A DNA stretch of 32,573 nt from Erysipelotrichales bacterium (lineage in GTDB: Bacteria > Bacillota_I > Bacilli_A > RFN20 > CAG-826), in NCBI GenBank assembly GCA_022508525.1, contig JAFLVA010000016.1, positions 1 through 32,573 of the forward strand. The letters are read 5' to 3'. How positions within the stretch are numbered: the stretch's first letter is position 1; every line of letters begins with the position of its first letter. Positions 1 through 32,573 of the stretch are shown one piece after another. The notes under the pieces are model-generated. The model was given only the letters and a program-made list of their open reading frames with translations, was not told the origin of the DNA and did no database searches. The position numbers and the translations under genes were made by a program.

Positions 1-52
1 ATGAACCAGTTCCCCCTGTTATTAACAAGGTCTTTCCTTCAAATATACTCAT
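1..52 (-). CDS. Nucleotide-sugar epimerase/dehydratase, N-terminal fragment (cut by window edge)
   Basis: The reverse strand from 52 to 1 opens with ATG and reads MSIFEGKTLLITGGTGS before the window ends. This is the start of a Rossmann fold with the glycine-rich nucleotide-binding turn TGGTGS, and it closely resembles the N-terminus of CapD/CapE/FnlA-type UDP-GlcNAc 4,6-dehydratases or C5 epimerases from capsule loci. The ATG follows the stop codon of the upstream glycosyltransferase directly, and a ribosome binding site (AAGGAG) lies inside the end of that gene, so the two are co-transcribed and probably translationally coupled. The family assignment rests on only 17 codons, so the exact reaction cannot be decided. 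It would supply a nucleotide-sugar precursor for the polysaccharide made by this locus. Confidence 0.7.
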   Translation of the reverse strand, partial: MSIFEGKTLLITGGTGS

Positions 53-895
53 TTATTTACTCTCCTTATTAACTTTTTTTCTCAAGAAAACTTTAAAAAC
101 TTTTTCTTTCAATTTTACTGGTAAATGGCACAATATTGTTCCTTCTGTTGTATATACACAATACTGGAGCCAATTTATATATTTTGTTTTTAACATATAT
201 TTTCTTAATTGCCTTAGTGAATGGTTAAATATTTTTCCAGCACGACGCTTTCTCATATCAATGCCCGATCTCATATAAACCAAACATTCATCTATATTTT
301 TGCATCTAGCACCTGATTGAATCATTCTAATCCAAAGATAGTAATCTTCTACATATAACATATCTAAATAGCCACCACAGTTTTGAACAGCACTTTTTCT
401 AAAAGCTACTGATGGATGACTAAATGGCGATCTTTTCTTTGAAAACTTTACAATATCTTTTTGTTCAGTCGGAACTACACGCATACCGATTGTATTGTCT
501 AGTTCATCTACGAATTCAATGATGTTGCCTCCTACGATGTCGCAATTTTCTAATTCAACAAGTTGTCTTTCTGCACGCGTTGGAATAGAATAGTCATCAC
601 TATCCATTCTAAGCACAAACTCATTTGAACAAGCATCTAAACCTATTCTGAGTGCATTACCTAAACCACCATTTTCAGGTAGACGTATTAAGTGGATGCA
701 GGAATTTTCTTTAGATAAAGTTTCTAAAGTATCATCCAATTCTTTTGTTAGAGGTCCATCACAAACTATGATAATCTCATTAGGTTTAATTGTTTGATTA
801 AGCATACTTTGGACACTCATTTTTAGATGTTCTGGCTTTTCTTTAAAATATACAGACATTAAAACTGAATAATTTTGTTTATTTGTCAATGTCAT
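53..895 (-). CDS. GT2-family glycosyltransferase
   Basis: A 280-residue cytoplasmic glycosyltransferase with a GT-A fold. The N-terminus YSVLMSVYFKEKPEHLKMSV, the CDG segment near residues 45-47 and the metal-binding DSDD at 98-101 (RMDSDDYS) are typical of family GT2, and the overall pattern is closest to AmsE/WcaA-like sugar transferases of capsule loci. It is expected to add one sugar to a lipid-linked repeat unit at the inner membrane face. An ATG ten codons upstream (925) is possible, but that start would lie inside the preceding licD gene and lacks a good ribosome binding site; the chosen start at 895 has AGGGGG just upstream. The gene follows licD by 7 nt and abuts the epimerase. The sugar donor and linkage cannot be read from the sequence. 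Confidence 0.88.
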   Translation of the reverse strand: MTLTNKQNYSVLMSVYFKEKPEHLKMSVQSMLNQTIKPNEIIIVCDGPLTKELDDTLETLSKENSCIHLIRLPENGGLGNALRIGLDACSNEFVLRMDSDDYSIPTRAERQLVELENCDIVGGNIIEFVDELDNTIGMRVVPTEQKDIVKFSKKRSPFSHPSVAFRKSAVQNCGGYLDMLYVEDYYLWIRMIQSGARCKNIDECLVYMRSGIDMRKRRAGKIFNHSLRQLRKYMLKTKYINWLQYCVYTTEGTILCHLPVKLKEKVFKVFLRKKVNKESK

Positions 896-902
896 GCACC
901 CC

Positions 903-1709
903 CTATAATTCAATCCTAATAGCATGCCCTGGTTTTTGTTGTTCTATTGGAGGAAGTTTTTTCCAATCTCCATAGCGCATATTTAACCAAGTTTCATAAT
1001 CTTTTGGTACAAAAAATTTTTCACCCTCAAAGGTATGTTCTATAATGTTGGTATAAAACTGTCTAGAATGAGGCTTTTTTCCTTTTCCGTAATGACATAA
1101 TTTGCATACATTTTTTGTAGGAAAAATATTACAAAACCTTAAAGCAAATTCTGCATTGAAATTTACTAATTTTAAAGGCAAAATCTTTCCAAAGAAACTA
1201 TTGATTTTTTTATGGCTTGTTGAAAACTCTCTTCCTATTTTATTCCAACGAATTGTTTGCCAAAAGTATGCTAATTTATACTGAATTTTATAAGTAATTT
1301 TACTAGTGTTATCTAGTGGAAAAATGTCCAAAAACAATCCTTTATGTTCTTTTACTTTTGAACTACCTTTTTCTTCATAAATTGTATTATTCATTTTCAA
1401 TTTGCCAAAATTGTAAGAATAATATTTAGAAGTTTTTGTTGTTTCCAATGTGAACAAATCATGATTTAGATCTTTTTTACAAGCACGTATAAATTTTTTG
1501 TAATCTTTTCGTAGCATAACGACATCTACATCATCATCCCAAGGAATGAAACCGTTATGACGTATTGCTCCTAAAAGAGTACCACTATCTAATGAGTACT
1601 TGAGATTATTCTTTTTACAAATACGATCAAATTCCAACAGAATTACAAGTAGCTTTTCTTGGATTTGTTTTAAAGAATATTTTTCATTAGCCATTAAATT
1701 GGAATTCAT
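903..1709 (-). CDS. licD: LicD-family phosphotransferase
   Basis: A 268-residue protein with the LicD nucleotidyltransferase-fold core at about residues 43-63: GTLLGAIRHNGF, then the acidic PWDDDVDV motif that binds metal. LicD proteins transfer phosphocholine, or in fungal-type and capsule relatives other phospho-groups, from a CDP-activated donor to a surface glycan. Here it probably decorates the polysaccharide built by the neighbouring enzymes. The reading frame stays open to a TTG at 1787, but the ATG at 1709 is preceded by AAGAAGG at good spacing and is preferred. The stretch between 1710 and the end of the giant upstream gene (1805) carries no other gene. No choline-activation genes (licA, licC) are visible in this window, so the transferred group is unknown. 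Confidence 0.88.
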   Translation of the reverse strand: MNSNLMANEKYSLKQIQEKLLVILLEFDRICKKNNLKYSLDSGTLLGAIRHNGFIPWDDDVDVVMLRKDYKKFIRACKKDLNHDLFTLETTKTSKYYSYNFGKLKMNNTIYEEKGSSKVKEHKGLFLDIFPLDNTSKITYKIQYKLAYFWQTIRWNKIGREFSTSHKKINSFFGKILPLKLVNFNAEFALRFCNIFPTKNVCKLCHYGKGKKPHSRQFYTNIIEHTFEGEKFFVPKDYETWLNMRYGDWKKLPPIEQQKPGHAIRIEL

Positions 1710-1804
1710 AAACAACCTTCTTTCATCTTTTGTGTAATTTTTTAATAATGCAATAATCGTAGTTGAAGACATTTTTTGTATTTTCAACTTTTTAGCCGTT
1801 CGCT

Positions 1805-4800
1805 TTATTCTACACTTTTTATTCTTTCATTCAATTCACTTTTTCTTAATATTTTTTCTATTTTACTTAACGTTGAAGTAATAATTAATTTTTCTTCTGT
1901 TTTCATAGTAAATTTCCAAAGCAAAATACTATATATGATTACGATTAATATGACTTTTAAACCGAAATATGTCAATCCATTATTCGGAATTAAATAATCA
2001 ATTGCTATTCCACAAAGTAACGTAATGAGTAGGAAAGGCATAATTTTTAAGTGACAAGATATAAAGAATTTTTTCAAATCCATTCTAAGTGCTTTCTTAT
2101 AGAAGACATTAAGAATAATTGCCATTCCAACAAATTTTCCTATACACACTGCTAGTGCTGCTCCTATTGCTTCATAATCTTTAAACAAATAACTAAATAA
2201 GAATGAAAGCGAAATAGTTATTAATGCTGTGATAACAATAGCAATGCCACGATATTTTATTTTGTTTTTTACAATCAAAGTCGAATTACCAATTTGCTGC
2301 GTAAATGTTACAAAGCAAGGAAGTAATAATAATACTGCAACAAAATAGGAATGGTCATAAGAGACACCATCTTCATTTAATTTCCAAATATCATTAATAA
2401 ATCCGCGACCAACGGCAATAAATCCAATAATAATTAAGCCCATAAACATTAATTGTAGTCTACCAACTTTAATCATTAATTGAGTGTATTCTTCAGGAGA
2501 GGCATTTTTATTATTCATTTTTGAAAGACGAGGGATAAACATTCCATCTAACCCTTGAGAGAATTGCCAAGCATAACCTTCTATTGTGGATCCTACGGTA
2601 AAGATAGCAATTTGTGCAGATCCCGCAAAAATTCCTAAAATTGTTGGATTTATAGAAATTATATATCGAGAAGCAAATGAAGCAATGGCAGCCCAGAAAG
2701 AGAATTTAGCAAGACTTTGGAACATATCTTTGCTTTTATACGTCAAATCCGGTTTATTACCATATGCACATCGTTTCCTTATGTAAATCCACTTTATAAC
2801 TATTTCTAGTAATCCAACGAAAACAATAATTATAACAAAAAGATATAAATTGCTATAAAGTAATAATGCTGCGACGACAAGAACAATATTTACAACTCTG
2901 CTTATGAGAGTAATTAGTTTATATTGTGGAAATTTGTCATTACCCATTAAGATACCATTTAAAGGAGTAAATACGAAATTAACTGTACAATATAGAGCTA
3001 CAATAATAAAGACGATACGTAATGATGAAATTTCTTCTGGGGTTAGTTTCACATAAATTTGTGGTAGGAAGAAATAAACACCTAATAGAACAGCAAATAT
3101 AACAGAATCAATTATTATGAAACATTTAAAAATAAGACCAAGCATTTTATTTGCACTGCCAGGATCTTTTTCTGCACGATATTTTGCAATGAATCGTGAA
3201 ACTGCAGTACCAAGTCCTAAATCAATTGCAACTAAAGATGTTATTGATGCGGCTAATGAATAAATTGCATAATTTGATTGTCCCAATTCTTTTACTAGCC
3301 ATGGAGTATAAAATAAACCTGCAACAATATTTAAAAATATCGCTAAATACGAAGTAATTGCACCTGTTTTAAGACTGCTATTTTTATCTTTTATTGTTAC
3401 ATTCTTTTCTTGTGTTTTTGATTCATGGACATTGTTACGGCAAATTTGCGCTGAACCATATTGGCCATGTACTTGATCCTTATAGTAATCAACATCATGT
3501 TCTTCTGCGACACTTAGTGCACCTTTTTCTTGAACAATAACATGTCCATCTATCAAACTCTTAATGAATACATCTAATTTTTGTACAAGGTTATCGGTGT
3601 TATAATCTTCTTTAATAGTTTTAAAAGCAGCTTCTCCTAACGATCTTCTTAAATTATCATTTTGGCAAAGGAAGAATACTTTTTCAAATAAATCCTGATC
3701 ATCATCGTAATCGTAAATAAAGCCGTTATGTCCATTTTCTATTAAAACTGGAGCAGCACCTGTTGTATGGCTTGCTACAACAGCGCACCCACTTATCATA
3801 CCTTCATTTACGCAAGATCCCCATCCCTCATTTTGATCTGAGGTGCTAATTAGAATATGTGATTTTTCAATATGTTCACGTACTTTATCATTAGACATTG
3901 AACCTAGTAAAGTTATGGAGTCATTTAAATTGGCGTTGGAAATCATTTCTTTAATTTGTGGTTCCATATCTCCGACACCAATCATATTTATGTGAAAATT
4001 AACATTCTTTTTCTTTAAATATGATCCCAAACGAACTATTTTTTCTGGATGTTTCCAATCAATAAATCTATTTACATAAATTATTTGTATTGTTGAATCA
4101 GAGTTGTTAGCATTTTTCTTTTCTTCTAAAGAATCGAAAGTTTCGTAGGTGTTATCTTGAATCCAGTAGCCCCACTTTAGACATTTACCAACTGCGTGAT
4201 TAATTTGTTCATAATCAAAAGCGGTATAAGCAGAATATGTTAAACAGAAAGTTTGATATCTAGATTCATATGGCACTACATGTTTCAATTGACTTAAAAT
4301 AGATCGAATTGACCATCGTTGATATTTTGATTTTTTATAAAGTCTTTCAGAACATTGGATTAAAATTTTGTTTTTCTGCCTTGCTAGTTTTAAAATACTA
4401 TTAGGAACATTGCCGTATAAAATCACATCTGCATTTTTTATTAGTTCATCAGCCATCATTTGCTCTTCATTAGATGCAAAACGTCTTACTTCGTTATTTA
4501 ATGGTTTATCAAATTCTGGATTATAAGTTTGATGTTCGTTCATAGTCTGTTCTAAAGATATAAAATGATAACGATCACCATATTGCTTAACTAATGAATT
4601 ATGAGTTGCTACTTGATGAATTGATAAAAAATTTGAAATCATAACGATTTGGAAATTTTCTGGATCAATATTTTTATATCCGGCATATTTTATTCTTCTC
4701 AAAGTAAAGTTTTTGCAACTTCTTTCAATAATACCATAGGATAAGAAAATAAGTGAAAAGAAATAAATATTTGCTTGAATAATAGGTTCAAAGAAACAAA

Positions 4801-5962
4801 GACCTAAACAACCAATAACAAAATAAGTTATGTATGCTTTGAAGAATGAATCTTTAGAGTAAATTATATTATCCAACACCTTTTTAATGAGATGTAATGT
4901 TATAGCAATAAAGAATATAGCCGGAATCATTCCTCCGATTTTATAAATATCTAACCAAGTATTGTGGAAATAATTAGAAATAGGATTTCCGTTAGCATCC
5001 AAAATAGGATGCTTTGCAGTCATTCCACCAAACGGATATTGCAAATAGTATTTAAAGAATAAATTATATAATTCAGCACGATCGGAATAAGATTCATCGT
5101 TAGGGTCAAGAAGTCTACTAACAAATGGAATAGAATTCACTTTTGCTCTAATTTGAGGAACAAAACTGTATGCCGCAAAAAAGAGTAAGAACATGCCGAT
5201 TACAGATCCTAAAATAATAAACGAAATTTTCTTATATTTTTTAAAATCTATCATAAGCAACAATATAGGAATAATCGCAACACATATACCTATTAGTACT
5301 ATGAAAATACGATTTTGTAGAATCAATGATAAATAAGTTGAGAATAATAGCCCTAAAACTGCGACAACGATATGGTACCATTTCTTATAATTGCTTTTGA
5401 TTAATATGATTGGGAACGATGTTGTGCTTATCAAAATGACAAATTCATTTACCCCGGTTGCGGCAGTATATGATTTTCCAAAATTCCAAATATCTAAAAA
5501 GTATCTTCCTGTTTGAAAGAATCCGTGTTCTGTTACAGTTAGACACAAACCTAAAAAAGCTCTAACAATAAATCCAAGAGTAATTGCAAATAAGAAATTA
5601 AAAATATATTTTTGGTAATTTATATTTTCTTTTTGAGTTGCTAACGATGATCCAACTAAATAACAACCTATAGGAAAAAAAACAAAGTAAAATATATTTG
5701 TAATTGAAAAGCCATAATTAAGTGTATTAAACAAGAAGAATGTAATAGCAAAGCCGGTTACAAGAATCAATCCTTTATGCAACCTAATACGATTACAAAA
5801 GAATTGGCGAATTAGAACTAGTAAAATAAGGAAGATTAATAATACATTGCTTAATCCTAAAAAATCTAATCCAAATAAAAATGCTGGTAGATAAAAAACA
5901 GTTATAACTATATTTCTTATTGTGAGGAAATTTTTAAATTTCTTTTTTAATGTTGCTGCCAT
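1805..5962 (-). CDS. Three-part fusion: Wzy/O-antigen-ligase-like polymerase + GT4 glycosyltransferase + Wzx-like flippase
   Basis: One uninterrupted frame encodes about 1385 residues; numbers here count from the upstream ATG at 5977. Residues 20-415 are a polytopic membrane domain with the Wzy/WaaL pattern, including a loop with DRAELYNLFFKYYLQYPFGG and HNTWLDIYKIGG near 300-350. Residues 440-805 form a soluble GT4 glycosyltransferase: IIYVNRFIDWKHPEKI (632-647), then the EX7E motif E717...E725 (EGWGSCVNE). After a polar linker (about 815-868), residues 870-1385 are a polytopic MOP-superfamily flippase with TGAITSYLAIFLNIVAGLFY at its start. Each module is of usual stand-alone length, so this looks like a true fusion. 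ATG 5962 has a GGTGGTGA ribosome binding site and is preferred over ATG 5977. Known roles: glycan flipping (Wzx), sugar addition (GT4), polymerisation (Wzy), all at the cytoplasmic membrane. The joint operation on one chain is inferred. Confidence 0.88.
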   Translation of the reverse strand: MAATLKKKFKNFLTIRNIVITVFYLPAFLFGLDFLGLSNVLLIFLILLVLIRQFFCNRIRLHKGLILVTGFAITFFLFNTLNYGFSITNIFYFVFFPIGCYLVGSSLATQKENINYQKYIFNFLFAITLGFIVRAFLGLCLTVTEHGFFQTGRYFLDIWNFGKSYTAATGVNEFVILISTTSFPIILIKSNYKKWYHIVVAVLGLLFSTYLSLILQNRIFIVLIGICVAIIPILLLMIDFKKYKKISFIILGSVIGMFLLFFAAYSFVPQIRAKVNSIPFVSRLLDPNDESYSDRAELYNLFFKYYLQYPFGGMTAKHPILDANGNPISNYFHNTWLDIYKIGGMIPAIFFIAITLHLIKKVLDNIIYSKDSFFKAYITYFVIGCLGLCFFEPIIQANIYFFSLIFLSYGIIERSCKNFTLRRIKYAGYKNIDPENFQIVMISNFLSIHQVATHNSLVKQYGDRYHFISLEQTMNEHQTYNPEFDKPLNNEVRRFASNEEQMMADELIKNADVILYGNVPNSILKLARQKNKILIQCSERLYKKSKYQRWSIRSILSQLKHVVPYESRYQTFCLTYSAYTAFDYEQINHAVGKCLKWGYWIQDNTYETFDSLEEKKNANNSDSTIQIIYVNRFIDWKHPEKIVRLGSYLKKKNVNFHINMIGVGDMEPQIKEMISNANLNDSITLLGSMSNDKVREHIEKSHILISTSDQNEGWGSCVNEGMISGCAVVASHTTGAAPVLIENGHNGFIYDYDDDQDLFEKVFFLCQNDNLRRSLGEAAFKTIKEDYNTDNLVQKLDVFIKSLIDGHVIVQEKGALSVAEEHDVDYYKDQVHGQYGSAQICRNNVHESKTQEKNVTIKDKNSSLKTGAITSYLAIFLNIVAGLFYTPWLVKELGQSNYAIYSLAASITSLVAIDLGLGTAVSRFIAKYRAEKDPGSANKMLGLIFKCFIIIDSVIFAVLLGVYFFLPQIYVKLTPEEISSLRIVFIIVALYCTVNFVFTPLNGILMGNDKFPQYKLITLISRVVNIVLVVAALLLYSNLYLFVIIIVFVGLLEIVIKWIYIRKRCAYGNKPDLTYKSKDMFQSLAKFSFWAAIASFASRYIISINPTILGIFAGSAQIAIFTVGSTIEGYAWQFSQGLDGMFIPRLSKMNNKNASPEEYTQLMIKVGRLQLMFMGLIIIGFIAVGRGFINDIWKLNEDGVSYDHSYFVAVLLLLPCFVTFTQQIGNSTLIVKNKIKYRGIAIVITALITISLSFLFSYLFKDYEAIGAALAVCIGKFVGMAIILNVFYKKALRMDLKKFFISCHLKIMPFLLITLLCGIAIDYLIPNNGLTYFGLKVILIVIIYSILLWKFTMKTEEKLIITSTLSKIEKILRKSELNERIKSVE

Positions 5963-5979
5963 GTTATTCACCACCATTA

Positions 5980-6405
5980 TTATCTTGTAAACTCACGGTA
6001 AACTTGAAATTCTTTGTTAAAATGATAGTCAATTAAAACATCGTCAACCAAGTAAAATTGGATTACTCGCTTAATATCATTTTCGTAGTATGTTAAGTTC
6101 ACAGCCTCTTTACGAATTAAATTATCCGTTTCATCAACTATATGACTTCCATTTTCATCTTTTTGTCTTTGAGAAGTATGTTGCCAATTTGTATTTAATG
6201 TTGTAATGGAGGATACTTTTCCATTTTCGTAATAATAAGTTGTAAGAGTAGCTCTATTAAAAACATTAAAATGTATTTTTTGTTGAACTACGCCATCAAT
6301 TTTAAAGTAATAATCACCAAGCATTCCTACGGAACATGATGAAAGTGTAGTACATGAAAACAACAAATAAACAAATATGAGTGCTTTTTTTATATTCTTT
6401 TTCAT
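5980..6405 (-). CDS. Small lipoprotein of unknown function in the polysaccharide locus
   Basis: A 141-residue protein with a short charged N-terminus (MKKNIKK), a hydrophobic segment and a lipobox ending in LSSC, so the mature protein should be lipid-anchored on the outer face of the membrane. The rest is polar and beta-rich in appearance, with YYFKIDGVV, TYYYENGKVSSIT and NLTYYENDIKRVIQF repeating a Tyr-Tyr-Glu-Asn element. I do not recognise a family. A perfect AGGAGG ribosome binding site overlaps the stop codon of the upstream glycosyltransferase gene, and the gene is placed directly before the fusion protein, so it is part of the same operon. It could assist chain length control, export or attachment of the glycan, but nothing in the sequence proves that. 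Confidence 0.75.
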   Translation of the reverse strand: MKKNIKKALIFVYLLFSCTTLSSCSVGMLGDYYFKIDGVVQQKIHFNVFNRATLTTYYYENGKVSSITTLNTNWQHTSQRQKDENGSHIVDETDNLIRKEAVNLTYYENDIKRVIQFYLVDDVLIDYHFNKEFQVYREFTR

Positions 6406-6415
6406 ACTTTACCTC

Positions 6416-8518
6416 CTAGTCACTATAAAATGTATAGCCTTTCTTTTTCATATGATTTTTTAGTTTGCGAACTAATTTCTTAGGGAGTAATTTTTTTAGA
6501 TACTCTCTAAACATTAGTTTTGTAGTAGTAACCCATTTAATTCTCTTTCGGCTTCCGAAATACATATGATGTTTTTTTAGATAAGAATTTGATTTTATTA
6601 ACAATTGCCCTTTTCTAATGCCGTCTAAAATAGGGAATACTTTTTCTTTGGTCATAACACATGTGTAATTTGTATTAGCAATTTTCTTTGATAGAGAAAC
6701 TTCAAATTGCCATGCATTTTGTTGCTCGGTAATCATTTCTCTTAGAACGCTTGTTTTCCAAATACCAGGATATAAATTGATATCGTATTGCTCAATTGGA
6801 TCTAAAAAGTACATTTTAGGATATTTTGTTTTCTTTTTGCCTCGCGTACCAGGATTATGGAAGAAACGCACGTATGCATAGTTCTCTTTTTTCATGATAT
6901 CGAGTATTTCATAAAGTCTTTGGGTTTTTATTTTTTTTGTTAGAAGATAATCATCTAATGTTAATAATACATATTCAGTATCTATACGATCTAAAGCATA
7001 TGAAAGTCGTTCACTATATTCTTTGCCTTCACCTGCAAATAAAACATGGACATGTTCAAAAGACATGTCATTTTTACGATCGCTAACTAAATAAGTTTCC
7101 ATATTACGATCTTTAAAATTCTTTTCCATTAATGTAACATGTGCATCCCATATATCTGAGAAAGCATTGCATGATTGAATTAATAGAGAAATTTCAGAAG
7201 ATTTATTGACTTCGTTAAATTCTTTATATGCATCACAAACAATTCTTTCAAACTGAGCGTTGCTATTAGATAATGTATGATTTTGTTTTGTTATAATTTT
7301 AGCATTCTCAAGACATTCTTTTTGTAATTCCTCATTTTCAATAAATTCTTTGATTTTTGGAAATAAGTCTTCTTTTTTTGTGATTGTACATACAGCATTT
7401 GTTGATTCTAAATAAGAAATCAAACCACATTCTATTGACCCGTATGCTATTGTAGGGATTCCAGAAGCTAGGCAATCTGCCGCTTTGGTTGATAAAGAAT
7501 ATTTTGTGGTTAAAATATCTTTCTTCTTCATTCCCTCAACTACAATTAAATAATTGCTATTTGCAGTTTCTACTGCGACTTGTGAATAAGGAATATTACC
7601 TTTAAGATTAATTCCTGGATGATTCTTTAATATTTTTAAAAATTTATTGTCTCTTTCAGAGGTATAGATATTGATTTTGTAATCACCATTTATCTTTTGA
7701 AGTGTATCAGCAATAACTTTTAATGATTCGTTTCTACCATTTCGTATGTTTCCAAAATAAGAAAATACAGGTGGATTATTACTTGCTGGTTGATCTATAA
7801 GTTTCAATTCAGATGAAAGATATATTGTTTCACCATGACGGTGGTAATAGTCATTGTACTTATCTCTAATTTTGTCACCGATATATATAATATTTCCAGG
7901 ATGTGCCATTACCTTAGAAATTAGTTTTTTATATTTTCTTCGATAAATGTAATAGAAAGGAGATAAACTAAAATGATTGTTGAAAATATAGTCATCACCA
8001 GTTGAGGAAACAATTGGGATGTTAAATTTTTTGGCCATGAACATCGCTATTTCTGGAATGAAGAAGTCATCAGAAAAACTTAGGAAAATCACCTGAGGAT
8101 TGAATTTTGTCACCCAGTCATGTAATTCTTTTGTATACCAATATTTTTCATTCCATAGCCATTTACGCATCAAGAAAATAAAAGGTGTTTTCTTACTACC
8201 CCTTTTATATAGTCGGCTATAAAATGAACTTTTCGTTTCTAATAAATTATCTTTCCATTCTGTTTCCAATTCTTCATCTAAATAAACTTTTCCAGTTTTG
8301 ACTTTTTTTGAAAAATGTCTTTTCAACATTCTTTGATCAGTAATTTGGAAAAAATATTTACAATGACCTTTAGTAGGAGCTTTATTTATAGAAAAGATTT
8401 GTGCAAGCTTTTCTTTTGGCCAGTTATGAAAATAAGCATCAAACGCTCTTGAAGTAGAATTTTTATTATAAGGTACAGTTCCGATGATCAATACACGAGG
8501 TAAATTTTGAGAATCCAT
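6416..8518 (-). CDS. Two-module glycosyltransferase (GT4-like + LDD-motif GT-A-like)
   Basis: A 700-residue soluble protein that splits into two parts. Residues 5-435 look like a GT-B glycosyltransferase: N-terminal PRVLIIGTVPYN, FSYFGNIRNGRNESL at about 252-266, and a GT4-type acceptor/donor segment STKAADCLASGIPTIAYGS at 343-361. Residues 441-700 begin a second module, SLLIQSCNAFSDIWDAHVTL, followed by SERLSYALDRIDTEYVLL and LDDYLL (521-526). This pattern of SERL...IDTEYVLL.LDD is one I associate with putative GT-A enzymes found in polysaccharide loci. The C-terminus is strongly basic, which could favour membrane binding. It is the first gene of the leftward operon, with an AAAGGTGG ribosome binding site. 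The domain boundary is approximate and the substrates are unknown. Confidence 0.8.
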   Translation of the reverse strand: MDSQNLPRVLIIGTVPYNKNSTSRAFDAYFHNWPKEKLAQIFSINKAPTKGHCKYFFQITDQRMLKRHFSKKVKTGKVYLDEELETEWKDNLLETKSSFYSRLYKRGSKKTPFIFLMRKWLWNEKYWYTKELHDWVTKFNPQVIFLSFSDDFFIPEIAMFMAKKFNIPIVSSTGDDYIFNNHFSLSPFYYIYRRKYKKLISKVMAHPGNIIYIGDKIRDKYNDYYHRHGETIYLSSELKLIDQPASNNPPVFSYFGNIRNGRNESLKVIADTLQKINGDYKINIYTSERDNKFLKILKNHPGINLKGNIPYSQVAVETANSNYLIVVEGMKKKDILTTKYSLSTKAADCLASGIPTIAYGSIECGLISYLESTNAVCTITKKEDLFPKIKEFIENEELQKECLENAKIITKQNHTLSNSNAQFERIVCDAYKEFNEVNKSSEISLLIQSCNAFSDIWDAHVTLMEKNFKDRNMETYLVSDRKNDMSFEHVHVLFAGEGKEYSERLSYALDRIDTEYVLLTLDDYLLTKKIKTQRLYEILDIMKKENYAYVRFFHNPGTRGKKKTKYPKMYFLDPIEQYDINLYPGIWKTSVLREMITEQQNAWQFEVSLSKKIANTNYTCVMTKEKVFPILDGIRKGQLLIKSNSYLKKHHMYFGSRKRIKWVTTTKLMFREYLKKLLPKKLVRKLKNHMKKKGYTFYSD

Positions 8519-8557
8519 AATCGAACTACCACCTTTCTTTTTGTTACAAAATCACTA

Positions 8558-8578
8558 AACTAATATAAAATATTAGTT
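8558..8578 (-). promoter_or_regulatory. 8-bp inverted repeat at the start of the polysaccharide mRNA
   Basis: AACTAATA and TATTAGTT are exact reverse complements separated by five bases (TAAAA). The element sits a few bases downstream of the predicted start of transcription of the leftward operon, so it would form a hairpin at the 5' end of the message or serve as an operator overlapping the initial transcribed region. There is no T-run after it, so it is not a terminator. Its function is inferred from position only. Confidence 0.4.
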
Positions 8579-8589
8579 ATGCGAATTAT

Positions 8590-8618
8590 ATTATATATTT
8601 TTTGCGACTTTCATTCAA
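8590..8618 (-). promoter_or_regulatory. Sigma-A-type promoter of the leftward polysaccharide operon
   Basis: On the minus strand the hexamer TTGAAT (8618-8613) is followed, after exactly 17 bases, by TATAAT (8595-8590). A second overlapping TATAAT lies 5 bases further on (8590-8585). This places the transcript start near 8583 and a leader of about 65 nt before the first gene. A perfect -10 with optimal spacing makes this a well-supported promoter. Confidence 0.7.
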
Positions 8619-8928
8619 GCGAAAGAAAGTTATTATATGATGTTTTATAGTTAAGACCTTTTGCTTTATAAAACAAAAAAATAATAATGCTTCTTTAAAT
8701 AAATATTTTTAATTTCATTTTCTTGTTGATTCTTTATGTGCATACTGTTTATTTTTGCTTTGTTTTGCCTTTGACCTGTAAATTTAAAAATAAGATTTTT
8801 TTTGAAATGATAAACATGAAATGGGAGTAATATTTATGAATTAACCATACGTTCGCATTATTGCAAGCTTATGCAAAGTGGAAAATAATAGAATTCTAAT
8901 ATTTTTATGGTAAATGCAAATTATGTTA
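8619..8928. other. AT-rich divergent intergenic region without a gene
   Basis: Between the two divergent promoters lie about 310 very AT-rich bases. I see no open frame of useful length, no tRNA-like fold and no terminator. Imperfect inverted repeats occur, for example TTTTATA/TATAAAA around 8643-8674 and TTGCA/TGCAA near 8861-8876, but none has the features of a terminator. The length suggests room for regulator binding or decay of an older gene. Confidence 0.5.
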
Positions 8929-8958
8929 TTGAATTTAAAACGACACATTCTATATAAT
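8929..8958 (+). promoter_or_regulatory. Sigma-A-type promoter of the rightward glycosyltransferase gene
   Basis: TTGAAT (8929-8934) and TATAAT (8953-8958) are separated by 18 bases, pointing to a start near 8965 and a leader of about 90 nt. The -35 hexamer is identical to that of the divergent promoter at 8613-8618. The gene has an AGAAAGGG ribosome binding site before its ATG. Confidence 0.6.
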
Positions 8959-9055
8959 TAGTGCATATTAGACAAAGTTGAAATTAAGATAAACATCGAT
9001 TAATAATTTTATAAAAAATTTAAAAGTAAATTAAAATTAGAAAGGGTATAGATAA

Positions 9056-10096
9056 ATGGCAAAGAAAATTAGTGTAATTGTACCTGTATGGAATGTAGAA
9101 CAATTTGTAGACAAATGTATTGAGTCAATCTTGTCACAAAGTTTTAACAATTTCGAAATAATTTTGATAAATGATGGTTCAACAGATAATAGTGTGAAAA
9201 TTTGTGAGGAATACGCAAAAAAAGATGACAGAATTCGTTTAGTTCATAAAAAACATGGTGGCGTTTCTTCGGCGAGAAATTTAGGATTAGATAATGCCGA
9301 TGGAGATTATTGCTTATTTGTCGATAGCGATGATAAATTATTACCAAATGCCATTGAATTATTAGTTAAATTAATGGAAAAAAACGAGTGTCAATTTGTT
9401 AGTAGCGTAGAAAGAAAATTTTATAATGGAAAAAAATTAATAGACATCTATAACGACAAAGAAAGTTTTTTAAGGCTTATAAGTTGTTCTTTATATGGCG
9501 TTTATAAGTCATTATATAATTTAAAAATAATTCAAGAAAATAAAATTAGATTTGACGAAGAACTAAAATGCTCGGAAGATGTATTATTTAATAGAGTTTA
9601 TTTGCAATTTGTAAAAAGAATGTACATAACTAATCAAATTGTTTATTTATATAATATTCATAATCAAAACAGTCTATCTAAAAGATATTATGTCGATTTT
9701 GCAGATTATTTTGTAAAAAAATTAAATGCTTTGGAAGCTTTGTCCAAGACTATAAGTTTAAACGAACAAAGAAAAAATAATTTTATAACGGAACGAGCCG
9801 TACACGGATTTAAAATTTCTGTTGAGCATTATTTTTTAAAATTTGTATCCATGAATCAAACTACGGACATTCAACATCAAGATTTTTTAAAACAAAAAAT
9901 AGATCATTGCTATGAAATTTTTATGCCTTTTATTACTGATAGTAGGCATTTACCAAAAAAGTATAAAAGATGGTATAACCGATATATTAAAAAATTTAAT
10001 GTCGATTCCTTTTACAACAGATTTAAAATAGAGATGAAAGTATATAAATTTAAATTGGTAATCCGTCAATGCATTAAAAAAATAATTAAAAGATAG
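9056..10096 (+). CDS. GT2-family glycosyltransferase (EpsJ/CpsJ-like)
   Basis: A 346-residue glycosyltransferase with a textbook GT2 N-terminal domain: ISVIVPVWNVEQFVDKCIES, NDGSTDNS at residues 39-46, GGVSSARNLGLDNADGDY, and the metal-binding DSDD at 90-93. The remaining part lacks clear membrane segments and ends in a Lys-rich tail, typical for the EpsJ-like group that adds sugars to lipid-linked intermediates. It has its own promoter and a terminator after it, and it faces away from the main polysaccharide operon across a 537-bp gap, so it is a monocistronic unit that may have been added independently. It is more AT-rich in wording (many AAA/ATA/TTA codons) than the core genes. The sugar specificity cannot be assigned. 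Confidence 0.9.
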   Translation: MAKKISVIVPVWNVEQFVDKCIESILSQSFNNFEIILINDGSTDNSVKICEEYAKKDDRIRLVHKKHGGVSSARNLGLDNADGDYCLFVDSDDKLLPNAIELLVKLMEKNECQFVSSVERKFYNGKKLIDIYNDKESFLRLISCSLYGVYKSLYNLKIIQENKIRFDEELKCSEDVLFNRVYLQFVKRMYITNQIVYLYNIHNQNSLSKRYYVDFADYFVKKLNALEALSKTISLNEQRKNNFITERAVHGFKISVEHYFLKFVSMNQTTDIQHQDFLKQKIDHCYEIFMPFITDSRHLPKKYKRWYNRYIKKFNVDSFYNRFKIEMKVYKFKLVIRQCIKKIIKR

Positions 10097-10127
10097 GAAA
10101 TGCTGCAAGGCAATATTGATTTTTATT

Positions 10128-10155
10128 AAGGAAGAATACACTTCTTCTTTTTTTA
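10128..10155 (+). terminator. Rho-independent terminator after the GT2 gene
   Basis: GAAGAA (10131-10136) pairs with TTCTTC (10142-10147) across a five-base loop and runs directly into a T-tract. The stem is short and AT-rich, but its place just after the stop codon supports the call. Confidence 0.55.
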
Positions 10156-10227
10156 GTATATGTTTCTTATGATTTCTTGTATTTTTCACTTCTTTTTGCT
10201 TTAATATTAAAGAAGTTGGTGAGCGAT

Positions 10228-11961
10228 ATGTTAAAAAGATTTGTGCATTATTATAAAGATCATAAACTTATGTTTGCATTAGATATGATTGCTTCTTTTT
10301 TTATTGCTCTTATTGGTCTAGGCTATCCCATTTTAACAAGAAAATTACTCAATGATTTTAAATCAGAAGAGGACATAAAATCTATTTTATTAGTGGGTTT
10401 GGCATTGCTTCTTATATATGCTATAAGAATGTTACTTCGTTACTTCGTGCAATACTATGGACATGTCATCGGAGTTAATATGCAAGCTAAAATGAGAAGC
10501 GATTTGTTTAATAAATTACAAAAACTTCCATATTCTTTCTATGATGAAAATGAGTCGGGAAAGATTATGTCAAGAATAACTGTTGATTTGATGGATGTTT
10601 CTGAGTTGGCACACCATGGTCCTGAAAACTTTTTTATTTGTGGTGTATCTATTATAGGGTCTTTTATATATCTAGCTGTTTTTGTGAACTGGATGTTGAC
10701 TCTAATAATTTTCATTTGTGTTCCGATTTTAATTTTGATTTCAGCTGTTTTAAGAAAAAGAATGCTAAATGCTTTTAAAGAATCTCGCGAAGGTATAGCA
10801 AAAATAAATGCGACAATTGAAAGTAGCATTACTGGTATTCGCGTTACTAAAGCCTTTAATAATTCGGAAAAAGAATTAGAGAAATTTGAAACGAGTAATA
10901 ACGAATTTAAAAAAGCACGTTCTCACGTCTTCAAATATATGGGACAATTTATGTCTACTACAGAATTTGTGACAGATGTATTCAATGTTATTGTAATTGT
11001 TGCCGGCGGATTATTTATGATTTATGGCAAGATTGACTCAGTAGATTTTACGACATTTGTCGTTTCTTTATCTTTATTCCTTAATCCTGTTAATACACTT
11101 ATTAGATTTATTGAACAACTACAAGATGGCGTTACTGGATTCCAAAGATTCCTTGAAATTATGGATAAGGATGAAGAAGATTTAAATTTAGATGGTCTCG
11201 TTTTGAATGATGTTCAAGGAAATGTAATACTAAAAAATGTTTCATTTAATTATGAAACTTCTGAAGAAATACTTCATGATGTTAATTTGAATATTAAAGC
11301 TGGTACTACGCTTGCTTTGGTTGGCCCATCTGGCGGAGGAAAAACCACGATTTGTCATATTATTCCTGCGTTTTATCGAATTAGCGAAGGTGATATCTAC
11401 ATAGATAATCACAATTTAAAAGACATCAATTTATTATCATTACGCGAGAATATTGGTATTGTGCAACAAGACGTATTTCTTTTTAATGGAACGATCAGAG
11501 ATAATATTTTGTATGGTAAGTTAAACGCTACTGAAGAGGAACTTATTGAAGCTAGTAAAAATGCTGATATTTATGATTATGTAATGTCTCTACCTAATAA
11601 ATTTGACACGATTGTTGGTGAAAGAGGAATAAAGTTATCCGGTGGACAAAAACAAAGAATATCCATCGCAAGAGTATTTTTGAAAAATCCGGCATTATTA
11701 ATTTTAGATGAAGCCACATCTGCTCTTGATAATGCAACAGAAATGGCTATTCAAAAATCACTAGATTGTTTAGCTAAAGGGCGCACTACTATTGTTGTAG
11801 CCCATCGTCTTTCTACGATTAAAAATGCTAATGAAATAGCGTATGTGGAAGATGGAGAAGTTAAAGAAGTTGGAACGCACGAAGAATTATTAGAAAAAAA
11901 GAATAGATACTTTGCGTTGTATCAAGCACAGTTTAAGGGAAATGATCACTATGAAATTTAA
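10228..11961 (+). CDS. ABC exporter half-transporter (MsbA/BmrA-like, membrane domain fused to ATPase)
   Basis: A 577-residue half-transporter. Residues 1-305 form the ABC exporter membrane domain (six expected helices) with the coupling signature YSFYDENESGKIMSRITVD. The C-terminal ATPase has Walker A GPSGGGKT (about 366-373), the Q-loop in IGIVQQDVFLF, the signature LSGGQKQR (470-477), Walker B LLILDEATSALD and the switch histidine in VVAHRLST. All catalytic residues are intact. It should work as a homodimer to export a lipid, drug or peptide. The frame is open to 10177, but ATG 10228 follows GGTGAG; a GTG three codons upstream (10219) is also possible. The final codons overlap the GtrA-like gene, so the two are coupled; that pairing suggests a lipid or glycolipid cargo, which is an inference. 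Confidence 0.92.
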   Translation: MLKRFVHYYKDHKLMFALDMIASFFIALIGLGYPILTRKLLNDFKSEEDIKSILLVGLALLLIYAIRMLLRYFVQYYGHVIGVNMQAKMRSDLFNKLQKLPYSFYDENESGKIMSRITVDLMDVSELAHHGPENFFICGVSIIGSFIYLAVFVNWMLTLIIFICVPILILISAVLRKRMLNAFKESREGIAKINATIESSITGIRVTKAFNNSEKELEKFETSNNEFKKARSHVFKYMGQFMSTTEFVTDVFNVIVIVAGGLFMIYGKIDSVDFTTFVVSLSLFLNPVNTLIRFIEQLQDGVTGFQRFLEIMDKDEEDLNLDGLVLNDVQGNVILKNVSFNYETSEEILHDVNLNIKAGTTLALVGPSGGGKTTICHIIPAFYRISEGDIYIDNHNLKDINLLSLRENIGIVQQDVFLFNGTIRDNILYGKLNATEEELIEASKNADIYDYVMSLPNKFDTIVGERGIKLSGGQKQRISIARVFLKNPALLILDEATSALDNATEMAIQKSLDCLAKGRTTIVVAHRLSTIKNANEIAYVEDGEVKEVGTHEELLEKKNRYFALYQAQFKGNDHYEI

Positions 11962-12382
11962 AGAAGTATTAAGATTTATAAAATTTACACTATTTTCTAT
12001 TTCAGCAGGAATTGTTCAAATTGTTTCTTTTGAATTATTAGGAATAGCTTTTTCGGATGATTCGGAGTATGGAATAGCCTATATTATAGCTACAGCATTA
12101 TCGGTATTATGGAATTTTACATTTAATTTCAAATTCACTTTTAAAGCCGCTGTAAATATTCCAAAATCAATGGCGTTAGCATTTCTATTTTATGTGTTTT
12201 TTATCCCTCCAACAGCAATAGGAGGAAACTATTTAGTTGCTAATTGTGGATGGAATAAGACTGTGGTGTTATTAATTACTATGGTTTTAAATTTTGTTTT
12301 AGAATTTTTATGGAATCGCTTTGTTATCTATGGTAAAAAAGTTGATACACAAAAAAAGAAATCAAAAAATGAAGTAAATTAA
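11951..12382 (+). CDS. GtrA-like membrane protein
   Basis: A 143-residue, four-helix membrane protein. The opening FIKFTLFSISAGIVQIVSFELL and the central ALSVLWNFTFNFKFTFK are characteristic of the GtrA family (PF04138), whose members are thought to flip polyprenyl-phosphate-linked sugars across the membrane or assist cell-wall glycosylation. The polar C-terminus ends in Lys-rich residues (KKVDTQKKKSKNEVN). The ATG at 11951 lies 10 bases after AAGGGA and overlaps the end of the ABC exporter gene; ATG 11942 is an alternative only one base from that site. The overlap implies translational coupling with the exporter, and the nearby polysaccharide locus fits a role in glycolipid handling. Confidence 0.85.
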   Translation: MKFKEVLRFIKFTLFSISAGIVQIVSFELLGIAFSDDSEYGIAYIIATALSVLWNFTFNFKFTFKAAVNIPKSMALAFLFYVFFIPPTAIGGNYLVANCGWNKTVVLLITMVLNFVLEFLWNRFVIYGKKVDTQKKKSKNEVN

Positions 12383-12404
12383 TACAATATTATTATATTA
12401 ATGT

Positions 12405-12410
12405 TATAAT
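12405..12410 (+). promoter_or_regulatory. Possible -10 box before the 219-residue unknown gene
   Basis: A perfect TATAAT lies about 30 bases before the start of the next gene, with an AAAGGAG ribosome binding site after it. No convincing -35 hexamer is found at 16-18 bases upstream, so the call is weak. It would give this gene its own transcript, separate from the exporter pair. Confidence 0.35.
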
Positions 12411-12440
12411 ATCTATTGGTAATAAAGGAGAAATTATATT

Positions 12441-13100
12441 ATGTATACAATTATTGATCGTAGAATTATTTTATTTGGTACTTTTGAACTAAGCGAAAGC
12501 ATTGTAAATAAAGTAGCAGAAAATTTTAAAGATGCTAAAGTTGCAATGGGAAAAGACCAAGAGGGAAACATTGCTGCTCGTTTGCAAGGTGCAAACTTTA
12601 TGATTGAAATGACTAGAGGCAGAGTTCTTTATGTGGCAGGTGTTAAAGATAATGCACAAGCTAAAGAAGTTATATTTAAGATGGTTGATGATTTATCATT
12701 GGTAGTTGATGCAATTAAAGATTATGGTATTAATCGTTTGGCATTTAATTCTCAAGCATTTTTGAAAGATTTAGATGGTGCAAAACGTGTTTTATTAGGA
12801 AGCAGAGTGCAATTATTGAAAACAGATTCTCCAATGATTGAAACATCTGTACGTCTAAATTATAGAGAAAACATCATGGGTGAAGAAATTAATAATGTTA
12901 TCTCTATTCAAGATGGCACAGTCAGATCTAAGGATAATGAAAACGAACCAATGAGAGCATTAATTATGTTATCAGATATCAATACATTAGCTAATAACAC
13001 TCAAGTAAGATTTGATAAAAATCATTTCGAGACAATGTTTGGTCAAATGCAAGTATTAGCAGATAAATCATTTGAAGATTTAGACGAAGAATTGATGTAA
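12441..13100 (+). CDS. Conserved-looking cytoplasmic protein of unknown function
   Basis: A 219-residue soluble protein that I do not recognise. It starts MYTIIDRRIILFGTFELSESIVNK and has no signal peptide, membrane segment or cysteine cluster. It appears alpha/beta, with a hydrophobic strand (RGRVLYVAGVKDN) and a helix-rich middle (AKEVIFKMVDDLSLVVDAIKD), and an acidic C-terminus (FEDLDEELM). A strong ribosome binding site (AAAGGAG) and a very strong terminator frame it as a single-gene unit. The clean start, balanced codon use and isolated promoter speak for a real, expressed gene. It resembles proteins that copy an immunity or sporadic-distribution family in size only, so no function is proposed. 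Confidence 0.75.
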   Translation: MYTIIDRRIILFGTFELSESIVNKVAENFKDAKVAMGKDQEGNIAARLQGANFMIEMTRGRVLYVAGVKDNAQAKEVIFKMVDDLSLVVDAIKDYGINRLAFNSQAFLKDLDGAKRVLLGSRVQLLKTDSPMIETSVRLNYRENIMGEEINNVISIQDGTVRSKDNENEPMRALIMLSDINTLANNTQVRFDKNHFETMFGQMQVLADKSFEDLDEELM

Positions 13101-13102
13101 TT

Positions 13103-13130
13103 AAAATGGCACTTAACAAGTGCCATTTTT
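13103..13130 (+). terminator. Strong rho-independent terminator
   Basis: AAAATGGCACTT (13103-13114) is perfectly complementary to AAGTGCCATTTT (13118-13129) around a three-base loop, with T residues in the descending arm. It lies 3 nt after the stop codon of the 219-residue gene. Because the arms are A-rich on one side and T-rich on the other, it may work in both directions. Confidence 0.85.
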
Positions 13131-13139
13131 AAATATATT

Positions 13140-13199
13140 GAAACTCTTAATTTTATTGGTGGTGTTGATTAAAACCACCCCAACAGAATTAAGAGCTCC
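13140..13199. repeat. 60-bp imperfect palindrome made of two IS-end-like repeats facing each other
   Basis: The left half carries AACTCTTAATTTTATTGG and the right half, read on the other strand, GAGCTCTTAATTCTGTTGGG. The two halves match over about 25 bases with a few mismatches, and each also contains a GGTGG block. The left half agrees with the repeat at 19075-19099 over CTCTTAATTTTATTG and flanking bases. The shape, two terminal inverted repeats nearly abutting, is that of a minimal miniature transposable element or an IS that lost its interior. It could also fold as a hairpin in RNA. No clear 8-bp target duplication was found at its edges. Confidence 0.55.
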
Positions 13200-13214
13200 G
13201 ATAATTGCAATTTT

Positions 13215-13245
13215 GCGACCATTTGAAGTGGTCGCTTTTTCTTTA
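13215..13245 (+). terminator. Second rho-independent terminator, about 110 bp after the first
   Basis: GCGACCA (13215-13221) pairs with TGGTCGC (13229-13235), and TTTTTCTTT follows. The hairpin is GC-rich for this genome and has the full form of an intrinsic terminator, yet no recognisable gene lies between it and the previous terminator. It may end a short RNA starting in the palindromic repeat or be a relic of a lost gene. Confidence 0.65.
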
Positions 13246-13359
13246 GCAAAAAAATGGAATTTTACTTAAAAAACGTAATTTTAGTGTTTTAATACATTAT
13301 CGAGACAAATCAATAATATGGTGTAAGCAGTTTCATAAACCTTATCCAATTATGTAAAG

Positions 13360-13388
13360 TTGTCAAAAAACATATATTGATATAAAAT
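13360..13388 (+). promoter_or_regulatory. Promoter of the lipoprotein cluster
   Basis: TTGTCA (13360-13365) and TAAAAT (13383-13388) are separated by 17 bases. The predicted start is near 13395, about 70 nt before the first lipoprotein gene, which has a GGAGGGG ribosome binding site. Confidence 0.6.
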
Positions 13389-13465
13389 TAACCTAACTTA
13401 CAAGTATGATGATAATATTTTAAAGCAATATGTTTTATTTATTATCCAAAATGGAGGGGAAATTT

Positions 13466-16069
13466 ATGAAAAAAAAGAATAGTATTTTTGTATTAATGAT
13501 TGGTATGGTACTTGCTATATGTGGCTCTTGCGCTAATAAAACTTCAGATAATAAATCAGTAAGTACAAGTACATCCATTTCAGAACCAACAAGTACTCCT
13601 ACACCATCAACTGGAGAAACAAGTAAATCTACATCGACTGATGTAAGTACAAGTACATCAGCATCTACTAGTGGATCTACAAGTAGTAGTGGAACATCTA
13701 ACAATGTAGACACTACAAAATATTTTGATGTTATTGTCAATAATGGCACAGGAAGTCAAACTCATGTTGCAGAAGGCACATTTGTTACAGTGGTTGCTAA
13801 TGAACCTGCTACTGGTAAGACCTTTAGTGGTTGGAGAGATGTGGAAGAAGATAGAATCGTTTCTAATTCATCCACTTATACATTTGAGGTTGTTAAGGAT
13901 ATTGAATTAACAGCAGAATATACTGATTTAGTTTTACATATTATTGTGCATAATGGTACCGGTACTGGAGACTATTTATATGGTACAGTAATTACAATCA
14001 CTGCTAATGAGCCTGAAAAAGGTAAATCGTTTAAATTATTTATGGATGAACACGGTAATGTTTTATCACGTAACCAAGAATTTGAACTTACAGTTACAGA
14101 AGATATGGTAATAACAGCGACATACGAAACTATTAATTATACTGTTATAGTAATTGGTGGAACTGGTGGAAAAGATTATTTCTTATATGGTGAAGAATGT
14201 ACTGTCACTGCAAATAATATTCCAGGCAAAATATTTGTTGGTTGGGAGAATGAACAAGGTACAATTGTTAGTAAAAATAATCCATACACATTCAATGTTA
14301 CAAGTGATATTACTTTAACGGCTAAATTTGAAGATGCTATAGTAACAGAAAAACCAGAAACTTATGCTGATGTAGTTAGTGTAATATCTCAAGCTGCATT
14401 AGTAGAAAACAATTTAGAGTCATTAAGTTTTAAAGAACAACTTGTTGACCAAGTGTTAGATGAAGCTAAAGCAAAAAATATTAATATGGTTTTTTATAAA
14501 GATGGTGTTGTAGCCGAAGGTACTGGACCAACATATTTAGGCCAATATGCATCGGCTTATCCTTTAGTACATGCTTATCAAATTAAAAATGGTAGATTGT
14601 ATGAAACACTTGATTTTGATTATGCTTATGCTAGTAGTTATGAAATTGCTACTGCAAAAACTATGGTCGACAATGTAACTAATAGTGATTTAGAAGTGTT
14701 AAGTAGTGATGCTACTCAAATTATTGAGAATTATGGAATTATAAATAAACTTGCAAAACTATTAGCAGATTTTGATGAAGATTCAACTTTAAATGTTGAA
14801 GATATGGATGGTAGTAACTATAAGATTATACTTTCAAAAGTTTTAACAAAGGAAACTTCGGCATTATATGGAACATTTGATTTAGAAATTGTTGTAAGAT
14901 CTAGTGATAACTTTATTACTTCATATAACTATTCTCATAAAAGATATGTTCGTTCAAGCCAAGTAGAAGATTCTACTGATGTTAATTCACCGTTAAAACC
15001 AAATGCAACTCCACGCGATAATATCTATACTATTGTTGAAGCTAGCAAATCTCCAACAGAATTAGAAAATATGCCTAGCGATGTAGTAAATGAAAAGATT
15101 GATAGTTACTTTATCTCTGATTTTACATTTACAGGAAGCTATTATCAAAATAATACAAGTCGTTCATTTACATCTGAAAATCCATTAGTAGCTGCTGGTT
15201 TTAGCATTACAAGTTGGACAATGACAAATGTAACACCAAGCACTGCAATTGAAAGTAAAACTTTATATTTCTTATCAAGTAGCAATGAAGATGTAATTAC
15301 TATTAATTCGAATGGTAAAGGAATTACTACAATTCAAGAAGGAACCTCGGATATTGTTGTTGCAACTTCAACTGGTGTTAGTAAAACAGTTACATTTACA
15401 GTTGGACAATTACCACCTACTTCAATTACAATTAATACTACATCTGATAAAATTGGAATAGATGAAAGTGTAGAATTAACAGCAACAGTTAACCCAAGTG
15501 GTTCAATTGAAACAGTTACTTGGTCAGTAAATGACTCAGAATTAGCTGAAATAATCACAGAAAATGGTAAAACTATGTTAAGAGGAAAATCCAGCGGATT
15601 TGTGACAGTTACAGCTACATCAACTGCTAATGTAAACGTTATGGCTTCAAAGACAATCTTTGTTTCGGCAGGTGATTTATCAACTGATGAACTTAAAGAA
15701 ACGATTGTAGGCACCTGGCAATATATTTTCTATTCAAATCAAGGATTCACTTTCACATTTAATGATAATGGAACTGTAACTATTGTCGATACTTATCGTG
15801 GGGCATCTGCAAAAATCAGTTGTAATGCTACATGGGAATTAACAACTAAAACTGATGACGAAATGCTACATAATGGTAGTGTTACTGCTATGAATGATGA
15901 ATATTATGTCATTGAAATCACCAACATTGAATTGACAGATTCACCAGCCTACTATATACATGATTTCCATTTAGTAATTGCTAAAGATGGTTCAAGTTTA
16001 ACATATCACTTTATACCTGGATCAGATGCAGCTAGCACTCAATCTGGCAATTTGACAAAAATTAATTAA
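13466..16069 (+). CDS. Large surface lipoprotein with InlB-type repeats, Ig-like domain and lipocalin-like C-terminus
   Basis: An 867-residue exported protein. MKKKNSIFVLMIGMVLAI is a signal sequence followed by CGSC, a somewhat atypical lipobox. Residues about 25-80 are a Ser/Thr-rich low-complexity linker. Residues about 85-291 hold three divergent InlB B-type repeats, each with an NGTG or GGTGG element, a Phe-Xaa-Gly-Trp-like core and an ITLTAKFE-like end. Residues about 650-736 are a BIG2-type Ig-like domain (PPTSITINTTSDKIGIDESV). The last 125 residues begin ETIVGTWQYIFYS and look like a lipocalin-type barrel. The ATG at 13466 has GGAGGGG 5 nt upstream; longer in-frame starts are less likely. 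It is the first of three lipoprotein genes and may bind glycans or host/environmental ligands, which is inference. Confidence 0.85.
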   Translation: MKKKNSIFVLMIGMVLAICGSCANKTSDNKSVSTSTSISEPTSTPTPSTGETSKSTSTDVSTSTSASTSGSTSSSGTSNNVDTTKYFDVIVNNGTGSQTHVAEGTFVTVVANEPATGKTFSGWRDVEEDRIVSNSSTYTFEVVKDIELTAEYTDLVLHIIVHNGTGTGDYLYGTVITITANEPEKGKSFKLFMDEHGNVLSRNQEFELTVTEDMVITATYETINYTVIVIGGTGGKDYFLYGEECTVTANNIPGKIFVGWENEQGTIVSKNNPYTFNVTSDITLTAKFEDAIVTEKPETYADVVSVISQAALVENNLESLSFKEQLVDQVLDEAKAKNINMVFYKDGVVAEGTGPTYLGQYASAYPLVHAYQIKNGRLYETLDFDYAYASSYEIATAKTMVDNVTNSDLEVLSSDATQIIENYGIINKLAKLLADFDEDSTLNVEDMDGSNYKIILSKVLTKETSALYGTFDLEIVVRSSDNFITSYNYSHKRYVRSSQVEDSTDVNSPLKPNATPRDNIYTIVEASKSPTELENMPSDVVNEKIDSYFISDFTFTGSYYQNNTSRSFTSENPLVAAGFSITSWTMTNVTPSTAIESKTLYFLSSSNEDVITINSNGKGITTIQEGTSDIVVATSTGVSKTVTFTVGQLPPTSITINTTSDKIGIDESVELTATVNPSGSIETVTWSVNDSELAEIITENGKTMLRGKSSGFVTVTATSTANVNVMASKTIFVSAGDLSTDELKETIVGTWQYIFYSNQGFTFTFNDNGTVTIVDTYRGASAKISCNATWELTTKTDDEMLHNGSVTAMNDEYYVIEITNIELTDSPAYYIHDFHLVIAKDGSSLTYHFIPGSDAASTQSGNLTKIN

Positions 16070-16078
16070 ATTAATATA

Positions 16079-16112
16079 TCAATGCGAATTTGCTTATAGC
16101 GATTCGCATTGA
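16079..16112 (+). promoter_or_regulatory. Intergenic hairpin between the first two lipoprotein genes
   Basis: TCAATGCGAAT (16079-16089) and ATTCGCATTGA (16102-16112) are perfect reverse complements with a 12-base loop. It is not followed by a T-run, so it is probably not an efficient terminator. It could be an mRNA processing or stability element that lowers expression of the downstream genes. Confidence 0.5.
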
Positions 16113-16135
16113 ATCCATTTTAGGAGATAAATTTT

Positions 16136-17869
16136 ATGAAAAAAATAATAATACTAATGATGCTTGCAACTGTTCTTGTATCATGTGGACAAATAAGTAA
16201 TGATAGTGGAAGTTTAGATGATTTACTATCGGCATCAACAAGCAATGAACTAGATTCTTCTTTAAAAGATAGTGCATCTACCTTGCCATCAACATCAGCA
16301 AGTAATACACCGAATTATCCTAATGTTATTGATTCCGAATTACTTTTAAGATTGATTTATAATGCACCTTTTGCTGACTTAAATATTGTAAAATCTAGTG
16401 AAACAAATTTTGATATTTATGGTTATGAAAATGGTATTCGATATCATCAAACACAAACAATTATTGAAAACACATATTCAAATGATATAACCATTGGTAG
16501 TGGAACTGTAAATCATTATTACATTAATGATACTTATGTTTACGAATCAGATTTTACAACTTTAAGAATGCTTCAAAATGATATTTATTATGATATTACA
16601 ATCTATGATAGTGAAGTTTTTACTAGCACTACAGATGCCATGAATTTAAATTGGTATGGCGATGATTTAGAAAGTTTGAGAGAAGAAGCAAGAATTTATG
16701 TATCAAGTGGTGTTGGCTATGAAGCATACACTGATTTTGTACAAGGCTATAATTTGGGATCTACAATTGCATATACATCTGAATATGTAAATAATGACTT
16801 ATCAGTAACTATATATATGGAATATGAGAGTGGCAACACTAATCAATACTATATTGCAACTTTCTCATATTTATTTGATGTAAATGATTTGCATATTAAG
16901 AGTTATGTTGCGGAACAATCTTATTATAGTTATTTGGCATATCAATCAAACAATAATTCTATAGAAGGTCTAACCCCAATTGATTATGTACTTCAAGAAA
17001 CTACAGTAAACACTGGTAAATTAAGTGAATTTACTGGTGAATTACCTTTTGATATTGATTCACTATTTGTCCAAGAAATTAATTTATCTGCAGCTGTAAC
17101 TCAAATTAAAGTTGGAGAAACAGTTGCACTTAAGGCGGAAGTATTACCAAAAACTGCTATTGATCGAAGTTTAAAGTATTCTAGTAGCAACGAGGCTGTT
17201 GCTGTTGTTGATTATAGTGGAAGAGTAAGAGGATTAACTCCAGGAACTTGTACTATTATTGCTGAAAACATTTATAGTGGTGTAACAGGAAAAATAGATA
17301 TTACTGTTCTTCCTGAAGATAAACCTGATGTCGGTGATGATAGTGAAAAAAGAGATTTAAAAGAAGCACTTTCTGTTGTATCTAAACAAGTATTCTCCAC
17401 TCCAACTAATTTAATAGATGATGGTGAGATGAAGTGGTCATCAGTTGGCATGATTATTGATAACGAACAATCAATTGACTCAGAGGCTCTTGCAATGTTG
17501 ACTGTCTCTGACTTTGCATATAATGCTGTTTTAAGGAAAGCAACATATGTTGGTGATATGGAAAAATTAGAGTCAATTATTCCATTTTTAGATAATGGTA
17601 TTGAAAATTTGTCTAATCGTTATTTAATAAAAACTTATATAATTTATCGCGAAGTGATTGTAAGCTTTGAATTAGTGCTTAGTGCAACTAATACAATTGA
17701 TTATGTAAAGCTTACTACAAGAACTGATTATATTGAATCTGAAACAAAGATTGATACTACAAATCTGAATAATGATAATGTTGAATCTGTCGGAACACTT
17801 CATATCAATTCATATGGAACAAGAAATGTCTTTTATGAATCAAGGGGATTTGTTTATGAAGAAGAATAA
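16136..17869 (+). CDS. Surface lipoprotein with BIG2 Ig-like domain
   Basis: A 577-residue lipoprotein. MKKIIILMMLATVLVSC is a signal peptide with lipobox LVSC, followed by a Ser/Thr-rich linker (about 20-55). The middle part (about 60-300) is rich in Tyr, Asn and Asp and alternates short beta-strands, including YIATFSYLFDVNDLHIKSYV, a pattern seen in half-barrel lipoproteins of the LppX/LolA type. Residues about 312-395 are a BIG2-like Ig domain (INLSAAVTQIKVGETVALKA, then SSSNEAVAVVDYSGRVRGL). The last 170 residues form another unassigned domain. An AGGAG site precedes the ATG. Its 3' end overlaps the next lipoprotein by 14 nt, so the two are coupled. Function unknown; surface exposure is well supported. 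Confidence 0.82.
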   Translation: MKKIIILMMLATVLVSCGQISNDSGSLDDLLSASTSNELDSSLKDSASTLPSTSASNTPNYPNVIDSELLLRLIYNAPFADLNIVKSSETNFDIYGYENGIRYHQTQTIIENTYSNDITIGSGTVNHYYINDTYVYESDFTTLRMLQNDIYYDITIYDSEVFTSTTDAMNLNWYGDDLESLREEARIYVSSGVGYEAYTDFVQGYNLGSTIAYTSEYVNNDLSVTIYMEYESGNTNQYYIATFSYLFDVNDLHIKSYVAEQSYYSYLAYQSNNNSIEGLTPIDYVLQETTVNTGKLSEFTGELPFDIDSLFVQEINLSAAVTQIKVGETVALKAEVLPKTAIDRSLKYSSSNEAVAVVDYSGRVRGLTPGTCTIIAENIYSGVTGKIDITVLPEDKPDVGDDSEKRDLKEALSVVSKQVFSTPTNLIDDGEMKWSSVGMIIDNEQSIDSEALAMLTVSDFAYNAVLRKATYVGDMEKLESIIPFLDNGIENLSNRYLIKTYIIYREVIVSFELVLSATNTIDYVKLTTRTDYIESETKIDTTNLNNDNVESVGTLHINSYGTRNVFYESRGFVYEEE

Positions 17870-19049
17870 AAAAAATGTATTCGCATTACTTCTAGCATTA
17901 TCATTACTTGCTGGTTGTGCAACAAATACAACTCCAAGTAATAGCCCAGATATATCTACACCATCTGTCAATGCTTCAAATAATCTTCCATCTTCAGATT
18001 CATCAGACACTTCAAAGTCTTCTACAGACGTGGAATCCACTACATTTACGCTTGAAGAAGCAAATGAGGCTTTGTTTAACGCGGTATTCGTCGATGAAGA
18101 TTTTACGGAAGTAAGAGTCTCACAATATAATAACTATAATACTTATCGTCAACAACGCTCAACAAAAATATCTAGTTATTTAGATGTAACCTTATATGTA
18201 GGTACAACTGTTAATCGCGATTCTAATAGTATTATAACTGCGACTTCAAATTTTCGTGAAGAAAGAACTTATAATGATGGTATCTATACACAAATTAAAA
18301 AATTTGATACAACATTTGCTGCAACAGCTTATCGATATGAAACAGATGAATTGGAAGCATTAATTAATTTAAATGCTGGTCAAGGTTATAATGCTTGGTT
18401 GATTTTAAATACCTTTACAAGTAACTATGATGGTAGATATTTTGGAGAAATACTAAGTGATGGCAGCCGACATGCAACTTTTATTTATACTGGAGAAATT
18501 GATGACGATTTATATCAATATATAGCAGGATTTGAATTTACAATTGATGCTCAATATCATGTCACAGATTTCTGGTACACTGAAGGATATTATGATACAT
18601 TTTATGATAATTATGATACCCCTACTTCGATGCGAAAACATGGTGTGTATGGGGTCGGTTATTCTTATTTTATGGAGTCATATAAACTAGGTGAATTGAC
18701 TAGTTATCCGTTTGCACTTCAATATAGCATAGAAGATAATTTCATCACTGAAGCTAGCTTTTCTAAAGAATCATTAACATATTCAATTTCCGAAACACCA
18801 GAAGATGAGTATGGATATAAGTCTGTTAATTTACTAGAATTATTAATTACGAATCCGCAAATTGGTGATTTAGTTAGAGGATGCCCAATTAATAATTTAT
18901 CCTTTAGTTCATCTAATTCTGATGTCATTGTTATTAATGATGGATGGTATGCAGACTTTATAGGAGAAGGAGAAGCTACTATTACAGTTTATGATAAAGC
19001 ATATGGTGTAACTGGTAGTAACACATTAACAATAACTTTATTACCATAA
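17856..19049 (+). CDS. Surface lipoprotein, paralogue of the preceding gene
   Basis: A 397-residue lipoprotein: MKKNKKNVFALLLALSLLAGC has a canonical lipobox LAGC, then a Ser/Thr-rich linker (about 22-60). The middle domain resembles that of the previous gene in length and layout: YIAGFEFTIDAQYHVTDFWY aligns in pattern with its YIATFSYLFDVNDLHIKSYV. The last 100 residues are Ig-like (LSFSSSNSDVIVIN and GEGEATITVYDKAYGVTG). ATG 17856 has AAGGGGA upstream and lies inside the 3' end of the previous gene. No terminator is visible after the stop; instead an IS-end-like repeat and transposase debris follow. It is probably a shortened duplicate of its neighbour that lacks the extra C-terminal domain. 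Confidence 0.82.
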   Translation: MKKNKKNVFALLLALSLLAGCATNTTPSNSPDISTPSVNASNNLPSSDSSDTSKSSTDVESTTFTLEEANEALFNAVFVDEDFTEVRVSQYNNYNTYRQQRSTKISSYLDVTLYVGTTVNRDSNSIITATSNFREERTYNDGIYTQIKKFDTTFAATAYRYETDELEALINLNAGQGYNAWLILNTFTSNYDGRYFGEILSDGSRHATFIYTGEIDDDLYQYIAGFEFTIDAQYHVTDFWYTEGYYDTFYDNYDTPTSMRKHGVYGVGYSYFMESYKLGELTSYPFALQYSIEDNFITEASFSKESLTYSISETPEDEYGYKSVNLLELLITNPQIGDLVRGCPINNLSFSSSNSDVIVINDGWYADFIGEGEATITVYDKAYGVTGSNTLTITLLP

Positions 19050-19074
19050 TACAATTAAAAATGTTAATATGATT

Positions 19075-19099
19075 GGAACTCTTAATTTTATTGAGGTTG
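19075..19099. repeat. IS-end-like repeat, second copy
   Basis: This 25-bp stretch contains GGAACTCTTAATTTTATTG, nearly the same as the left arm of the palindrome at 13140, which it matches in the same orientation. It lies 6 bp outside the stop codon of a decayed transposase frame, exactly where the terminal inverted repeat of an IS would be expected. Confidence 0.6.
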
Positions 19100-19104
19100 A
19101 AAAA

Positions 19105-19360
19105 TTAGACGTACATAACATAATAAGATTTGTGCGTCTTTTTGATAGATAATTTTTTGTGTCTTAAAATTAACAAAGCACGTTTTCTAAATCTTTCAAA
19201 ATTCTGATAACCATAATTTAAGAATAGTGGCGAACTGATTATTCATAGATTCCGCGATTGTGTTCGTGTAATAAGTATTGTGTTTTGACAATTGCAGTTC
19301 TTTCTTGTAATTCATAAATAAAACCATCGTTAGTTTTAATAGGATCAACGATGGTATTAG
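19105..19360 (-). pseudogene. Decayed C-terminal remnant of an ISL3-like transposase
   Basis: Read leftward, the frames here give HEHNRG, then after a frame change ESMNNQFATILKL, then after another shift NYGYQNFERFRKRALLILRH and a short basic tail ending in TAA at 19105. Joined, these match the order of the conserved C-terminus of ISL3-family transposases (NGxIE-x-xNNKxKxIxKxxYGYxNFxxFRKR). Frameshifts and a missing N-terminal and catalytic part make it inactive. The upstream portion (about 19268-19360) stays open as a continuation of the HAD gene frame past its TGA but is not clearly transposase. The family call is from memory of the motif, not a search. Confidence 0.6.
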
Positions 19361-19361
19361 C

Positions 19362-20006
19362 TCAGATATATTTTATTAACTCTAATGGTTCATCAATAAT
19401 AATTGATGCGCCATTTTTTATAAGAAATTCTACGTTTTTAAAGCCCCATGATACAGAAATGCAATTGATTGAAGCATTTTTTGCTGTTTCAATATCTACT
19501 TCAGAATCACCCACGAAAACACAATCTGATTTTTGAACATTTAAATATTTAATAACTTCAAGAGTTGTTTCGGGATTTGGTTTTGTTTTAGAAAAATCCT
19601 TTGTTCCAACAGCAACATCAATTAAACCTGGGAAAAACTTTTGTTGCATTGCTTTAGTAGCATCGTTATTTTTATTAGACACAATAGCGGTTTTATACCC
19701 GCATCTTTTCAATTGTTCCAACAAATTAATAACATTTTGGTATGGATGAGTGTGATCAAGATTATGCTCTTTGTAATAGTTTATAAAGTCTTGATACACT
19801 ATTTCGTAAGTTTTTAAATCTACACCACTAGGTAAAGATTTTTTTATGAGACATTTAGTTCCGTTCCCTATAAAGTTTCTTATCTCTTCAATAGTCCTTT
19901 TTGGGAAATTGTTTAAAATTAAAGCGTGATTTACAGCATTTTTTAAATCTTCTAATGTGTCTAATAGAGTACCATCTAAATCAAATATAATAACTTTGTA
20001 TTTCAT
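19362..20006 (-). CDS. HAD-family phosphatase (phosphoglycolate phosphatase-like)
   Basis: A 214-residue HAD hydrolase of normal length. Motif I is DLDGTLLDT (residues 9-17, nucleophile Asp and acid/base Asp), motif II is the Ser in TAIVSNKNN, the conserved Lys lies in KTKPNPETT, and motif IV is FVGDSEVDIETAKNA. The cap domain between motifs I and II is of the alpha-helical C1 type, so phosphoglycolate phosphatase (Gph) or pyrophosphatase PpaX-like activity is likely; substrate specificity in this family cannot be predicted from motifs. It is the last gene of the dnaX operon and starts 1 nt after the rsmI stop without a ribosome binding site, so it depends on coupling. It ends with TGA, just before the transposase debris. 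Confidence 0.88.
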   Translation of the reverse strand: MKYKVIIFDLDGTLLDTLEDLKNAVNHALILNNFPKRTIEEIRNFIGNGTKCLIKKSLPSGVDLKTYEIVYQDFINYYKEHNLDHTHPYQNVINLLEQLKRCGYKTAIVSNKNNDATKAMQQKFFPGLIDVAVGTKDFSKTKPNPETTLEVIKYLNVQKSDCVFVGDSEVDIETAKNASINCISVSWGFKNVEFLIKNGASIIIDEPLELIKYI

Positions 20007-20007
20007 A

Positions 20008-20847
20008 TTATTTTTTTATTAATACATCATATACAGCATTTTTACTAACTTTAAAATGTTCAGCCGTCAATTTCGCTGCAGTTTTTGTATTAATTCCGTT
20101 AGAAATTAGATTTTTAGCATACGATAATACTTCTGTTTCAGACACTTTTTCATTATTTTTATTACCCTCAATAACTAAAACCATTTCGCCTTTTAGGGTA
20201 GAGACATCTATTTCACATAAGGTATTTAAATCTTCACGGATAAACTCTTCAAATCTTTTGGTTAATTCTCGTGCAATTACTGCTTTTCTATTACCTAGTA
20301 TGGTTTTTAAGTCTATTAAAGTATCCTCAATACGATGAGGTGATTCATAAAATATTAACGTTTCTTTTTTGTTTTTTAGTTCTTCTAATTCGTGGATACG
20401 CGTTGAATGTTTGCTTGCTAAAAAACCATGAAAGTAAAAATGAGTTGTATCCAGTCCTGAACCAATCAAAGCATTAATCATTGCATTGGCACCAGAAACG
20501 ACGCTTACTTTATAGCCATTATCAAGTACTTTTAAAAGCAAACGATGTCCAGGATCAGATATTCCTGGATATCCAGCATCTGAAATGTATGCAACATTTC
20601 CATCTTCAAGATATTTTAATAATTCGATACTTGCTTGTTCTTCATTATGCTCATGACAGGATATTAATTTTTTTGAGATATTAAAATTATTTAATAATTG
20701 TTTACTAACACGTGTATCTTCACAACCGATTGCAACGACAGAATTAAGTACTTCTATTGCGCGGGGTGTCATTTCTGATAAATTTCCTATTGGCGTTGCA
20801 ACTAAATATAATATGTGTTTATCTTCATCAAAGTTTTTAATTCTCAT
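20008..20847 (-). CDS. rsmI: 16S rRNA (cytidine-1402-2'-O)-methyltransferase
   Basis: A 279-residue member of the tetrapyrrole-methylase-like SAM enzymes. LYLVATPIGNLSEMTPRAIE near the N-terminus, CEDTRVSKQLLNN and the loop DAGYPGISDPGHRLL are diagnostic of RsmI (YraL/YabC), which methylates the ribose of C1402 in the decoding centre of 16S rRNA together with RsmH. Length and motifs are complete. Its ATG lies 11 bp inside the upstream ricT gene, giving translational coupling. In Bacillus the equivalent gene also follows the holB-yaaT cluster, so the gene order supports the call. Confidence 0.95.
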   Translation of the reverse strand: MRIKNFDEDKHILYLVATPIGNLSEMTPRAIEVLNSVVAIGCEDTRVSKQLLNNFNISKKLISCHEHNEEQASIELLKYLEDGNVAYISDAGYPGISDPGHRLLLKVLDNGYKVSVVSGANAMINALIGSGLDTTHFYFHGFLASKHSTRIHELEELKNKKETLIFYESPHRIEDTLIDLKTILGNRKAVIARELTKRFEEFIREDLNTLCEIDVSTLKGEMVLVIEGNKNNEKVSETEVLSYAKNLISNGINTKTAAKLTAEHFKVSKNAVYDVLIKK

Positions 20848-21700
20848 TATGATTATTTTCCTTTAAACATTTCATAACTGTATCCAAATCAACAAATACA
20901 ACATTTTCTGAATTTTCTAATTTTATTTGGCGAGTTAAAACATTCATTGATGTAATTTTAAATTGTTCGCCATTCATTTGAACTCTTGTTCCAATTTTAG
21001 GGTAATGTTCTTTTAATTCTGTATATGCATCATCTTCATATTTTAAACAACAAATTAACTTACCACAGTGACCTGATAATTTTGGAATATTTAAGGAAAG
21101 CATCTGATTTTTGGCGCGATTTATAGAAATACCGTCAAATTCATTTAAAAATGTTGAGCAGCAAAGTGGCAATCCGCATATTCCTATACCACCTACTACT
21201 TTGGCCTTGTCCCTCGTTCCGATTTGTCTTAACTCAATACGACAATGTAAACGATTAGCGAGTACTTTTAATAGTTCGCGAAAATCCACACGATCATCAG
21301 CAAGATATGAAAAAAGGATTTTGCTACGATCAAGTGTATATTCAGCAGTTATAAGACGCATATCAAGATTTAGATTTTTAATTTCTTGACCACATATATC
21401 AAAAGCATCTTTAGAAAGCAAAATATTTTCTTGGTGCATTGCAATATCATTTTCTGTAGCAATTCTTAAAATTGGTTTTAATTCCAATTCTGATTTGTAT
21501 TTATCGATTGGTTGTAATTGAGTTTCTACTTTTCCTAGTTCTAATCCGCGGATTGTTTCAACTACAACAAAATCGCCTTCTTTTAAAGTTTCTATATTTG
21601 TGGAAAAATAATATGCCTTAGCAGATTCATTCATACGTAAAGCGACAAAGAATTTATATTCAACTTGTTCAGTGTTAACAACTGTTTCTTCATTTTCCAT
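20837..21700 (-). CDS. ricT: PSP1-domain protein RicT/YaaT
   Basis: A 287-residue protein with the PSP1 C-terminal domain. Conserved cysteines lie in GGIGICGLPLCCSTFL and SGHCGKLICCLKYEDDAY (about residues 175, 180, 181, 212, 217, 218); in Bacillus subtilis RicT cysteines bind Fe-S clusters in the RicA-RicF-RicT complex that affects RNase Y-dependent mRNA maturation, competence and sporulation. The frame is open to a TTG at 21721, but ATG 21700 is 9 nt after AAGGAG and is chosen; ATG 21709 abuts that site. The start overlaps the holB end by 11 bp. Whether RicA and RicF exist here cannot be seen. Placement between holB and rsmI is as in Bacillus. Confidence 0.93.
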   Translation of the reverse strand: MENEETVVNTEQVEYKFFVALRMNESAKAYYFSTNIETLKEGDFVVVETIRGLELGKVETQLQPIDKYKSELELKPILRIATENDIAMHQENILLSKDAFDICGQEIKNLNLDMRLITAEYTLDRSKILFSYLADDRVDFRELLKVLANRLHCRIELRQIGTRDKAKVVGGIGICGLPLCCSTFLNEFDGISINRAKNQMLSLNIPKLSGHCGKLICCLKYEDDAYTELKEHYPKIGTRVQMNGEQFKITSMNVLTRQIKLENSENVVFVDLDTVMKCLKENNHNEN

Positions 21701-22685
21701 TTTTTTCATCTCCTTCAACAATGAAATTAATCACATGGTCTAATAAAAGACCTAGATTTACATTCATGTCTATTTGACCTCTAGAGGTCATAATAGTTAA
21801 TAAACTTTCTTGTATATGAGGAAGCTTGTTTTTTAAAACAATTAAGTTATCCTCATATGTTTTTAAAATTATATCATTTTCGATAGATAAATTTAATAAG
21901 TCTTGAAACACTATTGTTAGCATATCAATAAAATATCTCATCGATTCTTTTGATTTCAATTTTGGAAGTACCTCTTGATGTATATCTACCAGAGCTAAAT
22001 TTGATGATTTCGTTAAAGCGTTAATTGTTTTTAACAAACAATCTTTGGCGTTTTTATAATCAGAATCATCTATTTTGAGTTTTATAAGGTCGGCATTATT
22101 GTAAAAATTACACAATAATTCTGCATCACTTTCTTCAACATTTAAAGATAAAGCAGCATTTTTTATCTCTTTTTTATCAATAGATTTAAAATGTAATGTC
22201 TGACTTCTAGAAATAATCGTTGGCAAAACGCGTGATTCATTTTCACAAGTTAAAAATGCATATATATTTTCACTTGGCTCTTCTAAAAATTTCAAAAGAG
22301 AGTTTATTGCCTCGTTAGTCATATTTTCAACGTGATTTATGATATAAATCATTTTGCCTTTATTTTCTACAGCGCTTGTTTCAAATCTTTCTTCGATGGT
22401 GTGAATATCATCTTTTTTTATGGATTTAAGTGCCCCATCAACAATTATTAAATCAGCATAATTGCCTTCATCAATTCTTAGGCATGTTAGACATTCTTCA
22501 CAAGCAAGTGGATTTGGCTCATCACACACCAAAGATTTTGCAAGAAAAATCGCTGATTCTAAAAGAGGAGTTCCCTGCTCTCCGACAAGTAAATAAGCAT
22601 GAGAAAGGTGCGATGTATTAATAGCGTTAAAAAACGTTTTGTACACCGTTATTTGTCTTTCTTTTAAATACTTGCCGATTTTCAT
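21690..22685 (-). CDS. holB: DNA polymerase III delta-prime subunit
   Basis: A 331-residue clamp-loader subunit. The AAA+-like N-terminus reads LSHAYLLVGEQGTPLLESA; the P-loop lacks the Lys-Thr pair, as expected of the non-hydrolysing delta-prime. Four cysteines (54, 62, 65, 68; CDEPNPLACEECLTC) form the zinc module, and SLLKFLEEPSENIY is the usual AAA+ segment. The normal SRC sensor motif is SRS here (159-161), a small deviation. It would join DnaX and HolA to load the beta clamp. It starts 3 nt after the tmk stop with AGGAA upstream and ends in TGA inside ricT. That TGA stop is one of two in the window proving use of the standard code. Confidence 0.93.
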   Translation of the reverse strand: MKIGKYLKERQITVYKTFFNAINTSHLSHAYLLVGEQGTPLLESAIFLAKSLVCDEPNPLACEECLTCLRIDEGNYADLIIVDGALKSIKKDDIHTIEERFETSAVENKGKMIYIINHVENMTNEAINSLLKFLEEPSENIYAFLTCENESRVLPTIISRSQTLHFKSIDKKEIKNAALSLNVEESDAELLCNFYNNADLIKLKIDDSDYKNAKDCLLKTINALTKSSNLALVDIHQEVLPKLKSKESMRYFIDMLTIVFQDLLNLSIENDIILKTYEDNLIVLKNKLPHIQESLLTIMTSRGQIDMNVNLGLLLDHVINFIVEGDEKNGK

Positions 22686-22688
22686 TTC

Positions 22689-23309
22689 TTATATTCCTAA
22701 TTTCTTTTTAATTATTAACCATGTATTTTCAACAACATCTTCAAGAGGTCTGTTAGCATCAACAATAACAAATCTCTCATTGTATTTTTCTGCTAATTCT
22801 AGAAATGTTTCACGTACTTTTTTGTGAAAATCTATTTTTTCTAAATCTAAACGATTTACTTCGCGGTTAGCATTTGCCGCGATTCTTTTAAGTCCGTCTT
22901 CTGGCGCAATGTCAAATAATAGAGTTAAATCAGGGAATGTTCCTTCCGTTGCAAACATATTGACCGATAAAATATTATCTACACCTAAATTACGCGCTCC
23001 TCCTTGATAAGCAAGTGAGGAATCTAAAAAGCGATCACAAATAACTATTTTTCCTTCTGATACTGCAGGCCACACTTTTTCTACTAAGTGTTGTCTACGA
23101 CTAGCAGCATAAAGCAATGCTTCAGCACGAGGATCTAAATTTGTGTTTTTAGGATCTAAAATTACATTTCTTATTGCTTCTGCAATAGGAGTGCCACCTG
23201 GTTCACGAGTTTTTATAACTTTATAACCAAGCTTTTCTAATCTATTTACAATGATATTTGAAACAGTTGTTTTTCCACTACCTTCTGGACCTTCAAATGT
23301 AATAAACAT
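22689..23309 (-). CDS. tmk: Thymidylate kinase
   Basis: A 206-residue dTMP kinase, full length. The P-loop GPEGSGKTT sits at residues 7-15, the DRX motif appears as CDRFLDSSLAYQGG, TREPGGTPIAEAIR is the conserved dTMP-binding segment, and the lid contains basic residues (RIAANANREVNR). It phosphorylates dTMP to dTDP, feeding DNA synthesis, and sits between recR and holB as in Bacillus relatives where tmk and holB are linked. A GGAGG ribosome binding site precedes the ATG by about 7 nt. Confidence 0.97.
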   Translation of the reverse strand: MFITFEGPEGSGKTTVSNIIVNRLEKLGYKVIKTREPGGTPIAEAIRNVILDPKNTNLDPRAEALLYAASRRQHLVEKVWPAVSEGKIVICDRFLDSSLAYQGGARNLGVDNILSVNMFATEGTFPDLTLLFDIAPEDGLKRIAANANREVNRLDLEKIDFHKKVRETFLELAEKYNERFVIVDANRPLEDVVENTWLIIKKKLGI

Positions 23310-23321
23310 AGTTAAACCTCC

Positions 23322-23921
23322 TTATTTGAGTTTTGTGCGTCCTTCTAAAGATTTAGAAAGAGTCAACGCATCAGCGTAGTCTAAGTGACCACCCATTGGA
23401 AGACCATATCCTAATCTTGAGATGGAGACATTATATTTTTCTAATAATTTCGCAATAAATTGTGCGGTGGTTTCTCCATCAATTGTTGGCTCAGTGGCGA
23501 GAATAATTTCTTTTATATTATCATTTTGTACGCGTTCTAATAGACTGTCGATTGCTAAGTCTTCATAAGAAACGCCATTTTGAATTGATAATACCCCACC
23601 TAAAACATGGTAAAGTCCATCAAAAGCTTCGGCGTTTTCAAAAGCTAAAGCGTCTTTTTGATTACATACGACCATGAGTTTTGTTGTATCACGACTAGAT
23701 GAAGAACATACTTCACATTTTTCGTGCTCAGTAAAAATACCACAAACTGGACATTTGTGAATTTTGTTTTTTACATCTTGTAGAGCATTTGCGAATTCTT
23801 TAATATCTTCTTCATTCCAATTGAGGATAGAATAAGCCATTCTTTCAGCTGATTTTGTTCCAACACTTGGGAGTTTCTTGAATTGCTCAACTAATTTATC
23901 AAACGACTTGAGCTTTTCCAT
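23322..23921 (-). CDS. recR: Recombination mediator protein RecR
   Basis: A 199-residue RecR of normal length. The helix-hairpin-helix region LPSVGTKSAERMAYSIL is near residues 17-33, the C4 zinc finger uses C57, C60, C69 and C72 (CPVCGIFTEHEKCEVC), and the Toprim domain follows (VLGGVLSIQNGVSYEDL and EIILATEPTIDGETTA). RecR with RecO (and RecF) loads RecA onto SSB-coated DNA in gap repair. Its place directly after ebfC and dnaX is among the best conserved bacterial gene orders. Confidence 0.97.
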   Translation of the reverse strand: MEKLKSFDKLVEQFKKLPSVGTKSAERMAYSILNWNEEDIKEFANALQDVKNKIHKCPVCGIFTEHEKCEVCSSSSRDTTKLMVVCNQKDALAFENAEAFDGLYHVLGGVLSIQNGVSYEDLAIDSLLERVQNDNIKEIILATEPTIDGETTAQFIAKLLEKYNVSISRLGYGLPMGGHLDYADALTLSKSLEGRTKLK

Positions 23922-23923
23922 AA

Positions 23924-24220
23924 TTAAAATCCTGGCATTTTGTTTGCGATTCTGGCTTGAATTGCTTCGTTTGCTTCTTCAATTTGTGAGATGCCTTCAT
24001 TAACTGCATCTTTAATAGCAATTTCTAAAAATTCCTTATCATCAACATCTAAAGCTGCATCAGCAATTTCGATAGAAATAATTTCTTTGCTACCCATCAT
24101 TGTCACAGTGACAATACCATTTTTAGAAATTTTAAATTCTTTTTTTGCAAGTTCATCTTGAGCCTTTTGCATTTCTCTTTGCATTTTTTGAGCTTGCATT
24201 AACATTTGTTGCATATTCAT
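23924..24220 (-). CDS. YbaB/EbfC family nucleoid-associated protein
   Basis: A 98-residue protein with the typical N-terminal Met/Gln-rich helix (MNMQQMLMQAQKMQREMQKA) and the core GIVTVTMMGSKEIISIEIADAAL. YbaB/EbfC proteins are small dimeric DNA-binding proteins that affect nucleoid shape and gene expression. The dnaX-ebfC-recR order is strongly conserved, and the gene lies 4 nt after dnaX with an AAAGGAG site inside the end of dnaX. The annotation is secure, though physiological targets are poorly known for the family. Confidence 0.95.
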   Translation of the reverse strand: MNMQQMLMQAQKMQREMQKAQDELAKKEFKISKNGIVTVTMMGSKEIISIEIADAALDVDDKEFLEIAIKDAVNEGISQIEEANEAIQARIANKMPGF

Positions 24221-24224
24221 ATTT

Positions 24225-25904
24225 TTATTCTCCTTTGATATCTATTTCAATGTCATCTAAAGTGACACGAGGTAATTTTGATAATTGGCGAAGTTCCATA
24301 AACTTTCTGGAAGCTTCATAAGATTCGTTTCGGCAAATTGCGTATACCTTGATTTCAATTCCCGAAATCATCTTTATCATGCTAGTTAAAGATTTTTGAT
24401 TGGCGATAAAGTTAACTTTTTCTGCATCATGGGCAAATTGGTATTCAAGAATCAACAAAGTTGAATTCATAATATATGGACGTCCACTTGCTAGCAATGT
24501 AGCATGTTTTCCTATAGAAGGATGCATTTTATATGATTCTAGATTTTTCCATTTTTCCACCATTGCTAGTTTCATTTCTTTATCTCCGATAACCATAAGT
24601 TTGATTATAGTTTCTTCAGATAAACGATTTTTTTCTCCGCTATTTACTAATTCATTTAGAAGAGGAACTGTTTCGGTTTCAGAAACATTTTTGATTTCTG
24701 GTTCTTCCTGTTTTGTTACATTTTGAGGAATAGGTTCTTCATTAATTGTTGGTTGAACAATTTTTGGCTCAACCAATTTGATTGGTTCCTCTTTGACTTC
24801 GGCCTTTTGTGGAATTGGTTGTTGTTTCTTTTTGGTACTTAACATTTTGAGCAAGGTGACTTGGAATAATGAACTAATATTATTTACATATCTATATTCG
24901 CTTTGTGCTTCAAGTAAAATATTAATCATTTCTAAAGCAACGCTAGTATCAATTTCATCAACAAGATTTAAAACTTGTTCTTTTCGTAATTTTATTAGGA
25001 GTTTTTCATCTCCGGTATCGCTCATAATAATAATATCTTTTAAGATATCAAGCATATCGTTAGTGAGCCTTTTAATATCAACACCAGATTCAATAAATTG
25101 ATTCATTTTTTCTAACACATCTTTTGTGTTGCCTCTATTAATTTGCAAGATGAAATTTGTTTTTTCTTCGATGCTTGCTAATCCGAATAAATCTTCAACA
25201 TCTTTTTCACTAATAGAATTACCACTATAAGCTATTACTTGATCGGCGATAGATAAGGCATCTCTTACTCCACCATCAGCTAGACTTACAATGCTTTTTA
25301 AGGCAGTATCATCATAAACAATACCTTCTTTTGCAAAAATTGTTTTTAGACGATTGATAATATCTATATCATCAACTTTAGAAAAATCATATCTTTGGCA
25401 ACGAGAGACAATTGTTGGAATTACCTTGTGTGCATCTGTTGTAGCTAAAATAAATATGACATGGGCAGGAGGTTCTTCCAAAGTTTTAAGTAAGGCATTA
25501 AATGCTCCTGAAGTCATCATATGAACTTCGTCAATAATATAAACTTTGTAGCGACCTTTAATTGGCGAGTATTTGACTTTTTCAATTAAATCACGTACTT
25601 CATCAACGCCATTATTACTTGCTGCGTCAATTTCAATAACATCAGGATGACTACCATCAGTGACAGAAAGACAATTTGAACAATGGTTACATTGATGTCC
25701 AATTCCTTCTTCACAATTCAAAGCCTTAGCGACAAGTTTTGCCATACTTGTTTTTCCGGTTCCTCTTGGACCACAGAAAAGATAGGCATGAGCAATTTTG
25801 TTTGTACTAAATGCATTTTGTAATGTTTTAACTATATGTTTTTGTCCTGCTACTTCTTCAAAAGTGGATGGACGATATGTTCGATATAGTGCTTTATAAG
25901 CCAT
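24225..25904 (-). CDS. dnaX: DNA polymerase III gamma/tau subunit
   Basis: A 559-residue clamp-loader ATPase. Walker A is GPRGTGKT (45-52), the zinc module uses C64, C72, C75 and C78, Walker B with DEVH is at 125-128, and sensor 1 is in TTDAH with the SRC motif at 167-169. Residues beyond 365 form the variable tau-like part: a Lys/Glu/Pro-rich linker (about 365-425) and a C-terminal domain that would contact the replicative polymerase. No obvious slippery heptamer for gamma production was seen. GGTGAT precedes the ATG. It leads the core operon dnaX-ebfC-recR-tmk-holB-ricT-rsmI-HAD, so two clamp-loader subunits share one transcript. Confidence 0.97.
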   Translation of the reverse strand: MAYKALYRTYRPSTFEEVAGQKHIVKTLQNAFSTNKIAHAYLFCGPRGTGKTSMAKLVAKALNCEEGIGHQCNHCSNCLSVTDGSHPDVIEIDAASNNGVDEVRDLIEKVKYSPIKGRYKVYIIDEVHMMTSGAFNALLKTLEEPPAHVIFILATTDAHKVIPTIVSRCQRYDFSKVDDIDIINRLKTIFAKEGIVYDDTALKSIVSLADGGVRDALSIADQVIAYSGNSISEKDVEDLFGLASIEEKTNFILQINRGNTKDVLEKMNQFIESGVDIKRLTNDMLDILKDIIIMSDTGDEKLLIKLRKEQVLNLVDEIDTSVALEMINILLEAQSEYRYVNNISSLFQVTLLKMLSTKKKQQPIPQKAEVKEEPIKLVEPKIVQPTINEEPIPQNVTKQEEPEIKNVSETETVPLLNELVNSGEKNRLSEETIIKLMVIGDKEMKLAMVEKWKNLESYKMHPSIGKHATLLASGRPYIMNSTLLILEYQFAHDAEKVNFIANQKSLTSMIKMISGIEIKVYAICRNESYEASRKFMELRQLSKLPRVTLDDIEIDIKGE

Positions 25905-25914
25905 AATTAATCAC

Positions 25915-25963
25915 CAAAAGTATTATATCACTTTTGTCCGTTCTATTTAAGCATTAAATAGAA
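25915..25963 (-). promoter_or_regulatory. Promoter of the dnaX operon with two overlapping palindromes
   Basis: On the minus strand a TATAAT (25927-25922) lies about 20 bases before the dnaX ATG, with a weak TTAAAT 17 bases further upstream. The -10 box is flanked by CAAAAGT (25915-25921) and ACTTTTG (25930-25936), exact reverse complements. A second palindrome, TTCTATTTAA and TTAAATAGAA around GCA (25941-25963), has 10 bases per arm and covers the -35 area. Both look like operator half-sites, and the short leader means any binding protein would block initiation. The regulator is unknown. Confidence 0.5.
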
Positions 25964-26050
25964 ATAGTGAAAAAATATTTGTGGTTGTGAAAAATAAAAT
26001 ATATATGTATTTATAAGCTTTCAAAATAACAAAAACATATACTTAAATTA

Positions 26051-26118
26051 TTGTATAGTACAAAACATATTATATTAGTGCATTTATTTGTAAAAAATGT
26101 TAAAATAATTCGGCCGAA
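26051..26118 (+). promoter_or_regulatory. Upstream region of prfA with two short palindromes
   Basis: The prfA leader region contains TTGTA-TAG-TACAA (26051-26063), TATATT (26071-26076) as a possible -10, and the perfect 10-bp palindrome TTCGGCCGAA (26109-26118), which stands out in very AT-rich DNA just before the AGTAGGG ribosome binding site. No well-spaced -35/-10 pair was found, so the promoter itself is not assigned. Confidence 0.3.
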
Positions 26119-26130
26119 AGTAGGGATACT

Positions 26131-27207
26131 ATGGAAGAAAAGTTACAAGAACGATTAGAAGCAACAATTGTTCGTTTAGAAGAGGTGGATCGTTTATTAA
26201 TGGATGAATCCACTATGAAAGATATGAAAAAATTCCGCGATTTGTCTAAAGAAAGAGCAAATATCGGACCGGTTGTAGAAAAATATCTGGAATATAAAAA
26301 AGTAATTGCCGATAGAGAAGAAGCAATGATGATGGCAAATGATTCAGATGAAGAATTATCTGCTCTCGGAAAAGAAGAATTAAAAAGATTATCAGAACTT
26401 GAACCAAAAATTACTGATGAAATAAGAATTATGCTTCTTCCTAAAGACCCTAATGATGATAAAAATATTATCGTTGAAATTCGTGGTGCTGTAGGTGGCG
26501 ATGAAGCAAATATCTTTGCTGGTGATTTATTTAGAATGTATACTCGATATGCAGAAAAGCAAGGATGGAAAATTCAAATGGTAGATGAAGCACCATCAGA
26601 AATGGGTGGATTCGCTATGGTTTCTTTCATGGTGAAAGGAACAGGTGTCTATTCTAAATTAAAGTTTGAATCTGGTGCACACCGTGTACAACGTGTTCCT
26701 AAAACTGAAGCACAAGGAAGAATTCATACTTCAGTTGCAACAGTATTAGTAATGCCAGAAGCCGAAGAAGTTGAAATTGAAATTCGAAACGAAGATTTAC
26801 AAGTTGATACATATAGATCACAAGGTGCAGGTGGACAAAATGTTAATAAAACAGAATCTGCTGTACGTATTACACACGTTCCAACTGGTATCGTTGTATC
26901 TTGTCAAGTAGAAAAATCACAAATTCAAAACCGTGAAATTGCGATGAATATGTTAAGAGCAAAACTTTTTGCCGCTAAACAAGCTGAGCAAGATGAAAAA
27001 ATTTCTTCTGAACGTCGTCTAAAAATTGGAACAGGTGAGCGTTCTGAAAAGATTAGAACATACAACTATCCGCAAAATCGTGTAACTGATCATAGAATTA
27101 GCTTTACTATTCAAAAATTAGATCGTGTTATGGAAGGCGATATTGAAGAAATCTTAAATGCCTTAAATGATGCAGATCAACAAGATAAATTAGCAGGAGA
27201 ACAATAA
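26131..27207 (+). CDS. prfA: Peptide chain release factor 1
   Basis: A 358-residue class I release factor. The peptidyl-tRNA hydrolysis motif GGQ is at 234-236 (QGAGGQNVNKTESAVRITH) and the stop-codon-reading tripeptide of RF1 is present as P-K-T at 190-192 in RVQRVPKTEAQGRIHTS; the Pro-Xaa-Thr pattern marks it as RF1 (UAA/UAG) and not RF2. Length is normal. The Gln of GGQ is the target of PrmC, encoded by the next gene 2 nt downstream, so substrate and modifying enzyme are co-produced. AGTAGGG serves as ribosome binding site. Confidence 0.97.
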   Translation: MEEKLQERLEATIVRLEEVDRLLMDESTMKDMKKFRDLSKERANIGPVVEKYLEYKKVIADREEAMMMANDSDEELSALGKEELKRLSELEPKITDEIRIMLLPKDPNDDKNIIVEIRGAVGGDEANIFAGDLFRMYTRYAEKQGWKIQMVDEAPSEMGGFAMVSFMVKGTGVYSKLKFESGAHRVQRVPKTEAQGRIHTSVATVLVMPEAEEVEIEIRNEDLQVDTYRSQGAGGQNVNKTESAVRITHVPTGIVVSCQVEKSQIQNREIAMNMLRAKLFAAKQAEQDEKISSERRLKIGTGERSEKIRTYNYPQNRVTDHRISFTIQKLDRVMEGDIEEILNALNDADQQDKLAGEQ

Positions 27208-27209
27208 AA

Positions 27210-28058
27210 ATGCTTTATCGTAAGTTTTACGAGCAAGCATATCATAAATATTTAAACGAGGAGAATATAAATGACTATATTCTCCGTGTTTTAATTATGG
27301 CTGTTCAAAAAATGGATGGCAACATGTCAGAATTTTTTATTAAAGATGAAGAACTAAAAGATGAAGAGTTATTAAAAAGTTATATTGAAAGAGTTATTAA
27401 AGGTGAACCATATCAATATGTAATTAATAAGGCTAGATTTTTAGATTATACATTTTATGTGGATTCAAGAGTTTTAATTCCACGACTTGAAACTGAAGAG
27501 TTGGTAATAACGCTCATTAAAGAGATCAAAAGCAAGTTCAATGAGAAAAAAATTAACATTTTAGATATCGGAACTGGTTCTGGTTGTATAGCAATAACAT
27601 TGAAAAAACACTTTGAAAACACCTGTGTTTTTGCCTCGGATATTTCTTTAGACGCACTTGATGTTGCAAAATATAATGCTGATAAATTAGAAACAAAAAT
27701 AGAGTTTTTAAGTGGCGATATGTTAGAGCCAATAATTGAAAGAAATATAAAATTAGATGTATTAGTTTCTAATCCTCCTTATATCCAAAATAAAAGCGAA
27801 GTAGATAAAGGGGTCTTAGATTATGAGCCACATTTAGCGCTTTTCGCTGAGCATGGTATAGATTATTACGAAGTAATTTTAAAGAACGCTAATAAGGTTA
27901 TGAATAATAATGGCATAATTGCGTTTGAATTTAATTATGATCAAAAGAATCAAATTGAAATTTTAATACAAAAATATATCGAAAATGCTGAATATTTATT
28001 CTATCAGGATTTTAATAATAAATGGAGATATGTGATTATTACGTATAAAATAGATTAA
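27210..28058 (+). CDS. prmC: Release factor glutamine N5-methyltransferase
   Basis: A 282-residue SAM-dependent methyltransferase. The segment IPRLETEEL precedes the SAM-binding motif LDIGTGSGCIA (about 117-127), and the catalytic NPPY motif appears as SNPPYIQ at about 187. It methylates the Gln of the GGQ motif in RF1 and RF2. Family and function are confirmed by its place directly after prfA. The helical N-terminal domain is present but quite divergent. Confidence 0.95.
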   Translation: MLYRKFYEQAYHKYLNEENINDYILRVLIMAVQKMDGNMSEFFIKDEELKDEELLKSYIERVIKGEPYQYVINKARFLDYTFYVDSRVLIPRLETEELVITLIKEIKSKFNEKKINILDIGTGSGCIAITLKKHFENTCVFASDISLDALDVAKYNADKLETKIEFLSGDMLEPIIERNIKLDVLVSNPPYIQNKSEVDKGVLDYEPHLALFAEHGIDYYEVILKNANKVMNNNGIIAFEFNYDQKNQIEILIQKYIENAEYLFYQDFNNKWRYVIITYKID

Positions 28059-28087
28059 GTTGCCTAAAGTTATTATGGGTGATATAT

Positions 28088-28483
28088 ATGAAATATTTTT
28101 CTATAAGTCTTGGTATACTTGCAGTATCAATAAGTGTTTTTGCATCGCTTTCTAGCGAACCATTTAAATACAAATATGAAATTACTGCAAACTCAAATCA
28201 CGCAGAAGATCTTTATAAATTATATGATTATAAAGAAAAATTAATAGATATCTATGATGAACAATTTTTACTTTTAAATGAAAAAGAGAGAGAAAAAAAA
28301 TTAGTATCGGATATAGAATTATTTAATATTGACGATACTTGTCGAAGCTATTATGCATCAGGTACAATTGTTATTCTCGTTGGTGATGCGAGTGGAATGA
28401 CAATTAGTGGAGATTTGAGAAAAGATAGTTGCGACGAAACCGTTATAAGAACAAAAATAATCTTATTTGATATTTTTAGATAG
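28088..28483 (+). CDS. Short SpoIIR-like exported protein (tentative)
   Basis: A 131-residue protein with an N-terminal hydrophobic segment (about 4-22) and a predicted extracellular remainder. The stretch YEITANSNHAEDLYKLYDYK (about 30-49) recalls the SpoIIR start, whose known pattern is R-[IV]-x-ANS-[DN]-x-x-[EA]-D-x-x-x-K-x-x-[VY]-[RK]. SpoIIR is normally about 200-225 residues, is secreted by the forespore and activates the SpoIIGA protease to release sigma-E; it also lies after prfA-prmC and before ywlC in Bacillus subtilis. The usual C-terminal part with the Trp-Trp-Cys segment is absent here. GGGTGAT precedes ATG 28088. Homology rests on one motif plus gene order, so it is tentative; a plain hypothetical membrane protein is the alternative. 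Confidence 0.55.
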   Translation: MKYFSISLGILAVSISVFASLSSEPFKYKYEITANSNHAEDLYKLYDYKEKLIDIYDEQFLLLNEKEREKKLVSDIELFNIDDTCRSYYASGTIVILVGDASGMTISGDLRKDSCDETVIRTKIILFDIFR

Positions 28484-28516
28484 AAACGTGATAAAATAGT
28501 ACTTGTGGTGAGGAAT

Positions 28517-29128
28517 TTGGAAACGAAATTATTGAAAGAAGATCAAATTGCTGAAGCAAGTGAAATTTTACTTAATGGTGAAGTTTTAGCATTCCCTACT
28601 GAAACTGTTTTTGGGCTCGGTGTAATTTATGATAGTTTTGAGGCTTTTAATAAGTTAGTCGAAGCAAAAAAAAGACCGGCGGATAAGCCATTCACTTTAA
28701 TGTGTAGCGATGTTTCACAAATAGAAAAAGTGGCAATTCTTGATGAAAAAGCGAAAAAAATAATTAATAAGCTAATGCCTGGTGAATTAACTATGCTTTT
28801 AAAACCTAAAGATGATATATATCCTTGGGTAAATCTTAATACTAGTAAAATTGGTGTTAGAATTCCTAATCATTCTTATGCATTAAGTTTAATTAAACAA
28901 GTTGGTAAACCTTTGCTTGTTCCAAGCGCAAACCCAAGTAATGAATCACCTGCTCTAGACTATCTTGATGCTTTAAATTATTTTGACGGAAAAATAAGTG
29001 GGATAGTCAAAAGTGAATCTAAAAAGCAAAAGCCTTCAACAATTATTGACCTAACAGGTATAGATATTAAATTAATTAGAGAAGGAAATATTACTTTAAA
29101 TGATATTTTAAAAGTATTGGAGGATTAG
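28517..29128 (+). CDS. tsaC: Threonylcarbamoyl-AMP synthase (YwlC/Sua5-YrdC family)
   Basis: About 203 residues of the YrdC/Sua5 domain, the short TsaC-like form without the extra Sua5 domain. The catalytic core shows LAFPTETVFGLG, VEAKKRPADKPFTLM and PLLVPSANPSNESPA. It makes L-threonylcarbamoyl-AMP for the t6A modification of tRNAs reading ANN codons. The start is uncertain: two GTG codons (28505, 28508) lie upstream, but TTG 28517 gives the family-like beginning METKLLKEDQ with GGTGA at good spacing. Gene order prfA-prmC-x-ywlC-rpiB follows Bacillus. Ends 3 nt before rpiB. Confidence 0.93.
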   Translation: METKLLKEDQIAEASEILLNGEVLAFPTETVFGLGVIYDSFEAFNKLVEAKKRPADKPFTLMCSDVSQIEKVAILDEKAKKIINKLMPGELTMLLKPKDDIYPWVNLNTSKIGVRIPNHSYALSLIKQVGKPLLVPSANPSNESPALDYLDALNYFDGKISGIVKSESKKQKPSTIIDLTGIDIKLIREGNITLNDILKVLED

Positions 29129-29131
29129 TTT

Positions 29132-29572
29132 ATGAAATTTTCAATTGGATGCGACCACGGCGGATTTGAATATAAAATGGAAATTATAAAATATTTGGAA
29201 TCTATTGGACATCAAGTAATAGATTGTGGGACCTTTTCTACAGACTCGTGCCATTATCCTCTTTATGCAATAAAAGCTGCGGAATTGGTAAAAGATGGAA
29301 AAGTTGACCGTGGAATAGTTGTTTGTAGGTCGGGTGAGGGAGTTTCAATTGCAGCAAATAAAGTTAAAGGCGTGAGATGTGCTCTTGCATATAACGAAAC
29401 AGTGGCAAGATTATGTCGAGAACATAACGATGCTAATATGATTGCTTTTGGAGCAGATTACTTTTCAATTGAGGAAGTGTTAAAGATGCTAGATCAATTT
29501 ATAAATGCAGAATTTGCCAAAGGGAATCACGAAATAAGAGTTAATATAATAAAAGATTATGAAAATAAATAG
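29132..29572 (+). CDS. rpiB: RpiB-type sugar-phosphate isomerase
   Basis: A 146-residue RpiB/LacA/LacB family isomerase. CDHGGFEYK at the N-terminus, catalytic Cys65 and His98 (REHNDANMIAFGADY) are in the expected places, and SIAANK follows the active-site loop. Ribose-5-phosphate/ribulose-5-phosphate interconversion in the pentose pathway is the usual activity. The loop after the catalytic Cys is CRSGEG here, where most RpiB proteins have C-G-[TS]-G-[IV]-G; the Arg and Glu are unusual and may affect substrate choice. It lies 3 nt after tsaC, as ywlF follows ywlC in Bacillus, and its stop codon is part of the terminator stem. Confidence 0.9.
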   Translation: MKFSIGCDHGGFEYKMEIIKYLESIGHQVIDCGTFSTDSCHYPLYAIKAAELVKDGKVDRGIVVCRSGEGVSIAANKVKGVRCALAYNETVARLCREHNDANMIAFGADYFSIEEVLKMLDQFINAEFAKGNHEIRVNIIKDYENK

Positions 29573-29600
29573 TGAGCAATCACTATTTTTTATTTTTTTT
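29567..29600 (+). terminator. Rho-independent terminator overlapping the rpiB stop codon
   Basis: AAATAGTGA (29567-29575) pairs exactly with TCACTATTT (29580-29588) around a GCAA loop, a stable GNRA tetraloop, followed by a long T-rich tail. The rpiB TAG stop is inside the 5' arm. This ends the prfA-to-rpiB transcript. Confidence 0.85.
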
Positions 29601-29646
29601 GTATAAGTTGCCTTAATTTGGACAAAATGAAATTGAGGTGATTAAT

Positions 29647-30360
29647 ATGCCAGAAAATTCACAAAAGGATGTTACAACAAAAAATAACAAAAAGAAAATA
29701 AGAGATGAGGCAAAAATTGGTATAGCTATTGCAGCATCTGCTGCATTATTCTTCGGATGTATCTTTGCTATTGGAAAAGGAATGGAAGATGAACCTGTTG
29801 GAGGATTAGTTTCTAATCAAACTTCAACTAGTACATCTAATAGTACAAGTAAACCTTCAACTAGCGAATCAAATAGCACAGTTGCAGATACTTTTGATCC
29901 ATTAAAGGAAACTGTTAATAAGCCATATGTGGTAAATTTAACTTTGAGTCGTCCATTCTATGATTCAACATTATCCGCCGAAGAAAGAGAAAATGCCGTT
30001 GTAAATTTACCTGGAGAAGAAAAATATTTTAAGAGTCAAGGAGAGGATTATTCTTCTAATAATACTTTTGATGTCTATGCTTCTTTCTCAGGAAAAGTTA
30101 TTAAAACTGAAAATGATTCAATTTATGGTAATGTCATTTGGATTCAACATGAATCTGGAATAGTGGCCATATATGCATCGTTGGGTGAGATAAAAGTTAA
30201 TAATAATCAAGAAGTTAAGCAAAATGATGTAATCGGAAAATCTGGAACATCAACATATACTCAAGAGATTGGTAAAGAAACTTTGCACTTTGAATTATCA
30301 AAAGATGAACATCCAATCAATCCTAAAACATCCTACGGGCAATTAGTCAAAGATTTATAA
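29647..30360 (+). CDS. spoIIQ: SpoIIQ-like membrane protein with a non-catalytic M23 (LytM) domain
   Basis: A 237-residue type II membrane protein: basic N-terminus, one transmembrane helix (about 23-44), a Ser/Thr-rich spacer (55-80) and a LytM/M23 domain (about 130-230). FDVYASFSGKVIKTENDSIYG, VKQNDVIGKSG and LHFEL match the SpoIIQ pattern of Bacillus subtilis (FDVSASLSG, VKQNQVIGKSG, VHFEI) much more closely than general M23 peptidases. The first zinc-ligand His is missing near 128-134 (only Asp134 of GED remains) and the HxH motif is T-L-H at 212-214, so hydrolase activity is unlikely. SpoIIQ spans the forespore membrane and binds SpoIIIAH. ATG 29647 follows GAGGTGAT. An alternative is a non-sporulation divisome M23 factor. 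Confidence 0.72.
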   Translation: MPENSQKDVTTKNNKKKIRDEAKIGIAIAASAALFFGCIFAIGKGMEDEPVGGLVSNQTSTSTSNSTSKPSTSESNSTVADTFDPLKETVNKPYVVNLTLSRPFYDSTLSAEERENAVVNLPGEEKYFKSQGEDYSSNNTFDVYASFSGKVIKTENDSIYGNVIWIQHESGIVAIYASLGEIKVNNNQEVKQNDVIGKSGTSTYTQEIGKETLHFELSKDEHPINPKTSYGQLVKDL

Positions 30361-30365
30361 TTTTC

Positions 30366-30399
30366 AAAAAAGTTCGGGAAAACTGAACTTTTTTTGTTT
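30366..30399 (+). terminator. Rho-independent terminator after the SpoIIQ-like gene
   Basis: AAAAAAGTTC (30366-30375) pairs with GAACTTTTTT (30385-30394) around a nine-base loop, with a further T-rich stretch after it. It starts 5 nt after the stop codon and ends about 20 nt before comFA, so comFA needs its own promoter or read-through. Confidence 0.85.
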
Positions 30400-30420
30400 T
30401 TGCATGACTATAAGTATTAT

Positions 30421-31566
30421 ATGGAGGAAAAAATTGTATGTCCCAAATGCGGGAATAAAAATCCAAAATATTTTGGTTACTTGAATGGCAAAGCATATTG
30501 CCGAAGATGTATCACATTTAAAGGAGATGATATAGAGTACAAAGCTAAAAGAAAAGAAAAAATAACATATAAGTTAAAATTCGAATTAAGTGATAGGCAA
30601 AAAGAAATATCTAAAGATACACTGGCTAATTATAAAAATGGTGTTAATACCTTAATATACGCAGTAACTGGTGCTGGGAAAACAGAAATGATTTACGAAA
30701 CAATTGCTTATGTATTAAGTAATGGTAAAACTGTTGGTTTTGCGATTCCGCGAAAAGATGTGGTTATAGAATTGTTACCCAGATTTAAAGATGCTTTTCC
30801 AAATAGAAAAGTGATAGCGATTTTTGGTGGACATCACCAAGAATTAGAAGGAGATATAATTTTACTTACTACCCATCAATTGTATCGCTATAAAAATTAT
30901 TTTGATTTATTAATTGTCGACGAAATTGATGCATTTCCATATCAAAATAACGAATTATTAGAATCATTTTTTTGTAAATCTCTTCGTACAAATTATATTT
31001 ATATGAGTGCAACACCAAGTGAAAAGATAAAAAAATTATTTACGAGTAAAGGATATTCAATTCTTACTTTATTTTCTAGATTTCATAATAATCAGTTACC
31101 AGTTCCTAAAGTAAAAAAATTCCCAGACACGTTGCAATATTTTTTAGTAATTAAATTTCTAAAATATTATGAAAAACATAAAAAAAGAGTTTTGATATTT
31201 GTTCCGACTATTAATTTAAGCAAACAGGTTTTCAATTATCTCAAATTATTTATAAAGAAATTGGATTATGTTAATTCAAAACGGATGAGTAAAAATATAA
31301 TTTTAGACAATTTTCGCAATAAAAAATTGATGTTTCTTGTTACGACTTCAATTCTAGAACGTGGAATAACTATTGATGATTTACAAGTTATAGTATTGTT
31401 TGCAAATCATGTAGTATATTCAAGTCAAACGCTTATTCAAATTGCTGGACGTGTGGGCAGAAATATAAACCATCCAATGGGAGATGTGTACTTTTTAACA
31501 AATGAGATTACGGATGATATTAAATATGCAGTTAAAGAAATTGTTTTCTGTAACGAACATATGTAA
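30421..31566 (+). CDS. comFA: Competence DNA-translocating helicase ComFA
   Basis: A 381-residue superfamily 2 helicase. An N-terminal zinc finger uses CPKCGN and CRRC (about residues 6-32). Walker A is AVTGAGKTE, the DEAD-type box is VDEIDAF, motif III is MSATPS and motif VI is QIAGRVGRN. ComFA drives uptake of single-stranded transforming DNA through the ComEC channel in the cytoplasmic membrane. It is shorter than Bacillus ComFA (about 460 residues), mainly in the N-terminal part. The start is uncertain: ATG 30421 lacks a clear ribosome binding site, and an upstream TTG at 30394 would lie within the terminator. It overlaps comFC by about 40 bp. Confidence 0.93.
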   Translation: MEEKIVCPKCGNKNPKYFGYLNGKAYCRRCITFKGDDIEYKAKRKEKITYKLKFELSDRQKEISKDTLANYKNGVNTLIYAVTGAGKTEMIYETIAYVLSNGKTVGFAIPRKDVVIELLPRFKDAFPNRKVIAIFGGHHQELEGDIILLTTHQLYRYKNYFDLLIVDEIDAFPYQNNELLESFFCKSLRTNYIYMSATPSEKIKKLFTSKGYSILTLFSRFHNNQLPVPKVKKFPDTLQYFLVIKFLKYYEKHKKRVLIFVPTINLSKQVFNYLKLFIKKLDYVNSKRMSKNIILDNFRNKKLMFLVTTSILERGITIDDLQVIVLFANHVVYSSQTLIQIAGRVGRNINHPMGDVYFLTNEITDDIKYAVKEIVFCNEHM

Positions 31567-32149
31567 AATTTGTTTTCGAAATATTGATTTTGGTTTAGAT
31601 GATTGCATTTGTGATAAATGTTTTAATGAGTTAGATTGCATATATGAAAAATCAAAAATAAAAAACGTCCAAGTAACTTGCGTTTATAATTACGATGATG
31701 TTTTTATGAAATTGCTTTATCGCTTTAAAGGATGCTTTGACTATGAATTAAAAGATGTATTTTTAAGTAGACAAAGATTTTTTTTAAAACTTAAATTTTT
31801 TGATTACACTATAGTTCCTATTCCTTCTTGGAAAGAAGATGATGAAATTAGAGGGTTTAATCACGTAGTAGAAATATATAAGTCATTAAATCTTCCAATT
31901 GTCAATTGTCTAAAGAAAAAAGAAAAGTTTAAACAAAGTAGCTTGAATAAAAGAGAAAGAAAAAACGTAAAAGACAAATTGGAAATAGTTAATGGTAGTT
32001 TATTAAGAGATAAAGAAATTCTTATTGTTGATGATGTAATGACGACAGGATCTACTGTGAAAGCGGCGATAGATTTAATATTGGAATACCAGCCAAAAAA
32101 AATCCAAGTGTTAATTTTAGCCCGTAAATGTCGAAAAAATAAAAAATAA
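31526..32149 (+). CDS. comFC: ComFC/GntX-type phosphoribosyltransferase-like competence protein
   Basis: About 207 residues. A zinc-binding N-terminus (CKICFRNIDFGLDDCICDKC) is followed by a type I phosphoribosyltransferase fold with the PRPP-loop ILIVDDVMTTGSTV. ComFC acts with ComFA and DprA in natural transformation; its enzymatic substrate is not settled. Two start codons are possible, ATG 31526 and an earlier ATG at 31502, both within comFA, so the pair is coupled. The IPSWKEDDEIRGFNH segment corresponds to the conserved family motif P-[VI]-P-x...RGFNQ. Length is slightly below the Bacillus homologue (about 240). Confidence 0.92.
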   Translation: MQLKKLFSVTNICKICFRNIDFGLDDCICDKCFNELDCIYEKSKIKNVQVTCVYNYDDVFMKLLYRFKGCFDYELKDVFLSRQRFFLKLKFFDYTIVPIPSWKEDDEIRGFNHVVEIYKSLNLPIVNCLKKKEKFKQSSLNKRERKNVKDKLEIVNGSLLRDKEILIVDDVMTTGSTVKAAIDLILEYQPKKIQVLILARKCRKNKK

Positions 32150-32223
32150 GTCGAGTGATATTTCTATAAAATAAAGTAACAAAAATTATAATTAACGTAT
32201 AAGCAGGAAAGGTGGTATAAAGC

Positions 32224-32424
32224 ATGATTGGAAAAGTTAAATGGTTTAATGCTGAAAAGGGCTTTGGCTTTATTAATCGCGGTGAAGGTCCAGATATCTT
32301 TGTTCATTATTCACAAATTATGGAAGATGGATATCGCACTCTTGATGAAGGTCAAGAAGTCGAGTTTGAGTTGTTAGAAACTAATCGCGGATTGCAAGCC
32401 AAAAATGTTGTAAAAATTATTTAA
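32224..32424 (+). CDS. csp: Cold-shock protein (CspA family)
   Basis: A 66-residue single cold-shock domain. RNP1 is KGFGFI (12-17) and RNP2 is DIFVHY (about 25-30), with aromatic residues in place for single-stranded nucleic acid binding. Such proteins act as RNA chaperones and melt structures in messages during cold or growth transitions. An AAAGGTGG ribosome binding site precedes the ATG. The 74-nt gap after comFC holds a possible TATAAA but no firm promoter; the leader is too short for the long CspA-type thermosensing leader. A terminator follows. Confidence 0.96.
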
Positions 32425-32432
32425 TTAAAACT

Positions 32433-32469
32433 AAATACAGGAACTCGTTTGTATCCTGTATTTTTTCTT
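32433..32469 (+). terminator. Rho-independent terminator after the cold-shock gene
   Basis: AAATACAGGA (32433-32442) pairs with TCCTGTATTT (32454-32463), loop of 11 bases, then TTTTCTTG. The stem starts 9 nt after the stop codon. Confidence 0.85.
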
Positions 32470-32542
32470 GTACATAAATTTAAATTACTTTTTTCTCAAA
32501 ATAATCTCAAAGTTATCACAACTTGTAGATTTTTTTCTATTT

Positions 32543-32570
32543 TAAATATTGCTTTGCCTATAAGTATAAT
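32543..32570 (+). promoter_or_regulatory. Possible promoter of a gene beyond the window
   Basis: A perfect TATAAT (32565-32570) lies at the very end of the window with TTAAAT (32542-32547) 17 bases upstream. The -35 match is weak and no gene is visible, so this is only a candidate for the next gene to the right. Confidence 0.3.
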
Positions 32571-32573
32571 GAA

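What the first reader, a model, noticed from the sequence alone, without database searches (positions are those of the whole stretch)
1805..5962. Wzy-like polymerase, GT4 glycosyltransferase and Wzx-like flippase fused in a single 1385-residue protein
Seen: one open frame of 4.2 kb holds a complete polymerase-like membrane domain, a full GT4 enzyme with an intact EX7E motif, and a complete MOP-type flippase, joined by a polar linker of about 50 residues. Known: in Wzx/Wzy-dependent pathways these are separate proteins thought to interact weakly. I am not aware of a described triple fusion. Inference: the cell may have turned the flipping, final sugar addition and polymerisation steps into one membrane machine with fixed 1:1:1 stoichiometry, which could allow structural study of a normally transient complex. 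The two membrane halves need opposite-face access around a cytoplasmic GT, so the topology (both GT ends on the cytoplasmic side) is testable.
Basis: partly seen in the sequence, partly recalled or inferred. Interest (0 to 1): 0.85.

Follow-up and report, generated by a model that had tools for sequence, protein, structure and literature searches.

The report
Single-chain capsule polymerase, sugar-transferase and flippase
A gut-type bacterium of the family CAG-826 makes one 1,390-residue protein that joins three normally separate parts of the machine that builds surface sugar polymers (the polymerase, a sugar-adding enzyme and the membrane flippase); relatives carry the same fusion and several other fusions of these parts, so the flippase and polymerase probably work side by side.

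Summary
One uninterrupted minus-strand frame (window 5977..1805, 1390 aa) encodes a 12-TM Wzy_C-type polymerase, a GT4 glycosyltransferase with an intact EX7E motif, a polar linker of about 60 residues and a 14-TM MOP flippase. It is not an assembly artefact. Full-length fusions occur in a congener (75% identity) and in another genus (32-33%, PacBio, 1.48-Mb contig), under purifying selection, with no ribosome-binding site for an internal start at either junction. Split counterparts exist: adjacent Wzy|GT genes in two genomes of one genus and GT|Wzx in others. No other triple fusion of this type turned up among 279 genomes of the order held or 395 sampled Bacilli. It is the extreme case of a wider pattern: other CAG-826 genomes carry Wzy-Wzx, Wzx-Wzy, Wzy-Wzx-pyruvyltransferase, Wzy-GT4 and Wzx-GT proteins. 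A small lipoprotein-like gene sits directly upstream of this Wzy in all five fused or split Wzy-GT loci. Best reading: a single-chain unit that extends, flips and polymerises one Und-PP-linked repeat unit. Architecture and conservation are shown; activity, channelling and Wzy-versus-ligase chemistry are inferred. I found no published Wzx-Wzy fusion; WadA (O-ligase+GT25) is the nearest precedent.

The parts
1805..5977 (-). Whole fusion ORF, 1390 aa (Wzy - GT4 - linker - Wzx); alternative start ATG at 5962 (1385 aa)
   Evidence: full-length homologues G003 75%, G021 32-33%
4703..5977 (-). Wzy-type polymerase domain, residues 1-425, about 12 TM; R223, R300, H338-N339, E397-P398
   Evidence: PF04932 41.2 bits at 4907-5347; alignment with stand-alone homologues A7; topology; residues
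3542..4660 (-). GT4 glycosyltransferase domain, residues 440-812; R637, K642, E717-X7-E725
   Evidence: PF00534 92-97 bits; invariant catalytic residues in A6; PDB TarM 1.2e-22, WlaC/PglA
3365..3544 (-). Polar linker, residues 812-871; no in-frame internal start with a Shine-Dalgarno
   Evidence: 62% identical to G003 without frameshift
1823..3364 (-). MOP-type flippase (Wzx) domain, residues 872-1385, 14 TM
   Evidence: PF01943 58-64 bits; PDB MurJ 5.3e-7; topology
5980..6405 (-). Small secreted lipoprotein (141 aa, lipobox LSSC), 2 nt upstream of the fusion; counterpart in all five Wzy-GT loci
903..1787 (-). LicD-family protein directly downstream of the fusion
   Evidence: PF04991 137 bits
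53..925 (-). GT2 glycosyltransferase, last gene before the contig end
   Evidence: PF00535 75 bits
6416..8518 (-). 700-aa glycosyltransferase-like protein upstream (Glyco_trans_1_2); its N-terminal part has a homologue at the same place in G003
   Evidence: G003 448-aa homologue at L111:756-2102

Best explanation
The gene encodes a single-chain capsule/surface-polysaccharide machine of a Wzx/Wzy-dependent pathway. The middle GT4 domain adds a sugar to the undecaprenyl-PP-linked repeat unit on the cytoplasmic face. The C-terminal MOP domain flips that lipid-linked unit. The N-terminal Wzy_C (GT-C) domain joins flipped units into polymer on the outer face, so the three late steps are tethered 1:1:1 in one membrane protein and the nascent unit is probably handed on locally. 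The fusion arose within CAG-826 from neighbouring, translationally coupled wzy, GT and wzx genes. Shown: architecture, conservation, intact motifs, topology by hydropathy, gene neighbourhood. Inferred: catalytic activity, identity of the sugar, which step the GT performs, and channelling.
For: Single frame, no stops. The same full-length fusion occurs in G003 (Erysipelotrichales bacterium HAN092) and G021 (Bacilli bacterium UW_MP_BACIL2_1, PacBio, 2 contigs; GTDB RFN20;CAG-826;UBA7706). dN 0.11-0.22 against dS about 1.5-1.7 across the three domains; linker 62% identical and in frame. Wzy_C over cut-off, and R223, R300, H338 equivalent to WaaL R215/R288/H338 by motif spacing. GT4 catalytic residues invariant. 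The flippase profile finds MurJ structures. Split, colinear relatives: Wzy|GT 18 nt and 3 nt apart, GT|Wzx adjacent in G047 and G265. The loci of G003 and G021 also carry an initiating PGT PF02397; G021 also has a CTP_transf_like gene and a LicD-like gene. Independent Wzx-Wzy fusions in other orders in the same family. No internal start with an SD at the joints.
Against: No expression or activity data. The genome keeps separate Wzx copies (other PF01943 loci), so the fusion is not the only route. The Wzy domain is divergent and missed by hmmscan in the window protein. AlphaFold models on 3 sequences are poor (pLDDT 45 and 48), so there is no structural confirmation of the membrane folds. The Wzy_C superfamily also contains ligases. 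Processing into separate chains cannot be excluded.
Confidence: 0.77

Rival explanations
1. Assembly or binning artefact: separate genes joined by a consensus error that removed stop codons.
For: The window is from a fragmented MAG (52 contigs); raw reads are not available.
Against: Two other MAGs from different sources, one of them PacBio with a 1.48-Mb contig, hold the same fusion at 75% and 32-33% identity with the same order and the linker in frame.
Confidence: 0.02
2. The N-terminal domain is an O-antigen-ligase-like transferase (moves the finished glycan to another acceptor) rather than a repeat-unit polymerase.
For: Wzy_C covers both polymerases and ligases, and the R/R/H set is that of WaaL/PglL. 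WadA shows that ligases do fuse with a GT. No LCP family protein (PF03816) in the seven genomes searched, so another attachment enzyme is needed if the polymer is wall-linked.
Against: Stand-alone homologues lie in gene clusters with their own GT and Wzx, and no second Wzy-like gene was seen in the stretches read (L033, L034). A ligase fused to the flippase would leave the cluster without a polymerase; no LPS is expected in Bacilli.
Confidence: 0.15
3. Neutral fusion: neighbouring coupled genes lost their stops in small, AT-rich genomes with frequent gene fusion; the tether has no mechanistic meaning and the domains work as they do when separate.
For: Genes of the split loci overlap or nearly touch. 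The family also fuses Wzx to an acyltransferase, Wzy to a hexapeptide protein, and Wzy-Wzx to a pyruvyltransferase. Wzy_C frames are longer in this family: 7 of 18 are >=650 aa against 4 of about 154 in other Bacilli at the same E cut.
Against: The fusion is kept between genera at 32-33% identity, and Wzx-Wzy linkage needs at least 5 changes on the flippase tree in several domain orders (weak support). The partners are nearly all late steps of one pathway.
Confidence: 0.3
4. The chain is cut in the 60-residue linker after translation, leaving Wzy-GT and Wzx as separate proteins.
For: The linker is polar, poorly conserved (62% with G003) and of variable length in G021.
Against: No processing site was recognised (none was searched for systematically); the linker is cytoplasmic by topology; the Wzy-Wzx fusions elsewhere lack such a GT and linker.
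Confidence: 0.08

Closest known systems
Wzx/Wzy-dependent capsule and O-antigen pathways (separate Wzx, Wzy, GTs; WzyE-WzzE complex, PMC10030265; WzxE structure, PMC11706664)
   Same: Same three activities, same Pfam families, intact motifs, initiating PF02397 transferase in the G003 and G021 clusters
   Different: All three are one polypeptide; the well-documented physical partner of Wzy is Wzz, not Wzx
WadA: bimodular O-antigen ligase GT121 + GT25 (PMC10920833)
   Same: A GT-C membrane ligase fused to a globular glycosyltransferase, with coupled action proposed
   Different: GT25 instead of GT4; ligase not Wzy; no flippase domain
Stand-alone Wzy | GT4 | Wzx genes in CAG-826 (G080 L033, G065 L034; GT|Wzx in G265, G047)
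   Same: Homologous domains, adjacent genes, same upstream small protein in G080 and G065
   Different: Separate proteins
Other Wzx/Wzy fusions found here in CAG-826: Wzy-Wzx (L117, L118, L120, L122), Wzy-Wzx-PS_pyruv_trans (L113), Wzx-Wzy (L051, L116)
   Same: Flippase and polymerase in one chain
   Different: Other domain orders, other flippase subfamilies (tree), no GT4 between them
MurJ-type MOP flippases
   Same: Fold family of the C-terminal domain; MurJ hit 5.3e-7
   Different: Substrate presumably a repeat unit, not lipid II

Membership tests
Wzy_C / O-antigen ligase-polymerase superfamily (PF04932) | Profile match over the gathering score | tested here: met
   41.2 bits (cut-off 31.7) in the window, 35.6 in G021, 32.3 with neighbours in G003; caveat: hmmscan of the isolated domain gave no hit for the window and 31.0 bits for G021
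Wzy_C / O-antigen ligase-polymerase superfamily (PF04932) | Arg/Arg/His of WaaL-PglL (R215, R288, H338) and a large extracytoplasmic loop | tested here: met
   R223, R300, H338 (R300-x14-P315 spacing equals PglL R298-P313); loop 275-344 outside by hydropathy. R300 is one column off in one of eight aligned rows
Wzy polymerase (as opposed to ligase) | Joins lipid-linked repeat units | not testable with these tools
   Needs an activity assay
GT4 glycosyltransferase | Glycos_transf_1 profile and EX7E with preceding R/K | tested here: met
   PF00534 92-97 bits; R637, K642, E717, E725 invariant in 15 homologues
MOP superfamily flippase (Wzx, PF01943) | Profile match over the cut-off; 12-14 TM | tested here: met
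   57.6-63.6 bits, cut-off 28.2; 14 TM by hydropathy
MOP superfamily flippase (Wzx, PF01943) | Three-dimensional fold | tested here: inconclusive
   AlphaFold on 3 sequences, pLDDT 48
Wzx/Wzy-dependent locus | Initiating phosphoglycosyl transferase and GTs near by | tested here: met
   PF02397 on the same contig in G003 (about 19 kb away) and 8 kb away in G021; the window's own locus is cut by the contig end
Wzx/Wzy-dependent locus | Chain-length co-polymerase (Wzz/Wzd) | tested here: inconclusive
   None recognised by eye among ORFs beside the fusions, but no profile search was made there; a weak Wzz-like gene lies in another, split cluster of the same genome (L108, 20 bits)

The most novel reading that the evidence does not exclude
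In CAG-826 bacteria the flippase and polymerase of capsule synthesis form an obligate side-by-side 1:1 unit, repeatedly frozen by gene fusion in several orders. In this triple form the cytoplasmic GT finishes the repeat unit and feeds it directly into its own flippase and polymerase, with a small extracytoplasmic lipoprotein as a new partner in place of a Wzz-type co-polymerase.
Probability: 0.35. Interest if true: 0.86.

Novelty: new variant of a known kind. Interest (0 to 1): 0.74.

Why it matters
Whether Wzx, Wzy and the last glycosyltransferase work as one complex is an open question; the documented partner of Wzy is Wzz. Natural fusions in several orders are 'Rosetta-stone' evidence that flippase and polymerase belong together, and they give single-chain proteins for cryo-EM, reconstitution and tether-cutting experiments. 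They would also help glyco-engineering, where matching Wzx and Wzy to a repeat unit matters.

Tried and rejected
AlphaFold on two overlapping segments (845 and 963 aa, 3-row alignments) gave pLDDT 45 and 48, too poor for fold searches of the membrane parts, so none was run. The tool rules allow only window and the search for related loci sequences, so deeper alignments could not be used. A sequence search of the Wzy domain against PDB found nothing. A first guess from TM counts that L037/L038 were Wzy-Wzx fusions was wrong: they are acyltransferase-Wzx. The apparent 'one stop inside' two-domain matches in G080, G065, G047 and G265 are adjacent separate genes, not fusions. The finding as assembly artefact: rejected. 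Internal translation starts at the joints: none with an SD. Paper searches for Wzx-Wzy fusions found none (open-access library only).
Full report
OBSERVATION. The whole protein matches Pfam Glycos_transf_1 (92 bits, residues 618-786) and Polysacc_synt (58 bits, 872-1132). The N-terminal domain matches Wzy_C with 41.2 bits against a cut-off of 31.7 in the whole-genome search, over window 4907-5347. hmmscan with its filters did not list that match for the window protein or for its isolated N-terminal 440 residues, and gave 31.0 bits for the G021 domain, so this is the least secure of the three assignments by profile alone. It is backed by homology to stand-alone genes that hit Wzy_C and by the motif: R223, R300 (R-x14-P, as in PglL R298-P313), H338-N339 and E397-P398. 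R300 is displaced by one column in one of the eight aligned sequences.

TOPOLOGY. Alignment-averaged hydropathy with positive-inside counts gives about 12 helices (the last, 403-421, read by eye), a soluble domain, and 14 helices, with the N-terminus, GT, linker and C-terminus inside. The Wzy-GT joint is about 20 residues, the GT-Wzx linker about 60. No in-frame start codon with a Shine-Dalgarno lies at either joint, so one polypeptide is expected.

NOT AN ARTEFACT. Among 193 relatives, two further full-length fusions were found: G003, same genus, 75% identity; and G021, another genus of the same family, 32-33%. The named records are Erysipelotrichales bacterium HAN092 and Bacilli bacterium UW_MP_BACIL2_1. 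The latter is a PacBio MAG of 2 contigs, GTDB order RFN20, family CAG-826, genus UBA7706 (PMC9302107). Between the window and G003, dN is 0.11-0.22 and dS about 1.5-1.7 in every domain; the linker is 62% identical and in frame. The dS values are near saturation, so the ratio is only indicative of purifying selection. No fourth triple fusion of this type was seen among 224 genomes of the family, 279 of the order and 395 sampled Bacilli; these three sets overlap.

SPLIT RELATIVES. In G080 and G065 (another genus, g17) homologues of the Wzy and GT domains are separate neighbouring genes 18 nt and 3 nt apart; a separate Wzx lies in the same cluster. In G047 and G265 a homologous GT gene directly precedes Wzx. 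In G002 (same genus) a 1156-aa protein with Wzy_C and a Glyco_trans_1_2 match just below the cut-off, a GT and the Wzx lie in that order with touching ends. So the domains are joined in the order in which neighbours occur.

WIDER PATTERN. The family shows other covalent links of the same parts. Wzy-Wzx: L117, L118, L120 and L122, 842-923 aa, Wzy_C over cut-off in all four; Polysacc_synt over cut-off in L118 and L122, and supported by the flippase profile in L117 and L120. Wzy-Wzx-PS_pyruv_trans: L113, 1213 aa, all three over cut-off. Wzx-Wzy: G046 and G066, 949 aa, Polysacc_synt over cut-off and Wzy_C 23-24 bits, below it; G038, 995 aa, flippase by profile and Wzy_C 50 bits in the genome search. 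Wzy-GT4: L079 and L123 and L124, and the window genome's own 813-aa protein L106, whose Wzy_C score is only 24 bits in the genome search. Wzx-GT: L070. AT3-Wzx: L037, L038 and, by length and position in the tree, L069. Wzy-hexapeptide: L041. On a maximum-likelihood tree of 61 flippase domains, Wzy linkage needs at least five changes; the search was a quick one, several long branches meet, and the three triple fusions group with support 72 only, so the number is approximate. At a common E cut, 7 of 18 listed Wzy_C frames in this family are at least 650 aa against 4 of about 154 in other sampled Bacilli; lists are truncated by E-value and counted by hand, so this is a rough contrast.

NEIGHBOURHOOD. 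The fusion is followed by LicD and a GT2 and then the contig end. In G003 and G021 the cluster also has an initiating PF02397 transferase; G021 adds a CTP_transf_like gene and a LicD-like gene (by sequence inspection), and G003 a Polysacc_synt_2 (PglF-type) dehydratase. These point to a phosphate-decorated surface polysaccharide (inference). A small lipoprotein-like gene (window 5980-6405) precedes the fusion by 2 nt, with a counterpart at the same place in G003 and G021 and directly before the separate Wzy in G080 and G065. Homology across the fused/split divide is weak (E 7e-5 and 0.12 one way, 1e-3 the other), but the position is constant, and apart from one weak hit it is absent from the other genomes of the family (the five were also the model's own members). 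The same genome holds another, conventional cluster with a separate Wzx, a weak Wzz-like protein and its own PF02397 gene (L108). No LCP protein (PF03816) was found in seven genomes.

MECHANISM. Most likely, the GT domain extends the Und-PP-linked unit inside, the MOP domain flips it and the Wzy domain polymerises it outside, all in one chain. Established: architecture, conservation, intact motifs, gene context. Inferred: activities, the sugar added, and substrate hand-over. The chief rivals are a neutral fusion (real, but without mechanistic meaning) and a ligase instead of a polymerase. Structure prediction could not help (pLDDT 45 and 48).

KNOWN OR NEW. WadA, an O-ligase fused to GT25, is a published GT + GT-C fusion (PMC10920833); Wzy-Wzz is the published complex (PMC10030265). 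No Wzx-Wzy or Wzy-GT-Wzx fusion was found in the open-access papers searched; subscription papers and protein databases were not searched. I therefore call it a new variant of a known kind.

Noticed in passing
L113:3074-6715 (G217); L116, L117, L118, L120, L122, L051: Independent Wzy-Wzx, Wzx-Wzy and Wzy-Wzx-pyruvyltransferase fusions in other CAG-826 genomes; the 1213-aa L113 protein is a second kind of triple fusion.
   Followed up: partly
window 5980-6405 (-); L111:282-710; L112:598-1041; L033:4033-4563; L034:6305-6844; perhaps L041:4784-5266: Small secreted/lipoprotein gene always directly upstream of this Wzy type, fused or split; possibly a new extracytoplasmic partner of Wzy.
   Followed up: partly
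L106:3379-5820 (G000 contig 2): The window's genome has a second fusion, an 813-aa Wzy_C(weak)-GT4 protein, with Wzy_C frames of about the same length in the three congeners G001, G002 and G003 (814-823 aa).
   Followed up: partly
L037, L038, L069: Acyltransferase-3 (PF01757) fused to a Wzx flippase in genus g22, about 870 aa.
   Followed up: no
L107 (G000:C7:1-20000): First 12 kb of this contig has GC 0.34-0.39 against 0.25-0.28 in the next 8 kb, and its proteins looked Bacteroidota-like by eye: horizontal transfer, chimeric contig or misbinned contig.
   Followed up: no
G000, G001, G002, G003, G021, G065, G080: No LytR-CpsA-Psr (PF03816) ligase in any of the seven genomes although capsule-type clusters are present; the attachment route of the polymer is unclear.
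   Followed up: no
window 13430-19049 (+): Three consecutive large Ser/Thr-rich lipoprotein-like proteins (879, 577, 425 aa); the first two look as if they contain Big-like repeats, seen by eye in the translations only.
   Followed up: no
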